A stretch of 64,000 bases of DNA. Origin: Actinomycetospora termitidis. GTDB taxonomy: Bacteria; Actinomycetota; Actinomycetes; Mycobacteriales; Pseudonocardiaceae. The translations under genes and the position numbers were made by a program. Numbering within the stretch: the stretch's first letter is position 1; each line of letters opens with the position of its first letter. Shown here one piece after another: positions 1 through 64,000 of this stretch. The stretch is taken from assembly GCF_030286555.1 (NCBI RefSeq), contig NZ_JASVWF010000002.1, forward strand, positions 744,001-808,000. The letters run 5' to 3'. The notes under the pieces were generated by a model, which worked only from the letters and a program-made list of their open reading frames with translations, was not told the origin of the DNA and did no database searches.

Positions 1-2
1 AT

Positions 3-1019
3 GCGCTGGTGCGCCTCGGCCGCTGGGACGAGGCGGCGTCGGAGCTCGACGCCCCCGACGTCCCGACCCCTCGCCTCCTGCTGGTCGCCGCCCGGCTCGT
101 GCTCGGGCGTGGGGACCTCGACGCGGCGGACGAGAGGCTGGCGGTGGTCCCCGGTCTCGCGCAGACGGTCGGGGACACCCGCTTCGCCGACGACGTCGTC
201 GACCTGCGAGCCCGCCTCGCCCTCGCGCGCGGCGACCGGGGCACGGCCCGACGCCTCGTCGCGCAGCGGCTCGCGACGGGGCGTGGCGGGGCCTGGGTCG
301 TTGCGCCGGTGCTGTGCACGGGGTTCCGGGCCGAGGCCGGTGACCCCGATCCCGAGGCACTGGACCGGCTCGTCCGACGCCTCGACACCCTGGCGGACCG
401 CGTGGACCGCGGGGACCCCGTTCTCCGCTCGGCGGCGGAGGCACACCTGGTGCTCTGCCGGGCGGAGGCGGGTCGCGCGGAGGGGGAGCGGCGCCCCGAG
501 GACTGGGAGCACGCGGCCGGGCTGTGGTGGGCCCGGGGCGAGCTGCCCGCGGTCGCGTACTGCTCGTGGCGGCAGGGGGAATCGATGCTGGACGTCGGCC
601 GCCGAGCGGCCGCCGTCGAGGTGCTGCGGGAGGCCGAACGCCTCGCCGTCTCCCTCGGCGCGACCGGTCGGATCCGGGGGATCCGGCGGACGCTCGAACG
701 CGCCGGGTCTCCGACGACCTCCGCGCCGGACGACCCGCCGTTAGTACCAGGCATCGACACCCTGACGGCCCGCGAGACGCAGGTCCTCGCCGAACTGTCC
801 CGCGGCCTGACGAACCGGGCGATCGGGCGACGGCTGCGGATCAGCGAGAAGACCGTCGAGGTGCACGTCACGCACGTCCTCGCCAAGCTGGGCGCACGGT
901 CGCGCCTCGAGGCGAGCACGGTGTGGCACGGCGCCGCGGCGTGCACGTCCGGGCCTCGCATCGTTCCCGCGTCGCTGCCCCGCCGTCCGCGCGGCGAACT
1001 CACCCCAGGTAGGCCGTGA
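3..1019 (+). CDS. LuxR-family transcriptional regulator, 5' end outside window
   Basis: The frame is open from the left edge, so the N-terminus is missing. The visible part is a long Ala/Arg/Leu-rich helical region resembling the TPR-like repeats of large LuxR (LAL-type) regulators. It ends in a GerE-type helix-turn-helix at about nt 760-930, with the readable signature [15 protein letters not shown], then [19 protein letters not shown] and [12 protein letters not shown]. That domain binds DNA. Any sensor or ATPase part would lie upstream. The stop overlaps the convergent small membrane-protein gene by about 20 nt. The ligand and regulon cannot be told from this fragment. Confidence 0.8.
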
Positions 1020-1299
1020 GCACGAACTCCAGGACGCCGTAGACGACGTAGCCCGCGCCCAGCAGGACGAGGACGACGAGCAGCCACGCCGCCCACCGCT
1101 GCAGACCGCCGCTGCGGTTGGCCGACTCCGCGAAGTCGCGCACCCCGTTCAGCTCGCCCTCGACGGTGAACATGGGACGCACCCGCTCCATCCGGTCGAG
1201 GTGCTCGGCGAACGCGCGCGCCTCCGGGTCGTCGGGGTCGAGCCCGACGAGGTCGTCGTGGAACCGGCGAGCCGGATCCGGACGAGCGGCCCAGGTCAT
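1000..1299 (-). CDS. small membrane protein with C-terminal TM segment
   Basis: This 99-residue protein starts [20 protein letters not shown]. It has a charged soluble region of about 65 residues and one hydrophobic segment near the C-terminus ([23 protein letters not shown]). I do not recognise the family; the topology suggests a tail-anchored or single-pass membrane protein. The ATG at 1299 was chosen over an upstream Met at 1392 because the extra N-terminus is low-complexity and runs into the divergent polymerase gene. The start codon shares the tetranucleotide CATG with the start of that gene, so the two divergent starts overlap. Confidence 0.55.
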
Positions 1300-2356
1300 G
1301 ACACTCACGGTAGCGTCCGGAGCCGTGGCGCGGTCACCGGCGGTGGAACTCGAGGTCGGCGGGCGCGAGGTGCGCGTCTCGAACCCCGACAAGGTCTACT
1401 TCCCCGAGCCGGGGATCACGAAGCGGCAGGTCGTCGAGTACTACGTCGCCGTGGCCGACCCGCTGCTCGGGGTGCTGCGCGACCGCCCGACGCACCTCAA
1501 GCGGTTCGTCGACGGCGTGACGGGCGAGTTCTTCTACCAGAAGCGGCTGGCCAAGGGGGCTCCCGATTACGTCGAGACGGTGCAGGTCCGCTTCCCCTCC
1601 GGGCGCGCCGCGGACGTGCTGTGCCCGACCGAGCCGGCCGTCCTGGCCTGGGCGGCCAACCTCGGGACGTTCGACTTCCACCCCTGGCCGGTCCGCCGCC
1701 CCGACGTCGACGCCCCCGACGAGCTGCGCATCGACCTCGACCCCCAGCCCGGCACCGACTTCGCCGACGCCGCCGTGGTGGGAGCGACGCTGCGCGAGGT
1801 GCTCACCGACGCCGGGCTCGTGGGCTGGCCGAAGACCTCCGGCGGGCGTGGCATCCACGTGATGGTGCCGATCCGGCCGGAGTGGGACTTCGTCGCGGTG
1901 CGCCGGTGCGTGATCGCGATCGGGCGCGAGGTGTGCCGGCGGCTGCCGGAGCAGGCCACCGTCGACTGGTGGAAGGAGGAGCGCGGCGAGCGCGTCTTCA
2001 TCGACTTCAACCAGGCCGCCCGGGACCGCACGATCGCGTCCGCCTGGTCGGTGCGCGGCACGCCACGGGCGACGGTGTCGTTCCCCCTGACCTGGGCCGA
2101 CCTGCCCGACGCCGAGCCGGACGACTTCACCGTCCTGACGGGTCCCGGCCTGCTCGCCGAGCGCGGCGACGCGCACGCGGGGCTGCACGACGCCCCGGCC
2201 GGGCTGGAGACGGTGCTGGAGTGGGTCGAGCGCGACCAGCGCGACCACGACCTCGGCGACATGCCCTATCCGCCGGAGTACCCCAAGATGCCCGGCGAGC
2301 CGAAGCGGGTGCAGCCGTCGAAGGCCCGCGCGGACACCCTCGGCAAGCAGGTCTGA
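1298..2356 (+). CDS. stand-alone LigD-type DNA polymerase/primase domain (PolDom)
   Basis: This 352-residue protein matches the archaeo-eukaryotic-primase-like polymerase domain of bacterial LigD. That domain adds ribo- or deoxynucleotides at double-strand break ends in NHEJ and excision repair. Visible motifs are the catalytic DLDP at about residues 146-149, the [11 protein letters not shown] block, [20 protein letters not shown], and the N-terminal SNPDKVYFP. Ligase and nuclease domains are absent, as in mycobacterial PolD paralogues. A LigC-type ligase lies 24 kb away; no Ku gene is in the window. The start could instead be the GTG at 1325. The ATG at 1298 overlaps the divergent start. Confidence 0.88.
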
Positions 2357-2364
2357 GGGCCGTC

Positions 2365-2386
2365 GCGTCCACCCGTGGGTGGACGC
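2365..2386. terminator. inverted repeat after the polymerase gene
   Basis: Perfect 10-bp arms (GCGTCCACCC and GGGTGGACGC) are separated by 2 nt and begin 9 nt after the stop codon. There is no T-tract, so it may be an intrinsic terminator of the GC-rich actinobacterial kind or a protein-binding palindrome upstream of the lectin gene. Confidence 0.4.
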
Positions 2387-2481
2387 CGAGGTGCCATCTG
2401 CGGGTCGACGATCGGCCCCGGAATCGTCACGACACTTTCTCGTATTCCGCCGACGGGGCGGTTCGAGAAAGGGACAAGACG

Positions 2482-3309
2482 ATGGACACGCTGCACACCG
2501 ACGAATCGTTCGGCGTCGACGGCCACCTCGACTCGGCGAACGGCAAGGTCCGCCTGGTCCTGCAGAGCGACGGCAACCTCGTCCTCTACCGCAACGATTC
2601 CGGGCAGGCGCTGTGGGCGAGCGACACGGTCGGCAGCGGCGCGGACCGGGTCGTGATGCAGGGCGACGGGAACGCCGTCCTCTACTCCGGGGCCGCGCCG
2701 CACTGGGCGACGGGTACCGACGGCCACCCGGGCACGCGGCTCGTGCTGCAGGACGACGGGAACCTGGTCGTCTACGGCGCGGACAGCGCGGCACTCTGGG
2801 CGTCGAACACGGTCACGGACTGGTCGGCACGCACCGCGTCGAGCGGCGACGTCCACCTCGGGACCGCCCGGTGGATGAACACGACGGCCCAGCTCAGCGC
2901 GGGTGGCACGATCACGGGGACCACCCGGATCTGGTGCACCTGGGCGCTGCGCGGGTACACGGGCAGCGTCGCGCCGATCGTGCTGGACGCCCAGGACCGG
3001 GTGCTGTGGCCGGAGAACGTCCGCGACGTGAAGCAGCAGTACGGCGTGGACGGGACGGCCATCCCGTTCAAGCCCAGCGACCGGACCGAGTCCTGGTCGG
3101 TGAACGTCCCGACGGAGATCATGCAGAGCGGGCAGGTGCACCGTCTGGCGCTGTTGCACTTCCTGGACGGGAAGAACCGACTGCTCGAGGACATCAAGAT
3201 TCTCGGGGAGATCGTCGGGGCGATCATCGAGGTCATCCGGATCATCATCGAGAGCATGAAGAACGGCAACGAGGCCCCGGAGAACGGTACGGGGATCGTC
3301 CTGACCTGA
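2482..3309 (+). CDS. bulb-type (mannose-binding) lectin domain protein, no signal peptide
   Basis: The first ~115 residues form a B-lectin beta-prism. The carbohydrate-binding signature QxDxNxVxY occurs three times: Q28-Y36 (QSDGNLVLY), Q60-Y68 (QGDGNAVLY, one position diverged) and Q90-Y98 (QDDGNLVVY). The remaining ~160 residues are unrecognised; they look beta-rich, then end in an Ile-rich amphipathic helix (about 230-255). No signal peptide or TM segment precedes the lectin, so the protein appears cytoplasmic or exported by a non-Sec route. The ATG at 2482 has a purine-rich GAGAAAGGGACAAG upstream. It is monocistronic and convergent with the PfkB-like gene, with a short hairpin at 3306-3320 between them. 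Confidence 0.8.
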
Positions 3310-3316
3310 TCCGCGA

Positions 3317-4081
3317 TCAGCCGAGTGCCGCGTCGAGCTGCTCGCCGGTCGGCATCGCGGCGCGCGGGCCCGGGGCCGTCGTCGCGAGGGCGGCGGCGAC
3401 CACGGCGACGCCCAGCGCGTCCTCGAGGTCCTCGCCGCCCGCGAGCAGGGCGGCGAGGACGCCGAGCAGGGCGCTCTTGGCGCCGGCGGGGTCGACCACG
3501 GTGGCCGGGTGTGCCGGGAGCCGGCGCACCCGGCCCCCGTCGGCGAGCAGCACACCGTCCGCCCCGAGGGTCACGACGACGGGTGCCCCGCTCCACGAGT
3601 GCAGGGTCGCGGCGGCCTCGTGGGGCGGGCGCCCGGCGGCCTCCCGGCTCGCGCCGCGGCGCACCAGGTCCGCCAGCTCCGCGGCGTCCGGCGTGAGCAC
3701 CGCGCCGAGGTCGAGCAGCCCGAGCACGGTGGGGATGACGGGGTCCGGGTCCAGGACGCACCGCACGCCCCGCTGCGCGGCGGTGCCCACCGCAGCCGCT
3801 ACCACGGCCGCGGACACGTCCGTCCCGACGAGCACCGCACTGAGGCCCTCGATCCCCTCCAGGACACGGCGCACCGGGTCGGCGTCGAGGTGGCCGGCCG
3901 TGGTGACGGCGGAGACGTCCACGCCCTCGGTCGCGAGGTCCCGCGTGCCGGCGCCCCCGGCGGCGAGGCCGACCAGCCGGACGTCCGCCCCCAGGCGGGC
4001 CGCGGCGACCGCGGCGTCGGCGACCGTCCCGGGCACGGCGCCGACCACGGCGACGACGGGCGGGGCCTCCGGCTCGGTCAC
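3317..4081 (-). CDS. degenerate PfkB-family carbohydrate kinase homologue
   Basis: This protein of about 254 residues has the general layout of ribokinase/PfkB proteins: a glycine-rich N-terminal AAVAAARLGADVRLVGLA, LTPDAAELADL, VVVTLGADGVLL and a C-terminal AAALATTAPG. The family's second signature, normally DTxGAGD with the catalytic base Asp, reads VDPAGAKSALLG here, so Ser stands where that Asp should be. The N-terminal substrate-binding part is short and no clear GDD segment is present. It is probably catalytically dead or has a changed role. The GTG at 4081 begins the conserved part; an upstream Met at 4144 is less likely. Confidence 0.65.
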   Translation of the reverse strand: MTEPEAPPVVAVVGAVPGTVADAAVAAARLGADVRLVGLAAGGAGTRDLATEGVDVSAVTTAGHLDADPVRRVLEGIEGLSAVLVGTDVSAAVVAAAVGTAAQRGVRCVLDPDPVIPTVLGLLDLGAVLTPDAAELADLVRRGASREAAGRPPHEAAATLHSWSGAPVVVTLGADGVLLADGGRVRRLPAHPATVVDPAGAKSALLGVLAALLAGGEDLEDALGVAVVAAALATTAPGPRAAMPTGEQLDAALG

Positions 4082-4310
4082 GCGAGCATCCTGGCGTCCG
4101 AACCGGCCGCTGTCATGATCATCGAGCACGTGCAGCGGTTGCACGGCCGTCCGACCGCCGAGGGTGCTCGCTCGTTCGTCACGGACCGCACACGCCTGGT
4201 GCCGAGAACGTGACCTGCATCGCGCCGCGCGGGCTCTTTCGCCCGGTCAGCGGCCCGAGCTGCTCCGCAGGGGGCCGACACGAGCGGGAGACCCGCCTAG
4301 GGTGCTCCGG

Positions 4311-5519
4311 GTGAAGGTGCTCCTGCTCGAGAACATCCACCCGACCGCTGCCGAGGCGTTCCGCCGCGCCGGACTCGAGGTCGACGCCCGCCCGGGGTCC
4401 CTGTCCGGGTCGGAGCTCGTCGCGGCCCTCGACGGGGTGTCCCTGCTCGGGATCCGCTCCAACACCACCATCACCGCCGAGGTGCTGGACGCGGGCAAGG
4501 ACCTGCTGGCCGTCGGCTGCTTCTGCATCGGGACCAACCAGGTCGACCTCGCCGCGGCCGCCGAGCGCGGGATCGCGGTGTTCAACGCCCCGTTCTCCAA
4601 CACCCGCTCCGTCGTCGAGCTCGTGCTGGGCGAGATCATCGCCCTGGCCCGGCGACTCACCGAGAAGACGCTGCGGATGCACGAGGGCATCTGGGACAAG
4701 TCGGCCAAGGGCAGCCACGAGATCCGCGGGCGCACGCTCGGGATCGTCGGCTACGGCAACATCGGCACCCAGCTGTCGAACGTCGCCGAGGCCGTGGGCC
4801 TGCGCGTGATCTTCTTCGACACCGCCGACCGGCTCGCCCACGGCAACGCCCGCCGGGTGGGGTCGCTCGAGGCGCTGCTGGCCGAGGCCGACGTCGTGAG
4901 CCTGCACGTCGACGGGCGCCCCGGGAACGCGGGCCTGTTCGGCGCGGAGCAGTTCGCGCAGATGAAGCCGCGGTCGATCTTCATCAACGCCTCCCGCGGC
5001 ATGGTCGTCGACTACGACTCGCTGCGCGAGAACATCGAGACCGGCCACATCGCGGGCGCCGCGATCGACGTGTTCCCGGTCGAGCCGAAGGCCCAGGGCG
5101 ACGCGTTCGACTCGCCGCTGCGCGGGCTGGACAACGTCATCCTCACCCCGCACGTCGGCGGGTCGACCGCCGAGGCCCAGGAGGAGATCGGGCACTTCGT
5201 CTCGACGAAGCTGCTCGGGTTCGTGGCCGGCGGCAGCACCGCCCTGTCGGTGAACCTGCCCGAGGTCGCGCCGCCGAACCCGCCCGGCGCGTACCGCATG
5301 GGCTACCTGCACTCCAGCGAGCCGGGGGTCCTCGCGGGCCTGAACAAGCTGCTCGCCGACAGCGGGGCCAACGTCATCGGGCAGGCCCTGTCGACGCGCG
5401 GCGAGCAGGGCTACGTCGTCACCGACACCGACAAGCCGCTCGCCGAGCACGTGCTCACCGAGCTGAACGGTGCCCCGCAGACGCAGTGGCTCCGGTTCTG
5501 GGAGCCGCAGACCGCCTGA
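4311..5519 (+). CDS. serA: D-3-phosphoglycerate dehydrogenase
   Basis: This enzyme makes 3-phosphohydroxypyruvate from 3-phosphoglycerate with NAD, the first step of serine biosynthesis. It is 402 residues, close to the ~410-residue E. coli-type enzyme rather than the 530-residue mycobacterial form. It has an N-terminal KVLLLENIHPTA, the dinucleotide fold GYGNIG near residue 148, the catalytic NASRG region near 225, and LTPHVGGST with the catalytic His near 281. A C-terminal ACT domain starts at about 330 (HSSEPGVLAGLNKLLADSGANV), suggesting serine feedback control. The GTG at 4311 is preferred; an in-frame GTG at 4302 is the alternative. It stands alone, divergent from the PfkB-like gene. 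Confidence 0.93.
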   Translation: MKVLLLENIHPTAAEAFRRAGLEVDARPGSLSGSELVAALDGVSLLGIRSNTTITAEVLDAGKDLLAVGCFCIGTNQVDLAAAAERGIAVFNAPFSNTRSVVELVLGEIIALARRLTEKTLRMHEGIWDKSAKGSHEIRGRTLGIVGYGNIGTQLSNVAEAVGLRVIFFDTADRLAHGNARRVGSLEALLAEADVVSLHVDGRPGNAGLFGAEQFAQMKPRSIFINASRGMVVDYDSLRENIETGHIAGAAIDVFPVEPKAQGDAFDSPLRGLDNVILTPHVGGSTAEAQEEIGHFVSTKLLGFVAGGSTALSVNLPEVAPPNPPGAYRMGYLHSSEPGVLAGLNKLLADSGANVIGQALSTRGEQGYVVTDTDKPLAEHVLTELNGAPQTQWLRFWEPQTA

Positions 5520-5520
5520 C

Positions 5521-7380
5521 CTATCGGGCGGCCCGCCGCGCCGCGTCCACCCGTTCGAGCTCCGCGATCAGGGTGGCCGCGTCGTGCGGGCCCTCCAGGC
5601 GCTGCGGGACGGTGCCCGCGGCGCCGAGGAAGAACGTGGGCGTGCCGGGCAGGTCGCTGGTCCGCGCGTCGATCTCGTCGTCGGCGACCCGGTTCGTGGT
5701 GTCGCCGTCGCGCAGGTCCTCCTCGAGCCGCCCGACGTCGAGGCCGAGCGCTACCGCGTGCCGGTCGAGTGAGTCCCGGTCGAGGGCGTCGGCGTGCGCG
5801 AACAGGTGGTCGTGGGTCTCCCAGAACCGGCCCTGCTCGGCCGCGGCCTCGGAGAACTCCGCGGCCTGCCGCGCGTCGGGGTGGTACTCCTCGAGCGGGA
5901 AGTGCCGGAAGACGTAGCGCAGCCGGTCCCCGAAGTGCTCGCGGACCTGCCGGATGCCGCCGGTCGCCTTCCCGCAGAACGGGCACTCGAAGTCGGCGTA
6001 CTCGACGATGGTCAGCGGCGCGTCGACCGGTCCGCGGATGTGGTCGCGCCGCGGATCGACCGGGCGGAGCAGGTCGCGCGACGGGCCCTCGGGCGTCGGG
6101 GCGACCTTGAAGACGACCGCGCCGAGCACCAGGGCCAGCGCCGAGGCCGCCAGCACGCCGATCCGGGCCTGGTCGGCCAGCGCCTCGTCGTCGGCCAGGG
6201 CGAGGTCGACGATGAACAGCGAGATGGTGAACCCGATCCCGGACAGCGCCGCGCCGCCCGCGACCTGCGGCATCGTCAGGCCGGGCGGGAGCCGGCGCCG
6301 CAGGGCGGCGGTCGCCCCCGTGATCCCGAGGAACTTCCCGACGACGAGGCCCAGGACGATGCCCCAGGTCAACGGCGAGGTCGCGGCGGCACGCAGCGTC
6401 TCGGCGTTCAGCGCGACACCCGCGTTGGCGAGGGCGAACAGCGGCACGATGATGAACGCGGTGTAGGGCTGGTAGAGCCGCATCAGGCGTTCGTTGACGC
6501 TGACGGCCCGGTCGAGGCCGAGGCGTGCGGTGCGGGCGTACTCCGGGTTGGGCGACTGGCGGAAGCGGCGGGTCAGCTCGGCCGCCCGTTCCACCTCGCG
6601 GCGTTTCGGCGGGTACACCGGCAGGAGCAGCGCGATCAGCACCCCGGCGAGCGTCGCGTGCACCCCCGACTCGTGCAGCGCCACCCAGGTCACCAGCGAC
6701 ACGACCAGGTAGCCGCCGCCCCGCCACACCCGCAGCCGCCGCAGCTGCCAGACCGCGGCCAGCCCGACGATCGCGACCACCAGCGGGATCCAGTGCAGCT
6801 CGTCGGTGTAGACGAGGGCGATGACGGCGAGCGCGCCGACGTCGTCGGCGACCGCCAGCGTCAGCAGGAAGATCCGCAGCCGCTCCGCCCGCCCGGGCCC
6901 GACGACCGCCAGGGCCCCGAGCAGGAACGCGGTGTCGGTGGAGATCACGACGCCCCACGCGGACGCCTCCGGCCCGGACGGGTTGAGCAGCAGGAACAGC
7001 ACCGCGGGCACCGCGAGTCCGGCGATCGCCGCGACCAGCGGGACCATCGCCTGCGACCGGTCGCGCAGCTCGCCGATCGCGAGCTCCCGCTTCACCTCCA
7101 GGCCGATGACGAAGAAGAACAGCGCCATCAGGCCGTCGTTGACCCAGTGCTGCAGGTCCAGGTCGACGCCCGTCCCGCCGACCTGGATGGAGATGTGCGT
7201 GTGCCAGAACGCCTCGTAGGTCCAGCCCCACGGCGAGTTCGCCCAGATCAGCGCGAGGAGGGTCGCGACCAGCAGGAACACCGCCGCGAGCGACTCCGAG
7301 GAGTCCCCGCGACGCGCCTCGGAGATGCGGTCCAGGACGCCGCGCAGGCGCCCGGTGCTCCGCACGGTGGTATCGGTCAT
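5521..7380 (-). CDS. nhaA: Na+/H+ antiporter NhaA fused to a DsbA-like thioredoxin domain
   Basis: Of about 619 residues, the N-terminal ~430 are an 11-12-TM NhaA antiporter ([51 protein letters not shown]). The family exchanges Na+ for H+ across the inner membrane. The last ~180 residues form a thioredoxin/DsbA-fold domain with the redox motif CPFC near residue 465 ([13 protein letters not shown]) and the cis-Pro region [10 protein letters not shown]. Such NhaA-Trx fusions are known in actinobacteria; the domain's role is unproven. The ATG at 7380 was chosen because the upstream extension is low-complexity and lies in the repeat-containing spacer. It is convergent with serA, 1 nt apart. Confidence 0.92.
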
Positions 7381-7438
7381 CGCGGGTGATTCTTCCCGAC
7401 GACGGGTCGTGCGCGGGAGTGACCTTCGCGGGTCGGCC

Positions 7439-7490
7439 GAGAGGTACACCAGGCACCTTCCCGAGCCCGAGGAGGTGTCTCATGTGCTTC
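7439..7490. repeat. REP-like palindromic element, copy 1 (imperfect)
   Basis: A 19-base segment, GAGAGGTACACCAGGCACC, is repeated exactly at 7532. In this copy the right arm (GGAGGTGTCTCATGTGCTTCTC) pairs with the left only imperfectly, giving a degenerate hairpin. It lies in the spacer upstream of nhaA. Confidence 0.6.
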
Positions 7491-7531
7491 TCGGCGACAG
7501 GTTGCCGGCGGCCGGCATCCGACGCGGCCGC

Positions 7532-7585
7532 GAGAGGTACACCAGGCACCTCCCGGGGCCCGCGGAGGTGCCTGGTGTAGCTCTC
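7532..7585. repeat. REP-like palindromic element, copy 2 (near-perfect hairpin)
   Basis: Two 22-nt arms (7532-7553 and 7564-7585) are complementary except for one position and flank a 10-nt loop rich in G and C. It ends 7 nt before the stop of the convergent-side Imm5-like gene. It may act as a terminator for that gene, as a REP element, or both. Confidence 0.65.
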
Positions 7586-7591
7586 GACGGG

Positions 7592-8101
7592 TCAGTCGAA
7601 GACCCACCAGCAGAGCTCGTTGCGCCGGCGCTGGTCGTCCAGCACGAGGTCCCGGACGGCGTCCGGGAGCTGCTCGCGCTGCCAGGCGCACTCCCGACGA
7701 CCTGCCGCGTCGCCGTCGGCCGCGCGCACCGCCTTGATCGCGTAGGCGGCCGCGCCGAGGTCGTGCTCGGCGACGTGGGCGACGGCGCCTGCCTGCCCCG
7801 CGGCGTAGGCGGCGAACCGCGGCGCGCCCCGCAGGTCCCGCGCCGCTCCCATCGCGTGCCCACCGGCCGCGCGCGCCGTCATCATGCGGACCTCGCCGCG
7901 CGTCCACGCCCGGGCGTGCTCGATCGCCTCCCGCGGCCGGGGGTCGTCTGGCCGCTCCGCCTCGAACAGCGGCAGGACGTGCTCGGCGCACTCCGCGGCC
8001 CAGAGCGCGAGGAGGTGGTGGTCGGCGTCGGTCAGCGTCCCGCCGCGCCGGATCGTCACGAGCCGCGCGTCGCGGTCCTTCGACAGGATCACCTCGACCA
8101 C
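7592..8101 (-). CDS. Imm5-like (putative immunity) domain protein
   Basis: This ~169-residue protein has the pattern DADHHLLALWAAECAEHVLPLFE, PRPREAIEHARAWTRGE, AARAAGGHAMGAAR and AGQAGAVAHVAEHDLGAAAYAIKAV. I recognise this as the helical Imm5-like domain often found as a stand-alone protein in actinobacteria. The family was proposed from polymorphic-toxin immunity proteins, but no toxin gene is nearby, so an immunity role is not supported here. It starts at GTG 8101; the longer frame to 8230 would invade the spacer of the divergent reductase. It is followed closely by the REP-like hairpin. Confidence 0.65.
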   Translation of the reverse strand: MVEVILSKDRDARLVTIRRGGTLTDADHHLLALWAAECAEHVLPLFEAERPDDPRPREAIEHARAWTRGEVRMMTARAAGGHAMGAARDLRGAPRFAAYAAGQAGAVAHVAEHDLGAAAYAIKAVRAADGDAAGRRECAWQREQLPDAVRDLVLDDQRRRNELCWWVFD

Positions 8102-8204
8102 GCTAGGGCCTGTCCACTCCCGGCCCGCGAGAAATCTCGCGAGTCCTGTCGAAACCCGTCCTCTTCGTCCGACGCACGGGCGAACCCACCCCGAGGAGGA
8201 CACC

Positions 8205-8768
8205 ATGCAGATCGTCGTCACCGCCTTCACCAGCCTCGACGGCGTCGTCCAGGCGCCCGGCGGACCCGACGAGGACCGCGACGGCGGCTTCGCCCACGGC
8301 GGCTGGTCGATGCGCTACTTCGACCCGGCGGTCATGGGCGCGGCCTGGGACGACGCCATCACCTCCGCCGACGCGATGCTGTTCGGGCGGCGGACCTGGG
8401 AGGTGTCCGGGCCGGCGTGGTCGGCGCAGTCCGGCGACCCGTTCGCCGACCGGATCAACGCCATCCCGAAGTACGTCGTCAGCCGCACCCTCACCGACGC
8501 GAGCGCCTGGGCGAACTCGACGGTGATCGACGACCCGCGCCACTACCCGCAGGGCGACGGCCGGGTGCTCGTCATGGGCAGCCCGTCGGTGGTCCGGGAG
8601 CTGGTCGACGCCGACCTCGTCGACGAGTACCGCCTGATGATCGAGCCGGTCGTCCTCGGCGGCGGGAAGTCGATCTTCCCGCGGAACGGGAACAGTCGCG
8701 GCCTGGAGCTCGTGGAGTGCACGACGGCCGCCACCGGCACGCTCGTCTGCACCTACCGCAGGGGCTGA
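8205..8768 (+). CDS. RibD C-terminal-domain (dihydrofolate-reductase-like) protein
   Basis: This 187-residue protein starts MQIVVTAFTSLDGVVQAPGG, the typical opening of the YwjB/YyaP-type RibD_C reductase family. It continues with ADAMLFGRRTWEV, IPKYVVSRTL, GRVLVMGSPSVVRELVDADLVDEYRLMIEPVVLGGGK. The family has the DHFR fold and probably uses NADPH; substrates of the stand-alone members are mostly unknown. It is preceded by a strong GAGGAGGA ribosome-binding site at 8193-8200, which fixes the start. It is monocistronic and overlaps the convergent phosphatase gene by 16 nt. Confidence 0.85.
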   Translation: MQIVVTAFTSLDGVVQAPGGPDEDRDGGFAHGGWSMRYFDPAVMGAAWDDAITSADAMLFGRRTWEVSGPAWSAQSGDPFADRINAIPKYVVSRTLTDASAWANSTVIDDPRHYPQGDGRVLVMGSPSVVRELVDADLVDEYRLMIEPVVLGGGKSIFPRNGNSRGLELVECTTAATGTLVCTYRRG

Positions 8769-9343
8769 AGCGCGGCGGCGTGGGCGGAGAGGTCGTTGAA
8801 GGCGAGGAGCCGCGGGGTCGAGCCGGAGGTGTCGATCCGGCACACCGCGGCGTCCTCGACCCACATCCGCCACGCCACCTCGTCGCCCACGCCGAGGGCC
8901 CACGCGATCGCGGCCTTGATCGGCGAGACGTGACTGACGACCACCACGTCGTCCGAGGCCGCATCGGCGGCGAGGTCCGCACACGCCGCCCGGACCCGCT
9001 CGCCGACCGCCGCCACCGACTCGCCGCCCGCGGGGACGTGCGCGGGGTCGTCCCGCCAGGCCCGCCAGCCCGCGGCGTCCAGGGCGGTCGAGGGGCAGCC
9101 GTCGAGCGTGCCGTAGTCCATCTCGATCCAGCGCTCGTCGACCTCGACCGGCACCCCGAACATCTCGGCCGTCTGCCGCGCCCGCGTCAGCGGGCTGGAC
9201 ACCAGGCGCGCCGGGCGGGGGAGCGCCCGGGCGAGGACGGCCGCCTGCTCGACGCCCTGCGCGCACAACGGCGGGTCGGCGCGGCCCAGCAGCAGGCCGC
9301 TGCGGTTGGCCTGCGTCTGGCCGTGTCGTACGAGGGTGAGCAT
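8753..9343 (-). CDS. histidine phosphatase (phosphoglycerate-mutase-like) family protein
   Basis: This 196-residue protein carries the catalytic signature LVRHGQTQANRSG at residues 4-16, with the phospho-accepting His in RHG. It also has SSPLTRARQTAEMFG, the second catalytic acid region WIEMDYGTLDG, and the C-terminal VVVVSHVSPIKAAI with the second active-site His. It resembles actinobacterial acid phosphatases and CobC/GpmB-type enzymes; the substrate is unknown. It starts 5 nt downstream of the flippase-like gene, so it is probably the last gene of the envelope operon that runs down from 13.4 kb, although it may serve a separate role. Confidence 0.85.
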   Translation of the reverse strand: MLTLVRHGQTQANRSGLLLGRADPPLCAQGVEQAAVLARALPRPARLVSSPLTRARQTAEMFGVPVEVDERWIEMDYGTLDGCPSTALDAAGWRAWRDDPAHVPAGGESVAAVGERVRAACADLAADAASDDVVVVSHVSPIKAAIAWALGVGDEVAWRMWVEDAAVCRIDTSGSTPRLLAFNDLSAHAAALQPLR

Positions 9344-9348
9344 CCGGC

Positions 9349-10338
9349 TCACGCTACTGACGCGGGGCGTGTCCGATATGTGAGGCGAGGCGAGTTCGCC
9401 GGAGCGGCGGCGTCGGCCTGCGCCGGACGGGGCAGCGCGATGCGCCCGAGCAGGAGCACGCCGGCGCCGGGCAGGCACGAGACGAGTGCGAGCACGCCGT
9501 AGGTCACGGCCGCCGTGAGCCCGGCCTCCGCACCCAGCCCGGCCGCGCCGAACGCCGCGGCCATCGCCGCCTCGCGCGGGCCCCACCCGCCCACGTTGAC
9601 CGGCAGCCCCATCGCGAGCAGGGCCAGGGCGAGCAGGGGGAGGAGCGTGCCGAGTGGCGCGACCGGCCCCGCCGCGACCGCGAGCAGGGCCAGGTGCCCC
9701 ACGGTCGCGACCAGCGAGAGCCCGACGACGCCGGGTCCGGTCCCGCGTCGGAGGAGCCCGTCGCGCAGGTCGTCGACGAACGACTCCGCCATCGCCCGCC
9801 CCCGCCGTAGGCGCGCGGCCACGGGGCGCCGGCTGCGGGACGCCAGCGACACGACCGCCAGCGCGACCGCCACGACGACGGCCAGCACGGTCAGCACCGT
9901 GACCGGGTCCACCAGCTCGCGGGCGGGGGAGGGCAGCGCGACCAGCAGCGCGGCGCACGTCGCGATCACCACGACCTGCCCCGCCACCCGCTCGATCACC
10001 ACGGCGCGGACCCCGCGCGCCACGTCGGCGTTGCGTCGGCCGTGGTCGACCGCGCGGTGCACGTCGCCGAGCACCCCGGCCGGGAGCACCGAGTTGAGGA
10101 ACTGGGCGCGGTAGCAGTCGGCGAGCGCCCGCCCCGGCGCCAGTCGCAGGCCCACGCCCCGCGCGACGAGGCACCACCGCGCGGCCGAGGCCGCCGTCGT
10201 CACGAATCCGATCACGAGGGCCGCCGCCAGCGAGCTCCCCGAGACCGCGCGCAGGCCGTCGACGACGGCCCCCGTTCCGAGGTGCACGACCACGGCGGCG
10301 ACCAGCAGCGCCCCCACCAGCAACTTCACGAACCTCAT
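9349..10338 (-). CDS. lysylphosphatidylglycerol-synthase-TM-like (UPF0104) flippase-type membrane protein
   Basis: This ~329-residue polytopic protein begins MRFVKLLVGALLVAAVVVHLG. It shows the landmarks of the MprF-type flippase TM region: RWCLVARGVGL, YRAQFLNSVLPAGVLGDVHRAV, and near the C-terminus MGLPVNVGGWGPREAAMA. Proteins with only this domain lack the aminoacyl-transferase half and often sit in glycolipid or glycopolymer clusters as proposed lipid translocators. It overlaps the upstream methyltransferase gene by 4 nt, so the two are translationally coupled. This supports a role in moving the product of the cluster across the membrane (inference). Confidence 0.85.
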   Translation of the reverse strand: MRFVKLLVGALLVAAVVVHLGTGAVVDGLRAVSGSSLAAALVIGFVTTAASAARWCLVARGVGLRLAPGRALADCYRAQFLNSVLPAGVLGDVHRAVDHGRRNADVARGVRAVVIERVAGQVVVIATCAALLVALPSPARELVDPVTVLTVLAVVVAVALAVVSLASRSRRPVAARLRRGRAMAESFVDDLRDGLLRRGTGPGVVGLSLVATVGHLALLAVAAGPVAPLGTLLPLLALALLAMGLPVNVGGWGPREAAMAAAFGAAGLGAEAGLTAAVTYGVLALVSCLPGAGVLLLGRIALPRPAQADAAAPANSPRLTYRTRPASVA

Positions 10339-11138
10339 CGCGGCAGCCCCAGCAGGTCGACGTGCCCGACCTCGGCGGCGAACGGCTGCGCGAGCCGCCG
10401 GCCGAGGTACGCGTCCAGGTCCGCGGCGAGCGCGGGCTCCTGGACGGCGGCGGCGTCGACCCACCCGCGCACCCACTCCTCGGCCAGCGACTCCCCGGCC
10501 GCGAGGCGCCACGGCGAGGCCTCCCGGCGCACCGCGTACCCGGCGTGCTCGAGGGCCGCGACGGCGAGGTCCGAGGCGTCCGGGCCCGCGAGCGCGTCCC
10601 GGCGCTGGTGGGCGTCGAAGGCGGCGGCCACCCGGTCGTCCCACGGGTCGGCGGGGTCGAGCAGCACCCGGCCCGACACCGTCAGCGTCCAGAGCACGGC
10701 GGCGCCCGCGGCCGCGCAGGCGTCGGCCAGCCGCTCGATCTCCGCGCCGGTGAGCAGGTCGAGCAGCGCCGAGCAGACGACGACGTCGGTGCCGCCCAGG
10801 TCGACCTCCGTCACGTTCCCGACGACGGGTGTGGCCGGCTCGGGGAGCGCGGCGGACGCGTGGTGGGCGAGGTCGGCGTCGCGGTCGTGGACGTACCACC
10901 GCTGCGGCCGGTGCAGGCGCGGCGCGAGCCAGCGCCCCATCGACCCCGTGCCGCAGCCGAGGTCGCGGATCACGACGGACCCGGCACCGAGCGCCGCGTC
11001 GAGCTCGCCCGCGAGGACGGCCGAGCGCGCCTCGTGGTCCGCGGGCTCGCGCAGCGCCAGCCAGTCCGGGGTGCAGACGGGGGAGCCCGGCTCGGTCAGG
11101 CGAGCGCGGGGCGCAGCCGGTGCACGGTCGTGATCCAC
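10335..11138 (-). CDS. class I SAM-dependent methyltransferase
   Basis: The Rossmann motif I reads VVIRDLGCGTGSMGRWLAPRL, followed by WYVHDRDADL (motif II acid) and DVVVCSALLDLL. About 267 residues are encoded from the GTG at 11138. The longest frame starts at 11180 but overlaps the upstream glycosyltransferase by 85 nt. A CTG at 11099, overlapping its TGA, is another possibility, so the start is uncertain. It sits between the glycosyltransferase and the flippase-like gene in one run of overlapping genes, so it probably methylates the product or an intermediate of that cluster. The acceptor cannot be inferred. Confidence 0.82.
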   Translation of the reverse strand: MDHDRAPAAPRARLTEPGSPVCTPDWLALREPADHEARSAVLAGELDAALGAGSVVIRDLGCGTGSMGRWLAPRLHRPQRWYVHDRDADLAHHASAALPEPATPVVGNVTEVDLGGTDVVVCSALLDLLTGAEIERLADACAAAGAAVLWTLTVSGRVLLDPADPWDDRVAAAFDAHQRRDALAGPDASDLAVAALEHAGYAVRREASPWRLAAGESLAEEWVRGWVDAAAVQEPALAADLDAYLGRRLAQPFAAEVGHVDLLGLPR

Positions 11139-12097
11139 GAGGGCAGCGTGCCTCGCCGCGCGGACGCTGAGATCCTCCACCCGCTCCGCCGCACCGGGTC
11201 CCCCAGCCAGTGGCGCAGGGCTCCTGCCAGGGCACCAACGTTCTCAGCGGGCACTAAGGCCGAGGGCCCCGCCTCGCGGATCCCGCCGACGTCGGCAGCC
11301 AGCACGGGGATGCCCCGGGCGAGGGCCTCGGGAACCACCATCCCGAACGTCTCCATCCGCGACGGCACCACGAGCAGGTCGGTCGCGGACCACACCGCGT
11401 CCAGCCGCGGCCCGACGAGCGGGCCGGTCACCGCGATCCGATCGGCCAGCCCGTGCGCCGCCACCCGCCCCCGCAGCCCCGCGACGAACCCGGGATCGCG
11501 CGTCGCCGGCCCGACCAGCGAGCAGGTCCAGTCCCGGTCGTGCAGGCCGGCGAGCGCGTCGACGAGCAGGTCCTGCCCCTTCGTCGGCGTGAGCGCGCCC
11601 AGGCAGAGCAGGCGCGGCCGCACCCCGGTCACCGCCGACCCGGGCGCGGGCGGGGCGGGGTCCACCCCGGGCGGGGCGACGAGCACGTGGGCGGGGTCGA
11701 CGCCGTGGACGGCCACGACGCGCTCCGCCGTCCACCGGCTGGTCGTGGCGACCGCCCCCGCGTGCCCGAGCGCCGCCGTCTCCAGCGCGCGCAGCTCCCG
11801 GGCACGCCCGGGAGCGAGCCCGCGCTCGTCCGCCAGCGGCAGGTGCACCAGCGAGACCAGCCGGAGCCGCGCCGCGTGCCGCCCGAGCACGTCCGGGAAC
11901 CGCGCGCCGACGAGCCCGTCCACCAGCACCGACCGGCCGTCGGGTACGGATCGCAGGGCCGTGTCGAGGGCGCCGTCGTCGCCGACCGGCACCCGGAGCT
12001 CGTCCCACCCCGAGACCTCGAGGACCCGGCGGTCGTAGACGTTGCCGCCGCTCGGGACGGCGTCGAGGTCGTCCGGGACGACCACGTGAACCGTCAC
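11096..12097 (-). CDS. GT4-family glycosyltransferase
   Basis: This 333-residue GT-B enzyme has an N-terminal [22 protein letters not shown] and the Glycos_transf_1 block at about residues 165-290: [56 protein letters not shown]. The E-x7-E pattern of retaining GT4 enzymes is present. It would transfer a sugar from a nucleotide donor to a lipid or small-molecule acceptor. The GTG start overlaps the stop of the PTPS-like gene by 4 nt (GTGA). The acceptor may be the product of the PTPS-like and dehydrogenase genes or a lipid made by the divergent phosphatidyltransferase (inference). Confidence 0.9.
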
Positions 12098-12501
12098 ACC
12101 GGTCGCTCGTAGCCCGCCCGCGCGACGTGCGACTCGTGCAGCTCGACCGCGATCGTCGCGATCGCCCGGGCGCCCTCGCCGAGCGCTCCGGTGTGGATCG
12201 CGGTGGCGAGGCGGTCGGCGATCACGCGGGCCAGGAACTCCGTCGTCGTGTTCTCGCCGGCGAACTCCTCGACCTCGTCGAGGTTGCGGTAGCGGAGGTC
12301 CTCCAGCGCGGTGCCGAGCGCGGCCGTCGCGAGCCCGATGTCGACGACGATGTTGTCCGCGTCGAGCTCGGGGCGCCGGAAGGTGGCGTCGACGACGAAC
12401 GTGGCGCCGTGCAGCGCCTGCGCCGGTCCGAAGACCTCGCCGCGGAAGCTGTGGGCGACCATCACGTGGTCGCGGACGGTCACGGCAAACAGGGTGAACA
12501 T
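12094..12501 (-). CDS. divergent 6-pyruvoyl/6-carboxytetrahydropterin synthase-like protein
   Basis: This 135-residue T-fold protein aligns with PTPS/QueD over [31 protein letters not shown] and [15 protein letters not shown], with a C-terminal VELHESHVA. In the canonical enzyme the segment Cys-x3-His-Gly-His supplies the catalytic Cys and two zinc ligands. Here the Cys position is Ala27 and the last His is Ala33; His17 and His31 remain. Activity on the normal dihydroneopterin triphosphate substrate is therefore doubtful. It lies 5 nt after the dehydrogenase stop and is coupled to the glycosyltransferase, so it belongs to the envelope cluster. Confidence 0.82.
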
Positions 12502-12506
12502 CCCCT

Positions 12507-13424
12507 TCAGTAGTCGACGCGGACCGCGAGCCCGGGTGCCCCGGCCGCCAGCCGCGCCATGGTCTCCGGCAACGCCTCGAACGGCACGGTGTCGGTGATC
12601 AGCGCCTCGAACCGGTCGTCGGCGAGCAGCCGCAGCGCGAGCGTCATCCGGTCGGCGTAGGTCCGCCGCGCGCGCCGGGCCCCCGACACCATCCCGACCT
12701 GGCTCGAGCGCACCGCCAGCCGCCCGGCGTGGAACCCCTCGCCGAGCGGGACCGACACCGCCCGGTCGCCGTACCAGGACATCTCGATCACCTCGCCCTC
12801 GACGCCGAGCAGCTCCAGGGACCGTGCCAGCCCGGCGGCCGTGCCGCTGGTGTGGAACACCAGGTCGCAGTCGCCGAGGGCGTCCTCCGGCGTCGCGAAC
12901 CCCACGCCCAGGGCGCCCGCCGTGCCCGCCCGCGAGGCCTCCACGTCCACCAGCTGCACCCGCACGCCCGCGATCGACGCGAGCAGCGCGGCCACCGAGG
13001 CGCCGACCATCCCCGCCCCGACGACCGCGATCCGGTCGCCCACCCGCGGCCCCGCGTCCCACAGCGCGTTCACGGCGGTCTCGACGGTGCCCGCGAGGAC
13101 GGCCCGGGCCGCGGGGACGTCGTCGGGCACGACCGACACCGCGGACGCGGGCACCACGAACCGCGTCTGGTGCGGGTGCAGGCAGAACACGTCACGCCCG
13201 ACGAGATCGTCCGGCCCCGCCTCCACGACACCGACCGCGAGGTACCCGTAGGCCACCGGACCGGGGAACTCCCCGACCTGGAACGGGGCCCGCATCCGCT
13301 GCGCCTGCGACGCCGGGACCCCACCCCGGTAGACCAGCAGCTCCGTCCCGCGGCTGATCGCGGAGTGCCGGGTGCGCACGACGACGTCGTCCGGCCCGGG
13401 GGGCGGGAGCCCGACGTCGAGCAC
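12507..13424 (-). CDS. medium-chain (zinc-type) dehydrogenase of the PTPS/GT4 cluster
   Basis: This ~305-residue protein has the MDR architecture: [49 protein letters not shown], then a Rossmann domain with [22 protein letters not shown]. It lacks the Cys/His set of the catalytic and structural zinc sites. The listed start is GTG 13424. The reading frame continues upstream to 13472 with residues that fit the family ([12 protein letters not shown]), where a CTG follows a GGAGGA; a non-canonical CTG start is therefore possible. It is the first gene of the operon running down to 8.75 kb and is divergent from the phosphatidyltransferase fusion. Confidence 0.82.
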
Positions 13425-13520
13425 GGTCGCTTCGCCAGGACGGAGTACGCGGAAGCTGCGTGCGGAGTACAGAGTTCCTCCATCACGGTCGGGTCACGGC
13501 CTCGGGGAGGATCGTGCTCC

Positions 13521-15896
13521 ATGGCCGCAGGAGAACCGACCCTGCCAGAGCGCGGGAGCACCCTGCTGGCGCCGCCGATCGCGGCCCAGCTGACGACGGC
13601 GGGTCTGCTCGGCGCCGCCCTCCTCGCGGCCCTGCACACGACGTCCGGGCTCGGCGGTGTGGGCCTGATGGGCGGCGCACTCGTGCTCGTCCTCGGCGGA
13701 GCGCTGCTGGCGAGGAGCGGGGAGCGCTCCCTCGGCCCCGCGGGCAGCGTGACCCTGCTGCGGCTGGTCCTGATCGCCGGCGTCGCGGGCCTCGTCGTGC
13801 AGCATCTGGCCGGGCGTCCGGTGCGGGACGTCGTGCTCGTCGGGCTCACGGTCGCGGCGCTCGCGCTGGACGCGGTCGACGGGTGGGTCGCGCGCCGGAC
13901 CGGCACGTGCACGGAGCGCGGTGCGCGGTTCGACATGGAGTCCGACGCGTTCCTGCTGCTCCTGCTCGCGGTGTACGTCGCCTCCGACCTCGGCCCGTGG
14001 GTGCTGCTCGTCGGCGGGATGCGCTACCTGTTCGTCGCCGCCGGGTGGGTCTGGCCGTGGCTGACCGCGCCCCTGCCGGCCCGGTACTCGGCGAAGGTGG
14101 TCGCCGCGCTGCAGGGCGTCGCGCTGGTCGTGGCGAGTGCGCACGTGCTGCCCGGCTGGGCGGCGGCCGCGCTGGTCGGGGCGGCGCTCGTGGCCCTCGT
14201 CTGGTCGTTCGGGGTGTCGGTCCAGTGGCTGGCCCGGCACGCCGACCCCGGGGCCGCGCAGCGGACCACACCTGTCGTCGGGACGGAGTTCTCGTGGTGG
14301 CGGGGACTCCTGACCGGGCTCGCCGCGCTCGTGCTCGTCGCGGTGCTGGTCGCCCCGCGGGACCCGTCGGCGCTGGTCTGGGGTTCCTACCTGCGGCTCC
14401 CGCTGGAGGGCGTCGCGGGCCTCGCGCTGCTCGTGCTCCTGCCCGACCGGTGGCGCCGTCTCCTCGCCGTCGTCGTCGGCGTCCTGCTCGGGGTCGGGGC
14501 GGTCCTGACGGCGTTCGACGTCGGGTTCGTCTCCGTCCTCGCGCGCCCGTTCGACCCGGTGCTGGACAGCCCGCTGCTCGAGGACGGGGTGGGCTTCGTC
14601 GGGTCGACCTACGGGTCCGCCGCCGAGGTCGCCGCGATCGTCGCGGCGATCGTGCTCGGGGTGCTGCTCGTCGCCGGCGCGGGGATGGCCGCGCGCCGGG
14701 TCGCCGGCGCCGCCGCCCGGCACCGGCGCGGGACGCTGCGGGTGCTCGCGGCGCTCGGGGGCGTCTGGCTCGTCGGCGCGGTCGCGGGGCTGCAGACGGT
14801 GCCCGGCGTGCCGGTCGCGGCGGCGACCACGGCCGCGGCCACGGTCGACCGGGCCGCGGCGATGCGCACCGCGTTCGCGGACGCGCAGCGGTTCCGCGCG
14901 GAGTCCGGCTCCGACGCCTGGGCCGACGCGCCCGCGGCCGATCTGCTCGGCGGGCTGCGCGGTAAGGACGTCGTCGTCGCGATCGTGGAGAGCTACGGCC
15001 GGTCGGCCCTCGACGACCCGGGCCTCGCCGCGACCGTCGCCCCCGCCGTCGACGCCGGTCAGGCGCGTCTCGCCGGGGCCGGGTACGGGGCGAGGAGCGG
15101 GTTCCTGACGTCGAGCGTGGTCGGGTCCGGCAGCTGGCTCGCGCACGCGACGCTGCTCTCCGGGCTGCGGGTGGACAACCAGCAGCGCTACTACACGCTC
15201 ACGTCGTCGGACCGCTTCACACTGTCGGCCGCCTTCGCCCGCGCCGGCTGGGAGACCGCCGCCGTCCAACCGGGCACCACCCGCGCCTGGCCCGAGGGCC
15301 GGTTCTACGGCTACCAGCGCGCCTACAACGTGCACGACCTCGGCTACCGCGGACCGTCGTTCGGCTGGGCGTCGATGCCCGACCAGGTCGTCCTGGACCG
15401 GGTCTCGCGCCTGGAGCTGGACCGACCCGCCCGCGGACCGGTGATGGCCGAGGTCGACCTCGTCTCCAGCCACGCCCCGTGGACCCCGCTGCCGCACATG
15501 GTCGACTGGGACACCCTCGGCGACGGCTCGCAGTTCGCCGCGCAGGCGGCCCCGACCGACGCGGCCGCGCGCTCCACCGAGCAGGTCCGGCAGGACTACG
15601 CGCACTCCGTCGCCTACACGATGGACGCGCTGACCTCGTGGGTGCAGCGGTCGGCCGACCCGAACCTCGTCGTGGTGGTCGTCGGCGACCACCAGCCCGC
15701 GCCGCTCGTGACCGGACCCGGCGCCGGGAAGGACGTGCCGATCTCGATCCTCAGCCGGGACCCCGCCGTCCTGGACCGCGTCGGCTCGTGGGGATGGAGC
15801 CCGGGCCTGCGGCCGACGCCGGACGCCCCGACGTGGCCGATGGAGGCGTTCCGCGACCGTTTCCTCGGCGCGTACTCGGGTCCACCGCGACTGTGA
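13521..15896 (+). CDS. CDP-alcohol phosphatidyltransferase fused to an alkaline-phosphatase-superfamily (LTA-synthase/sulfatase-like) domain
   Basis: The N-terminal TM domain of this 791-residue protein holds the complete CDP-alcohol phosphatidyltransferase motif D-x2-DG-x2-AR-x8-G-x3-D-x3-D at about residues 116-141. Several further TM helices follow. From about residue 475 a sulfatase/phosphoglycerol-transferase-like domain begins (VVVAIVESYGRSAL, TSSVVGSGSWLAHATLLSG, DLVSSHAPWTPLP, VVVVGDHQPAPL). The first half would make a phospholipid from a CDP-activated lipid and an alcohol. The second could transfer or hydrolyse a phosphorylated head group outside the membrane. The ATG at 13521 follows GGGGAGG. 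It is divergent from the dehydrogenase-led operon and likely works with it (inference). Confidence 0.88.
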   Translation: MAAGEPTLPERGSTLLAPPIAAQLTTAGLLGAALLAALHTTSGLGGVGLMGGALVLVLGGALLARSGERSLGPAGSVTLLRLVLIAGVAGLVVQHLAGRPVRDVVLVGLTVAALALDAVDGWVARRTGTCTERGARFDMESDAFLLLLLAVYVASDLGPWVLLVGGMRYLFVAAGWVWPWLTAPLPARYSAKVVAALQGVALVVASAHVLPGWAAAALVGAALVALVWSFGVSVQWLARHADPGAAQRTTPVVGTEFSWWRGLLTGLAALVLVAVLVAPRDPSALVWGSYLRLPLEGVAGLALLVLLPDRWRRLLAVVVGVLLGVGAVLTAFDVGFVSVLARPFDPVLDSPLLEDGVGFVGSTYGSAAEVAAIVAAIVLGVLLVAGAGMAARRVAGAAARHRRGTLRVLAALGGVWLVGAVAGLQTVPGVPVAAATTAAATVDRAAAMRTAFADAQRFRAESGSDAWADAPAADLLGGLRGKDVVVAIVESYGRSALDDPGLAATVAPAVDAGQARLAGAGYGARSGFLTSSVVGSGSWLAHATLLSGLRVDNQQRYYTLTSSDRFTLSAAFARAGWETAAVQPGTTRAWPEGRFYGYQRAYNVHDLGYRGPSFGWASMPDQVVLDRVSRLELDRPARGPVMAEVDLVSSHAPWTPLPHMVDWDTLGDGSQFAAQAAPTDAAARSTEQVRQDYAHSVAYTMDALTSWVQRSADPNLVVVVVGDHQPAPLVTGPGAGKDVPISILSRDPAVLDRVGSWGWSPGLRPTPDAPTWPMEAFRDRFLGAYSGPPRL

Positions 15897-15952
15897 CCGG
15901 CGTCACTCTGCTGCCGCGTTAACGTCCTGTCGGGCGCGGACGACATCCCGTG

Positions 15953-15996
15953 CGAGCCCGGCGCCGTCAGACCCCCGACCTGACGGCCCGGGCTCG
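15953..15996 (+). terminator. rho-independent-type terminator after the phosphatidyltransferase/sulfatase gene
   Basis: A 17-18 bp stem (left arm CGAGCCCGGCGCCGTCAG, right arm CTGACGGCCCGGGCTCG) carries a single-base bulge and a 9-nt loop. It is followed by TTCATTCT and lies 57 nt after the stop codon. Confidence 0.7.
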
Positions 15997-16020
15997 TTCA
16001 TTCTCCCGGGGAAGACGGAC

Positions 16021-16072
16021 GACGGGCACCTGCCCGGCCGTCCCCCGACGGCGGCCGGTGCAGGTGCCCGTC
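16021..16072 (+). terminator. second hairpin upstream of the alcohol dehydrogenase gene
   Basis: Perfect 13-bp outer arms (GACGGGCACCTGC and GCAGGTGCCCGTC) enclose a second, partly paired GC-rich stem. It forms a tandem pair with the hairpin at 15953. The gap 15897-16216 otherwise shows only the GAGGTGA ribosome-binding site before 16217. Confidence 0.55.
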
Positions 16073-16216
16073 GCTCGGTCAGCGTAACCCGTTCGTGGAT
16101 CCGACCGGACGGTCTGTCGCGATCACCGCCGCGCTGCCCCTCCCCGCGCACACCCGATCCCTGGAAGTGTGGGCCGGCAGGAACGCCGTGGTTCGGATCG
16201 TCAGTGAGGTGACCGG

Positions 16217-17332
16217 GTGAAGACTCGTGCGGCAGTGATGGACAAGGGGCAGACGGAGTTCGAGATCGTCGAGCTCGACGTCGACGAACCCGGGCCCGGC
16301 GAGGTGCACGTCAAGTTCACGGCCTCCGGTCTGTGCCACTCCGACCTCCACCTGGTCGAGGGCATCTACGGCGACTCCCCGCGCTTCCCGATCGTCGCCG
16401 GCCACGAGGGCTCGGGGATCATCGAGTCGGTCGGCGAGGGCGTCACGCACCTCGAGCCCGGTGACCACGTGGTGTGCAGCTTCATGCCGAGCTGTGGCTA
16501 CTGCCGGTACTGCGAGACCGGGCACACCAACCTCTGCAACATCGGGGCCAACATCCTGCAGGGCTGCATGCCCGACGGGACGTTCCGCTACCACCGGGGC
16601 GGCACCGACCTCGGCGGCTTCTGCATGCTCGGGACGTTCTCGGAGCGCGCCACGATCCACGCGCGGTCCGCGGTGAAGGTCGACCCGTGGCTGCCGCTCG
16701 AGGTCGCCGTGCTGGCCGGCTGCGGCGTCCCGACCGGATGGGGCTCCGCGGTCAACGCCGGCGGGGTGCGGGCGGGCGACACCGCGGTGATCTTCGGCGC
16801 CGGCGGGGTCGGGATGAACGCGGTGCAGGGCGCTGCCCAGGCGGGCGCGCAGTACGTCGTCGTGGTCGATCCGGTCGAGTTCAAGCGCGAGACCGCGCTG
16901 TCCTTCGGCGCGACCCACGTGTTCGCGGATGCCGAGGAGGCCGCCACCACGGTCAAGGAGCTGACCTGGGGCAACGGGGCGGACCAGGCGATCCTCACCG
17001 TGGGCGTGATGGACGAGACGGTCATCCGGCAGGCCTTCGACATCGTCGGCAAGGGCTCGACGGTCGTGCTGGTCAGCCAGGCCAACGCGGCGAACAACAC
17101 CATCCAGCTCCCGAGCGCGCTCATGGTCCGCAGCGAGAAGGTCCTCCGCGGCGCCCAGTTCGGGTCGTGCAACCCGCACAACGACATCCCGCGGCTGCTG
17201 CGGCTCTGGAACAAGGGCAGCCTCAAGCTCGACGAGCTCGTCACGAAGCAGTACACGCTCGACCAGGTCAACGAGGGCTACCAGGACCTGCGCGACGGCA
17301 AGATCATCCGTGGCGTGGTCGTGCACGGGTAG
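16217..17332 (+). CDS. NDMA-dependent-type zinc alcohol dehydrogenase
   Basis: This 371-residue class III-like MDR enzyme has the catalytic zinc ligands Cys40 (GLCHSDLH) and His63-Glu64 (GHEG). The structural zinc cluster is Cys93, Cys96, Cys99 and Cys107. The NAD fold reads VIFGAGGVGMNAVQGA. Overall it matches the actinobacterial NDMA-dependent alcohol dehydrogenase group, in which NAD(H) is tightly bound and an external acceptor (the mycofactocin system in several species) re-oxidises it. Mycofactocin genes are not in the window. The GTG at 16217 follows GAGGTGA. The stop lies 12 nt before glycerate kinase, so the two are likely co-transcribed. Confidence 0.88.
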   Translation: MKTRAAVMDKGQTEFEIVELDVDEPGPGEVHVKFTASGLCHSDLHLVEGIYGDSPRFPIVAGHEGSGIIESVGEGVTHLEPGDHVVCSFMPSCGYCRYCETGHTNLCNIGANILQGCMPDGTFRYHRGGTDLGGFCMLGTFSERATIHARSAVKVDPWLPLEVAVLAGCGVPTGWGSAVNAGGVRAGDTAVIFGAGGVGMNAVQGAAQAGAQYVVVVDPVEFKRETALSFGATHVFADAEEAATTVKELTWGNGADQAILTVGVMDETVIRQAFDIVGKGSTVVLVSQANAANNTIQLPSALMVRSEKVLRGAQFGSCNPHNDIPRLLRLWNKGSLKLDELVTKQYTLDQVNEGYQDLRDGKIIRGVVVHG

Positions 17333-17344
17333 GCGGTCACCGCG

Positions 17345-18433
17345 ATGCGCGTGCTGGTCGCCCCGGACAAGTTCAAGGGTTCCCTGACGGCGGTCGCGGT
17401 GGCCGACGCCGTGGCGGGTGTCCTCCGGGCCCACGGACACGACGTCGAGCTGTGTCCGATCGCTGACGGCGGCGACGGCACCGTCGACGCGGCCGTGGCG
17501 GCCGGGTTCACCCGCCGCGGGCTGACCGCGGCCGGCCCCACCGGCGAGCCGGTCGCGACCTCGTACGCCCGCGACGGGGACACCGCGGTCGTCGAGCTCG
17601 CCGACGTGTGCGGGCTGGTCCGGCTCCCCGGCGACCTCGAGCCGTACCGGTCGTCCACCTACGGCCTCGGCGAGGTGCTGCGCGCCGCGCTCGACACCGG
17701 GGTCCGGCGGGTCGTGCTGGGGATCGGCGGCAGCGCCTCCACCGACGGCGGGGCCGGGCTGGCCCAGGCGCTCGGGGCGGTCCTGCGGGACGCGGACGGA
17801 CGGGAGCTCCCGGCGGGGGTCGGCGGCGGTCGGCTGCCCGAGGTCGTCGCGGTGGACCGGCCCCCGGTCCTCGCCGCCACTCTCGAGGTCGCCTGCGACG
17901 TCGACAACCCGCTGCTCGGCCCGCACGGCGCCGCGGCGGTCTATGGGCCGCAGAAGGGCGCCGGACCGGCCGACGTCACGGCCCTGGACGGCGCGCTGGC
18001 CCACTGGGCGCGCGTCGTCGGCGGCGACCTCGCCGAGGTCCCGGGCGCCGGCGCAGCCGGGGGAGCGGGCTTCGGGCTCATGACGCTGCTCGGCGCGCGG
18101 CTGCGCCCCGGCTTCGACCTGGTGGCCGAGCTCCTCGGGTTCGACGAGCGGTTGGCCGGCGCCGACCTCGTCATCACCGGGGAGGGCCGCCTGGACGCCC
18201 AGACGCTGCGTGGCAAGGGCCCGGCCGGGGTCGCCGCCCGGGCCCGGGCCGCCGGCGTGCCGGTGCTCGCCGTCGCCGGGAGCATCGACCTGAGCGCGGA
18301 GGAGCTGGCCGGGGCGGGCATCGTCGGGACCGCCGCCCTGGCCGACCTCGAGCCCGACCTCGCCCGCTCGCGGGCGAACGCGGCCGAGCTCGTGACCCGC
18401 AGCGTCGATCAGCTGCTGCGGGCCACCCGGTAG
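17345..18433 (+). CDS. glxK: glycerate 2-kinase (GarK/GlxK family)
   Basis: This 362-residue protein starts MRVLVAPDKFKGSLTA, the family hallmark. It continues with PIADGGDGT, SSTYGLGEVLRAALD, GIGGSASTDGGAGLAQALG, DVDNPLLGPHGAAAVYGPQKGA and ITGEGRLDAQTLRGKGP. The enzyme phosphorylates D-glycerate with ATP, feeding glyoxylate- or serine-derived C3 units into glycolysis. It probably shares a transcript with the alcohol dehydrogenase 12 nt upstream, a context that suggests C2/C3 alcohol or diol catabolism (inference). It converges on the sugar dehydrogenase gene with a 25-nt overlap. Confidence 0.92.
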   Translation: MRVLVAPDKFKGSLTAVAVADAVAGVLRAHGHDVELCPIADGGDGTVDAAVAAGFTRRGLTAAGPTGEPVATSYARDGDTAVVELADVCGLVRLPGDLEPYRSSTYGLGEVLRAALDTGVRRVVLGIGGSASTDGGAGLAQALGAVLRDADGRELPAGVGGGRLPEVVAVDRPPVLAATLEVACDVDNPLLGPHGAAAVYGPQKGAGPADVTALDGALAHWARVVGGDLAEVPGAGAAGGAGFGLMTLLGARLRPGFDLVAELLGFDERLAGADLVITGEGRLDAQTLRGKGPAGVAARARAAGVPVLAVAGSIDLSAEELAGAGIVGTAALADLEPDLARSRANAAELVTRSVDQLLRATR

Positions 18434-19773
18434 ATCGCACCGGCCTCGTCGTCGGACACGTAGAGCGCGCCGTCCGGGCCGGGCACCGCGGCGACCGGGC
18501 GGCCGAAGCGGGAGCCGTCGGACGCCTGGAAGCCGCCGACCAGGGTCTGCTGGTCACTCATCCGGCCGCCGTTCCACGGGAAGAACGAGACCTCCGGGGC
18601 CCGCGGGGCCTGGCGGTTCCACGAGCCGTGCACGCCCGCGACGGCCCCGGAGCCGAGGCCCGGCAGGTCCGCGAACGCGAGCCCGAGCGGCGCGGAGTGC
18701 GCGCCGAACGTCTGCTCGAGCGGCGGGAGCGCCGAGCAGTCCAGCTTCGAACCGTCGGCGTTCGTCTCGGCGTCGCGGGTGAACGGCAGGTCCGCGGACC
18801 GCATCGGTGAGTCGGGCGTGCCCGGCTGCGTGTCCGGCTCCGGGTTGCAGTACGGCCAGCCGAGGTCGCGGCCCGGGGTGAGCGCGGCGAGCTCCTCCGG
18901 CGGGTGGTCGTCGACGTAGTCCGGGAGCACCTGGCCGAACTGCGGGCCCGGCCACGGCCACGGGATGTTGTCGCGGTTGTTCACCGCGGTCCAGAGCTTC
19001 CCGTCGGGCGCGAACGCCAGCCCCGTCCCGTTGCGGACCCCGCGGGCGAAGACCTCCGGGGTGCTCGAGCCCGGCGGAACCCGCAGGATCGCGGCCCGCT
19101 GCGGGGTGGCCTCGCGGTCCTGCGGCGACACGTTCGCGGTCGACCCGACCGAGACGTACAGGGACTTGTCCGGCCCGACGACCACGGTCTTGAGCGCGTG
19201 CGCGTACGCGCCCTTCAGATCCGGGCTCTTCTCGTCGGGGAGGTTCGGCACCACGACGCGCTTCCCGGTGGCCGCGCCGTCGCGGTAGTCGAACGCCGTG
19301 ATCTTGTCGCTCTCGGCCACGTAGAGGGTGCTGCCGTCGAACGCCATGCCGTGCGGCTGGGTCAGGCCGCTCGCGAGCGTCGACCGCTGCGGCGGGGCCC
19401 CGTTCGCGCCGGGGACGAGCCGGGTGACCTCACCGCTGCCGGGCAGCGACACCAGCAGCGACCCGTCCGGCGCCCACGTCTCCAGCCGGGCCTCCGGCAC
19501 GCGCGCCCACACCGACACCGTCCAGCCGGGCGGGGTCAGCACCTGCCGGGGCGTGTCGAACGGGGCGTCCCCGAGCCCCGGCGGCACCGCGACGGGGCTC
19601 TCGACGAGGCCCGTCGGCGCGGCGGCGACCGGAGCGGTCGCGGCGACCTCGGACGGGGGCTGCCCGCCCGACGACGACCCGCCGTCGGACGAGCACGCGG
19701 GGACGAACAGCAGCAGGGCGGCGGCACCGGCCAGGCCGAGACGGCGGGCGCGGGCGGAGAGGGGTGCGCTCAT
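18409..19773 (-). CDS. PQQ-type glucose/sorbosone dehydrogenase-family (GSDH) lipoprotein
   Basis: This protein of about 454 residues has a lipoprotein signal: Arg-rich n-region, hydrophobic LGLAGAAALLLF, lipobox VPAC. A six-bladed beta-propeller of the GSDH/Yli-type soluble aldose dehydrogenase family follows (GLTQPHGMAFDGSTLYVAESDKI, VPNLPDEK, VGSTANVSPQDREAT, RGVRNGTGLAFAPDGKLWTAVNNRD, GVHGSWNRQ). Family members oxidise sugars using PQQ outside the cytoplasm, and the pqq operon 30 kb away could supply the cofactor; PQQ use is inferred. The ATG at 19773 is chosen; a GTG at 19797 is in frame. It is divergent from the DUF2127 gene. Confidence 0.83.
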   Translation of the reverse strand: MSAPLSARARRLGLAGAAALLLFVPACSSDGGSSSGGQPPSEVAATAPVAAAPTGLVESPVAVPPGLGDAPFDTPRQVLTPPGWTVSVWARVPEARLETWAPDGSLLVSLPGSGEVTRLVPGANGAPPQRSTLASGLTQPHGMAFDGSTLYVAESDKITAFDYRDGAATGKRVVVPNLPDEKSPDLKGAYAHALKTVVVGPDKSLYVSVGSTANVSPQDREATPQRAAILRVPPGSSTPEVFARGVRNGTGLAFAPDGKLWTAVNNRDNIPWPWPGPQFGQVLPDYVDDHPPEELAALTPGRDLGWPYCNPEPDTQPGTPDSPMRSADLPFTRDAETNADGSKLDCSALPPLEQTFGAHSAPLGLAFADLPGLGSGAVAGVHGSWNRQAPRAPEVSFFPWNGGRMSDQQTLVGGFQASDGSRFGRPVAAVPGPDGALYVSDDEAGAIYRVARSS

Positions 19774-19842
19774 GTCACCGTCCAGCGTGACCCCCACGCG
19801 CCGCGATCACCACTCGGGGCCGGTCCGCCCTAGGCTCGCGTG

Positions 19843-20727
19843 ATGACGGGTGAGCCGTGGACCCACCGCCCGCCGGGCACCGTGCCCCCGGCCCGGCTCC
19901 GGCCGCGCCTGCACTACGAGCTCATCAGCTGCGGTCTGCAGGGCCACGCCCTGCTCGGCACCGACGCCGCGTCCCTCGACCCGCCCGACGACGGGTCCGA
20001 CCCGCGGATCGTCGTGCGGTCCGAGGGCGGGACGCGCTGGCACCGGTGCCTGCGCTGCGACTCCTGGCTCCCGCTGCCGGCGCCGACGACCCCGACCCGC
20101 GAGCACCTCCCGACCCGCGCCGAGGTCGACCTGCCGTTGCGGGGCCGGGCGCTGCGCGACCGGTTCGTGCTGCGCCTGATCGCGATCGACCGGCTCCTGC
20201 ACGTCCTGGGGCTCGGACTCGCCGCGGCGGCCGTGTTCGTGTTCCTCGCCGACCGGGAGGCGCTGCGCGGGCCGTTCTTCGCGGTCCTCGAGACCCTGCG
20301 CGCGACGCTCGGGCTGGGCGACCGCCTGCACGACGGGCTCGTCGGCGAGGTGACGAGCGCGTTCACGGCGCAGAACTCGACGATCGTCCTGGTCGGGGTC
20401 GCGCTCGCCGCCTACGCCCTGCTCGAGGGCGTCGAGGCGATCGGGCTGTGGCGCGGCCGGCGCTGGGCGGAGTACCTCACGCTCGTCGCGACGTCGGTGC
20501 TGCTGATCCCCGAGCTGTACGAGCTGAGCGTGCGGGTGACGCCGACGAAGGTCGTCGCGCTCGTCGTGAACCTGGCCGTGATCGTGTACCTGCTGATCGC
20601 GAAGCGGCTGTTCGGCCTGCGCGGGGGAGCGGCGGCCGAGCACGCCGCGCGGGCCGCCGACCAGGGCTGGGACGCCCTGGAGCGGACCGCGCCCGACGCG
20701 GGTCAGGGCTCGCGGGCCGTCCGGTAG
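19843..20727 (+). CDS. DUF2127 membrane protein
   Basis: This protein of about 294 residues has an N-terminal cytoplasmic part with a possible metal-binding CLRC pair (RWHRCLRCDSWLPLP). A membrane domain of four helices follows, with the DUF2127 landmarks LRLIAIDRLLHVLGLGL, YALLEGVEAIGLWRGRRWAEYLTLVATSVLLIPELYEL and VNLAVIVYLLIAKRLF. The function of the family is unknown. The ATG at 19843 was chosen over the immediately preceding GTG at 19840. The 3' end overlaps the convergent TetR gene by 25 nt. Confidence 0.83.
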   Translation: MTGEPWTHRPPGTVPPARLRPRLHYELISCGLQGHALLGTDAASLDPPDDGSDPRIVVRSEGGTRWHRCLRCDSWLPLPAPTTPTREHLPTRAEVDLPLRGRALRDRFVLRLIAIDRLLHVLGLGLAAAAVFVFLADREALRGPFFAVLETLRATLGLGDRLHDGLVGEVTSAFTAQNSTIVLVGVALAAYALLEGVEAIGLWRGRRWAEYLTLVATSVLLIPELYELSVRVTPTKVVALVVNLAVIVYLLIAKRLFGLRGGAAAEHAARAADQGWDALERTAPDAGQGSRAVR

Positions 20728-21425
20728 CGCGCGGGGTCCGGACGGGGCCGGTCGCGCCACCCCGAGGTCGCCCACCGCGCCTGCCAGGCCGGACCGGTCA
20801 GGATCGGGACCAGGCCCTCCCACGACTCGCTCATGCGCGTCCACAGGTCGTCCGGACCGTCGGCGATGGTGTGACACCCCGAGGCCACCGCGACCACCGC
20901 GCGTGCCGCACGGTCCGGGTCGACGCGCTCGGCCAGGAGGCCCGCCGCCTCCGCGTCCCGGAGTCGATCCGCGGTGGCGCACTCCCATCCGGTGACCCAG
21001 GCGAGGCGCTGTTCGCGGAGGTCCGGCTCGGAGATCGCGCGGCTGATCCCGCGCACGAGGGGGTCGTACATCCACCGCGCGACGTAGGCGTCGGTCTCGA
21101 GCAGCAGCCGCCACACCGGGTCCACGCCCCACCGGCCGATCTCCTCGCGGACGAGCTCCCACGAGTCGCAGACCTCGGTCATCAGCGCGTCCGCGAGCGC
21201 CTGCTTCGAGGAGAAGTGGAAGTAGAGCGCGCCCTTGGTCAGGTCCGCGCCGGCGAGGATGTCGCTCAGCGCCGCCCCGCGGTACCCCCGGGCGTCGAAG
21301 GCGTCGGCGGCGGCGCGCAGGAGTCGACGGCGGGTGCGCCGGGTGCGTTCCCGGCCCTCGGCGTCGGCCCAGGCAGAGACGGGAACGTCGAAGGAGGCCG
21401 GCGGCGCGGACCCGGGCGACGTCAC
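20703..21425 (-). CDS. TetR-family transcriptional regulator (gamma-butyrolactone-receptor-like)
   Basis: This 240-residue regulator has an N-terminal TetR helix-turn-helix at about 25-75: RRRLLRAAADAFDARGYRGAALSDILAGADLTKGALYFHFSSKQALADALM. The KGALYFHFSSKQALA form is typical of the ScbR/ArpA-like subgroup. The ligand domain contains WELVREEIGRWG, the segment VRGISRAISEPDLREQR, and a C-terminal VAVASGCHTIADGPDDLWTRM. No AfsA/ScbA synthase is nearby. The likely target is the divergent oxidoreductase at 21758 or itself, but no operator palindrome was identified in the spacer. The GTG at 21425 begins the conserved part. Confidence 0.85.
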   Translation of the reverse strand: MTSPGSAPPASFDVPVSAWADAEGRERTRRTRRRLLRAAADAFDARGYRGAALSDILAGADLTKGALYFHFSSKQALADALMTEVCDSWELVREEIGRWGVDPVWRLLLETDAYVARWMYDPLVRGISRAISEPDLREQRLAWVTGWECATADRLRDAEAAGLLAERVDPDRAARAVVAVASGCHTIADGPDDLWTRMSESWEGLVPILTGPAWQARWATSGWRDRPRPDPARYRTAREP

Positions 21426-21453
21426 GCGCGCATCGTACGGCCCCGGACGATCT

Positions 21454-21654
21454 TCACCGGCGCAGGGCGTGCCGCGGCGCCCGCTCCTCGCGGGCGGCCG
21501 CGAGGAGCGCCAGGACGGTCCGGGCCGTCCCCGGGGGCGCGGGGTCCGCGGGGGTGAAGGACAGCATCGACGCCGGGGCTCCCGGGCGCCGGGCACACCG
21601 GTCCACCTCGTCGAAGATGGGCGTCGGGTCGTCGATCACGGGGTCGGGCCGCAT
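21454..21654 (-). CDS. possible small hypothetical protein
   Basis: A 66-residue frame starts MRPDPVIDDPTPIFDEVDRC and occupies most of the 332-nt spacer between the TetR gene and the divergent oxidoreductase, on the TetR side. Composition (acidic N-terminus, Arg-rich C-terminus) is compatible with a real small protein, but there is no recognisable family and no strong ribosome-binding site. If it is not translated, the spacer is simply a divergent promoter region. Confidence 0.3.
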   Translation of the reverse strand: MRPDPVIDDPTPIFDEVDRCARRPGAPASMLSFTPADPAPPGTARTVLALLAAAREERAPRHALRR

Positions 21655-21757
21655 GCCGCCCGACGGTGCCAGCTCCGGGCCGGCGCCGGCGGCCCCCGCG
21701 TGTCTGCTTCACCTCACCGAGGGGTGCCGGCCACCCGGGCGGGGAAGGCCCGGTCCC

Positions 21758-22708
21758 ATGCGTGCAGTCGGAGTGACGGAGTTCGGCGGGCCGGAGGCCC
21801 TGGAGATCGTGGAGCTGCCGGAGCCGGAGGCCGGTCCCGGCGAGGTGGTCGTCGACGTGGCCGCCGCGGCGGTCAGCCCGACGGACACCTTCACCCGCAA
21901 CGGTGCCCGCGCGAAGGTCCTCGCGAAGGACCCGCCGCCCTACGTCCCGGGGATGGACGTCGCCGGCACCGTCGCCGCGCTGGGCGAGGAGACCGGCGGC
22001 AGCGGGCTCGCGGTCGGCGACCGCGTGATGGGGATCGTCGTGCCGGGCGGGTCGCGCGGCGGCTACTCCTCCCGGATCGCCCTGCCGTCCGACTCGGTGG
22101 CCCACGCCCCGGCGGGCACCGACCACGCCGCCGCGTCGACGCTGCCGATGAACGGGCTGACGGCGCGGCTCGCGCTGGACGAGCTCGCCCTGCCCGCCGG
22201 CGCGACGCTCGCGGTGACCGGGGCGGCCGGCGCGTTCGGGGGCTACGTGGTGCAGCTCGCGAAGGCCGACGGGCTCCGGGTGGTCGCGGACTCCTCCGAG
22301 GCCGACGAGGAGCTCGTGCGCGGCCTCGGGGCGGACGTCCTCGTGCGCCGCGGCGACGACGTCGCGGACCGCATCCGCGCGGCGGTGCCGGAGGGCGTCG
22401 CGGGGATCGCTGACGGCTCGCTGCAGGGCGACGCCCTCGTCCCGGCCCTGGCCGACGGCGGCCGGATCGCGACGGTGCGCGGCTACGGCGGCCCGGAGGG
22501 CGGCAGCGGACGCGGCATCACCTGGCACCCGGTGTGGGTCCGCGACTACGCCCGCAACCGCGCCGCGCTCGACCGGCTGCGCGAGCAGGCGGAGTCCGGC
22601 GTGGTGACCTTGCGGGTCGCGGACACCGTCCCGGCCGAGCGGGCCGCGGAGACCCACCGCCGCCTCGAGGCCGGCGGCGTGCGGGGCCGGCTCGTCATCA
22701 CGTTCTAG
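21758..22708 (+). CDS. NADP-dependent quinone-oxidoreductase-like MDR enzyme
   Basis: This 316-residue zinc-less MDR protein has MRAVGVTEFGGPEALEIVELPEPEAG, AVSPTDTFTRNG, PPYVPGMDVAGTVAALG, GLAVGDRVMGIVV, STLPMNGLTARLALDEL and the nucleotide-binding AVTGAAGAFGGYVVQLAK. It resembles quinone or crotonyl-type reductases that use NADPH; the substrate is unknown. The ATG at 21758 begins the family's usual N-terminus. It is divergent from the TetR gene, which may control it. Its TAG stop lies inside a perfect 20-bp palindrome shared with the convergent gene. Confidence 0.87.
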   Translation: MRAVGVTEFGGPEALEIVELPEPEAGPGEVVVDVAAAAVSPTDTFTRNGARAKVLAKDPPPYVPGMDVAGTVAALGEETGGSGLAVGDRVMGIVVPGGSRGGYSSRIALPSDSVAHAPAGTDHAAASTLPMNGLTARLALDELALPAGATLAVTGAAGAFGGYVVQLAKADGLRVVADSSEADEELVRGLGADVLVRRGDDVADRIRAAVPEGVAGIADGSLQGDALVPALADGGRIATVRGYGGPEGGSGRGITWHPVWVRDYARNRAALDRLREQAESGVVTLRVADTVPAERAAETHRRLEAGGVRGRLVITF

Positions 22709-22718
22709 CTAGAACGTG
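22699..22718. terminator. 20-bp perfect palindrome spanning two convergent stop codons
   Basis: The sequence CACGTTCTAG followed by its exact reverse complement contains the TAG of the oxidoreductase (22706-22708) and the TAG of the convergent membrane protein (22709-22711). It may work as a bidirectional terminator, although no T-tract follows. Confidence 0.4.
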
Positions 22719-23218
22719 GGCAGGACCGCCACGACGAGGAGTGCGACGACGGCCAGCGTCATGCCGACCGCGGCGACCGGGCGGCGCACCGGCGTGCGCA
22801 GGCCGACCGCACCGGCGACGAGCGCGAGCAGCGCGATCCCGATGCCGACGAAGGTGTCCCAGGCCAGGGCCATGCTGCCGAAGGCCAGCGGGCGCAGGCT
22901 CACCAGCAGGGCGAGCACGCCGAGCACCGCGGAGAACGCGGCCGCACCGTTGCCGGGCGGGCGCGGGTCGTCGGTGTCGTAGTCGGCGTCGTACTCCGGA
23001 CCGTCCTCGATCGGGACCCAGCCCGGCGCCCACCCCTGGCCGGGCGGCCCCTGCAGGGGCATCCCGGGCCGGCCGGGGTGCGGCGCGTACCGCGGGCCGC
23101 CGGCCATCGGACGCGGGCCGTAGCTCTGCGGCGGGCGCCGGTCCGGGGCCGCGCCGCCGTCGCCGGTCGGTCGCGGCGTGGGTGCCGGTGTGCCCGGCCG
23201 CCCGGTCTCCTGGGTCAT
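22709..23218 (-). CDS. proline-rich membrane protein with DUF4190-like TM region
   Basis: This ~169-residue protein has a Pro/Gly/Arg-rich N-terminal half of about 85 residues, then three or four short TM helices (AAAFSAVLGVLALLVSL, FVGIGIALLALVAGAVGL, AAVGMTLAVVALLVVAVLP). This layout, a disordered cytoplasmic Pro-rich arm before a DUF4190-like membrane block, is common in actinobacteria and has no assigned function. The ATG at 23218 was chosen; an in-frame GTG at 23257 would add 13 residues. Confidence 0.6.
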   Translation of the reverse strand: MTQETGRPGTPAPTPRPTGDGGAAPDRRPPQSYGPRPMAGGPRYAPHPGRPGMPLQGPPGQGWAPGWVPIEDGPEYDADYDTDDPRPPGNGAAAFSAVLGVLALLVSLRPLAFGSMALAWDTFVGIGIALLALVAGAVGLRTPVRRPVAAVGMTLAVVALLVVAVLPTF

Positions 23219-23341
23219 TCCGATCGCCCCCGATGGCGCCGTCCCCCGCTCCGTCACGGGGCTCTCGTCCGGCGCATCGGCGGAAACCCCGACGGCGTTA
23301 ACCGTCGCAGTCCGGATGCGGCCGATCGGGTGAGCAGGACC

Positions 23342-24343
23342 TCAGTGGGTGGGGGCGGAGCTGGTCGCGTCGACGCAGAAGGCCCACAGCGCGGCGCGCT
23401 GCGCGGCGGACTCCTCGCCGGGCAGCCAGTGCGTCGGGCGGGGTGCGCGGTCGTGCCAGAACACCCCGCTGCAGCGGCCCGGCTCGGCCGCGGCCGCCAG
23501 CCACACCGCGGTGTCGGCGCCCTGCTCCGCGGTACGCAGCAGCGGGCCGGTCAGGCGGTGGAAGCCGGGCAGCGAGTCGGCGACACCGGGGGTGTCCGCC
23601 CAGCCCGGGTGCATGCTGTGCACCGCCACCCCGGCGGACGCGAGGTCGTCGGCGAGCAGTTCCGCCAGCACCACCTGCATCCGCTTGGTGCGCGCGTACG
23701 CCGCACCCCCGGAGTACCGGCCCTCGGTGTACTCCGGGTCGTCGGTGCGCAGCGACGCGGTGTACATCCCGCCCGAGGACACGAAGACCACGCGCGCCGG
23801 GTCGCCGGGCCGGTCCGGCGGCGAGCCGGCCCGCAGCAGCGGGAGCAGCTCGCGAGTCAGCAGGAACGGCGCCAGGACGTGGGTGGCGAGGCAGAGCTCG
23901 TGCCCGTCCGCGGTCTCGACGCGCTCGCCGGGGAGCACCCCGGCGTTGTGCACCAGCCCGTGCAGGGCCAGCAGCCGGTCGCGGGCGTCGAGCGCGTAGC
24001 GACGCACGTCGGCGAGGTCGGCGAGGTCGCACCGGGCGACGGTCACCCGGGCGTCGGGGTGCGCCGCGAGGACGGTGTCCCGGGCGGCCTCGCCCCGGCC
24101 GCGGTCGCGCACGACCAGCTCCACGTCGGCGCCGCACCCGGCCAGGCCGGTCGCCGTGGCCGCGCCCAGCCCGGAGCTCGCGCCGGTGACGGCGACGGTG
24201 CGCCCGGCCAGGGCGTCCGACGGCAGGGCTTCCCAGCCGGCCGACCGCGCGAGGTAGCCCAGCTTCGAGTAGCCGGGGACCACGAGGCGGTCGAGGGCGG
24301 CGTCGAGCAGACGCGGGAGGCGCGGGAACGGCACGGCGTGCAC
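23342..24343 (-). CDS. short-chain dehydrogenase/reductase (WWOX/retinol-dehydrogenase-like)
   Basis: This protein of about 333 residues has an SDR core after a ~45-residue N-terminal extension. The cofactor motif is TVAVTGASSGLGAATATGL and the NAG region is LHGLVHNAGVL. The catalytic Ser lies in VVFVSSGGMYTASL and the YxxxK in YARTKRMQVVL. HPGWADTPGV and the C-terminal substrate loop resemble DHRS12-type reductases. It would oxidise or reduce an alcohol/carbonyl with NAD(P). GTG at 24343 and 24334 are equally possible starts. It is followed by a 46-nt non-coding gap and preceded by the hydrolase gene on the same strand. Confidence 0.85.
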   Translation of the reverse strand: MHAVPFPRLPRLLDAALDRLVVPGYSKLGYLARSAGWEALPSDALAGRTVAVTGASSGLGAATATGLAGCGADVELVVRDRGRGEAARDTVLAAHPDARVTVARCDLADLADVRRYALDARDRLLALHGLVHNAGVLPGERVETADGHELCLATHVLAPFLLTRELLPLLRAGSPPDRPGDPARVVFVSSGGMYTASLRTDDPEYTEGRYSGGAAYARTKRMQVVLAELLADDLASAGVAVHSMHPGWADTPGVADSLPGFHRLTGPLLRTAEQGADTAVWLAAAAEPGRCSGVFWHDRAPRPTHWLPGEESAAQRAALWAFCVDATSSAPTH

Positions 24344-24402
24344 CCTACGGGCGCGGGGGCGGCCCGGCAGGCCCGGATGATCTTCGTCGGGCCCGGGTCG
24401 TC

Positions 24403-26063
24403 CTAGGGTGGGCAGACCGTCCCCTCCCGGGGGACGTCCTCGCGGAGCAGGTAGTCCTCGACGACCCCGGTGATGCACGGCGTCGACGGGTAGGCGCCGT
24501 GGCCCGCGCCGAGCCACGACACCAGAGCGGTGCCCTGCATGCCCGCCGCCACGCGCTGGGTCTCCGCGAGCGGCACGAGCGGATCCGCGGTCGTCCCGAC
24601 GAGCAGGATCGGGACGGCGGTCCCCGCGAGCGGGGCCGGTGGCGTGGTGGGGACCGGCCACGAGGAGCAGACCAGGGCGCGCTGGGCGAACCACCCGCCG
24701 AACACCGGGTCGGCACCGCGCGCCCGGGCCGACGCCTGCGCGACCTGGTCGACCGTCGGGCGTTCCCCCTCGTCGTTGCAGGTCGTGACGAGCGCGAGGT
24801 CGAACCCGCCGTCGTTCTCGGCGGTGTCGGCCAGCGCGATGACCCCGGCCGGGTCCCCGGCGCGGGCCCGGGACAGGGCCGCGGCCAGGGTCGGCCAGGT
24901 GTCCGGCTCGGCGAGCTCGGCGGCGAGCACGCTCACGACGGTGCCCGCGGTGAGCTCCCGGTCGGGCAGCGTCCCGGTCGAGGTCGGCGGGGAGGGCAGC
25001 GGGGCCGCCCGCAGCCGGGCGAGGAGGTCGGTGACCGCGCCGCGCGGGTCGGCCCCGAGCGGGCACGCCGTCGCGACGCAGTTCGTCGCGAAGGCGTCGA
25101 GGGCCGCGCGGGCGGCGACGGCGCGCTGGTCGGCGGTCACGCCCACCGGTGCGGTGGGATCGGGCAGCGCGTCCAGCACGAGCCGGCCCTGCTGGTCGGG
25201 GTGGTCCTGCGCCCACCGGGCGAGCGTGGCCGCGCCGCCGCCGAGCCCGATCGCGTGCAGCCGGGGCGTGCCGAGCGCGCGCCGGACCTCGTCCAGGTCG
25301 TCCGCGTCGGTCGCCGTGCCGTACTCGGTCAGGGAGTCCTCGAGCAGCTGCGAGCACGTCCGGGCCGCCGTCGCGGCCGCGGCGGCCAGCGGGGCCAGCG
25401 CGGTGGGGTCGGCCGCCGTCGGGTCGGCGTCGTCGATCGCGGCGCGGGTGCTCGGCGTGATGCAGTCGACCCCGCCGGAGGCGGCCCCGCGGACGTCGAC
25501 GCCGTAGAGCGTGCGCCCGGCGAGCAGGTCGGCGGGCGCGCGGGCGGCGAGGCGCACGGCCTGCTCGGTGCCCGAGCGGCGGCCCGGGTCGCCGAGCACC
25601 GCGATCGGCACGCTCGGGAGGGCGGGGGCGGGCCCGAGGGTGACCCGGGTGACCTCGACCTCGGCGGCCCCGGTGGTCGACCCCGTCCCGTAGCCGCCGC
25701 CGACCGGCACCGTCGCGCAGCCCAGCCGCAGGTCGCGCCCGCCCAGCGCGGCGGCGCCGCCGAGGCGGGTGAGCTGGCCGGCCGTGCACTCGGTGAAGTC
25801 GAGCTGCGGGGAGGTGGCCACCAGGGGCGGCAGGAGCGACGGGGGCGGCGGCGGGGCGGTGGGCGCGCTCGACGTCGGGGCCGGGGGCTCGTCGCTGTTG
25901 ATCGTGGCCACGGGCGGCCGCCGGCTCGGACCGACGGCGCACCCCGCGAGGAGCAGCACGACCAGCACGCCGAGCACGGTCCGGGCAGCGGGACGGATGG
26001 GAGCACCCTTCGGGACAGCAGGATCGGACAGCAGGATCGGACAGCAGGATCGGACACCGCCAT
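24403..26063 (-). CDS. alpha/beta-hydrolase (tripeptidyl-aminopeptidase-like) lipoprotein with repeat-disrupted 5' end
   Basis: The long frame (stop at 24403) encodes a lipoprotein signal ending in lipobox LAGC, a Pro/Thr/Ser linker, and an alpha/beta-hydrolase of the TAP/SCO-type secreted peptidase family: RAPADLLAGRTLYGVDVRG, HAIGLGGGAATLARW (nucleophile elbow altered, GLGGG where GxSxG is usual), and a C-terminal TAP-like domain (PILLVGTTADPLVPLAETQRVAAGM, GAGHGAYPSTPCITGVVEDYLL). The only nearby ATG, at 26063, is out of frame because three 13-bp repeats lie between it and the signal peptide. One or four repeats would restore the frame. In-frame starts now available are only CTG (26034) or remote codons. 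Confidence 0.75.
26014..26056. repeat. 13-bp tandem repeat, three full units, at a lipoprotein start
   Basis: The unit GACAGCAGGATCG occurs three times in a row (26014-26026, 26027-26039, 26040-26052), followed by GACA. Because 13 is not a multiple of three, each gain or loss of a unit changes the reading frame of the hydrolase gene that starts just beyond it on the minus strand. Confidence 0.9.
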
Positions 26064-26104
26064 GATGCCGCCCGCCGGGTCGTCCGGCGGTGAGGGCCCG
26101 TGCC

Positions 26105-27169
26105 TCAGGCCGGCGGCAGGATGTCGGCCAGGTCGAAGCTGGTCGGCCGCTCGAGCTGGTCGTAGGTGCACGACTCCGGGTCACGGTCCGGGCGCCAGCG
26201 CACGAACTGCGTGGTGTGCCGGAACCGCTCGCCCTCGAGGTAGTCGTAGCGGACCTCGACCACCCGCTCCGGGCGCAGCGGCACGAACGACAGGTCCTTG
26301 CCGGCGTTCCAGCGGCTGGTCTCGTTCTTGCGCGGCGTGCGCTCGCCCTGCTCGTGCGCGGCCCAGTTCCACGGATGCTCGTCGAAGGTGGTGACCAGCG
26401 GCTGCAGCTCCGCCATCAGCTCCCGGCGTCGGGCCATGGTGAACGCGCCGACCACGCCGACGCTGGCGAGGGAGCCGTCCGCGCCGTACAGCCCCAGCAG
26501 CAGCGAGCCGAGGGCGTCCGGGCCGGACTTGTGCACCCGGTAGCCGGCGACCACGCAGTCGGCGGTGCGCTCGTGCTTGATCTTGCTCATCACGCGCTTG
26601 TCGGGCTGGTAGGTCAGGTCCGGCTTCTTCGCGATCAGCCCGTCGAGCCCGGCGCCCTCGAAGCGCACGAACCAGTCCCGGGCCTCGTCGGGATCGGTGG
26701 TCATCGGGGTGACGTGGACCGGTGCGACGTCGTCGAGGGCCTCCTCCAGCAGCGCCCGGCGCTCGGCGAACGGGCGCCGGGTGAGGTCGTCGTCGCCCAG
26801 GGCGAGCAGGTCGAAGGCGACCACCGACGCCGGGGTCTGCTCGGAGAGCAGCGTGACCCGGGAGACCGCGGGGTGGATCCGCTGCTGGAGGGCCTCGAAG
26901 TCCAGGCCGTGCCCGTCCGGGGTCGCGACGATGATCTCGCCGTCGACGACGCACCGCGGCGGCAGGTGCTCCTTGAGCGCGGCGACGACCTCCGGGAAGT
27001 AGCGGGTCATCGGTTTGGTGTTGCGGCTGCCGATCTCCACCTCGTCGCCGTCCCGGAAGACGATCGCCCGGAACCCGTCCCACTTCGGCTCGAAGTGCTG
27101 GTCGGCCGGGATCGACTTCACGGGCTTGGCCAGCATCGGCAGCACCGGGGGCATGACGGGCAGGTCCAC
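26105..27169 (-). CDS. ligC: ATP-dependent DNA ligase (LigC type)
   Basis: This 354-residue ligase has the adenylation motif KWDGFRA at about residues 29-35 (Lys is the AMP-accepting residue), motif III VVAFDLLALG, motif IV EGAGLDGLIAKKPD, and motif V KIKHERTADCVVAG. An OB-fold domain follows at about 220-340. Size and order match mycobacterial LigC, an ATP ligase linked to backup end-joining and excision repair. It could cooperate with the PolDom protein at 1298; these two genes are often neighbours but are 24 kb apart here. The GTG at 27169 gives the usual DLPVMPPVLPMLAK N-terminus. The hydrolase gene follows after about 40 nt. Confidence 0.92.
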   Translation of the reverse strand: MDLPVMPPVLPMLAKPVKSIPADQHFEPKWDGFRAIVFRDGDEVEIGSRNTKPMTRYFPEVVAALKEHLPPRCVVDGEIIVATPDGHGLDFEALQQRIHPAVSRVTLLSEQTPASVVAFDLLALGDDDLTRRPFAERRALLEEALDDVAPVHVTPMTTDPDEARDWFVRFEGAGLDGLIAKKPDLTYQPDKRVMSKIKHERTADCVVAGYRVHKSGPDALGSLLLGLYGADGSLASVGVVGAFTMARRRELMAELQPLVTTFDEHPWNWAAHEQGERTPRKNETSRWNAGKDLSFVPLRPERVVEVRYDYLEGERFRHTTQFVRWRPDRDPESCTYDQLERPTSFDLADILPPA

Positions 27170-27184
27170 CGCGCCAGTCTGCCC

Positions 27185-27787
27185 CTACTGCACCCGCGGG
27201 GCGTGGGAGGCCGCCGCGTCGAGCTCGATGCGCACGGCGGTCGGCAGCGCGTCCACGGCGAAGGCCTGGCGGGCCCGGGCGAGGACCCGGCCGTCGATCT
27301 CGGCCCACACGTCGCGGACGTCGGTGCCCTCCACCAGCCAGACCGCCATCCGCAGCGCGGGCCGGCGCTCGGTGCCGACCATGCGCACCCGAGCCCGGCT
27401 GACGCCGTCGATCAGCTCGGCGTCCGCGCGGACCGCGTCCGCGATCGCGGAGTGCTCGACGGTCAGCCGCTGGCCCGGGACCTCGGACAGCAGCACGTCG
27501 GGGCGCGGCTCGGGGCGCAGCGACCGGACCGCCCAGGTCAGGCCGACCACGAGCAGGACGATGCCGCCCACGATCGCGATCCAGCGGGTCAGGTCGGCGT
27601 TGCCGGCGATCCAGTCGCTCACCACGGGGTCGACGACGGGCCGCTGCGCGCGGTTCGACCCGAACACCCCGTAGCCGAGCAGGACCACCAGGACCCCGAG
27701 CGCGAGCAGGACCAGCCCGGTCAGCAGGACCCGGGCCCGGTCGGCGGCGGTGGACCGGGCGACGGCGCGGCGGGAGCGGCGGCTCAC
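27185..27787 (-). CDS. AmaP-like alkaline-shock membrane anchor protein
   Basis: This 200-residue protein has two TM helices (VLLTGLVLLALGVLVVLLGYGVFG and WIAIVGGIVLLVVGLTWAV) and a C-terminal ~110-residue Asp23-related cytoplasmic domain with ARVRMVGTERRPALRMAVWL. In Firmicutes AmaP anchors Asp23 to the membrane; a similar role in this operon is likely. The GTG start overlaps the stop of the preceding gene (GTGA). It is the last gene of the seven-gene Asp23 cluster (27185-30123). Confidence 0.75.
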   Translation of the reverse strand: MSRRSRRAVARSTAADRARVLLTGLVLLALGVLVVLLGYGVFGSNRAQRPVVDPVVSDWIAGNADLTRWIAIVGGIVLLVVGLTWAVRSLRPEPRPDVLLSEVPGQRLTVEHSAIADAVRADAELIDGVSRARVRMVGTERRPALRMAVWLVEGTDVRDVWAEIDGRVLARARQAFAVDALPTAVRIELDAAASHAPRVQ

Positions 27788-28317
27788 TTGACCCCCTTGG
27801 TGGCGGCGACGGACACCGACACGCGCGGCCGGTGCGCGAGCGGCAGGCGGGTGAGGACCTCGTCGACCCGCTCGCGGACGGCGGTGCGCACGTCCTCGGG
27901 GGCGTCGAGCGTCCCGGCCTTCACCACGACCTTCTTCTGCGACGCCACGACCGAGGCGGACACGACGTCGGCGTGGGAGCGCACCTCGTGGCCGACCGCG
28001 CGGGCCAGCGACCGCGGCGACGTGGTCACGGTGACCTCGGGGACCGGGTCGGTCAGGGCGACGTCGTGGCGGCGGGCGACCAGCCCGACCAGCAGGACGA
28101 GCAGCCCGACGACGCCGACGACGATCGCGATCGTGCGCACCGCGCCCGAGGACCACGTCAGGCCGTCGAGCCCGTCGCGCCACGCCGGCCAGGGCACGAC
28201 CAGCGGCGACGAGGCCGGCGCGAGCCACGCGGTGACGACCTCGATCGTGGTGATCGCCCCGATCGCGGCGACCACCAGACCGATCAGCGGCGAGAGCAGC
28301 CGCAGCACGAAACGCAT
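27784..28317 (-). CDS. DUF6286-like membrane protein of the Asp23 cluster
   Basis: This 177-residue protein has TM helices at about 5-32 (LLSPLIGLVVAAIGAITTIEVV) and 62-82 (IAIVVGVVGLLVLLVGLVA). A cytoplasmic domain of ~95 residues follows (SLARAVGHEVRSHADVVSASVVASQKKVVVKAGT) with the alternating beta/alpha pattern of Asp23-related domains. It is a known companion of Asp23/AmaP genes in actinobacteria, with no defined biochemical role. The upstream Asp23 stop and this ATG share a base, so the genes are tightly coupled. Confidence 0.72.
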   Translation of the reverse strand: MRFVLRLLSPLIGLVVAAIGAITTIEVVTAWLAPASSPLVVPWPAWRDGLDGLTWSSGAVRTIAIVVGVVGLLVLLVGLVARRHDVALTDPVPEVTVTTSPRSLARAVGHEVRSHADVVSASVVASQKKVVVKAGTLDAPEDVRTAVRERVDEVLTRLPLAHRPRVSVSVAATKGVK

Positions 28318-28754
28318 CACTGCACCCGGGTGGTCGGGGCCGCGGGACCGGCCGGGGAGGTCAGGGCGGAGACGGTGACGTCGAGCGAGCGCACCGCGTA
28401 CCCGGTGAGGGTCTGCACGCGTTCGCGGACGTTGCCGCGCACGGCGTCGACGGTGAGCGCGATCGGCGCCGGGTAGGCCAGCGGCACCTCGAGGCGCACG
28501 TCGACCTGGTCGCCGTAGCCGGAGATCTTCGCCGACGCGCCGGCCTCGCCGAAGCCCAGGCCGACGACGCGCCGCTCGGTGCGCATGGTGCCGTCCGTGG
28601 AGTCCGCGGCGTGCTCCGCGATGCGCCGCACCACGCCGAAGCCGATGTGCAGGCTGCCGCGCTCGGCGGGCTCGTCGTCGGGCACGGAGCGGGGGCCGGG
28701 GGAGGACGGGACGACCGGCACCGGGGTGGTCGCGTCCGTGGCGGGGCTGCTCAT
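28317..28754 (-). CDS. Asp23/Gls24 family envelope-stress protein (paralogue 1)
   Basis: This 145-residue protein has a disordered Pro/Thr-rich N-terminus of about 33 residues, then an Asp23/Gls24 domain: GSLHIGFGVVRRIAEHAADST, VVGLGFGEAGASAKISGYGDQVDVRLEVPLAYPAPIALTVDAVRGNVRERVQTLTGYAVRSLDVTV. Asp23-family proteins assemble near the membrane and respond to cell-wall or alkaline stress. The ATG overlaps the stop of the small DUF2273-like gene (ATGA). Confidence 0.82.
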   Translation of the reverse strand: MSSPATDATTPVPVVPSSPGPRSVPDDEPAERGSLHIGFGVVRRIAEHAADSTDGTMRTERRVVGLGFGEAGASAKISGYGDQVDVRLEVPLAYPAPIALTVDAVRGNVRERVQTLTGYAVRSLDVTVSALTSPAGPAAPTTRVQ

Positions 28755-28930
28755 CGGTCGCGACCACGCCCGGTGAACTGGGTCAGGTCGAGCTCGCCGT
28801 CGAGGACCCGGCCCACGACGAGGCCCAGGATGCCCAGCACGAGGGCGATGAAGAAGCCGACGAGACCGCCGGCGGCGGCCGCGACGCCGAGCAGGAGGCC
28901 GACGAACAGACCGGCCGTGGTGGCGCTCAT
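28751..28930 (-). CDS. DUF2273-like small membrane protein
   Basis: This 59-residue protein reads MSATTAGLFVGLLLGVAAAA at its start, followed by GGLVGFFIALVLGILGLVVG, then RVLDGELDLTQFTGRGRDR. Two short, glycine-rich TM segments and a charged tail fit the DUF2273 proteins found in Asp23 operons. The stop is overlapped by the next ATG (ATGA). An AGGACCCCAGGAA stretch lies just upstream of the start. Confidence 0.75.
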   Translation of the reverse strand: MSATTAGLFVGLLLGVAAAAGGLVGFFIALVLGILGLVVGRVLDGELDLTQFTGRGRDR

Positions 28931-28958
28931 TTCCTGGGGTCCTCTCGATGGACTGGTG

Positions 28959-29243
28959 TCAGACGACCCGGCGCGTACGGACCGGGCTCAGGGGGGCGCG
29001 GCCGAGCCAGCGTCGGCCCGCGCGCAGGGTGCGGGGGACGACGTGGCCGGAGACCGCGACGACCGGCGCGTCGAGGCGCGGGTCGTCGTCGGGCACGTGC
29101 CACGCCGGGGGGTCGGGGGTGGTCGCGCCGGACGACGGGCGTCCGGCGCGAAAGGCCTCCACCCCCCGGCGGAAGGTCTCCGGGTCGCCGCCGACGTCGG
29201 GGTGGTGACGGCGGACGAACGCCCGGAACTCGGGGCTCGTCAC
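28959..29243 (-). CDS. small protein with a partial J-domain-like HPD motif
   Basis: This 94-residue protein starts MTSPEFRAFVRRHHPDVGGD and continues PETFRRGVEAFRAGR. That is the second half of a DnaJ J domain: the HPD loop, GGDPETF and the following helix. The first J helices are missing, and the rest is an unrecognised basic region. It might stimulate an Hsp70, such as the one at 41436, or be a relic. It overlaps the upstream Asp23-like gene by 4 nt, so it is part of the cluster. The motif is visible; the function is inference. Confidence 0.6.
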   Translation of the reverse strand: MTSPEFRAFVRRHHPDVGGDPETFRRGVEAFRAGRPSSGATTPDPPAWHVPDDDPRLDAPVVAVSGHVVPRTLRAGRRWLGRAPLSPVRTRRVV

Positions 29244-29638
29244 GGTGCGGCGGCGGCCGGGTCGGTCGGGTCGGCGGGGTCGACGACGTCGGTCACGACG
29301 ACGTCGACCCGTCGGGCCCCGGTCTCGGCCGCGACCAGGGCGCGGAGGGCCTCGGCCGTCGGCCGGACCCGGGCGCCGAGGCGCAGCACGACGCTGATCC
29401 GGGCCGGCTCCTCGCCGTCACCGAGCGCGACGCCGACGAGCCGGCGGCCGGGCAGGTAGGTCGCGATCGACCCGAAGGTGCCGCCGGAGAGCCGGACCAC
29501 GTCCGGGTGCGCGAGCAGTGCCCCCGCGACCCGCTCGGAGAGCGACCCCCGGCCGGGGGCGTCCGCCGACCCCGGGGAGGTGGCGCGCACCCCCGGGGCC
29601 GCCGCGCCCGCCGCCGCGACCGGGTCCGGCGTGCTCAC
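29240..29638 (-). CDS. Asp23-like protein (short, divergent)
   Basis: This 132-residue protein has a disordered Ala/Pro-rich N-terminus of about 32 residues, then SLSERVAGALLAHPDVVRLSGGTFGSIATYLPGRRLVGVALGD, VSVVLRLGARVRPTAEALRALVAAET and VDVVVTDVV. The layout is that of a shortened Asp23/Gls24 domain. It is coupled by 4-nt overlaps to both neighbours. Confidence 0.7.
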   Translation of the reverse strand: MSTPDPVAAAGAAAPGVRATSPGSADAPGRGSLSERVAGALLAHPDVVRLSGGTFGSIATYLPGRRLVGVALGDGEEPARISVVLRLGARVRPTAEALRALVAAETGARRVDVVVTDVVDPADPTDPAAAAP

Positions 29639-30123
29639 TCGACCCGCGCGGGCTGCGCGGGCGCGGGCTCGCCCGCGTCGGTGTCGTCGCCGGGCATGTG
29701 GATGTCGTTCACGGCGATGTTGACCTCGATGACCTCGAGCCCGGTCATCTGCTCGACGGCGCCGATGACGTTGCGGCGCACCGCGCGGGCGAGCTCGACG
29801 ATGCCGGCGCCGTACTCCACGACGATGTCCAGGTCGATCGCGGCCTGCTTCTCGCCGACCTCGACCTGCACGCCCGCGGCCTGCGAGGTGCCGGTGCCGC
29901 CGGGGATGCGCTCCCGGATCGCGCCGAAGGCGCGGGAGACGCCGCCGCCCATCGAGTACACGCCCGACACCTCGCGGGCCGCGATGCCGGCGATCTTCTG
30001 GACCACGCCGGAGGCGATCGTGGTCTTGCCCTGCCCCGAGTCGTCGGCGAGCCGGGCGGGGTTGGCGCCGCCGGTCCGCGGGGCGGCCGGGGTGGTCGTC
30101 GCCGAGTCGGAAGGGGTCGTCAT
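29635..30123 (-). CDS. Asp23/Gls24 family envelope-stress protein (paralogue 2, first gene of operon)
   Basis: This 162-residue protein has a Thr/Pro-rich N-terminus, then a canonical Asp23 domain: GKTTIASGVVQKIAGIAAREVSGVYSMGGGVSRAFGAIRERI, GVQVEVGEKQAAIDLDIVVEYGAGIVELARAVRRNVIGAVEQMTGLEVIEVNIAVNDIH. It is the best match to Firmicutes Asp23 in the cluster and leads the operon. The 122-nt spacer upstream, to the RibD-like gene, has a direct GGTGGTTCGTG repeat near 30143-30170 and presumably holds the promoter. Confidence 0.87.
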   Translation of the reverse strand: MTTPSDSATTTPAAPRTGGANPARLADDSGQGKTTIASGVVQKIAGIAAREVSGVYSMGGGVSRAFGAIRERIPGGTGTSQAAGVQVEVGEKQAAIDLDIVVEYGAGIVELARAVRRNVIGAVEQMTGLEVIEVNIAVNDIHMPGDDTDAGEPAPAQPARVE

Positions 30124-30245
30124 GAGGGGCGCTCCTCTGCGCTGGTGGTTCGTGGCGCCGGTGGTTCGTGCTTCCGCCGTGGGCGGCCGACTACCCCTAC
30201 GACTGCCGGCCGCGAGGGATCGTCACGCGATGTCACTCGAACGGA

Positions 30246-30992
30246 CTAATTGCGGGCGAGTCGATAGCGCACCAGCAGCCCGTCGTCGTGGGCCAGCACC
30301 GACGCGAGCTCCAGGGGGTGGGGCGTGTCGAACGCCGGTCCGGCGAGGATCCGGCCCGGACCGGCCCCGGCGAGCTGCGGGGCGAGGCTCAGGCACAGCT
30401 CGTCGACCAGGCCGGCTGCCGCGAGGGCGCCGAACAGGGTCGGGCCGCCCTCGCAGAGCACCCGCCGGAACCCCCGGTCGGCCAGGGCGGCGAGCAGGGC
30501 CGCGGGGGAGAGGTCGCCCGCGGCCACCACCTCCGCGGCCGGCCCGTACCGCTCCCGGGCCGCGGGGGCCGCCGCGTCGGTGGTGACCAGGACCGGGGGC
30601 ACGGCGGTGTCGGTGAACAGCGCCGCGTCCGGCTCCAGGGTCGGCGCGGCGGTGACGACGGCGACCGGCGGCACCTCGGCGAGGCCCCGGGCGCGGCGGC
30701 GGGCGCGGAGCTCCGGCGAGGTGCGCGCCCCGCGGTAGCCCTCGGCCGCGACGGTGCCGGAGCCGGCCACGATCACGTCCGCCAGCTCGCGGAGCAGCCC
30801 GAACACCGCCCGGTCACCCGGGGCGTGCAACCCGGTGGAGAGGCCGCCGGCGCTGACCGCGCCGTCCGCGCTCGCCACGAAGTTGACGCGGACCCACGGC
30901 CGGGCGGGCGCCGCCGGGTAGGCGTAGACCTCCGCCAGCGCCGCCCGGTCGAGCTCGCCCGCCGGGCCGCCGGGCGGCCAGACGTGCCTCAC
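30246..30992 (-). CDS. pyrimidine reductase family protein (RibD C-terminal-like)
   Basis: This 248-residue protein has the RibD_C/DHFR fold: WVRVNFVASADGAVSAGGLSTGLHAPGDRAVFGLLRELADVIVAGSGTVAAEGY, VAVVTAAPTLE, RVLCEGGPTLFGALAAAGLVDELCLSLAPQLAG. The EGGPTL motif is the family signature. Relatives in mycobacteria are stand-alone reductases without a deaminase domain. It may act in riboflavin or pterin chemistry, but the substrate is unproven. The GTG at 30992 overlaps the DUF3072 stop (GTGA), making the two co-translated. Confidence 0.85.
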   Translation of the reverse strand: MRHVWPPGGPAGELDRAALAEVYAYPAAPARPWVRVNFVASADGAVSAGGLSTGLHAPGDRAVFGLLRELADVIVAGSGTVAAEGYRGARTSPELRARRRARGLAEVPPVAVVTAAPTLEPDAALFTDTAVPPVLVTTDAAAPAARERYGPAAEVVAAGDLSPAALLAALADRGFRRVLCEGGPTLFGALAAAGLVDELCLSLAPQLAGAGPGRILAGPAFDTPHPLELASVLAHDDGLLVRYRLARN

Positions 30993-31489
30993 TCCTGGGT
31001 GCGCTTCTGCAGGTCGTCGATCGCGCGCGAGGCCTGGGACTTGGTGAGGTCCTTCGGCGGTTCCTCGCCCGCGCGCTGCGCGAGGGTCTCCAGGTAGCTC
31101 GCCTGCGGGCCCGTCATCGGCTCCTCGCCGGTGACCCACTCGGTGGTGGGGCGCTCCTGCTTCGAGGGGTCGCCCGCCGGGTCGGAGTCCGAGCCCTGCA
31201 ACCGCTCGATCTCGTCGTGTGCCTGCGCCTTGGTCAGCCCGGAGGGCGGCTCCTCGCCCGCCTGGTGGGCCAGCGTCTCCAGGTAGCTGGCCTGCGGCCC
31301 GGTCATCGGCTCGTCGCCGGTGACCCACTGCGCCGGGTCCTTCTCCGCGGCGGAGTCCCCGCCCGGCGCCTTCACCTCGTGCGGGTCCGGCGCCTCCGGC
31401 GCGGCCCGCGTGTCGTCCGTGTGACGTCCGGGGTCTTTCCCATCCGGCGTGTCGGACGGCAGACTGTCGCGCGTGTCGGTCTCGCTCAT
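30989..31489 (-). CDS. tandem DUF3072 protein
   Basis: This 166-residue acidic, hydrophilic protein carries two near-identical copies of a ~43-residue unit: TGDEPMTGPQASYLETLA... and TGEEPMTGPQASYLETLA..., each ending in an LTKxQA helix. The unit is the DUF3072 domain, usually found once. No catalytic residues or TM segments are visible; low hydrophobicity suggests a stress-type soluble protein. It is upstream of and coupled to the reductase. A perfect LexA-type box lies 91-108 nt upstream of its ATG, so DNA-damage control is possible. Confidence 0.78.
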   Translation of the reverse strand: MSETDTRDSLPSDTPDGKDPGRHTDDTRAAPEAPDPHEVKAPGGDSAAEKDPAQWVTGDEPMTGPQASYLETLAHQAGEEPPSGLTKAQAHDEIERLQGSDSDPAGDPSKQERPTTEWVTGEEPMTGPQASYLETLAQRAGEEPPKDLTKSQASRAIDDLQKRTQE

Positions 31490-32104
31490 GATGGCTCCCG
31501 AGGTCTCGGCCGTCGTGCGGCGTGGTCGGCTGGTGACGGGCGACGACCGGACCGCGGGTCGGCACAGACCCCCCGAACGGTCGAACACCCGTTCGACACG
31601 GTAACGGCATACCCCGACACCGGGGTCCCGATACCCGACGGTTCCCGCAGATCGGGCTGCGGCGAGCACCGTCGGCCGATCGGGACCGGCCGCCCGTCGC
31701 GGTGATCCCGCGCGGCGAGCCGGACGCCGACCCACCACCACCTCCAGCACGCTCGGTGACAGCGTCGTCACGTCGTGCGGCGGAATCGGTCCGGAGCACG
31801 ACCGGCGGGTTGCCGGAACGTGTCGATGAGCACGGTTCGAATCGTCCTCGGACGCGTGCGCGGGGCGATCGCCACCGTTAACGTCAGGTTGCTTCGGGCC
31901 ACCACACCCCCGACGTCCGGCGGGCCGCACGGACGCGGACCCGCCACCCGGAGAGTCGGCCCATCCCCCCTGACGACCCGCCCACCCGCGGCGGCACGTG
32001 CGTGCCGCCCGCCCGATCCGGCCCGGGGAGCCCCCGGCGCCGCATCCTCCGCCTCCGGACCACCCGGGGACCACCACACGACGACGACGGGAGGGCACGA
32101 GGCC
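31490..32104. other. 615-nt divergent spacer between DUF3072 and gltB
   Basis: No credible coding region is present; the long frames crossing it are shadows of gltB. It contains the LexA-type palindrome at 31580-31597. A GGGAGG ribosome-binding site precedes the gltB start. The region must hold two divergent promoters, but no confident -35/-10 pair could be assigned by eye. Confidence 0.6.
31580..31597. promoter_or_regulatory. candidate LexA (SOS) box
   Basis: GTCGAACACCCGTTCGAC matches the actinobacterial LexA consensus TCGAAC-N4-GTTCGA perfectly, with one more complementary pair on each side. I looked for other TCGAAC-N4-GTTCGA sites in the window and found none. It lies 91 nt upstream of the DUF3072 ATG and about 510 nt upstream of gltB; the first is the likelier target. 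Confidence 0.65.
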
Positions 32105-35100
32105 GTGACCATCACCTCCGGGGCAGCCGCCGACGGCACCGCCGCCAGCACGACCCCTGCCACCACCGCCCCTGCCACCGCCGCTCCTGCGGCGCAGGGC
32201 CTCTACGACCCCGCCCACGAGCACGACGCCTGCGGGGTCTCCTTCGTCGCCGACATCGCGGGCCGCCGCGACCACGGCATCGTCGCCAAGGGCATCACCG
32301 CCCTGATCAACCTGGAGCACCGCGGCGCCCGCGGCGCCGAGCACGCGACCGGCGACGGCGCGGGCATCCTCATCCAGCTGCCGGACGGGCTCTACCGTCC
32401 CGTGCTCGCCGAGCAGGGCGTGACGCTGCCCGAGACCGGTCGCTACGCGGCCGGCATCGCGTTCCTGCCCGCCGACCCCGAGCGGGCCGCCGAGGCGACC
32501 GCGATCGTCGAGCGCCTGGCCGCCGAGGAGGGCGTCGAGGTCCTCGCCTGGCGCGACCTGCCGGTCGACCCGGACGGCGCGGGCATCGGCCCGACCGCCC
32601 GCGAGGTCATGCCGACCTTCCGCCAGCTGTTCGTCGGTCTCCCGGCCGACGTGGACGCCGTCGTCGACACCCCGAACGCGGGCGACGACGAGGCCGGGAT
32701 CGAGCTGACGATGGAGCGCCGCGCCTTCGCGCTGCGCAAGCGGACCGAGCACGAGACCCGGGCCGCGGGGTGCGAGACGTACTTCCCTTCGCTGTCCAGC
32801 CGCACCGTCGTCTACAAGGGCATGCTCGCCGAGGAGCAGCTCGGGCCGTTCTACGCGGACCTGACCGACGAGCGGACCACCAGCTCGCTGGCCCTGGTGC
32901 ACAGCCGGTTCTCGACGAACACCTTCCCGGCCTGGGGCCTCGCGCACCCGTACCGCTACCTCGCGCACAACGGTGAGATCAACACGCTGCGCGGCAACCG
33001 CAACTGGATGCGGGCGCGCGAGTCGATGCTCTCGACCGGGGCGTTCCAGAAGTACGACCTGGACCGGCTCTTCCCGATCGTCACCCCGGACGCGAGCGAC
33101 TCGGCGAGCTTCGACGAGGTGCTCGAGTTGCTGCACCTCGGCGGCCGGTCGCTGCCGCACGCGGTGCTCATGATGATCCCGGAGGCGTGGGAGAACCACG
33201 ACGAGATGGACCCGGCGCGCCGGGCCTTCTACCGGTACCACTCCACGCTGATGGAGGCCTGGGACGGCCCGGCCCTCGCGGCGTTCACCGACGGGTCGGT
33301 CATCGGCGCCGTCCTGGACCGCAACGGCCTGCGGCCCGCCCGGTACTGGGTCACCGAGGACGGGCTCGTCGTGCTCGGCTCCGAGGTCGGCGTGCTCGAC
33401 ATCGAGCCGTCGACGATCGTGCGCAAGGGCCGCCTCGAGCCCGGCCGCATGTTCCTCGTCGACACCGTCGGGCGCCGCATCGTCGACGACGACGAGATCA
33501 AGAGCGAGCTCGCCGCGGAGCACCCCTACGAGGAGTGGCTGCACGCCGGGATGATCGAGCTGGCCGACCTGCCGGCCCGCCACCGCGTGCCGTTCGACCA
33601 CGACGTCCTCGTCCGCCGCCAGCAGACCTTCGGCTACACCGGCGAGGAGCTGACGCTGCTCCTGCGCCCGATGGCCACCGGCGGCGCCGAGGCGACCGGC
33701 TCGATGGGCAACGACGCGCCGCTCGCGGCCTTCTCCAGCCGCAGCCGCTCGCTGTTCGACTACTTCACCCAGCTGTTCGCGCAGGTCACCAACCCGCCGC
33801 TGGACGCCTACCGCGAGGAGCTCGTCACCTCGCTGCAGGTCCAGCTCGGGTCGGAGACCAACCTGCTGGAGGTCTCGCCGGCCTCCTGTCGCCGCGTCGT
33901 CCTGCCGCTGCCGGTGATCGACGACGACGAGCTCGCGCAGCTCGTCGGCATCAACGACGACGGGAACCTGCCCGGCTTCGCCCCGCACGTGGTCTCCGGC
34001 CTCTACGAGGTGGCCGGCGGGGGCGACGCGCTGCGGGCCCGGCTCGCCGAGATCCGGGCGGAGGTCTCCGCGGCGATCGACGACGGCGCCCGCGTGATCA
34101 TCCTGTCCGACCGCAACTCGGACGGGCGGTTCGCGCCGATCCCGTCGCTGCTGCTCACGGGCGCGGTGCACCAGCACCTGGTCCGGGAGAAGACCCGCAC
34201 CCGCGTCGACCTCGTCGTCGAGGCCGGCGACGTGCGCGAGACCCACCACGTCTCGCTGCTGATCGGCTACGGCGCCTCGGCGGTCAACCCGTACCTGGCG
34301 CTCGACACGGTCGCCGACCTGATCGACCGCGGCGTCATCACCGGCGTCGGCGTGCCCACCGCGACCCGCAACGTGGTCGAGGCGCTCGCCAAGGGCGTCC
34401 GCAAGGTGATGAGCAAGATGGGCGTCTCGACGGTCGCGTCCTACATCGGCGCGCAGATCTTCGAGGCCATCGGGCTCGGCCCGGAGGTCGTCGACGACTG
34501 CTTCACCGCCACCACCTCCCGCCTCGGCGGCATCGGCTACGACGTCCTCGCCGAGGAGGTCGCGATCCGCCACCGGGTGGCGTGGCCGGCCGACGGCGTG
34601 CGCGCGCAGCACCGCGAGCTGGTGGTCGGCGGCGAGTACCAGTGGCGCCGTGAGGGCGAGCTGCACGTGTTCAACCCGCACACGGTGTTCAAGCTGCAGC
34701 ACTCCACCCGCACGCAGAACTACGACACGTTCAAGGAGTACACCCGCGCGGTCGACGAGCAGAGCTCCTCGCTGCTGACCCTGCGCGGGCTGTTCGGGTT
34801 CAAGGACCGCCCCTCGATCCCGATCGAGGAGGTCGAGCCGGTCGCCGAGATCGTGAAGCGGTTCAACACCGGCGCCATCTCCTACGGGTCGATCTCGCAG
34901 GAGATGCACGAGGTCCTCGCGATCGCGATGAACCGTCTCGGCGGGCGCTCGAACACCGGCGAGGGCGGCGAGGACCCGGGCCGCTACACCCGCGACCCGA
35001 GCGGCGACTCCCGCCGCTCCGCGGTCAAGCAGGTGGCCTCCGGGCGCTTCGGCGTCACCAGCGAGTACCTGGTCAACTCCGACGACATCCAGATCAAGAT

Positions 35101-36778
35101 CGCGCAGGGCGCGAAGCCCGGCGAGGGCGGGCAGCTGCCCGGCCACAAGGTCTACCCCTGGATCGCGCGGACCCGGTTCTCGACGCCGGGTGTGGGCCTG
35201 ATCAGCCCGCCCCCGCACCACGACATCTACTCGATCGAGGACATCGCCCAGCTCATCCACGACCTGAAGAACGCCAACGACCGCGCCCGCGTCCACGTCA
35301 AGCTGGTCTCCCAGGTCGGCGTCGGGACGGTCGCGGCCGGCGTCTCCAAGGCCAAGGCCGACGTCGTGCTCATTTCCGGTCACGACGGCGGAACGGGCGC
35401 CTCGCCGCTGTCCTCGATCAAGCACGCGGGCGGACCGTGGGAGCTCGGGCTCGCCGAGACCCAGCAGACGCTGCTGCTCAACGGCCTGCGCGACCGCATC
35501 GTCGTGCAGACCGACGGCCAGCTGAAGACCGGTCGCGACGTCATGATCGCGGCGCTGCTCGGGGCCGAGGAGTACGGGTTCGCGACGGCGCCGCTGGTCG
35601 TCTCCGGCTGCATCATGATGCGGGTCTGCCACCTCGACACCTGCCCGGTCGGCGTCGCGACGCAGAACCCGAAGCTGCGCGCGAAGTTCGACGGCAAGGC
35701 CGACTACGTCGTGGCGTTCATGGAGTTCATCGCCCAGGAGGTGCGCGAGCACCTCGCGGCGCTGGGCTTCCGGTCGCTGGAGGAGGCCATCGGGCACACC
35801 GAGGTCCTCGACACCCGCGCGGCCGAGTCGCACTGGAAGGCCGAGGGGCTCGACCTCTCGCCGATCCTGCACCGTCCGGAGCTGCACGGGGCCTACGCCG
35901 AGCAGACGCTCTACTGCTCGAAGTCCCAGGACCACGGGCTGGACAAGGCGCTCGACCACACCCTGATCCAGCTCGCCGAGGGCGCGCTGGCCGACGGGTC
36001 GCCGGTGCGCCTGGAGCTCCCGGTCCGCAACGTCAACCGCACCGTCGGGACGATGCTCGGCTCGGAGGTGACGCGGCGCTTCGGCGGGGCGGGCCTCCCC
36101 GACGACACCATCGACGTGACGTTCACCGGCTCGGGCGGGCAGTCGTTCGGTGCGTTCCTGCCGCGCGGGGTGACCCTGCGGCTGGTCGGCGACACGAACG
36201 ACTTCCTCGGCAAGGGCCTGTCGGGCGGGCGGATCAGCGTGCGCCCGCACCCGGACGCCCAGCTCGTCGCCGAGGAGAACATCGTCGCGGGCAACGTCAT
36301 CGGCTACGGCGCCACCGAGGGCGAGATCTTCCTGCGCGGGAAGGTCGGCGAGCGCTTCTGCGTCCGCAACTCCGGGGCTCGCGCGGTCGTCGAGGGCGTC
36401 GGCGACCACGGGTGCGAGTACATGACCGGTGGTCGCGCGGTGATCCTCGGGCCGATCGGACGCAACTTCGCGGCCGGCATGTCCGGGGGGATCGCCTACG
36501 TGCTCGACCTCGCCGAGCGCCGGGTGAACCATCAGATGGTCGAGCTCGAGGTGCCCGGCGTGTCCGACCTCGAGGACCTGCGCGCCCTCGTCGAGAAGCA
36601 CTACGCGGCGACCGACTCCGCCGTCGCGCACGGGCTGCTCACCGACTGGGAGGCCGCCTCGCTGCGGTTCACCAAGGTGATGCCCGTGGACTTCAAGCGG
36701 GTCCTGGCAGCGACCGCGGACGCCGAGCGCGACGGCCGCGACGTCAACGACGCGATCATGGAGGCGGCTCGTGGCTGA
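32105..36778 (+). CDS. gltB: glutamate synthase (NADPH) large subunit
   Basis: This 1557-residue protein makes glutamate from 2-oxoglutarate and glutamine. An Ala/Thr-rich propeptide of about 42 residues precedes the catalytic Cys43 ([21 protein letters not shown]), the N-terminal glutaminase nucleophile exposed by processing. The central and FMN/2-oxoglutarate synthase domains follow ([70 protein letters not shown]). The 3Fe-4S Cys cluster is [15 protein letters not shown], then a C-terminal beta-helix of GxG repeats. The GTG at 32105 follows GGGAGG. It overlaps gltD by 8 nt. Confidence 0.96.
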
Positions 36779-38234
36779 CCCCCGCGGTTTCATGACCACC
36801 GGCCGGGAGCTCCCGCGCCGTCGCCCGGTGGACCTGCGCCTCAAGGACTGGCACGAGGTCTACGAGGAGCTCAACGAGACGACGCTGAAGAAGCAGGCCG
36901 GACGCTGCATGGACTGCGGCATCCCGTTCTGCCACCAGGGCTGTCCGCTCGGGAACATGATCCCGGAGTGGAACGACCTGGTGTGGCGCGACGACTGGTC
37001 GGAGGCCATCGAGCGCCTGCACGCCACGAACAACTTCCCGGAGTTCACCGGGACGCTGTGCCCCGCCCCGTGCGAGGCGGCGTGCGTGCTCGGGATCAAC
37101 TCCGACCCGGTCACCATCAAGCAGGTCGAGATCGAGATCATCGACAAGGCCTGGGAGGAGGGCTGGGTCCGCCCGCAGCCGCCCGAGGCGCGGACCGGCT
37201 TCTCGGTCGCCGTCGTCGGCTCCGGCCCGTCCGGTCTCGCCACCGCCCAGCAGCTGACCCGCTCCGGGCACGACGTCACCGTGTTCGAGCGCGCCGACCG
37301 CATCGGCGGGCTGCTGCGCTACGGCATCCCCGAGTTCAAGATGGAGAAGCGCCGGCTCGACCGTCGCCTCGAGCAGATGGCCGCCGAGGGCACGCACTTC
37401 GTCGCGGGTATCGAGGTCGGCGGCGACGGCGAGCAGGACCTCTCCGTCGAGGAGCTGCGCTCGCGGTTCGACGCCGTCGTCCTGGCCGTCGGGGCCACCG
37501 ACTGGCGCGACCTGCCCATCCCGGGCCGGGAGTACCACGGCGTGCACCAGGCGATGGAGTACCTGCCGCCGTCGAACCGGGTGCAGCAGGGTGACTACTC
37601 CCGCTCGGACATCGACGTCGCCGGCAAGCACGTCGTCGTCATCGGCGGCGGCGACACCGGCGCGGACTGCGTCGGGACCGCCCACCGCCAGGGCGCGGCG
37701 TCGGTGACCCAGCTCGAGATCATGCCGATCCCGCCGTCGGAGCGTCCGGCCACCAACCCCTGGCCGACCTACCCGGCGATCTTCCGCGTCTCCTCGGCCC
37801 ACGAGGAGGGCGGCGAGCGGCTCTTCTCGGTCAACACCGAGGAGTTCCTCGGCGACGAGCACGGGAACCTGCGGGCGCTCAAGCTCGTCGACGTGCAGCG
37901 CGTCGGCGGGAAGTTCGAGCCCGTCGAGGGTTCCGAGCGGGAGCTCGAGGCCGACTTCGTCTTCCTCGCCATGGGCTTCCTCGGCCCGCAGAAGGCCGGT
38001 CTGCTCGACGCCCTCGGCGTGGAGTACGACGAGCGCGGCAACGTCCGGCGCGACGCCTCCTACGAGTCGACGGTGCCCGGCGTGTTCGTCGCGGGCGACG
38101 CCGGCCGCGGCCAGTCGCTCATCGTGTGGGCCATCGCCGAGGGCCGGTCCGCCGCCCGCGGCGTCGACGAGAAGCTGACCGGGCGCGACGTGCTGCCGCG
38201 TCCGATCAACCCGGGAGACCGCGCCTTCGCGTAG
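36771..38234 (+). CDS. gltD: glutamate synthase (NADPH) small subunit
   Basis: This 487-residue partner of GltB passes electrons from NADPH through FAD and two 4Fe-4S clusters. The N-terminal cluster Cys are C46, C49, C54 and C58 ([17 protein letters not shown]), with a second set in [12 protein letters not shown]. The FAD motif is [17 protein letters not shown] and the NADPH motif is [18 protein letters not shown]. The C-terminal [23 protein letters not shown] contacts FAD. The GTG at 36771 overlaps the end of gltB, fixing translational coupling. A strong hairpin follows 21 nt after the stop. Confidence 0.96.
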
Positions 38235-38255
38235 GCGTCACCGCCACGTCGACCG

Positions 38256-38304
38256 TACGAGCGGGCCGTTCGTCACCTTCTTGCGTGATGAACGGCCCGT
38301 TCGT
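38256..38304. terminator. bidirectional terminator between gltD and a convergent small gene
   Basis: A 20-bp stem (38256-38275 with 38285-38304) has only two non-Watson-Crick positions, both G-T compatible, and a 9-nt loop. It lies between convergent genes and can serve both directions. Confidence 0.75.
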
Positions 38305-38315
38305 GGTTCCGGGGG

Positions 38316-38645
38316 CTAGGCCGAACGGCTCACGATGGGCCCGGTGTTGATCGCGGGCACCGTGACCTGCAGGCGGTGCGAGGTGACCTGCCAGAAGCGG
38401 CGTTCCGGGTCGACCCGGCGCCAGGTCTCGGCGGCCTCGTGGACCTCGTCCTGCGACAGCCCGCGGTTCGGCACCACGGCCATGGGGGAGCGCAGGGTGA
38501 ACCGGCGCCGCGGCGACGGCACCACCTCGAGCGCGGTGGCGAGGGCCGCCCACGCGTCCACGGCGCTGCCGTGCACGCTGACCGTCGTCGGCCCGACACC
38601 GTCACCGAGCAGCACGGTGTAGGCGCTGACCGCGTCGTACGTCAC
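38316..38645 (-). CDS. hypothetical protein, 109 aa
   Basis: This soluble protein starts MTYDAVSAYTVLLGDGVGPTTVSVHG. It has a regular alpha/beta pattern, DAWAALATALEVV, RRRFTLRSPMAVVPN, VHEAAETWRRVDPERRFWQVTSHRLQVTVPA, and no TM segment. I do not recognise the family. A strong GGAGGAGGG site precedes the GTG at 38645, which supports expression. It converges on gltD across the terminator. Confidence 0.65.
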   Translation of the reverse strand: MTYDAVSAYTVLLGDGVGPTTVSVHGSAVDAWAALATALEVVPSPRRRFTLRSPMAVVPNRGLSQDEVHEAAETWRRVDPERRFWQVTSHRLQVTVPAINTGPIVSRSA

Positions 38646-38811
38646 GTTGCCCTCCTCCTGCTCCCGGCGGGAGCTGTTGGCCTGTCCAGCACAACGGGTC
38701 GACCGCCCTCCGGGCCACCCGACACGCAGGCGCCAGCGCCGGGCTGAACCGATTCCGCGTCCGGCGGTCCACCCCTCCGGACGTCGCCCGACCGGCCGTA
38801 CCGCCGGGCGA

Positions 38812-39606
38812 TCAGGCCCCGGTGACGTCGGTCGCCGAGCAGCGCAGGAGCACGATCACCACGTCGCGGGACTCCATCAGTCCGCCGAGCAGCTCCGTCT
38901 GCTCCTGCGCCTGCTGCCAGCGCGGGTCGTCGCGGTGCTCCCGCGCCACCAGCGCGTCCACCGCGTCCGCCCGCCGCGTCCACTCCGGCGGGGCCTCGGG
39001 CAGCGCGTCGGCCTCGATCCGGTCGTGCACGCGGAAGCCGGTGGCCGTGAGATCGCGGTGCAGGTCGACGTCGGTGGGGAAGGAGTTGCTCTCCAGTTCG
39101 GCGGCCCGCTCGCCCCGGGCGACCGGGACAAGCAGCCCGAGCCGCCCGCCGCGCCGCAGCACGCGGTGCAGCTCGGTGAGGACCGCCCGTTTGTCGGGGA
39201 CGGTGTCCAGCACACCGAGGGCCCAGGCCGCGTCGATGCAGTCGTCGACCAGGGGGAGCTGCTCGGTCCACGCCGCGACCGCGGGCCGGCCGAACAGCCG
39301 TACGGACGCCGCGGCGGCGTGCGCCATGGGCTCCGCGAGCACCACCGGACCGCGCCACCGCCACGAGTACTCGGTCGCCAGCCAGGCCGTCGGGCCGCCG
39401 AGCCCGGATCCGGCGTCGAGGAACCGGTCGCCGTCGTCGAGCTCGAGCCCGTCGGCGAGCCAGGCCAGGTCCGCGGGCCGCCCGGACCCCCGGCAGGCGG
39501 CCGGGATGGCATGGTCGGTCCCCAGCTCCGCGACCGCCCGCTCGGTCCACGCCGCGACGGTGTCGAACTCGGCTTCCAACGCCTCCTGCACCGCGCGCTC
39601 CCTCAC
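38812..39606 (-). CDS. class I SAM-dependent methyltransferase
   Basis: This 264-residue protein has motif I RFLDAGSGLGGPTAWLATEY, motif II acid VVLAEPM, motif IV CIDAAWALGVLDTVPDKRAVLTELHRVLRRGGRLGLLVPVA and a C-terminal VIVLLRC strand. The order is typical of small-molecule methyltransferases. Its GTG start overlaps the stop of the MetF-like gene (GTGA), so it probably acts in the same C1 pathway or uses the same substrate (inference). Confidence 0.85.
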   Translation of the reverse strand: MRERAVQEALEAEFDTVAAWTERAVAELGTDHAIPAACRGSGRPADLAWLADGLELDDGDRFLDAGSGLGGPTAWLATEYSWRWRGPVVLAEPMAHAAAASVRLFGRPAVAAWTEQLPLVDDCIDAAWALGVLDTVPDKRAVLTELHRVLRRGGRLGLLVPVARGERAAELESNSFPTDVDLHRDLTATGFRVHDRIEADALPEAPPEWTRRADAVDALVAREHRDDPRWQQAQEQTELLGGLMESRDVVIVLLRCSATDVTGA

Positions 39607-40604
39607 CTGCCGTGGGCGGCACGGACTCGCCGGCCCACTTCCGCCTTCAGTTCGGCGGCAGGTACCCATCCGGCACTCGAGCCGACACCGGAGAGATTCA
39701 CCCCGACGACGCCCTCGACGGCGAGCAGCGCCCGCGCCTCCTCGACGGCTGCGGAGATGCCGGCCTCGACCGGGTCGTCGGCGTCCAGGACGGCCTGCAC
39801 CGCCTCCGGCGCGAGGTCGAGCCCCGGCAGCTCGGCGAGCCCGCGGGCGGTCCGCACGTCGGTGTAGACCGCGACCCCGGCGATCAGCGGTAGCGTCACG
39901 CCGGCCGCGCGACCCGCCGTCAGGAACGCGTCCAGCACGGCGGGGGAGGCGACGTGGTTGCCGATCACGAGCCGGGCGCCGGCGGCCTGCTTGGCGGCCA
40001 GGGTCGCGACCCGCCGGTCCACCGGCGGGGCGGCGGGGGCGACGGAGACGGTCGCGACCAGTCCGGCGTCCGCGGCGAGGTGGGCCAGCCGGGTCGCGTC
40101 GAGGTCGAACACCTGGGTCGCGCCCGCGCCGACGGTCGTCGCGGCGCCGCTCCCGGGCCGGCTGTCGCCGGTCACGCACAGCACGCCCTCGACCCCGAGG
40201 GCCGCGAGCCCGACCACCTCCTGCTCGAGCACCACCCGGTTGCGGTCGCGGCAGGTCAGCGTGACCCACGGCCGCGCGCCGAGCTCGAGCAGCTGGGCGG
40301 CGAGCATCGTGGGCGGGAAGTCGGCGCGGTCGTGCAGGTCGGCGACCAGCACCGCGTCGGCCCCGGCCATGAGCCGCGGGGCCACCTCCCGCAGCGTCGA
40401 CGGGTCGCGCGCGGGGACCGCGAGGTCGGAGAGCACCAGCGGGGGGTTCACGACGGCGGGTGCGGCGGGCTCGGGCCCGTCCCAGGGCAGCACCGGGGTG
40501 CCGGAGGTCCACGGGCAGGGGAGGGCCTCGTCGAGCTCGCACGCCCCGGAGGGCCGCACCCCGCCGCACGGCCCGTACTGCATCCGCTTCGGGCAGGTGA
40601 TCAC
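39603..40604 (-). CDS. MetF-like protein with N-terminal MTHFR C-terminal-type Cys domain
   Basis: This 333-residue protein starts with a short Cys-rich unit, VITCPKRMQYGPCGGV...GACELDEALPCPW. In other proteins this domain follows MetF or stands alone (methylene-THF reductase C-terminal/MetV-like). Next comes a TIM-barrel MetF-like domain: VVLSDLAVPARDPSTLREVAPRL, WVTLTCRDRNRVVLEQEVVGLAALGVEGVLCVTGD, GARLVIGNHVASPAVLDAFL, PLIAGVAVYTDVRTARGLAEL. Reduction or transfer of folate C1 units is likely; the usual N-terminal MetF strand is weak. The order of the two domains is reversed from the common form. The GTG at 40604 sits just before the Cys motif. Confidence 0.75.
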   Translation of the reverse strand: MITCPKRMQYGPCGGVRPSGACELDEALPCPWTSGTPVLPWDGPEPAAPAVVNPPLVLSDLAVPARDPSTLREVAPRLMAGADAVLVADLHDRADFPPTMLAAQLLELGARPWVTLTCRDRNRVVLEQEVVGLAALGVEGVLCVTGDSRPGSGAATTVGAGATQVFDLDATRLAHLAADAGLVATVSVAPAAPPVDRRVATLAAKQAAGARLVIGNHVASPAVLDAFLTAGRAAGVTLPLIAGVAVYTDVRTARGLAELPGLDLAPEAVQAVLDADDPVEAGISAAVEEARALLAVEGVVGVNLSGVGSSAGWVPAAELKAEVGRRVRAAHGR

Positions 40605-40739
40605 CGCGCGGGAGTGCCCTCTCGGAGTGGGGTTGACCCCACCCGGGCGGAGGGCCGACACCCTCGGCGCGCAGGCCGCGGACGGCGACGCTTCTCGTGT
40701 CGGTCGACCGGGACCGACGGAAGCGCCGAGGAGCCCCCC

Positions 40740-41168
40740 GTGACCGTCACCGCCCGTCCCGTGCCCGCCCGGGGGCAGTCGTCCCTCGAGACCCCGACCA
40801 CGCGGATCCCGCTCGCCGGCACCGTCGTCGTCCGTCACCCCGCCCCGCCGGTCCGGGTGCCGCACCCCTCGTTCCCGCCGTTCCCGGCACCGCCCGTCCC
40901 GATCCCGGCACAGCCCTCCGGGTACGGCTACCCGCCGCCCGGGGCCTACCCCGTGCCGCCGCTGCAGGCCCCGTTCTCCCCGGCCGGCTCGGGCGCGGCG
41001 GGCGTACCGTGGGGGCCGCTGTCCGGTCCGCTGCCGGTCGCCCCGTCGGCCGCGGGCCCCGCCCGGCGGCGGGGCGCGACCGCGGTCGTGCTCACGGCCG
41101 TCCTCCTGTTCGTCCTGCTCGTGGGCGGCGGGATCGTGGCCTACCTGGGCACGGTCGGCCTCGTGTGA
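40740..41168 (+). CDS. proline-rich protein with C-terminal TM helix
   Basis: In this 142-residue protein, residues 1-105 are Pro-rich (PSFPPFPAPPVPIPAQP, YPPPGAYPVPPLQAPF), then ARRRG precedes one TM helix (ATAVVLTAVLLFVLLVGGGIVAYLG) at the C-terminus. The positive residues before the helix predict a cytoplasmic Pro-rich arm. The family is not recognised. The GTG at 40740 follows GAGGAG, and the gene is divergent from the MetF-like gene. The Pro-rich-plus-TM layout is shared with the tail of the Hsp70-like protein 270 nt away. Confidence 0.65.
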   Translation: MTVTARPVPARGQSSLETPTTRIPLAGTVVVRHPAPPVRVPHPSFPPFPAPPVPIPAQPSGYGYPPPGAYPVPPLQAPFSPAGSGAAGVPWGPLSGPLPVAPSAAGPARRRGATAVVLTAVLLFVLLVGGGIVAYLGTVGLV

Positions 41169-41177
41169 TCGGTGCCG

Positions 41178-41348
41178 TCAGGCCTCCAGCAGACCCGCGT
41201 CCCGGAGGCGCATGACGACGAACTGGTCGGCCAGCGGAACGCCGTCGACGAGGATGCGGTCGCCCACGAGCGCGCCCCGCCCCGACGCGAGGGTGGCGAG
41301 GACCGCGCGGTCGCGGGCGGTGAGGGTGGTGGCCAGGTCGGTGGTCAT
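41178..41348 (-). CDS. small hypothetical protein, 56 aa
   Basis: The sequence starts MTTDLATTLTARDRAVLATL and ends in MRLRDAGLLEA. It has a helical N-terminal half and a short beta/alpha C-terminal half (GDRILVDGVPLADQFVVMRL), with no TM segment. It follows GAGGAGA with good spacing, so translation is likely. It lies 87 nt downstream of the Hsp70-like gene on the same strand and may share its transcript. Confidence 0.6.
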   Translation of the reverse strand: MTTDLATTLTARDRAVLATLASGRGALVGDRILVDGVPLADQFVVMRLRDAGLLEA

Positions 41349-41435
41349 GGCGATCTCCTCGTCGTCGTTCGGTGATGAGGAGAGGTCTGACGGCGGGTGT
41401 GGTTGCGTCCGGCGCGCGCGGTTCCCCCGGTGGTG

Positions 41436-42911
41436 TCAGACCTCCAGCAGGAACCACACGCCGGCCGCCAGCGCCCCGAGCAGCACGACCGCGATCACGA
41501 TCGTCAGCAGGACGGTCCGCACGCGCCCGGTCGACGGGGGAGGTGCGGGCTCCGGGGGCGGGGCCGGGGGTGGTGGGACCGGTGACCGGAACGGCGCGCT
41601 CGGGGGCCCGCCGGGGAAGGGACCCGACGGCGGCCCCACCGGAGGGAAGGGCACGGAGGGCGGTCCGACCGCGCGTCCGGGCGGCGGTCCCGCGACGCGC
41701 CCGGGCGGGGCACCCGCGGGCCGGGACAGGGGTGGCGGGGGGCCGGCCGGCAGGCGCACGACCGTCGTCCGCTCGTCGGAGGAGTCGGACCGCCGGAGCG
41801 GGGTGAGCGTGGTGCGGCCGTCCACGATCGGCTCCGGGGAGGCGGCCGGCGGGGGCGGGGCGGGCACCGCGGCCGCCGTGCGGACCGCGCCGAGCGCGAC
41901 GACGTGGTCGGGGTGCGCCTCGACCACCACCGGCGCGGCGACGGCCTCCCGGACGCTCCGCACCACGAGCGGGACCCGGGCCGAGCCACCCACCAGGAGC
42001 ACCGCGGCCAGGTCGCCCGGCGCCACCGGGGCCGCGTCCAGGGCCTGCCGCAACGTCTCCACGACCCGGGCCACCACGGGCGCGATCCGCTCCTCGAGGG
42101 CCGCGCGCGTCAGGGTCACGTCCACGTGGCGGCCGGGCAGCAGCAGCGGCACCCGGACCTCGTCGTCGAGCGTGAGGGCCTCCTTGGCCTCCACGCACTC
42201 CGCGCGGAAGCGTGCCAGGGCCGGTCCCGACGCCGGGTCCTCCGGGTCGAACTCGGCGAGCAGGCCTCCGGAGGCCTCGTCGACGAGGGCACTCACGGCG
42301 TCGTCGAGATCGGCGCCGCCGAGCCGTTCGGTCGCGACGGGCGCCCCCACGACCGTCCCGTCCCGCACCACCGAGGCCTCGCAGGACGTCCCGCCGAGGT
42401 CCAGCACCGCCACCGGGGCGCCCGCCGTCACCGGGCGCACCGCGGCGACGTGCCGCGCGGCCGCCTCCGGGTCGGGCACGGCCAGGGCCTCGGGCAGGTC
42501 CGCCGCGGCGGCGACGTCCTCGAACAGCCCGCGGCGGTAGGGCCCCCACGACGCCGGGTGCGCCAGCACCACCCGCTCCGGCCGGTCGCCGCGCACGGCG
42601 ACGGCCCGGTCGACGACGCCGCGCAGCATCGCGGCGAGCAGGTCCGTGGCGGGTTCGCCGCGGTCACCGAGCAGCACCGGGGTCGGGTCGCCGAGCCGGC
42701 GGCGGACCTCGCGGGCGACGCGCTCGGGCTCGACGACGGCCCGGCGGGCGGCGCGCTCGCCGGTGAGCAGTGCGCCGTCGCCGCGGCGGGCGACGACCGC
42801 GGGCGCGAGGACCGCGCGCTCGCCCAGCGGGACCATGTCCACCCGCTCGGCGTCGCCGGCGGCCGCCGCGATCGTGGTGGTCCCCAGGTCCACGCCGAGG
42901 ACGTAGGACAC
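41436..42911 (-). CDS. Hsp70-family ATPase domain with Pro-rich linker and C-terminal TM anchor
   Basis: This protein has 491 residues. Residues 1-335 form an Hsp70/actin-type ATPase: phosphate-1 VLGVDLGTTTIAAAAGD, phosphate-2 VAVLDLGGTSCEASVV, adenosine motif AAVLLVGGSARVPLV. The usual substrate-binding domain is absent. Instead there is a ~115-residue Pro/Gly-rich segment and one C-terminal TM helix (VRTVLLTIVIAVVLLGALAAGVWFLL). Actinobacteria often keep such proteins near dynamin-like and two-component genes, as here. It probably works at the membrane as an ATP-driven scaffold, not a classical chaperone (inference). The GTG at 42911 begins the conserved ATPase fold. Confidence 0.85.
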   Translation of the reverse strand: MSYVLGVDLGTTTIAAAAGDAERVDMVPLGERAVLAPAVVARRGDGALLTGERAARRAVVEPERVAREVRRRLGDPTPVLLGDRGEPATDLLAAMLRGVVDRAVAVRGDRPERVVLAHPASWGPYRRGLFEDVAAAADLPEALAVPDPEAAARHVAAVRPVTAGAPVAVLDLGGTSCEASVVRDGTVVGAPVATERLGGADLDDAVSALVDEASGGLLAEFDPEDPASGPALARFRAECVEAKEALTLDDEVRVPLLLPGRHVDVTLTRAALEERIAPVVARVVETLRQALDAAPVAPGDLAAVLLVGGSARVPLVVRSVREAVAAPVVVEAHPDHVVALGAVRTAAAVPAPPPPAASPEPIVDGRTTLTPLRRSDSSDERTTVVRLPAGPPPPLSRPAGAPPGRVAGPPPGRAVGPPSVPFPPVGPPSGPFPGGPPSAPFRSPVPPPPAPPPEPAPPPSTGRVRTVLLTIVIAVVLLGALAAGVWFLLEV

Positions 42912-43106
42912 GCTGCCACCCCCGCTCCGGTCGCGATCTCGACGGATCGTAACCACGGGTGATGCGGACGGGCGAGGATGTCGGGCACGATCACGGGCGT
43001 GCAGCACGGATCGTCACACGCCGGGCGCGTCAAGGGGGCCATCCCTACCCCGCGGGAGGGCGCGCCCCCTCGCCCCACCGCCCGCCGGCGTCGCAGACTC
43101 GCGGGC

Positions 43107-43655
43107 ATGACGACGGCGGACGACCCCACCCGCCGTCGGGAACGGCGGCGGGAGCACTGGCAGCGCCGCCGCGGCCTGGAGCGCCGTCTGCACGACGGGG
43201 CCGCGCTGCGGATCTCCTCGCTCGCGCTGCGACTGGGCCTGCTCGACGCCCCGCGGGAGCAGGTCGACGCCCTGCAGGGCGAGGTGGCCTCCGCGCTCGA
43301 CGAGCTGCGGGCCGTCGCCGCCGGGATCTACCCGCCGCTGCTGCACGAGGCGGGCCTGGGGCCCGCGCTGCTGGAGGCGGTCCGGGCGAGCGGCGCGGAC
43401 GTCGCGCTCGACGTCACCGACGAACGCTGCGGCGCTGCAGCCGAGGGTGCGGCCTACTTCGCCCTGGTCGACGTCCTCGCCGCCGGGTCCGGTCCGCTCG
43501 CGGTCACCGCGCGCCGCGAGGGCAGCACCCTCGTCGTGCGGATCGACGGGGCCGACCCGGCCCTGGCCTGCGTCCTGGACGACGAGGCCGCGCCGCTGGG
43601 CGGGACCGTCGACACCGACTCCTCCCTGATCGTCGCGAGGTTCCCGTGCGGGTAG
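43107..43655 (+). CDS. truncated NarX/DesK-type histidine kinase-like protein
   Basis: This 182-residue protein has a HisKA_3 dimerisation region with its conserved phospho-accepting His (RRLHDGAALRISSLALRLGLL), then ELRAVAAGIYPPLLHEAGLGPALLEAV. The ATPase part is reduced to EGAAYFALVDVLAAG (the N-box NN is missing), and no G1 or G2 glycine box is visible. It has no sensor or TM region. It may be a phosphotransfer or dimerisation partner instead of an active kinase. It overlaps the response-regulator gene by 10 nt, so the pair is co-translated. Confidence 0.72.
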   Translation: MTTADDPTRRRERRREHWQRRRGLERRLHDGAALRISSLALRLGLLDAPREQVDALQGEVASALDELRAVAAGIYPPLLHEAGLGPALLEAVRASGADVALDVTDERCGAAAEGAAYFALVDVLAAGSGPLAVTARREGSTLVVRIDGADPALACVLDDEAAPLGGTVDTDSSLIVARFPCG

Positions 43656-44308
43656 CGCTGGCCGAGGACGGAGCCCTGTTCCGGCAGGGCCTGGTGATGC
43701 TGCTGGAGGCGGCGGGGCACGAGGTGGTGGCCTGCGAGCCCGGCGGCGACGAGCTGCTGCGGGCGCTCGCCGGGCAGCCGGTGGACGTCGCGGTGCTCGA
43801 CATCCGGATGCCGCCCGAGCCCGACGGCGGGCTCGTCACCGCCGAGCGGCTCCGCGCGAGCCATCCCGACACCGGCCTGCTCTTCCTGTCGCACTACGCC
43901 GAGTCGCACTACCTGGTGCGCATCCTCGAGATCGGCACGGAGCGGATCGGCTACCGGCTCAAGGAGAAGGTCGGCAGCGTCGACGTGCTGTCGGACACCC
44001 TGACCCGGATCGCCGAGGGCGAGATCGTCATCGAGCCGGTCCTGGCCCGACGCCTCGTCGAGAAGCCCCGCAACGACCGGGCGAACGTGGTGGCGGCGCT
44101 CTCGGAGCGGGAGCGCGACGTCCTGAAGCTCATGGCCGAGGGGCGCGCGAACGGCGCGATCGCGGGCGAGCTGTTCGTCAGCGGGAAGGCCGTCGAGAAG
44201 CACATCGCGAGCATCTTCGACAAGTTCGGTCTGCACGCGGACGCCACGGAGAGCAACCGTCGCGTGCTCGCGGTGCTGACCTACCTGCGCTCCCAGCGCG
44301 AGGGGTGA
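43646..44308 (+). CDS. NarL/LuxR-type response regulator
   Basis: This 220-residue regulator has a receiver domain with acidic pair ED (ALAEDGALFRQGLVMLLEAAG), phospho-acceptor Asp in VLDIRMPP, and conserved Lys in YRLKEKV. A LuxR helix-turn-helix follows (LSERERDVLKLMAEGRANGAIAGELFVSGKAVEKHIASIFDKFGL). The GTG at 43646 lies inside the preceding kinase-like gene. Three kinase-like genes surround it; the intact kinase at 45547 is the most likely phosphodonor. Confidence 0.92.
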   Translation: MRVALAEDGALFRQGLVMLLEAAGHEVVACEPGGDELLRALAGQPVDVAVLDIRMPPEPDGGLVTAERLRASHPDTGLLFLSHYAESHYLVRILEIGTERIGYRLKEKVGSVDVLSDTLTRIAEGEIVIEPVLARRLVEKPRNDRANVVAALSERERDVLKLMAEGRANGAIAGELFVSGKAVEKHIASIFDKFGLHADATESNRRVLAVLTYLRSQREG

Positions 44309-44311
44309 GTC

Positions 44312-45550
44312 GTGCCGGCGGGTGTGGTGCGCGCACTCTCCGCCGCTGCGGTGGTCGGCGTGTGCCTGCTGCTCGCCGTCGTGGCCGGGGACCTCCTGCT
44401 CGGTCCGGCGGGGCCGGTGCTCGCGCCGTTCGCGGGGGCCGGGCTGGCGGCCGCCGTGCTGGCGGCGACCGGTCTCGGCACCGCGCGGCGGACCGACGGG
44501 GCCGGCGCCGGGCGGTCCGCCGTGCTCGCGGCCGCGACCGGGGACGCGGACTCCCTGCCCGCCCTCGCCGGGGTGCTGCGCGAGGGCACGCACGCCGAGC
44601 ACGCCGAGGTGTGGCTGGCCGGTCCGGACGGTCTGACCGCCCAGACCGCGGACGACCGGGCCCCGTCCCTCGCGGCCCTGCTCACCCGCCCGGACGTCGA
44701 CCACGCGCACCCGGTGCTCGACGGCGACTCCCGCAGCGCCGAGCTCCGGGCGGTGCTGACGCTGGGCAAGCCGGGCCGGGCGGTCAGCGCGACCGACCGC
44801 GCGCTCGTCGCCGACGTCGCGGAGGCCACCGGGCTGCTCGTCCGCGGCCTCGCCCGCGGCGAGCGGCTCCGGGCCCGGGTGGCGCGCTCGGCCGAGCTCG
44901 CCCGCGAGACCGAGGAGTCGCGCCGTCGGCTCGGGCGCGCCCGGGAGATCGAGCGGCGCCGGCTCGTCGGCGAGCTCTCCGGCGCCACGACCGACCGGCT
45001 CGCCGCCGTCCGGCGCGCGGTCGAGGACGCGGTCGAGGTCGTCGACGAGGGGCTGGAGCCGGACTCCGACGACGACGACCGCGCCGAGGCGGCCGACCTC
45101 GCCCGCCACCACCTGTACTCCGCCCGGCAGCGCCTCGAGGAGCTGCTCGACCGGTTCCGGGTGATCGCCCGCGGCGTGCACCCCGCGGTGCTGCGCGACC
45201 AGGGCCTGCGCGCCGCGCTCGAGGAGGTCGTGGCCGACCTGCCCCGCCCGGTGCACCTCTCCGGCCGCCTGCCCCGGCTGCCGTGGGAGGTCGAGTCCGG
45301 GCTCTACTACGCCGCCGTCGCCACCCTCTCCGCGGTCCCCGGCGACGCCCCGCTCGAGCTGGTGCTCGCCCGGGTCGGCGACCGCGCGTCGGTCGCGGTG
45401 ACCGTGCCGGACGACCCGGGACCGGTGCTGGCCTCCCTCGGTGAGGACGCCGACCGGCTCGCCGCGCTCGGCGGGGCCCTGGACGCCGAGGCCGAGGGGC
45501 TCCGGGCCTGGCTGCCGGTGGAGCTCTCGCCCGTGGTGGAGTCCCGGTGA
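44312..45550 (+). CDS. histidine-kinase-like protein lacking the phospho-accepting His
   Basis: This 412-residue protein has two N-terminal TM helices (about 8-55), a degenerate GAF-like region (about 70-185), a coiled region, and a HisKA_3-like segment reading EIERRRLVGELSGATTDRLAAVRRAVEDA. The family's R-D-L-H-D-G-A is replaced by G-E-L-S-G-A-T, so no His is available. The ARGVHPAVLRDQGLRAALEEV block is kept, but ATPase N and G boxes are not recognisable. It is probably a pseudokinase that senses or modulates the neighbouring kinase. It is coupled to the next gene by GTGA. Confidence 0.78.
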   Translation: MPAGVVRALSAAAVVGVCLLLAVVAGDLLLGPAGPVLAPFAGAGLAAAVLAATGLGTARRTDGAGAGRSAVLAAATGDADSLPALAGVLREGTHAEHAEVWLAGPDGLTAQTADDRAPSLAALLTRPDVDHAHPVLDGDSRSAELRAVLTLGKPGRAVSATDRALVADVAEATGLLVRGLARGERLRARVARSAELARETEESRRRLGRAREIERRRLVGELSGATTDRLAAVRRAVEDAVEVVDEGLEPDSDDDDRAEAADLARHHLYSARQRLEELLDRFRVIARGVHPAVLRDQGLRAALEEVVADLPRPVHLSGRLPRLPWEVESGLYYAAVATLSAVPGDAPLELVLARVGDRASVAVTVPDDPGPVLASLGEDADRLAALGGALDAEAEGLRAWLPVELSPVVESR

Positions 45551-48500
45551 CCGGGCGGGCGGCGTCGATCGCCTTCGGGATCGTGTTCGCGGTCGTCACG
45601 GTGATGACCCTCGTGTGGCTCACGGTGGGCGCCCTCGTCAGCACCCCGTTGAACGAGTCGTCCGGCCAGGCCGTCGTCGACTACCTGGCGAGCGCGGTCA
45701 ACCTCGTCGTCGCGGTGGTGCTGCTGCGCCTCGGCGGGTCCGCATGGCCCACCCGGCTGCTGGCGCTGGCGATGGTCGGGTCGGCGGGCGCGTTCAACCT
45801 GCAGGCGCACGCCGCCACGCTCGCCGTCCGGGACGCGACCGGGCTCGAGATCGGCGAGCTGCACCAGGTGCTGCTGCACGGGATCGCGGGCGCCGCCTAC
45901 GCCGGCGCCCTGCTGCTGGTCACCGGCATCCCGTCCCGACGGCGGGTGCTGGTCGGCGTGGTCGGGGCGGCGCTGTTCGTCGCGGGGTTCGGGACCGCGC
46001 TGCTGCCGCACACGGTCAGCTGCGTGGTGTTCTTCGGCTTCGGGGTGCCGCTGCTCGGCGTGCTCGCCGTCGGCCCCGCCGTGCGCCGTGGACCGACCCC
46101 GGAGGCCCGGGCCCGGGCGCGGCTGCTGACCAGCGTGCTCGTCGCCGCCCTCGGCGCCGCGGTGGTCCTCGCCCTGCTCACCGGGGTCCTCGCGCTGTTC
46201 GGCCGGCCCGGCCTGACCCTCGACGACCCGACCGCGCGGCACGGCGGCCTCGGTGCCGACCTCCCGCTCGCCCTGCTGTTCTGGTTCGCCCGGATCACCG
46301 CCGCCGTGCTCGCACTGGCCGTGCTCGCCGCCGACCGCGCGCGCTCGGCCGAACGCGGCCTGCACCGGGTGCTCGGCGCCCTGCTCGCCGTGGTCGCGGT
46401 CGGCGGGCTCGCGGTCCTCGCCTCGACGCTGGTCGGCGCCCTGCTCGGCCCGGCCGCGGGCTGGGTCGCGGCGGCGGTGGTCGCGGCCGGGGTCTGGCTG
46501 CCGGTCGCGGGCGCGGCCGACCGCCTCGCCGAACGGCTCCTGTCCGGCCGGCGGGCCACCCCGGCGGGCGTCCTCGCGCAGGTGTCGGCGTTCGCCCGGG
46601 ACGACACCTCGATCGAGGGCGTCCCCGAGGCGCTCGGCCGCGCCCTCGGCGCCCGCGCCGTGCGCCTGACCGTGCACCGCGACGGGATGCGCGACCGGGT
46701 GCTGACCTGGCGCGACGTGGGCGCGGGCGAGCCGGCCGTCGAGGTCGCCGTCCGCCACGGCGGCGCACAGATCGGCACGCTGGCCGTGGACCCCGAGGCC
46801 CTGGCCGGATCGGGCGACCGGCAGCGGCTCGTCGCCGAGGTCGCCGACGGGCTCGGACCCGTCCTCGCCGCCCACCGGGCGGAGATCGAGCTCGAACGCC
46901 AGCTCCGGGCCGCCACCGCCCATGCGGAGCGCATCGCCGCGTCCCGTCGGGCGCTCGTCGCCGAGATGGACGCCGAGCGCCGGGGGATCGAGCGGAACCT
47001 GCACGACGGGGCCCAGCTCCATCTCGTCTCGCTCCGCCTCACCCTGGGCCTCGCCGAGCACCACGCCGGGGCGGGTCGGCTCGACGGGACCCGCGAGCAG
47101 CTGACCCGGCTCGCCGAGCAGCTCGACACCGCCGAGGCGGTGCTCGCCGAGACCGTGACCGGGGTGTCCTCGGCGACCCTCGCGGAGCAGGGCCTCGTCG
47201 CGACCCTCCGGGCCGACCTCGCGGACGCCGGCGACGTGACGGTGCTGGCGGACGGGATCCGGCGCCACGACGAGGCCGTCGAGGCGGCGGCGTACTTCGT
47301 GTGCCTGGAGGCGGTGAACAACGCGCGCAAGCACGCCGCCGGCGCCCCGATCCGGGTCCGGCTGGGGGAGCGGGACGGGGTCCTGCACCTCGAGGTCGCC
47401 GACGACGGCCCGGGCTTCGTGGTCTCCGCGGGCGGCCCCGGGCGCGGCATGCGCAACCTCTCCGCCCGCCTCGCGCGGGTCGGCGGGCACGTCACCGTCA
47501 CCTCCGCGCCGGGGGAGGGGACGGTGGTGCGGGGGGAGATCCCGCTGCACGAGGCCGCGCCGGTGGCGCCCGAGCCCGCGACCGGCCTGACGGCGTTCGT
47601 GCGGCAGGCCGGGGCGGCCGCCCACGACGAGCAGCAGGCCCGCGACGCACGCGTCGCCGCCGGGGCCCGGGCCCTGATCGAGGACGTCCGGTCGCAGAGG
47701 GGGCGGACGGCGCCGCCTCCGGCGCCGCGGCCGCCAGTCGCCGAGGACACCCGGCTGCTCGCGGTGGTGCCCACGCTGGGCGCCGGACCCGAGCTGCCGT
47801 CGACGTCGGTCCCGGCGCCGTTGCCGCCGTCCGGGTCCGGCCTGTTCGACGCCACGCAGGCGCTGTTCCGACAGGCCGTCGAGGAGGTCCCGGTCGGGCA
47901 CCCGGCCGCGGAGACGGTGCAGGGCCTCGCGGCCCGCCTCGCGGCGCCGTGGCGGATCGGGGTGACGGGACCGACCGCGGCCGACGCCCGCGCCGTCGCG
48001 GGGACGCTGTCCGGGCTCGTCGAGAAGCCCTGCGCGGTCGTCGACCTCGCCGGTCGGGCCGCGCTCGGTCCGCTCGCACCCGCCGAGATCGTCGACGTCC
48101 TGGTGCTGCTCGCCGAGGACGACGAGGGGACCCGGGTCCCGGACTGGCTCGCCGCGGTCCCGACGGTCGGTGCCCGCGTGGTGCCCCCGGTGTCGGTGAG
48201 CGCGGACGACCCGCTCACCGGGATCGTCCGCGTGGCCCTGCCCGGCGCCGGCGCGACCGGGGGGAAGAACCTGGGGCGGCTCGCGGGCCTGGTCGTCGCG
48301 CACGGCCGCCCGGCGGCGGCCCGCCGGCGGGCCCTGGACGCGCTCGCGGCGGCCGACGAACTGCTCGCCCGCGACCCCGACCGTCCCTGGACCCGGTGGT
48401 TGGCCGGCGAGGTCGAGCGGGTGCGGGCCGGTGGGGCGCAGGAGCTCGCGGAGGCCGCGCTCGCGGCCGACCTCGACGCCGGACGGGTCGCGCTGCCCGT

Positions 48501-48732
48501 CGCCCGCCGCGAGGCCGCGGTGCGGCTGCTCACCGGCCCCGAGCCGCGGGTCCGGCTGGGTCTCGAGGTCGGCGCCGACGCCGCGGAGGTCGCCCGGGCC
48601 GCCCGGGAGCAGCACGCGGTGTGGCAGCGGCTGGCCGCGCACCCGGGCGCCGCGCGCGACGTCCGCGCCGCCGCCGCCGTCCTGGCCGCGGCCTGCGAGG
48701 CGCTGCCGACCCGGGAACCGTCCGGACGCTAG
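45547..48732 (+). CDS. sensor histidine kinase fused to a P-loop-less dynamin-like domain
   Basis: This protein has 1061 residues. Residues 1-330 hold about ten TM helices, then a GAF-like part (about 345-440). The HisKA_3 motif has the phospho-accepting His near 486 (ERRGIERNLHDGAQLHLVSLRL). The ATPase has N-box LEAVNNARKHA, G1 VADDGPGF and G2 GRGMRNLSARLARVGG (to about 670). After a Pro-rich linker (about 715-770), a ~260-residue helical domain resembles actinobacterial dynamin-like proteins, but the P-loop position reads RIGVTGPTAADARAV with no GKS/T. The C-terminal QELAEAALAADLDAGRVALP and VRLGL stretches match those proteins. It likely signals to the regulator at 43646. Confidence 0.83.
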   Translation: MTGRAASIAFGIVFAVVTVMTLVWLTVGALVSTPLNESSGQAVVDYLASAVNLVVAVVLLRLGGSAWPTRLLALAMVGSAGAFNLQAHAATLAVRDATGLEIGELHQVLLHGIAGAAYAGALLLVTGIPSRRRVLVGVVGAALFVAGFGTALLPHTVSCVVFFGFGVPLLGVLAVGPAVRRGPTPEARARARLLTSVLVAALGAAVVLALLTGVLALFGRPGLTLDDPTARHGGLGADLPLALLFWFARITAAVLALAVLAADRARSAERGLHRVLGALLAVVAVGGLAVLASTLVGALLGPAAGWVAAAVVAAGVWLPVAGAADRLAERLLSGRRATPAGVLAQVSAFARDDTSIEGVPEALGRALGARAVRLTVHRDGMRDRVLTWRDVGAGEPAVEVAVRHGGAQIGTLAVDPEALAGSGDRQRLVAEVADGLGPVLAAHRAEIELERQLRAATAHAERIAASRRALVAEMDAERRGIERNLHDGAQLHLVSLRLTLGLAEHHAGAGRLDGTREQLTRLAEQLDTAEAVLAETVTGVSSATLAEQGLVATLRADLADAGDVTVLADGIRRHDEAVEAAAYFVCLEAVNNARKHAAGAPIRVRLGERDGVLHLEVADDGPGFVVSAGGPGRGMRNLSARLARVGGHVTVTSAPGEGTVVRGEIPLHEAAPVAPEPATGLTAFVRQAGAAAHDEQQARDARVAAGARALIEDVRSQRGRTAPPPAPRPPVAEDTRLLAVVPTLGAGPELPSTSVPAPLPPSGSGLFDATQALFRQAVEEVPVGHPAAETVQGLAARLAAPWRIGVTGPTAADARAVAGTLSGLVEKPCAVVDLAGRAALGPLAPAEIVDVLVLLAEDDEGTRVPDWLAAVPTVGARVVPPVSVSADDPLTGIVRVALPGAGATGGKNLGRLAGLVVAHGRPAAARRRALDALAAADELLARDPDRPWTRWLAGEVERVRAGGAQELAEAALAADLDAGRVALPVARREAAVRLLTGPEPRVRLGLEVGADAAEVARAAREQHAVWQRLAAHPGAARDVRAAAAVLAAACEALPTREPSGR

Positions 48733-49481
48733 CCGGCGCACCCCAGCTCGGCCCGCCACGCCGCGGTCCGCGGACGGTACTGCGGGTCGACCTCGACGTG
48801 CTGCTCGTCGAGCATCCGCTCGAACGCGGGAACGGTCCGCGCGACGTCCCGCGGACCGCAGTGCGTGGAGAGCTCGACCAGCTCGCGCCCGCTCGGGAAG
48901 CGGAAGTGCTCGAGGTCCGCGCGGGACAGGCCCCACCGCGCGGACGCGACCTTGACCCGGCTGACCACCAGCGGCCCGTGCACCCGCAGGTCGCGCAGGC
49001 ACGCCTCGTCGACGGCCCCCTGCCCGCCGCGGCAGGCCCATGCCCGCTGGGCCGACGACAGCAGGCGCCCGCCGGCCGCGGTGCTCTCGATGGCCTCGGT
49101 CGCCGCGGCCGGGTCGACCTCGCACCGGACCTCGACGTCGAGCCACAGGCCGCCGGGGACGACGTCGAGCTCCACCCGCCCGCCCCGCGGGGTGCGGCAG
49201 CAGGCCGACGAGCCGGTGCGACGGGCGGAGACCGCGAGGTCGTAGCGGCCGCGGGCCCGGCGACGCAGGCGCACCTCGACCCCGGCCCGCAGCAGGTCGA
49301 GCCCCGCGGTGTCGACCAGGTAGGTCTGCCGGGTGCTCCACGTCGGGGCGGGACGACCGGTCAGGGCCTCCGCGGCCGCGTCCGGGGACGAGCGGAGCGA
49401 CGTCTTCAGCTCGACGCTGTCCGCCGGCGCGGTGTGGGTGCTGAGCTGCACCAGGGCCTCGGGTGTCCCGAATCTGGCCAC
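48729..49481 (-). CDS. CYTH-like hypothetical protein
   Basis: This 250-residue soluble protein has DSVELKTSLRS near residue 22 and RQTYLVDTAGLDLLRAGVEVRLRRRARGRYDLAVSARR. These resemble the first strands and the YxDT/LR elements of CYTH (triphosphate tunnel) proteins. The strict ExExK motif is reduced to VELK, so catalysis is uncertain. The C-terminal ~90 residues (VVSRVKVASARWGLSRADLEHFRFPSGRELVELSTHCGP) are unlike typical CYTH proteins. It is convergent with the kinase fusion, overlapping by 4 nt. The GTG at 49481 is the chosen start. Confidence 0.55.
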   Translation of the reverse strand: MARFGTPEALVQLSTHTAPADSVELKTSLRSSPDAAAEALTGRPAPTWSTRQTYLVDTAGLDLLRAGVEVRLRRRARGRYDLAVSARRTGSSACCRTPRGGRVELDVVPGGLWLDVEVRCEVDPAAATEAIESTAAGGRLLSSAQRAWACRGGQGAVDEACLRDLRVHGPLVVSRVKVASARWGLSRADLEHFRFPSGRELVELSTHCGPRDVARTVPAFERMLDEQHVEVDPQYRPRTAAWRAELGCAG

Positions 49482-49817
49482 GGGGGCTCTCCGGCCTCCT
49501 CACCTGAGCGCGACGCCCGGTCGTCGTCGACGCGTCGTGACCCGACTCTAGGGGGTGTCCGGCATCACGACGAGGGTCGGCGATGATCGACATCCGATCG
49601 GCCCAGGAACCTCGACCTCGATCGACTTGCCCGCGACCGACGACGTATCTATGGTCGGAAGTGGCTCAGCACACACCGTTCGGCGACCGATGTTGCACGG
49701 TCGTCGCGATGAACGACGTGTCCTGCCGCCTACTGGTCGTTTCCATACGGCCCAACGGTCGATCAGACCGCAGGCGGCACTGTGCGCGCACTTCCCGGGA
49801 CCCTGCGCAGGCACGGT

Positions 49818-49839
49818 CCCCACGAGGCGCCTCGTGGGG
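49818..49839 (+). promoter_or_regulatory. 22-bp perfect palindrome in the PQQ operon leader
   Basis: CCCCACGAGGC is followed at once by its exact reverse complement GCCTCGTGGGG, 74 nt before the first start codon. It could be a dimeric regulator's operator or an RNA hairpin in the leader. Confidence 0.55.
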
Positions 49840-49856
49840 CTCGACGCCGCCTCTTC

Positions 49857-49878
49857 CCCCGCGCCCCTCGGCGCGGGG
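49857..49878 (+). promoter_or_regulatory. second leader hairpin before the PQQ operon
   Basis: Nine-base perfect arms CCCCGCGCC and GGCGCGGGG enclose a 4-nt CCTC loop. It lies 17 nt after the 22-bp palindrome and about 22 nt before the ribosome-binding site, so it may influence elongation or initiation. Confidence 0.5.
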
Positions 49879-49912
49879 TGACCAGGAAGTCGGAACGAGG
49901 AGGGGACGGCCG

Positions 49913-50377
49913 ATGACGGCCACGGCAGACGATCGAGCGGATGTGCTCCACAAAGCCGGACTCGACGGTCAGAACCGCACGGCGCTGGGGCGGATGCTCG
50001 GTACCGGCGACGTCGGCTACGCCGAGGAGGGCGACGACGGCGTCATGCGCGCCACGGTCACCATCCCCGAGGACCAGCTGATCTTCAGCCCGAGCATCAT
50101 CGTGTTCCCGCACGGCGGGGACATCGAGCTCACGATCATCAACGACGACAAGAACACCCACTGCGCGCTCCTGCCGCACAACGGTGACCCCAAGATCATC
50201 TGGCTGGTCAACCACTCCAAGGGCACGGCGCGGCTGAACCTCGACGGTCCCGGGGCCTACTGGTACGGCTCCACGACCGGCAACGACGAGGGCCGCGGCC
50301 TGACGGCCGCCCTCGTCATGGGTGGCGAGGTCCCCGACTCGGCCAAGCTCGACCGCCCGCCGCAGCCCCGTCCCTGA
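49913..50377 (+). CDS. MSMEG_3727-type PQQ-associated cupredoxin-like protein
   Basis: This 154-residue protein has a beta-sandwich pattern: ATVTIPEDQLIFSPSIIVFPHGGDIELTIINDDKNTHCALLPHNGDPKIIWLVNHSKGTARLNLDGPGAYWYGSTTGNDEGRGLTAALVMGG. It corresponds to the actinobacterial PQQ-associated family named after MSMEG_3727. The plastocyanin-like first ligand His83 is present, but the loop that should give Cys-His-Met (about 115-136) has only a late Met. There is no signal peptide. It lies 19 nt upstream of the dehydrogenase and probably binds to or accepts electrons from it (inference). GAGGAGGGG fixes the ATG. Confidence 0.8.
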   Translation: MTATADDRADVLHKAGLDGQNRTALGRMLGTGDVGYAEEGDDGVMRATVTIPEDQLIFSPSIIVFPHGGDIELTIINDDKNTHCALLPHNGDPKIIWLVNHSKGTARLNLDGPGAYWYGSTTGNDEGRGLTAALVMGGEVPDSAKLDRPPQPRP

Positions 50378-50396
50378 CGCCCGAGAGGAGCACTCC

Positions 50397-52085
50397 ATGA
50401 CCGACTACGTCGACGCCGGCGAAGCCGTCGCGCACCGCACCCTGTCCAACGTCAAGGGCGAGGCGCCCGCGACGCGGAACGTGGACTACGACCGCATCAA
50501 GGGTGCCAAGAGCGAGCCGGAGAACTGGCTCACCTACTACGGCAGCTACGACGGCCAGCGCTACTCGCCGCTGGACCAGATCAACAAGAGCAACGTCCGC
50601 AAGCTGTCGCCCGCGTGGGTGTTCCAGGCGGGCTCGACCGGCATGCACTCCGGTGCCTCGACCTACTCGTTCGAGGCGTCGCCGCTCGTGGTGGACGGCG
50701 TCATGTACGTCTCCGGCCCGGACGGCAAGGTGTGGGCGATCGACCCCACCACCGGTGACGAGCTGTGGCGCTACAAGCACGCCTCGCCGTTCGACACCTC
50801 GCTGTGCTGCGGCAACGTCAACCGCGGCGTCGCCGTGGGCCACGGCAAGGTGTACATGTACACCCTGAACGCCCACCTCATCGCGCTCGACGCGACCACC
50901 GGCGAGAAGGTCTGGGACACCACCAACGGTGACGTCCGCGCCGGGGAGAGCGGCTCGGCCGCCCCGCTGATCGTCAAGGACATGGTCGTGGTCGGCAGCG
51001 CCGGCGGCGAGTTCGGTGTCCGCGGCCACCTGGACGCCTTCGACGCGCAGACCGGCGAGCGCCGCTGGCGCTGCTACACGGTGCCGAAGCCGGGCGAGCC
51101 CGGCTCGGAGACCTGGCCGGAGGACGGCGAGGCCTGGCAGCGCGGCGGCGCGAACTGCTGGATCACGCCGACCTACGACCCGGAGCTCGAGCTGCTCTTC
51201 CAGGGCACGGGCAACCCGGCGCCGGACTTCGACGGCGGCGTCCGCGAGGGCGACAACCTCTACACCGACTCCGTCGTCGCGATCGACGTGAACTCGGGCG
51301 AGATCCGCTGGCACTACCAGTTCACGCCCCACGACCTGTGGGACTACGACTCGACGATGGAGAACCTGCTCTTCGACGCACCGGACGGGCGCAAGCTGCT
51401 CGCCCACGCGGACAAGAACGGCTACTTCTTCGTCATCGACCGCACCAACGGCGAGCTCGTGCGGGTCTTCCCCTTCGTCGACCGCATCACCTGGGGCGAG
51501 ATCACGCCCGACGGCAAGGTGACGCCGAAGATCTACCCCGACGAGGAGGGCGTCCCCGTCCACTTCTGGCCCGGCCCGGCCGGCGGCAAGGAGTGGACGC
51601 ACATGTCGTACAACCCCCAGACCGGGCTGATCTACATCCCGGTCCAGGAGGTCGGTGCGACCGCCACCCGCCGTCGCCGCGAGTTCAAGGAGTCGATCCC
51701 CTACTGGGGAGCCGGCGTGGCCGTCGACCTCGACGACCACTACGGCTTCGTCAGCGCGGTCGACCCGACGACCGGCGAGGAGAAGTGGCGCTGGAACCAC
51801 GAGTACCCCATGTGCGCGTCGAACATCACGACGGCGGGTGGGCTCGTCTTCCAGGGCACGCCGAGCGGCGAGTTCGTGGCCCTCGACGCGGAGACCGGCG
51901 AGAAGCTGTGGCAGTTCCAGTGCGGCAGCGGACACCACTCCAGCCCGACCGTCTACTCGGTGGACGGGCGTCAGTACGTCGCGGTGCCCACCGGCTGGGG
52001 CGGCTGGGTCGAGGGCTTCCTGCCCGGCCTGCTCGGCGCCGCCGCGGGTGACGCGCTGTTCTGTTTCGCACTGCCCGAGGACTGA
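50397..52085 (+). CDS. PQQ-dependent alcohol (methanol/ethanol-type) dehydrogenase, no signal peptide
   Basis: This 562-residue eight-bladed quinoprotein has WLTYYGSYDGQRYSPLDQINKSNVRKL and tryptophan-docking repeats such as GVMYVSGPDGKVWAIDPTTGDELW. It has vicinal Cys137-Cys138, and metal and catalytic residues Glu205 (GGEFGVRG), Asn273 (TGNP) and Asp316 in HDLWDYD. Asp318, two residues on, fits the extra Asp of lanthanide-using XoxF/PedH enzymes, though glucose-dehydrogenase-type members also have D-x-D. Family enzymes are periplasmic, yet the N-terminus MTDYVDAGEAVAHRTLSN has no Sec or Tat signal. It oxidises an alcohol or sugar and passes electrons onward. GAGAGGAG precedes the ATG. Confidence 0.9.
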   Translation: MTDYVDAGEAVAHRTLSNVKGEAPATRNVDYDRIKGAKSEPENWLTYYGSYDGQRYSPLDQINKSNVRKLSPAWVFQAGSTGMHSGASTYSFEASPLVVDGVMYVSGPDGKVWAIDPTTGDELWRYKHASPFDTSLCCGNVNRGVAVGHGKVYMYTLNAHLIALDATTGEKVWDTTNGDVRAGESGSAAPLIVKDMVVVGSAGGEFGVRGHLDAFDAQTGERRWRCYTVPKPGEPGSETWPEDGEAWQRGGANCWITPTYDPELELLFQGTGNPAPDFDGGVREGDNLYTDSVVAIDVNSGEIRWHYQFTPHDLWDYDSTMENLLFDAPDGRKLLAHADKNGYFFVIDRTNGELVRVFPFVDRITWGEITPDGKVTPKIYPDEEGVPVHFWPGPAGGKEWTHMSYNPQTGLIYIPVQEVGATATRRRREFKESIPYWGAGVAVDLDDHYGFVSAVDPTTGEEKWRWNHEYPMCASNITTAGGLVFQGTPSGEFVALDAETGEKLWQFQCGSGHHSSPTVYSVDGRQYVAVPTGWGGWVEGFLPGLLGAAAGDALFCFALPED

Positions 52086-52133
52086 GTCCGCGGGACAATG
52101 GCAGAGCCGAATTCGAGGAAGGGAGGTCTGGAC

Positions 52134-52214
52134 ATGGAGTGGGAGACCCCGGAGTTCACCGAAATCGGTGTCGCCCCTGAGGTGACGATGTACGTCGCCC
52201 AGATGGACGACTGA
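52134..52214 (+). CDS. pqqA: coenzyme PQQ precursor peptide PqqA
   Basis: This 26-residue peptide, [20 protein letters not shown] then VAQMDD, carries the Glu-x3-Tyr pair (EVTMY, Glu16 and Tyr20) that PqqE cross-links to form PQQ. GGGAGG at 52121-52126 points to the ATG at 52134; an in-frame ATG at 52098 would give 12 extra residues but has poor spacing. It lies 48 nt after the dehydrogenase and is followed by a hairpin at 52228-52263. No PqqF/PqqG-type protease is in the window, so peptide processing must be done elsewhere. Confidence 0.92.
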
Positions 52215-52227
52215 TCGAGTAAGTGCC

Positions 52228-52263
52228 ACCAGGGGCGTCGGATTCGATTCCGGCGCCCCTGGT
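52228..52263 (+). terminator. hairpin between pqqA and the rubredoxin gene
   Basis: A perfect 10-bp stem (ACCAGGGGCG with CGCCCCTGGT) has a 16-nt loop, beginning 14 nt after the pqqA stop. Without a T-tract it is likely a partial terminator or mRNA-stability element that raises pqqA levels over downstream pqq genes (inference). Confidence 0.6.
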
Positions 52264-52293
52264 CGGCGTGTACGACGAGAAACGGGGAACCCG

Positions 52294-52494
52294 ATGAGTG
52301 CGCCACCCGTGGCGAACAAGTGGATCTGCGAGATGTGCGGACTCATCTATGATCCGGAGGAGGGTGACCCCGACAGCGGCATCCCACCCGGGACGCCCTT
52401 CGAGGACATCCCCGACGACTGGATGTGCCCCATCTGCGGCGCCGAGAAGGCGGACTTCCGCGAGGTGCAACCGGGAGAGGACCTCGATCTATGA
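52294..52494 (+). CDS. rubredoxin
   Basis: This 66-residue protein has the two Cys pairs of a rubredoxin iron site: Cys12-Cys15 ([17 protein letters not shown]) and Cys45-Cys48 ([15 protein letters not shown]). It carries single electrons. The TGA lies within the ATG of the following diiron-protein gene (ATGA overlap), so the two are made together, and rubredoxin probably reduces that protein, as in rubrerythrin-type systems (inference). It could also serve the PQQ dehydrogenase. A rubredoxin inside a pqq operon is not part of the classical gene set. Confidence 0.93.
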
Positions 52495-53255
52495 TCACCG
52501 GGTACGGCCACTTCGTCCAACTGGCGGAATCGCTGCAGTGGGACGAGAAGGACATCGACCTCACGGCCGACGCCGAGGCGTGGGGGGAGCTCGAGTCCTC
52601 CGAACGCGACCGCGTGCTCGGGCTGATCGCCGGGTTCTGCGTCGGCGAGATGTCCGTCGCCACCCACCTCGGGTCGTTCGAGGACAAGGCCACGACGGAC
52701 GACTCGATGGCCGGGTGCTTCCGGGCCCAGGCCCGTGACGAGGCGCGGCACGCGCGCTTCTTCGACCGCGTCGCCGGCGAGGTCGTCGGCGTCCCCGGCG
52801 AGAGCCTCGCCGACCGGCTGGAGACGCTGCGCGACCACGTGAGCCCCGAGATCCTGGAGCTGTTCGAGGAGCGCCTGCCGACGCTGGCCGAGGACCTCGC
52901 CGCCGGGGAGAAGGACCTGACCGCGGCCGTCAGCTTGTACCACATGATCCTGGAGGGTGTGGTGCTCACGGCCGGGCAGCACGCCCTGCTCGCCGCCCTC
53001 GACCGGTGCTCGGTGAGCATGCCGGGCGTCCACAAGGGCATGGAGCTGGTGCTGCGCGACGAGCGCTGGCACATCGGGTTCGGCTCGCGCGTGATCCAGA
53101 GCGCGGACGTCGTCTCCGACGAGATGGAGGAGCTGCTCCAACAGGGCATGAAGGCGGCGCACGCCTGGGGCGACCTCATCGACCGGCAGGACATCGAGAA
53201 GGTCGAGCAGCTCCACAAGCGCCGCCTCAAGTCCGTCGGCATCAAGTTCTGGTGA
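52491..53255 (+). CDS. ferritin/R2-like diiron protein of the pqq operon
   Basis: This all-helical protein has 254 residues. Candidate iron ligands in ribonucleotide-reductase-R2 order are Glu53 ([13 protein letters not shown]), Glu84 and His87 ([11 protein letters not shown]), Glu155 ([16 protein letters not shown]), and Glu191 and His194 ([11 protein letters not shown]), giving two ExxH motifs. It is shorter than true R2 subunits and no NrdE partner is nearby. Being coupled to rubredoxin and 7 nt upstream of pqqB, it is likely an oxygen- or peroxide-activating enzyme in PQQ formation, PqqA processing or protection. That role is inference; I know of no described function. Confidence 0.8.
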
Positions 53256-53262
53256 GGGGCGC

Positions 53263-54138
53263 GTGAAGGTCCGCGTCCTGGGGTCCTCCGCCGGCGGCGG
53301 GCTCCCGCAGTGGAACTGCTCGTGCGCCGGGTGCGCGGGCGCACGTGAGGGCACCGTCGAGCCGCGCACGCAGTCCTCGATCGCCGTGGGCGACGGGGAC
53401 GCGTGGTTCCTGGTGAACGCCTCGCCCGACGTCCGCCAGCAGCTCGCGGCCGGCCCCGACCTGCACCCGGGCGCCTCCCGACGTAGCCCGGTCGAGGCGA
53501 TCCTGCTGTCCGACGCCGAGATCGACCACACCCTCGGCCTGCTGATCCTGCGGGAGGGGTCCGGGGTCACGGTGCACGCCACCGCGGCGACCGAGGCCAC
53601 CCTGCGGGAGGGGACGGGCTTCCTGACGACGCTCGAGGCGTACTGCCCGGTCGAGGTCGTCGGGGTCGAGGTCGGCGTCGCGCGGGCGCTCACCGAGCAC
53701 CTGTCGTACACCGCGTTCGACCTGCCGACCGGCAAGACGCCGCGCTTCGCCACGAGCGGCCCGGCGGAGGGGCGTGTCGTCGGGTACCGCTTCCACGACC
53801 ACCGCACGGGCGGCAGCGTGGTCTACGCGCCCGGCGTCGCCGACCTCGCGCCGCTGGAGGCGGCGTCCCGCGGGGCGTCGGTGCTGCTCGTGGACGGGAC
53901 GTGCTTCCACGACGACGAGCTCGTCCGGCTGGGGCTCGGGCGCAAGACCGCCGCCGACATGGGCCACGTGGCCCTGGAGCGGTCGCTGGACCGGCTCGCC
54001 GAGCTCGACGTGCCGCGCATCGTCCTGGTCCACATGAACAACTCGAACCCGATCCTGCTCCCCGACTCCGACGAGGCACCCGTCGTCGGGAAGGCCGGGG
54101 TGGAGATCGGCCACGACGGATGGGAGCTCGAGGCGTGA
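53263..54138 (+). CDS. pqqB: PQQ biosynthesis protein PqqB (metallo-beta-lactamase fold)
   Basis: This 291-residue protein starts MKVRVLGSSAGGGLPQWNCSCAGCAGAR, the PqqB hallmark with structural-zinc Cys residues. It continues SSIAVGDGDAWFLVNASPDVRQQL, AILLSDAEIDHTLGLLILREG (the metal-binding motif with Asp/His), VDGTCFHDDE and IVLVHMNNSNPILLPDSDE. PqqB is an iron-dependent hydroxylase acting on the Glu-Tyr dipeptide in PQQ synthesis. The GTG start is 7 nt after the diiron gene. The stop overlaps the pqqC GTG by 4 nt. Confidence 0.95.
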   Translation: MKVRVLGSSAGGGLPQWNCSCAGCAGAREGTVEPRTQSSIAVGDGDAWFLVNASPDVRQQLAAGPDLHPGASRRSPVEAILLSDAEIDHTLGLLILREGSGVTVHATAATEATLREGTGFLTTLEAYCPVEVVGVEVGVARALTEHLSYTAFDLPTGKTPRFATSGPAEGRVVGYRFHDHRTGGSVVYAPGVADLAPLEAASRGASVLLVDGTCFHDDELVRLGLGRKTAADMGHVALERSLDRLAELDVPRIVLVHMNNSNPILLPDSDEAPVVGKAGVEIGHDGWELEA

Positions 54139-54821
54139 CTGCCGTTGCCGAGACGACGTTGACCGAGCGGCTGCGCTCGCAGGCCTCGCGCTATCACGCG
54201 GCGCACCCCTTCCACGTGCGCATGAACGACGGGGAGCTCTCACCGGCCCAGATTCGCGGGTGGGTGGCGAACCGCTTCCACTACCAGGAGTCCATCCCGA
54301 TCAAGGACGCCGCGATCCTGTCGAACTGCCCGGACGTCGAGGTGCGGCGGCGGTGGATCCGGCGGATCACCGACCACGACGGGGTCGGCGACGACCCGGG
54401 TGGCATCGAGGCGTGGCTGCGGCTGGGCGAGGCGTGCGGGGTGCCGCGCGAGGAGATGACCGATCACCGCCACCTGCAGCCCGGTGTGCGGTTCGCGGTC
54501 GACGCCTACGTGACGTTCGCGCGGACGAAGCCGTGGCCGATCGCGGTGGCGTCGTCGCTGACCGAGCTGTTCGCGCCGGACCTCATGGCGACCCGGCTCG
54601 CGGCGTTCGAGAAGTACTACACCTGGATCGACCCGGCGGGCCTGCAGTACTTCCGCAATCGGCTGTTCCAGGCGCCGCGCGACTCCGAGCACGCCCTCGA
54701 GGTGGTCCTGGAGCACTGCCGGACGCCGGAGGCGGAGCAGGCGGCCTACGACGCGCTGGCGTTCAAGAACGACGTCCTGTGGTCGATGATGGACGCCATC
54801 GACGCGGCGTACCCGGCATGA
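54135..54821 (+). CDS. pqqC: pyrroloquinoline-quinone synthase PqqC
   Basis: This 228-residue all-helical oxidase performs the final ring closure and eight-electron oxidation to PQQ. Typical stretches are RYHAAHPFHVRMNDGELSPAQIRGWVANRFHYQESIPIKDAAILSNCPD, RITDHDG, HLQPGVRFAVDAYVTF, SLTELFAPDLMATRLAAFEKYYTWID and the C-terminal LAFKNDVLWSMMDAID. Length matches the family (about 230-250). The GTG at 54135 overlaps the pqqB stop and the TGA overlaps the pqqD ATG, so the three are coupled. Confidence 0.96.
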   Translation: MTAVAETTLTERLRSQASRYHAAHPFHVRMNDGELSPAQIRGWVANRFHYQESIPIKDAAILSNCPDVEVRRRWIRRITDHDGVGDDPGGIEAWLRLGEACGVPREEMTDHRHLQPGVRFAVDAYVTFARTKPWPIAVASSLTELFAPDLMATRLAAFEKYYTWIDPAGLQYFRNRLFQAPRDSEHALEVVLEHCRTPEAEQAAYDALAFKNDVLWSMMDAIDAAYPA

Positions 54822-55096
54822 CCGCTCCGTTCTCGACGACGGGCGTGCCGCGCCTGGCGCGTGGGGTGAAGCTGCGCTTCGACCGCTCCCGGGAGCGGCA
54901 CGTGCTGCTGCTGCCGGAGACCGTGGTGGAGCTCAACGGCACCGGCACCGCGATCCTGCAGCTCTGCGACGGGCAGCGGACCGTGGCCGACATCGTCGCC
55001 GCGCTGCGCGAGCAGTACGCGGACGTGCCCGAGGGGCAGGTCGTCGCGTACCTGGCGAAGCTCGCCGAGCGCCGACACCTGGAGATTCATGAGTGA
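54818..55096 (+). CDS. pqqD: PQQ biosynthesis peptide chaperone PqqD
   Basis: This 92-residue RiPP-recognition-element protein presents PqqA to PqqE. Its sequence PRLARGVKLRFDRSRERHVLLLPETVVELNGTGTAILQLCDGQRTVADIVAALREQY is classic PqqD: three beta strands then three helices. The ATG overlaps the pqqC stop (ATGA). The 3' end overlaps pqqE by 8 nt. Confidence 0.95.
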   Translation: MTAPFSTTGVPRLARGVKLRFDRSRERHVLLLPETVVELNGTGTAILQLCDGQRTVADIVAALREQYADVPEGQVVAYLAKLAERRHLEIHE

Positions 55097-56222
55097 GATC
55101 GACGGAGACGCAGCGGAGCGGAGCTCGACCACGGTGGAGGGCCCCCTCGGCCTGCTGGCCGAGCTGACGTACCGGTGCCCGCTGGCGTGCGCGTACTGCT
55201 CGAACCCGATCGAGCTGGCCGCGTACCGCGACGAGCTGGACACCGCCGAGTGGCAGCGGGTGATCACCGAGGCCGCCGAGCTGGGCGCGTTGCAGTGCCA
55301 CCTCTCCGGCGGGGAGCCACTGCTGCGCCGCGACCTCGCCGACCTGGTGCGCACCGCCGCCGAGCAGGGGCTCTACACGAACCTCGTCACGAGCGCGCTG
55401 GGCTTCACCGCGAAGCGGGCGGCCGAGCTGCACGACGCCGGGCTGGACCACGTGCAGGTGTCGCTGCAGGCCGACGAGCCGGCGCTCTCGGACCGGATCG
55501 CCGGCCTGCCGTCGTTCGCGCGCAAGATCGACGCCGCGCGGCGGGTGCGGGAGCTGGGCTGGCCGCTGACGCTGAACGTCGTGCTGCACCGGCAGAACAT
55601 CGACCGCATCCCCGAGATCCTCGCGGCGGCGGAGGAGCTCGAGGCCGACCGGATCGAGCTGGCCAACACCCAGTACTACGGCTGGGCGGCGCTGAACCGG
55701 GCGGCGCTGCTGCCCTCGCGGGAGCAGCTGGCGGAGGCCGAGGTCGTGGTCCGTGAGGCCAAGGAGCGGCTCCGCGGACGCATGGAGATCATCTACGTGA
55801 TCCCGGACTACTACGCCACCTACCCGAAGCCGTGCATGGGCGGCTGGGGCGCGCGCCAGCTCGTCGTCGTGCCGACCGGGGACGCCCTGCCGTGCCTGGC
55901 CGCGCACGGGCTGCCGCTGCCGTCGGCGAACGTGCGCGAGCACGACCTGGCGTGGATCTGGCGGGACTCGCCGATGTTCTCGGCGTACCGGGGCACCGAC
56001 TGGATGCAGGACCCGTGTCGGTCGTGCGACCGCCGCGAGGTCGACCTCGGCGGGTGCCGCTGCCAGGCGTTCGCGCTGACCGGCGACGCCACCCGCACCG
56101 ACCCGGTCTGCCACCTCAGCCCCGACCACGGGATCGTCGAGGCAGCCGTGGCGGAGGCCAACGAGGAGCGCACCCCCGTCGACCTTCCGCTCGTGCCCCG
56201 CCGCGAACGGCAGCGGAACTAG
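55089..56222 (+). CDS. pqqE: radical SAM PqqA peptide cyclase PqqE
   Basis: This 377-residue enzyme forms the Glu-Tyr carbon-carbon cross-link in PqqA. The radical-SAM cluster is Cys30, Cys34 and Cys37 (TYRCPLACAYCSNP), followed by HLSGGEPLLRRDL. The C-terminal SPASM domain has the Cys set CRSCDRREVDLGGCRCQAF and a late Cys in DPVCHLSPDHG. It is the last gene of the operon. Its TAG stop shares the tetranucleotide CTAG with the stop of the convergent exchanger gene. Confidence 0.96.
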   Translation: MSEIDGDAAERSSTTVEGPLGLLAELTYRCPLACAYCSNPIELAAYRDELDTAEWQRVITEAAELGALQCHLSGGEPLLRRDLADLVRTAAEQGLYTNLVTSALGFTAKRAAELHDAGLDHVQVSLQADEPALSDRIAGLPSFARKIDAARRVRELGWPLTLNVVLHRQNIDRIPEILAAAEELEADRIELANTQYYGWAALNRAALLPSREQLAEAEVVVREAKERLRGRMEIIYVIPDYYATYPKPCMGGWGARQLVVVPTGDALPCLAAHGLPLPSANVREHDLAWIWRDSPMFSAYRGTDWMQDPCRSCDRREVDLGGCRCQAFALTGDATRTDPVCHLSPDHGIVEAAVAEANEERTPVDLPLVPRRERQRN

Positions 56223-57307
56223 TCGTCCAGCGGGACCCCGCCGAAGAAGACCAGGCTGGCCACGAAGTACACGACGTAGAAGGCCAGCAGCACGATCCCG
56301 TGCCAGCGGCGCAGCCGGCCGGTGGCGAGGAAGCCGGCCGCGATCGCCGTCATGACGATGAGCACGGGCAGGTGCCAGGCCAGCACGTCCTCGTCGACCG
56401 CGATCGCCCCGCCGGTGAGCAGGATGATGCCGAGCTTGCCGGTCACGGAGAACACGACGCTGCCGACGACGTTCGCGACCGCGATCTCCGGAGCCCCGCG
56501 ACGCTGCGGCTCGGCGGTCAGGAAGATGTCCTCCAGTGAGAGCGCGAGCGTGGCGATCGTGACGCCGAAGACGGTGCCCTCGATGCCGAGCGTCTCGATG
56601 ACCCCCTCGGTCGCCTGCCCGGCCGCGACCGCCCCGATGACCAGACCGATCAGCGCCAGCACCGCGAGCCCGAGCCCCACGCCGGGGGAGTGGGTGCGGG
56701 CCTTGAGGAAGCCCTCGTCGAGTCGCAGGTCGGGCGGGAGGGTGAAGGACCGTCCGCCGTCGGGCTGCCGGGGGTCGTCCAGGGCGACCGACCCGCCGCC
56801 GTTGCCGCCCACTCCCGCGCCGACCTTCTCGAACTGCTCGTAGACCTCGGCGTTGCGGAAGACCGGGCGGCGCGCGGCGTACTCGCGGTAGCCGATGTAG
56901 GCGACGAACGCGACGAACAGCAGGACCAGCACGACCCCGGCGGCCACCGTGAGGAACCCGGTGAGCGCGAACGCGAGCATGAGGATCGGGGCGAGCACGA
57001 ACAGCGCGAGGTAGTCCTTCGGCACGTCCACGACGGTCGGGGCGATGATCGCCGAGATCGCCAGCACGACGCCCGTCATCGCGACCGTCGTCCCGATCAC
57101 CGTCCCGAGCGCGACGTTGCTCAGGTCCTCGAGGTTGAGCGCGATCCCGAAGGCGAGGTCGTCGAACTCGATCCCGGTGAACAGCACGGCGATGAGGAAC
57201 AGCGAGATCGCCCACCGGCTCGCGACCCCGACGAGGTACCCGATCAACTTCTCGGCGCTGAACACCAGGACCGCGATCCCGATGACGAACAGCAAGATCG
57301 ATTCCAT
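56219..57307 (-). CDS. CaCA-superfamily sodium/calcium (cation/proton) exchanger
   Basis: This protein of about 362 residues has ten or so TM helices in two inverted halves. Alpha-repeat-like segments are LFLIAVLFTGIEFDDLAFGIALNLEDLSNVALGTVIGTTVAMTGVVL in the first half and GTVFGVTIATLALSLEDIFLTAEPQRRGAPEIAVANVVGSVVFSVTGKLGIILL in the second. A hydrophilic loop of about 60 residues joins the halves. The conserved acidic residue in each repeat is kept. It likely exchanges Ca2+ or another cation for Na+ or H+. The ATG is at 57307. A calcium link to the PQQ enzyme is possible but unproven. Confidence 0.85.
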   Translation of the reverse strand: MESILLFVIGIAVLVFSAEKLIGYLVGVASRWAISLFLIAVLFTGIEFDDLAFGIALNLEDLSNVALGTVIGTTVAMTGVVLAISAIIAPTVVDVPKDYLALFVLAPILMLAFALTGFLTVAAGVVLVLLFVAFVAYIGYREYAARRPVFRNAEVYEQFEKVGAGVGGNGGGSVALDDPRQPDGGRSFTLPPDLRLDEGFLKARTHSPGVGLGLAVLALIGLVIGAVAAGQATEGVIETLGIEGTVFGVTIATLALSLEDIFLTAEPQRRGAPEIAVANVVGSVVFSVTGKLGIILLTGGAIAVDEDVLAWHLPVLIVMTAIAAGFLATGRLRRWHGIVLLAFYVVYFVASLVFFGGVPLDD

Positions 57308-57497
57308 GCAGACGCGCTCCTCGCCGAGCAGTTGATCGCCACGATGTGAACGACATGATGTGATCGCCCACGATGGTGATCGGGACCACTCGCGATTTCA
57401 ACGGGTCGACAGGACAGGTCCGATGTGGGAGATCAGGACCGCCCAGCTCGCCGACCTCGCCGCGAGCGAGGCGACGGCGCGCCGGGCGGACGCCTGA

Positions 57498-60272
57498 TCA
57501 GCCCGTGTTGCGCATCCCCGCCGAGATGCCGTTGACCGTCAGCAGCAGCGCGCGCTGCAGGTCCGGGTCGGGCTCGTCGACCGTCCGCCGCTCCGCGAGC
57601 GCGTGGACCTGCAGGTGGTGCAGCGGCTCGAGGTAGCTCTCGCGGACCTCGAGGGTCTGGCGCAGCAGCGGGTTGTTCGCGAGCAGGTGGTCGCCGGGGG
57701 ACAGGGCGAGGACCTCCTTGAGGGTCCGCGCGTGCTCGGCCTTGATGATCTCGAAGACGTCCTGCAGCTCCGGGTCGACCAGTTCGGACACGTAGAACCC
57801 GGCGATGCGCATGTCGGTCTTCGCGAGCGTCATCTCGACGTTGGAGAGCAGGTTCGCGAAGAACGCCCAGTCGCGCATCTCGTCGATGACGTCGCCGTAC
57901 CCCGCCTCGTGCGCGGCGCGCAGGCCCGAGCCCAGCCCGAACCACCCGGGGACGATCATGCGGGTCTGCGTCCAGCCGAACACCCACGGGATCGCGCGGA
58001 GGTCGTCGAGCGACGCGTCGCCGCCGGCCCCCGGTCGCTTGCCGGGCCGGGAACCGACGTTCAGCATCGACAGCTCGTCGACCGGCGTGGCCTGGGTGAA
58101 GAAGTTCGGCAGGCCCTCGTGCCCGACGAGCTCCTCGTACGCGGCCTGGGCGGCGTCGGAGATGACGTCCATGGCCTCGTCCCAGCGCTTCAGCTGGTCG
58201 GCGGGCACCCGGCTGGTCTGGTGCAGCAGCGTCGCCTCGAGCACGGCCGACAGCATGATCTCGAGGTTGTCCTCGGCCAGCGAGGGCAGCGAGTACTTGT
58301 CCGAGATGACCTCGCCCTGCTCGGTCTCCTTCATCACCGCGTCCACGACGCCGTGCGGCTGGGCCGCGATCGCCTCGGCGGACGGGCCACCACCGCGCCC
58401 GACCGACCCGCCGCGGCCGTGGAACAGGCGCAGCCGCACTCCGTGCTTGGCGGCGACGTCGCGCAGTTGGCGCTGGGCCTGGTGGATGGACCACTGGCTC
58501 GTCGTGATCCCGGCGCCCTTGTTGGAGTCCGAGTAGCCCAGCATCATCTCCTGCACGTCGCCGCGGGCCGCGACGATCGCGCGGTACGACGGGTCGGAGA
58601 GCATCCCGTCGAGCAGGTCGCCGGAGATCTTGAGCTCGGTCGCCGTCTCGAACAGCGGGACGATGTCCAGCGACGAGCGCGCCCCGTCGACGGTGAGCTC
58701 GATCAGGCCGGCCTCGCGCGCGAGCACGGCCACCGCGAGGACGTCGTCGACGTTCTGGGCCATCGACATGATGTAGGTGTGCAGGGCCTCCTCGCCGTAG
58801 GTGTCCTGCACCGACCGGATCGTGTCGAAGACCTCCAGGGTCTCCCGGAACGAGTCGTCGCCGATCTCCTGCCAGTTGCGCCGCGGGGTCAGCGCCCGCC
58901 GGCCGGCCAGCTCCGTCGAGAGCACCTCGATCCGGCCGTCGTGGTCCAGCTCGGCGTACGGGGTCTCCAGCTCGCCGAGGCGGTCGAACAGGGCCGCGAG
59001 CGCGGTGTGGTGGAACTTGGTGTGCTCGCGCACGTCGACCGAGGCCAGGTGCAGACCGACCGCGTTCGCGCTGCGCATGACGTCGCGGAGCATCCCGTCC
59101 GCGATCCGCTCGCCGTCGTGGGTGCGCAGCGAGCGGTCCATGATCTCGAGGTCGTGCAGGTACTCCGCGCTGCCGAGGTAGTCCCGCCCCGGGACGTGCG
59201 CGGACCCGTCGTCGTACCGCCGGCGGGTGTTCTCCAGCCGGGCGTGGATGTAGGAGCACTTCAGCCGGTAGGGCTCCTCGGCGTTGAGCCGGACGAAGCG
59301 GTCGTGGATCTCCGGGAGGTGCCGGCGGTCGCGGGCCAGGCTGCGCCGCAGGTCGTCGGACACCCCGGCCAGCCGCGTCGACACGGACAGCTCCTGGACC
59401 AGCTCCTCGACCAGGCCGATCTGGATGCGCACGCCGCGGTCGGCGTAGATCCGCATGACGTCGGTGGTCAGCTGCGCGGTGACGTTCGGGTTGCCGTCCC
59501 GGTCGCCGCCCACCCAGCAGCCCAGCACCAGGGGCCGGGCACCGTCGGGCAGGCGCAGGTCGACCCGGGCGAGCTCCTCGTCGAGGACCGTGAGCACCTC
59601 GGGGACCGCGTGGCGCCCGAGCTGTTCGAGGTAGTAGGACACCGAGCGGGCCTCGTCGAGCACCGTCGGACGCTCGGGACGGATCTCGTCGGTCTGCCAG
59701 ATGAGGTCGACGAGGCGCTCGAGCCGGGTCTCCGCGGCCTCGGGCGAGAGCCCGTCGCCGAGGATCGCCGCGATCGAGCGGAGCTTGCCCAGCACCGACT
59801 GCCGCTGCGCCTCGGTGGGGTGCGCGGTGAAGGTCGGCTTGAGCTCGAGGCGGGACAGTGCGGTCTTCAGCTCGTCGGGGTCGGCCTCGTCGACGAGCCG
59901 CTGCGCGAGCAGGTGGATCGGCCCCTCGCCCCGTTCGTGCACCTCCCGGCGCTCGGCCGCGCGGTGGGTCTGCTCGGCGACGTTGGCGAGGTGGAAGTAC
60001 GTCGCGAACGCCCGGGCGAGCACGGCGGCGGTGCCCGGGTCGAGGTCCGCGAGCAGGTCACGGATCTCGGTGTCGCCGCGCTCGGGGACCTCGCGCACCA
60101 TCGCGCGGACCTTCTCGACGAGGTCGAGCATCTCGTCGCCGTTCTGCCGCGCGAGCGTCCGCCCGAGCAGGGTGGAGAGCCGGCGGATGTCGGTGCGCAG
60201 CGCGGAGTGCTCGGACTCGCTGGAGACGCTGCCCTCGGTCGGCACGGAGTCGGAACGTCGGCCGGTGCTCAT
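57498..60272 (-). CDS. ppc: phosphoenolpyruvate carboxylase
   Basis: This 924-residue enzyme makes oxaloacetate from PEP and bicarbonate. Catalytic regions are TAHPTEAQRQSVLGKL (His), VGGDRDGNPNVT, MLGYSDSNKGAGITTSQW, FHGRGGSVGRGGGPS (the Gly-rich loop), KETEQGEVISDKY, and the invariant C-terminal GISAGMRNTG. In the leader GAGGAG abuts an ATG at 60281 directly, so the second in-frame ATG at 60272, with proper spacing, is the likely start. The upstream spacer of over 600 nt contains the inverted 48-bp repeat arrays. Confidence 0.96.
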   Translation of the reverse strand: MSTGRRSDSVPTEGSVSSESEHSALRTDIRRLSTLLGRTLARQNGDEMLDLVEKVRAMVREVPERGDTEIRDLLADLDPGTAAVLARAFATYFHLANVAEQTHRAAERREVHERGEGPIHLLAQRLVDEADPDELKTALSRLELKPTFTAHPTEAQRQSVLGKLRSIAAILGDGLSPEAAETRLERLVDLIWQTDEIRPERPTVLDEARSVSYYLEQLGRHAVPEVLTVLDEELARVDLRLPDGARPLVLGCWVGGDRDGNPNVTAQLTTDVMRIYADRGVRIQIGLVEELVQELSVSTRLAGVSDDLRRSLARDRRHLPEIHDRFVRLNAEEPYRLKCSYIHARLENTRRRYDDGSAHVPGRDYLGSAEYLHDLEIMDRSLRTHDGERIADGMLRDVMRSANAVGLHLASVDVREHTKFHHTALAALFDRLGELETPYAELDHDGRIEVLSTELAGRRALTPRRNWQEIGDDSFRETLEVFDTIRSVQDTYGEEALHTYIMSMAQNVDDVLAVAVLAREAGLIELTVDGARSSLDIVPLFETATELKISGDLLDGMLSDPSYRAIVAARGDVQEMMLGYSDSNKGAGITTSQWSIHQAQRQLRDVAAKHGVRLRLFHGRGGSVGRGGGPSAEAIAAQPHGVVDAVMKETEQGEVISDKYSLPSLAEDNLEIMLSAVLEATLLHQTSRVPADQLKRWDEAMDVISDAAQAAYEELVGHEGLPNFFTQATPVDELSMLNVGSRPGKRPGAGGDASLDDLRAIPWVFGWTQTRMIVPGWFGLGSGLRAAHEAGYGDVIDEMRDWAFFANLLSNVEMTLAKTDMRIAGFYVSELVDPELQDVFEIIKAEHARTLKEVLALSPGDHLLANNPLLRQTLEVRESYLEPLHHLQVHALAERRTVDEPDPDLQRALLLTVNGISAGMRNTG

Positions 60273-60413
60273 CGCGCACATCTCCTCGGTGACGGGGGCT
60301 CGGGACGCCCACGGCACCGGGGACGTGGCCGATTGTCTGCCCCGACGGGGTGTGCCGCTACACCTGGCCGCAGCAACCTTCCCGACGGCGGGCTCGATCG
60401 GCGGGTGCCGGCC

Positions 60414-60590
60414 GGCTCGGCGTTGCGTCGCGCACACGGTGCGGGTGGGTCGTTCTGCGGTGGCTCGGCGTTGCGTCGCGCACACGGTGCGGGTGGGACG
60501 ACCTCCGGTGGCTCGGCGTTGCGTCGCGCACACGGTGCGGGCGGGACGTCCTCGGTCGGATCGCCGTGGCGTTCCGCACCACGGTCGGCG
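60414..60590. repeat. 48-bp tandem repeat array A (three full units plus a degenerate one)
   Basis: Units begin at 60414, 60462 and 60510, with a decayed fourth unit from 60558. Each contains the core TTGCGTCGCGCACACGG followed by a GGTGGG- or GGCGGG-type stretch; the last ~14 bases of each unit vary. The array lies 142 nt upstream of ppc on its leader side. Apart from the arrays, 60273-60890 contains nothing recognisable. Confidence 0.9.
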
Positions 60591-60686
60591 GCGCCCGTAC
60601 CCGCTCCGCATGATCATCGGGCCCTGAGCGTTGCCCCGACGCGCCCGGAGGAGCGCTGGGTGCCCGCTCGGCGTGCCGGCCTCGGG

Positions 60687-60878
60687 CCGTGTGCGGGACG
60701 CAACGTGGGTGTGGCCAGGTGCGACCCGCCCCAGCCGTGTGCGGGACGCAACGTGCGTGTGGCCAGGTGCGACCTGCTCCGGCCGTGTGCGGGACGCAAC
60801 GTGCGTGTGGCGGGGTGCGACCTGCTCCGGCCGTGTGCGGGACGCAACGCGCGTGTGGCCGGGCGCGACCTCTCCATG
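60687..60878. repeat. 48-bp tandem repeat array B, inverted relative to array A
   Basis: Four units begin at 60687, 60735, 60783 and 60831. Each starts with CCGTGTGCGGGACGCAACG, which differs at one position from the reverse complement of the array A core. Arrays A and B therefore share the 48-bp period and core but face each other across about 96 nt. The array ends 13 nt before the stop of the ECF sigma gene. Confidence 0.9.
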
Positions 60879-60890
60879 CGAGGCCCGCGC

Positions 60891-62096
60891 TCACCCACGT
60901 CCGAGGAAGTCACGTTCCACGGCGTTCCCGGTGAGCAGCGCCGCCTCGGCCCGGGCCGCGTCCGCCTCCGCGGACCGGCCGAGCTCCTGCAGGAAGCGCG
61001 CCCGGGCCGCCGCCAGGTAGTGGTACGTCGCCAGGGCGGGCTCGGCCCGCAGCGGCTCCAGCGCCTCGAGTCCGGCCGCCGGCCCCGCGGCGAACCCGAC
61101 CGCCACGGCGCGGTTGAGCGCGACGACGGGCGAGGGCCAGCGGGCGAGCAGCTCGTCGTAGAGCCCGACGATCTCGGCCCAGTCGGTCCCGGCGGCGCTC
61201 GGGGCCTCGGCGTGCACCGCCGCGATCGCCGCGAGCACGGCGTACCGCGGCACCGGACGGCCGCGCAGCGCCTCGCGGGTCAGCGCGGTGCCCTCGGCGA
61301 TCATCCCGGCGTCCCAGCGCGTCCGGTCCTGGTCGGCGAGCAGCACGAGCTCCCCGTCGGGCCCGGTCCGGGCCGCCGACCGGGCGTCGGTGAGCAGGAC
61401 CAGCGCCAGCAGACCGGTGACGGCGGGGTCGGTCGGGAAGCGGGCCCGGAGCAGGCGGGCGAGGTCGTGCGCCCGGTCGAGGAGGTCGCGGCGCAGCAGC
61501 GCGTCCCCCTCCGAGGCGGTGTGACCCGTCGTCAGGACCAGGTGGACGACGGACAGGACCGCCGCGAGCCGCTCCGGCAGCTCGGCCGGGCCGGGCACCC
61601 GGTAGGGCACGCGGGCGGCCGCGATCTTCTTCTTCGCCCGCGTGATGCGGGCCGCCATCGTCGCCTCCGGTACGAGGAACGCCCGCGCGATCTCCCCGGT
61701 GGTCAGCCCGCCCAGGAGCCGCAGGGTCAGAGCGACGCGGGCGGGTCCGGCGAGGGCGGGGTGGCAGCAGGTGAAGACCAGCGCGAGCAGGTCGGTCTCG
61801 GTCGGCGCCGGGTCGTCAGGAGCGACCTCGTCGGTGACGAGCCACGGCAACGCCCGGGCCGCGACCTCGTCCCGCCGCAGCCGGTCCAGCGCCCGACGCC
61901 GGGCCGCCGTCGTCAGCCAGGCGCCGGGCCGGGCCGGGACGCCGTCCGCGCGCCAGGACTCCACCGCCCGTGCGAAGGCGTCCGCGACGCACTCCTCGGC
62001 GACGTCGAGGTCGCGCGTGACGCGCACCGTCGCGGCGAGGACCGGGCCCCACTCGTGACGGTGCGCGTCCGCGAGGGCCGCGTCGGCCGGCTCCAT
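60891..62096 (-). CDS. ECF-type RNA polymerase sigma factor with DUF6596-like C-terminal extension
   Basis: This 401-residue protein has region 2 (WGPVLAATVRVTRDLDVAEECVADAFARAVESWRADGVP, ARPGAWLTTAARRRALDRLRRD) and region 4 (LALVFTCCHPALAGPARVALTLRLLGGLTTGEIARAFLVPEATMAARITRAKKKI). About 200 residues follow with TPR-like helices (AEIVGLYDELLARWPSPVVALNRAVAVGFAAGPAAGLEAL). This is the ECF41/42-like group whose extension regulates activity and which is normally paired with a YciI/DGPF protein, as here. There is a 1-nt gap from the YciI gene upstream. Confidence 0.92.
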   Translation of the reverse strand: MEPADAALADAHRHEWGPVLAATVRVTRDLDVAEECVADAFARAVESWRADGVPARPGAWLTTAARRRALDRLRRDEVAARALPWLVTDEVAPDDPAPTETDLLALVFTCCHPALAGPARVALTLRLLGGLTTGEIARAFLVPEATMAARITRAKKKIAAARVPYRVPGPAELPERLAAVLSVVHLVLTTGHTASEGDALLRRDLLDRAHDLARLLRARFPTDPAVTGLLALVLLTDARSAARTGPDGELVLLADQDRTRWDAGMIAEGTALTREALRGRPVPRYAVLAAIAAVHAEAPSAAGTDWAEIVGLYDELLARWPSPVVALNRAVAVGFAAGPAAGLEALEPLRAEPALATYHYLAAARARFLQELGRSAEADAARAEAALLTGNAVERDFLGRG

Positions 62097-62097
62097 C

Positions 62098-62454
62098 TCA
62101 GGGGTAGACGACCGGTCGGACCTCGACCCCGCCGAACACCACGGGGACCTCCCGGGCGACGGCGAGCGCAGCGTCCAGGTCGGGGGCGTCGATCAGGTAG
62201 TAGCCGCCGAGGGCCTCCTTGGTCTCGACGAAGGGCCCGTCGGTCACCTCCGCGTCGTCCCCGGCGGCGTAGTCGGGCGACCGTCCGCCCCCGCGGAGGG
62301 TCGTGGCGGTCGCGCTCGGCGCGAGCTGGCCGCCGCCCCGCAGCACGTCGCCGTGCGCGGCCTGGAACTTCTGGTGGGCGGCGAGCAGGTCGGCGGGTGC
62401 GTCCGCGGCGTACGCGGCCTCGTCGACGTAGAACAGGATCAGGTAGCCGGCCAT
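62098..62454 (-). CDS. YciI/DGPF-domain protein, partner of the ECF sigma factor
   Basis: This 118-residue protein reads MAGYLILFYVDEAAYAADAP at its start and carries the DGPF signature in VTDGPFVETKEALGGYYLIDAPDLDAALAVAREVP. The ferredoxin-like alpha/beta fold is inferred from the family. These proteins are regularly encoded beside ECF42-type sigma factors; their role in sensing is not established. The gene is upstream of sigma in the same operon and divergent from the GST-like gene. Confidence 0.9.
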   Translation of the reverse strand: MAGYLILFYVDEAAYAADAPADLLAAHQKFQAAHGDVLRGGGQLAPSATATTLRGGGRSPDYAAGDDAEVTDGPFVETKEALGGYYLIDAPDLDAALAVAREVPVVFGGVEVRPVVYP

Positions 62455-62560
62455 GGGTGCTCCTTCGGGGGAGGAGGCCCCGGCGTGTCCGGGGCCCACA
62501 TCATGTCGACGCGGACCGATCGCGGGAATCGACAGCTCCCCCGATGGGAATCTCCGGTCG

Positions 62561-63598
62561 GTGAGCACCACCGCCGGCAACACGAAGGCCTACGCCGACT
62601 CGAGCGGCTCGTTCAAGCGTCGAGGGCCCCGCTTCACCGACCGCATCGTCGCGAACCCGACCGGCGAGGGGGAGTGGCCGGCCGAGCCCGGGCGCTACCG
62701 GCTCGTCGTGTCCCTGGCCTGCCCGTGGGCGCACCGCTCGGTGATCGTCCGGCGGCTGATGGGCCTGGAGGACGCGATCTCGATGGCGATCACCGACCCG
62801 CTGCAGGACGACCGCTCGTGGCGGTTCTCCCTCGACGAGGGCGGCGTGGACCCGGTGCTGGGCTACACCCACCTGGAGCAGGCCTACCTCGCCCGCGACC
62901 CGGAGAACGGCACCGAGAACGGCGTCTCGGTGCCCGCGATCGTCGACGTGGCCTCGGGCGAGCTGGTCACCAACGACTACCCGTGGATCACCATCGACCT
63001 CGGCAGGGAGTGGACCGCCCACGAGCGCGAGGGCGCCCCCACGCTCTACCCCGACGACCTCCGCGACGAGATCGACGAGGTCAACGAGGGCGTCTTCCAC
63101 GACGTCAACAACGGCGTCTACAAGACCGGGTTCGCGACGAGGCAGTCGCGCTACGAGGAGGCCTACACCGCGCTGTTCGCCCGCCTCGACGCGCTCGACG
63201 AGCGGCTGGAGACCCGGCGCTACCTCGTCGGGGACCACATCACCGAGGCCGACATCCGCCTGTTCACCACGCTCGCCCGCTTCGACGCGGTCTACCAGGG
63301 CCACTTCAAGTGCAACCGGCAGAAGCTCGCCGAGTTCGGCGCGCTGTGGGCCTACGCCCGCGACCTGTACCAGACCCCCGGCTTCGGCGACACCGTCGAC
63401 CTCGACCACATCAAGCGGCACTACTACCAGGTGCAGACGACGATCAACCCGACGCAGATCGTCCCGCTCGGGCCCCTGACGGCCTGGGACTCGCCGCACC
63501 ACCGCGAGGAGCTCGGCGGTTCCCCGTTCGGCCCGGGCGGCACTCCGCCGGCGCCGCTCGAGCACCCACTGCGTCCGCTGGGCCCGATCGACATGTAG
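62561..63598 (+). CDS. glutathionyl-hydroquinone-reductase-like (Xi-class GST) protein
   Basis: This 345-residue protein has thioredoxin-fold N-terminal residues GRYRLVVSLACPWAHRSVIVRRLMGLED with the catalytic Cys in CPWAH. It continues PAIVDVASGELVTNDYPWITIDLG and a C-terminal helical domain (YEEAYTALFARLDALDERLETRRYLVGDHITEADIRLFTTLARFDAVYQGHFKCN, HIKRHYYQVQTTINPTQIVPLGP). All are landmarks of Xi-class enzymes that reduce glutathionyl-hydroquinones. Actinobacteria generally use mycothiol instead of glutathione, so the natural thiol may be mycothiol (inference). The GTG at 62561 begins the family's N-terminus. Confidence 0.9.
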   Translation: MSTTAGNTKAYADSSGSFKRRGPRFTDRIVANPTGEGEWPAEPGRYRLVVSLACPWAHRSVIVRRLMGLEDAISMAITDPLQDDRSWRFSLDEGGVDPVLGYTHLEQAYLARDPENGTENGVSVPAIVDVASGELVTNDYPWITIDLGREWTAHEREGAPTLYPDDLRDEIDEVNEGVFHDVNNGVYKTGFATRQSRYEEAYTALFARLDALDERLETRRYLVGDHITEADIRLFTTLARFDAVYQGHFKCNRQKLAEFGALWAYARDLYQTPGFGDTVDLDHIKRHYYQVQTTINPTQIVPLGPLTAWDSPHHREELGGSPFGPGGTPPAPLEHPLRPLGPIDM

Positions 63599-63614
63599 TG
63601 GGTAGCCGACGGGC

Positions 63615-64000
63615 GTGAGTGCACCGAAGAACAGTCGCCCGAAGAACGTGGCCGAGCACGTCCTCGACCGTCTCGCCGCCTGGGGTGTCCACCGGTTCTA
63701 CGGCTACCCGGGCGACGGCATCGGCGGGATCTTCACCGCCCTGCCGAAGCGCGACGACGCCGAGTTCGTGCAGGTCCGGCACGAGGAGACCGCCGCGTTC
63801 GCCGCGTGCGCCGACGTGAAGTACGGCGGGTCGCCGATCGGGTGCTGCGCCGTCACCGGCGGTCCGGGCGCCATCCACGCGCTCAACGGGCTCTACGACG
63901 CCAAGCTCGACCACCAGCCCGTCGTCGCCCTGCTCGGGCACACCGCGCAGACCGCGCAGGGCGGCGGCTACTACCAGGAGGTCGACCTCGGCACGCTGTT
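63615..64000 (+). CDS. thiamine-diphosphate-dependent enzyme (pyruvate-oxidase-like), 3' end outside window
   Basis: The first ~128 residues are visible: KNVAEHVLDRLAAWGVHRFYGYPGDGIGGIFTAL, FVQVRHEETAAFAACADVKYGG (the Glu of HEE activates the thiamine ring), IGCCAVTGGPGAIHALNGLYDAKLDHQPVVALLGHTAQTAQGGGYYQEVDLGTLF. This is the pyrimidine-binding domain of the acetolactate-synthase/pyruvate-oxidase family, and the GYYQEVD form resembles actinobacterial PoxB-like proteins. The rest of the gene lies beyond the right edge, so the substrate cannot be fixed. It follows the GST-like gene by 16 nt. Confidence 0.85.
   Translation, partial: MSAPKNSRPKNVAEHVLDRLAAWGVHRFYGYPGDGIGGIFTALPKRDDAEFVQVRHEETAAFAACADVKYGGSPIGCCAVTGGPGAIHALNGLYDAKLDHQPVVALLGHTAQTAQGGGYYQEVDLGTL

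Follow-up and report, generated by a model that had tools for sequence, protein, structure and literature searches.

A rubredoxin and an R2lox-like oxidase track one clade of PQQ-dependent alcohol dehydrogenases in Pseudonocardiaceae

In Actinomycetospora termitidis, the genes for a rubredoxin and an R2lox-like diiron protein (the pair) lie among the pqq genes. Across Pseudonocardiaceae, the diiron gene co-occurs strictly with a single clade of PQQ-dependent alcohol dehydrogenases, ADH-I, is linked to it and is independent of the PqqBCE lineage. The explanation we favour, tentatively and with somewhat less than even confidence, is that the pair serves as a dedicated accessory of this lanthanide-type, apparently cytosolic ADH-I clade rather than as a step of PQQ synthesis. 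The pair is assigned to ADH-I because the co-occurrence is exact, the PqqBCE tree is independent and pair-less Pseudonocardia keep PqqC.

Organization of the locus

Within the window, the whole 64,000-nucleotide stretch analysed here, coordinates and profile matches place the pair between pqqA and pqqBCDE, the arrangement originally predicted. The rubredoxin and diiron genes overlap through an ATGA at 52491-52494, and 7 nt separate the diiron stop from the GTG start of pqqB, both as predicted. The features are as follows.

49913..50378, + strand: MSMEG_3727-family PQQ-associated protein, cupredoxin-like fold, without hydrophobic N-terminus (TIGR04339, 260.6 bits, cut-off 75; PF23509)
50397..52085, + strand: PQQ-dependent alcohol dehydrogenase ADH-I, WDYD motif, without export-signal-like N-terminus (TIGR03075, 624.2 bits, cut-off 480)
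52134..52214, + strand: pqqA, precursor peptide of 26 aa (TIGR02107, 32.2 bits, cut-off 20; PF08042 above cut-off)
52215..52293, + strand: strong hairpin between pqqA and the rubredoxin gene (-48.7 kcal/mol, z -6.4)
52294..52494, + strand: rubredoxin, 66 aa (PF00301, 85 bits, cut-off 23; NF045768, 92, cut-off 90)
52491..53255, + strand: R2lox-like diiron (or Mn/Fe) oxidase, 254 aa (PF00268, 51.7 bits, cut-off 33.6)
53263..54138, + strand: pqqB (TIGR02108, 332.6 bits, cut-off 245)
54135..54821, + strand: pqqC (TIGR02111, 306 bits, cut-off 240)
54818..55096, + strand: pqqD (TIGR03859, 82.3 bits, cut-off 46)
55089..56222, + strand: pqqE (TIGR02109, 523.6 bits, cut-off 381)
56219..57307, - strand: antiporter of the Na+/Ca2+ exchanger family, recurring beside such clusters (PF01699, 99.1 bits)

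PqqA to PqqE all score above their curated cut-offs, identifying a PQQ biosynthesis operon. The ADH-I and MSMEG_3727-family genes, upstream on the same strand and beyond the stretch that the original prediction covered, proved the most important. The order cupredoxin-like protein, ADH, pqqA, pqqBCDE is that of the M. smegmatis-type operon and of most pair-less loci examined, which, unlike the Actinomycetospora locus, carry no rubredoxin/oxidase pair. The M. smegmatis PQQ cassette MSMEG_3721-3727, with its MSMEG_3726/MSMEG_3727-type ADH, is described in PMC6529628 and PMC3023750.

The hairpin 3′ of pqqA, equalled in stability by 0 of 200 shuffles, is probably an attenuator or stabiliser; seven of eight other stretches 3′ of pqqA likewise have 0 of 200 shuffles as stable. 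As to PqqF/G, the M16 family (PF05193) has three matches in the whole genome, two of them adjacent to each other on another contig.

The diiron gene and ADH-I occur together

The diiron gene is present in 38 of 346 Pseudonocardiaceae genomes, and these are exactly the 38 carrying ADH-I, delimited as the PQQ ADH clade sharing at least 83% identity with the window's enzyme, with other ADHs of the family at or below 75%. It is absent from all 73 genomes whose ADHs of this family belong outside that clade (Fisher 1.3e-30 across the 111 genomes with an ADH, uncorrected for kinship). The gene lies on the strand of ADH-I, 0.4-3.6 kb away and in several gene orders, in 36 of the 38 genomes, and on a different contig in two. 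One genus, assigned to Pseudonocardia through matching coordinates, contributes 17 genomes with both genes and 17 with other ADHs only. Wherever a genome has two ADH matches, as 10 do, coordinates place the diiron gene beside ADH-I. The locus is more than a chance arrangement: among the genomes listed, with 288 no-match rows lying outside that list, 18 of 18 from the same genus, the window's own included, carry the diiron gene, and no same-genus genome stands among the listed no-match rows.

The pair is conserved in other genomes, with a pqq/PQQ-ADH setting at almost every locus examined, and an open-licence literature search on the combined terms found no description of it, in keeping with the suggestion of an undescribed system. 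The common recurrent neighbours among the ORFs scanned are only the antiporter and an S9 peptidase; three recurrent neighbour ORFs gave no Pfam match.

Several observations weigh against tying the pair to ADH-I. Co-inheritance of neighbouring genes could produce part of the match, and the PqqBCE tree shows no more than about three switches between pair-bearing and pair-less. Two genomes have no adjacent rubredoxin. Additionally, the Actinomycetospora pair stands behind pqqA, and a second diiron copy, at locus L029, is next to pqqA with no ADH within 10 kb on each side.

Phylogenies, fixed residues and PQQ synthesis

Trees of a quick kind, built from query-anchored rows, cover 25 pair-bearing and 28 pair-less genomes taken from the loci, out of the 38 and 73. 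In the ADH tree, pair rows form one clade with support 100 and a stem of 0.34. PqqBCE rows do not sort by presence of the pair, and their tree implies three changes, at least two of them forced (AU p 8.8e-30); its alignment is without PqqE for G239 and G335 and without PqqB for G581, where none was found at the locus, and is partial for G536, G247, L031 and L032. Specifically, G412 is pair-less yet has PqqBCE from within the pair-associated group, a case picked for a second AU test after the tree was seen, and the PqqBCE of the two pair-bearing Saccharopolyspora rows falls among that of pair-less genomes. The number of residues fixed with the pair is 17 in ADH, two in the MSMEG_3727 protein, one in PqqC and none in PqqB, PqqD or PqqE, as counted on named lists in which some genomes are entered twice; the ADH count is 12 when 37 distinct sequences are compared with 37. 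Since PqqB evolves faster than ADH, fewer fixed PqqB differences are expected anyway.

These results bear on the proposal of an extra or replacement oxidative step in PQQ synthesis, under which the pair would oxidise PqqA, an intermediate or PQQ, perhaps to a derivative used by ADH-I only. Gene order speaks for such a role, with the pair between pqqA and pqqB in Actinomycetospora, between two pqqA genes in one group, and in the order pqqA-rubredoxin-diiron in L031 and L032 as well, whose pqqB lies outside the stretch examined, elsewhere in the genome. However, the diiron protein has no close homologue in 39 of the 42 PqqC genomes of the order, and all 16 pair-less Pseudonocardia tested, picked for having an ADH of this family, keep PqqC. 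The 39 genomes and the PqqBCE tree also argue against counting the pair as a component of the PQQ biosynthesis operon. With no difference in PqqB, PqqD or PqqE fixed with the pair, the link to the PqqBCE lineage broken by G412 and Saccharopolyspora, and two cofactors needed in genomes with both ADH types, we regard a role in making or tailoring PQQ as very unlikely. Protection of the oxygen-consuming PQQ reactions, also suggested originally, is countered by the same PqqC genomes, by G412 and Saccharopolyspora, and by the match to ADH-I in 38 of 38 genomes.

Three narrower candidates were rejected. Repair of PqqC concerns a position, which we take to be H154 of solved PqqC, where the window's protein has Met in place of His; this apparently crippled residue is Met in 110 and Leu in 7 of 117 rows (33 rows do not cover it, and some genomes are counted more than once), and the idea falls because Met or Leu stands in pair-bearing and pair-less rows alike. 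Replacement of PqqB is opposed by PqqB itself, found in all but one of eight genomes with the pair that were searched (the one without it is a 3.5 Mb MAG) and showing no fixed difference. A pair-specific PqqA variant is opposed by the overlap of PqqA from pair and pair-less loci, in a comparison where pair loci L019, L029, L052-L054, L100 and L108-L112 are labelled pair-less.

The diiron protein and the R2lox group

By sequence and structure model, the diiron protein is a carboxylate-bridged dimetal protein of R2lox type, small in size and complete in its ligands and the Val/Tyr pair. Its fold superposes on R2lox with a VIA Z of 26.1 (rmsd 2.6, 239 residues); R2lox proteins, whose structures have been released since 2009, fill Foldseek ranks 1-33 and VIA ranks 1-26, with RNR R2 close after (Z 24.4). 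Predicted ligands E53, E84, H87, E155, E191 and H194 follow the pattern E, ExxH, E, ExxH, while V56 and Y150 align with the R2lox ether cross-link residues V72 and Y162. A Mn/Fe cofactor and a fatty acid ligand are further traits of R2lox. Counting repeated records, all 96 rows have the six ligands, the Val/Tyr signature and a C-terminal I(K/R)FW tail, which is IKFW in the window's protein and of low confidence in the model. The only hydrophobic stretch, by hydropathy scan and model, is an inner helix.

The protein thus described shares fold, six ligands and cross-link Val and Tyr with R2lox of Geobacillus, M. tuberculosis and Saccharopolyspora (7qbp). Unlike these, it is 254 aa long, has its own IKFW tail, comes with a rubredoxin partner, is tied to a PQQ-ADH, and falls far under the NCBIfam cut-offs: all 32 diiron family members match five R2lox models, and for the window's protein, where cut-offs were compared, the best score is 75.6 bits against 194. 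Within the R2lox group it forms a short branch of its own, apart from 43 other homologues. The full signature is kept in 36 of these 43 loci and departed from in seven, so not all 43 may be R2lox. Comprising 14 loci and 29 from a phylum profile search, the 43 show no rubredoxin within at most 1.5 kb per side, less at contig ends (tblastn and Cys pattern). That phylum search recovered 25 of 366 genomes at E <=1e-20, the window's own included, and a plasmid search gave 20 records at no more than 32.3% identity.

Other classes fit poorly. Ribonucleotide reductase R2 was rejected with a best curated NrdB score of 31.6 against 310 bits, PF00268 being common to both groups; a rubrerythrin-type peroxidase, with PF02915 at 18.4 bits below its 22.8 cut-off; and a defence system, with PADLOC matching neither protein of the pair. 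The physiological function of R2lox is stated to be unknown in PMC6060897 and PMC6399176.

The rubredoxin and electron transfer

The rubredoxin is the sole PF00301 match in the genome, and this match together with its four Cys assigns it to the family; the four Cys recur in 91 of 92 rows, the remaining row being incomplete. An adjacent rubredoxin is missing from two of the 38 diiron genomes, with none in G386 and a degenerate remnant in G561, so the rubredoxin is either not indispensable or replaced. Both genomes retain the IKFW tail, whose partner is therefore probably not rubredoxin alone.

Alternatively, the diiron protein might reduce O2 or peroxide with electrons that ADH-I delivers by way of the cupredoxin-like protein or of the rubredoxin. 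A simple hydropathy scan found no export-signal-like N-terminus on ADH-I, the MSMEG_3727-family protein or the rubredoxin, so periplasmic cytochrome c acceptors fit poorly, and the small partner of ADH-I has a predicted cupredoxin-like fold (AF2 model, pLDDT 80.4; Foldseek matches to auracyanin/CuA, TMq ~0.5). The rubredoxin-binding reductase domain PF18113 was not found in the genome, but this domain marks one kind of reductase only and occurs in one of 14 control genomes. The cupredoxin-like partner also accompanies other ADH types, which lack the pair; two genomes do without the adjacent rubredoxin, and R2lox is not known to act as a terminal oxidase. Overall, such an electron sink appears quite improbable.

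ADH-I and its possible substrate

The closest solved chains to ADH-I are 6zcv/6zcw. Its WDYD aligns with the WDFD of PedH, placing a second Asp two residues past the catalytic Asp; this extra Asp we take to be the mark of lanthanide-type quinoprotein ADHs, and on its motif ADH-I is classed as one. Judged by its N-terminus, it is probably cytosolic. PedH, the best solved match, thus shares the lanthanide-type Asp, and ADH-I differs from PedH/XoxF-type enzymes in lacking an export-signal-like N-terminus and in having the cupredoxin-like protein gene alongside. Y449 and Y470 are present in ADH-I and absent from other ADHs, whereas M403, Ala in other ADHs, is Met in PedH too.

Alkane pathways use rubredoxin, and alkane hydroxylase systems likewise combine it with a dimetal protein that activates O2 and with an alcohol dehydrogenase. 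By analogy, the pair could be a small monooxygenase hydroxylating a hydrophobic compound, with ADH-I oxidising the resulting alcohol and rubredoxin feeding electrons for repeated turnover. AlkB, however, is a membrane protein of a different family from the diiron protein, and this genome differs from those systems in having no PF18113 domain. Differences between ADH-I and other ADHs at, for example, position 403, nine residues past the site aligned with PedH F412, are consistent with supply of a particular substrate, as are zinc-type alcohol dehydrogenase-like and aldo/keto reductase-like genes, each recurring in 3 of 15 stretches. Under this scheme, ADH-I would be expected without the oxygenase in some genomes, and 0 of 38 show this; no catabolic gene recurs in most loci among the recurrent ORFs scanned, and the consulted passages on R2lox do not describe hydroxylation of a free substrate. 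We hold substrate supply possible but doubtful. PMC10991234 identifies 6ZCW as PedH and places F412 in its substrate channel.

A proposed accessory role

As a dedicated accessory of ADH-I, the diiron protein would reduce O2 at its dimetal site and be re-reduced by the rubredoxin, while the invariant C-terminal IKFW tail would dock on a protein of the ADH-I system. It would thereby perform a two-electron oxidation needed by ADH-I, whose target would most likely be ADH-I itself, in the maturation or upkeep of a residue or bound cofactor. The specific version in which the R2lox-like protein is a maturase, oxidising an ADH-I residue or bound cofactor with rubredoxin as reductant, is unlikely on present evidence; Y449, Y470 and M403 would be its foremost candidate residues. 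If true, the R2lox group would gain its first physiological role, and a new route to a finished quinoprotein would be known. In these environmental actinobacteria, where related ADHs without the pair offer a built-in control, an R2lox sub-branch that has a rubredoxin dedicated to it and a single, strictly matched partner enzyme opens R2lox function to direct experiment.

Organization of the gene cluster

The plus strand of the window carries, in order, genes for an MSMEG_3727-family protein, a PQQ alcohol dehydrogenase (ADH), PqqA, a rubredoxin, a diiron protein and PqqBCDE, which from the rubredoxin onward overlap or sit a few bases apart. Re-reading of the genes bore out the original prediction in its coordinates, in the ATGA overlap between the rubredoxin and diiron genes (together, the pair) and in the 7-nt gap to pqqB. 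The genome has no PF00301 match other than this rubredoxin.

50397-52085 (+), PQQ alcohol dehydrogenase
52215-52293, hairpin directly after pqqA
52294-52494 (+), rubredoxin
52491-53255 (+), diiron protein, 254 aa
54135-54821 (+), PqqC
56219-57307 (-), Na+/Ca2+ exchanger-family antiporter
57498-60617 (-), ORF beyond the antiporter

The hairpin is GC-rich and very stable, and recurs after pqqA, with a stem sequence alike across genera, at loci L020, L021, L022 (both pqqA copies), L024 (second copy), L040 and L042; at L048 the corresponding stretch folds no better than its shuffles (33/200 equally stable). It likely sets pqqA at a high level relative to the downstream genes.

Identity of the diiron protein

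The top family matches of the diiron protein are R2lox models and PF00268, with R2lox scores far below the cut-offs (best 75.6 bits vs 194). Its predicted model (pLDDT 90.5, 32 sequences) most closely resembles R2lox structures (Z 26.1), with ribonucleotide reductase R2 a close second (Z 24.4). In alignment, six metal ligands and the Val/Tyr residues, which R2lox is described as linking by an ether bond, lie in register with Geobacillus R2lox. This signature is present in 96/96 diiron-protein rows, some genomes' records being repeated, and the C-terminal I(K/R)FW is likewise invariant (96/96) in a region of low model confidence, as would be typical of a docking tail. A tree that also included 43 other homologues placed the 32 pair sequences in a single group (support 99); several long branches leave its deeper order unsure. 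The full signature occurs in 36 of these 43 homologues, and none of the 43 loci shows a rubredoxin in the flanks covered, at most 1.5 kb on each side. R2lox is reported to hold Mn/Fe (PMC6399176), and by analogy the oxidase of the pair may well hold Mn/Fe rather than two irons; "diiron" serves here as a name only.

Distribution and linkage

Among 298 genomes of the order Mycobacteriales, a diiron-protein match at 1e-10 occurs in 16, three of them at 61% identity or more and the other 13 at 33% or less; PqqC is present in 42, three of which carry the pair. Among 346 genomes of the family Pseudonocardiaceae, the diiron protein occurs in 38 (58-100% identity) and an ADH at 1e-200 in 111, of which 38 have an ADH at least 83% identical to that of the window (ADH-I). 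The two sets of 38 genomes coincide, and the next ADH lies at 75%; this co-occurrence test ignores kinship. A genome-collection scan, whose search pattern distant relatives would escape, returned 29 loci, many from repeated genomes: Actinomycetospora 17, Pseudonocardia 9, Saccharopolyspora 1, and two MAGs labelled Nocardioidaceae and Pseudonocardiaceae. An in-frame TGA, one per match, occurs in ten ADHs of the 67-69% type (e.g. G271, G408, G515, G526, G535).

The diiron gene shares contig and strand with ADH-I in 36/38 genomes, at 399-3552 nt, 21 copies lying downstream and 15 upstream; in the remaining two the genes are on separate contigs. Rubredoxin adjoins it in 36/38, counting G516 through L043, a record with the same coordinates. 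The exceptions, G386 (no rubredoxin beside the gene) and G561 (a remnant), both keep the oxidase ligands and tail.

Gene orders around the pair

ADH-pqqA-pair-pqqBCDE
ADH-pqqA-pair-pqqA-pqqBCDE: one Actinomycetospora group (L022-L028, L030, L033, L034)
ADH-pair-pqqA-pqqBCDE: Saccharopolyspora
pair-MSMEG_3727 protein-ADH-pqqABCDE: Pseudonocardia, often after an S9 peptidase
ADH-pqqABCDE-pair: G527
ADH-pqqA-pair, pqqB elsewhere: L031, L032

In Actinomycetospora callitridis (L029), a further copy of the diiron gene follows a pqqA; the 10 kb on either side contain neither a rubredoxin nor an ADH nor pqqB-E.

Neighbouring genes

Across 15 stretches around clusters, the common neighbours are the antiporter and, in Pseudonocardia, also an S9 peptidase. 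The antiporter, which might serve the metal of the quinoprotein, also stands beside the orphan diiron copy (L029 10827). The S9 (DPP IV-like) peptidase, a candidate PqqA protease, precedes the pair at L035, L039, L040, L042-L045 and L049/L050; candidates for PqqF/G are two adjacent M16 peptidase genes away from the cluster (G000, the window's own genome, C22:309957-311851), one with an HxxEH motif. Ten further recurrent ORFs, each in few stretches only, were scanned against Pfam; three lack a match and seven match SUKH-1, DUF1232, zinc-type dehydrogenases (two), aldo/keto reductase, FKBP isomerase and phosphoesterase. The ORF beyond the antiporter, which we take to be phosphoenolpyruvate carboxylase-like, is not among the recurrent neighbours of these 15 stretches.

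All 117 actinobacterial PqqC rows covering the position have Met or Leu where the solved protein has His (IHQSRL stretch), whether the pair is present or absent, which may mark a variant active site. A pair-less Pseudonocardia locus (L183/L201, G581) has pqqC directly after pqqA, and no pqqB was found there.

The pair follows the dehydrogenase

ADH and PqqBCE trees were built from 53 genomes. A single branch of the former (support 100; stem length 0.34 changes per site) separates the 25 pair rows from the rest. The PqqBCE tree requires three changes of the pair label, at least two forced by well-supported branches: two Saccharopolyspora pair rows are placed among pair-less rows, and pair-less G412 among pair-bearing Pseudonocardia. 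Seven rows of the PqqBCE tree are incomplete; of the three pair-less rows beside Saccharopolyspora, two (G239 and G335) are among these. Constraining this tree to unite the pair rows was rejected (p 8.8e-30), as was a second constraint aimed at G412, picked after seeing the tree (p 1.5e-5). Moreover, residues fixed with the pair number 17 in ADH, two in the MSMEG_3727 protein, one in PqqC and none in PqqB/D/E, PqqD and PqqE having just 10 and 11 pair-less rows and PqqB being generally more variable. Comparison of 37 with 37 distinct ADH sequences leaves 12 fixed positions (108, 130, 148, 217, 338, 403, 418, 442, 449, 470, 532, 545), of which some, including 403, 470, 532 and 545, appear to be close to the entrance of the active site, judging from alignment with PedH, the closest solved ADH, and partly from known structures.

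Since the ADH tree, residues and co-occurrence follow the pair whereas the PqqBCE tree does not, we read the pair as an accessory of ADH-I. The fairest independent evidence is the split within Pseudonocardia, where 17 genomes have ADH-I with the diiron gene and 17 other ADHs only, together with the fact that the pair label changes three times in the PqqBCE tree.

Proposed role

PQQ operons with MSMEG_3726/3727-type ADHs are already known (PMC3023750, PMC6529628), and R2lox is a known protein group whose function is given as not known in PMC6060897 and PMC6399176. No description of rubredoxin or R2lox joined with PQQ genes was found in the open-licence literature. A simple hydropathy scan detected no export-signal-like N-terminus on ADH-I, the MSMEG_3727 protein, rubredoxin or oxidase; all four can therefore meet in the cytosol. 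The lockstep occurrence, the linkage surviving rearrangement and the conserved tail favour a direct role, in which the oxidase would act protein to protein on the ADH-I system. An electron sink or a step in PQQ synthesis or tailoring seems less likely than either oxidative maturation or upkeep of ADH-I or alcohol supply by hydroxylation; between these two, we regard maturation or upkeep of ADH-I as somewhat more likely.
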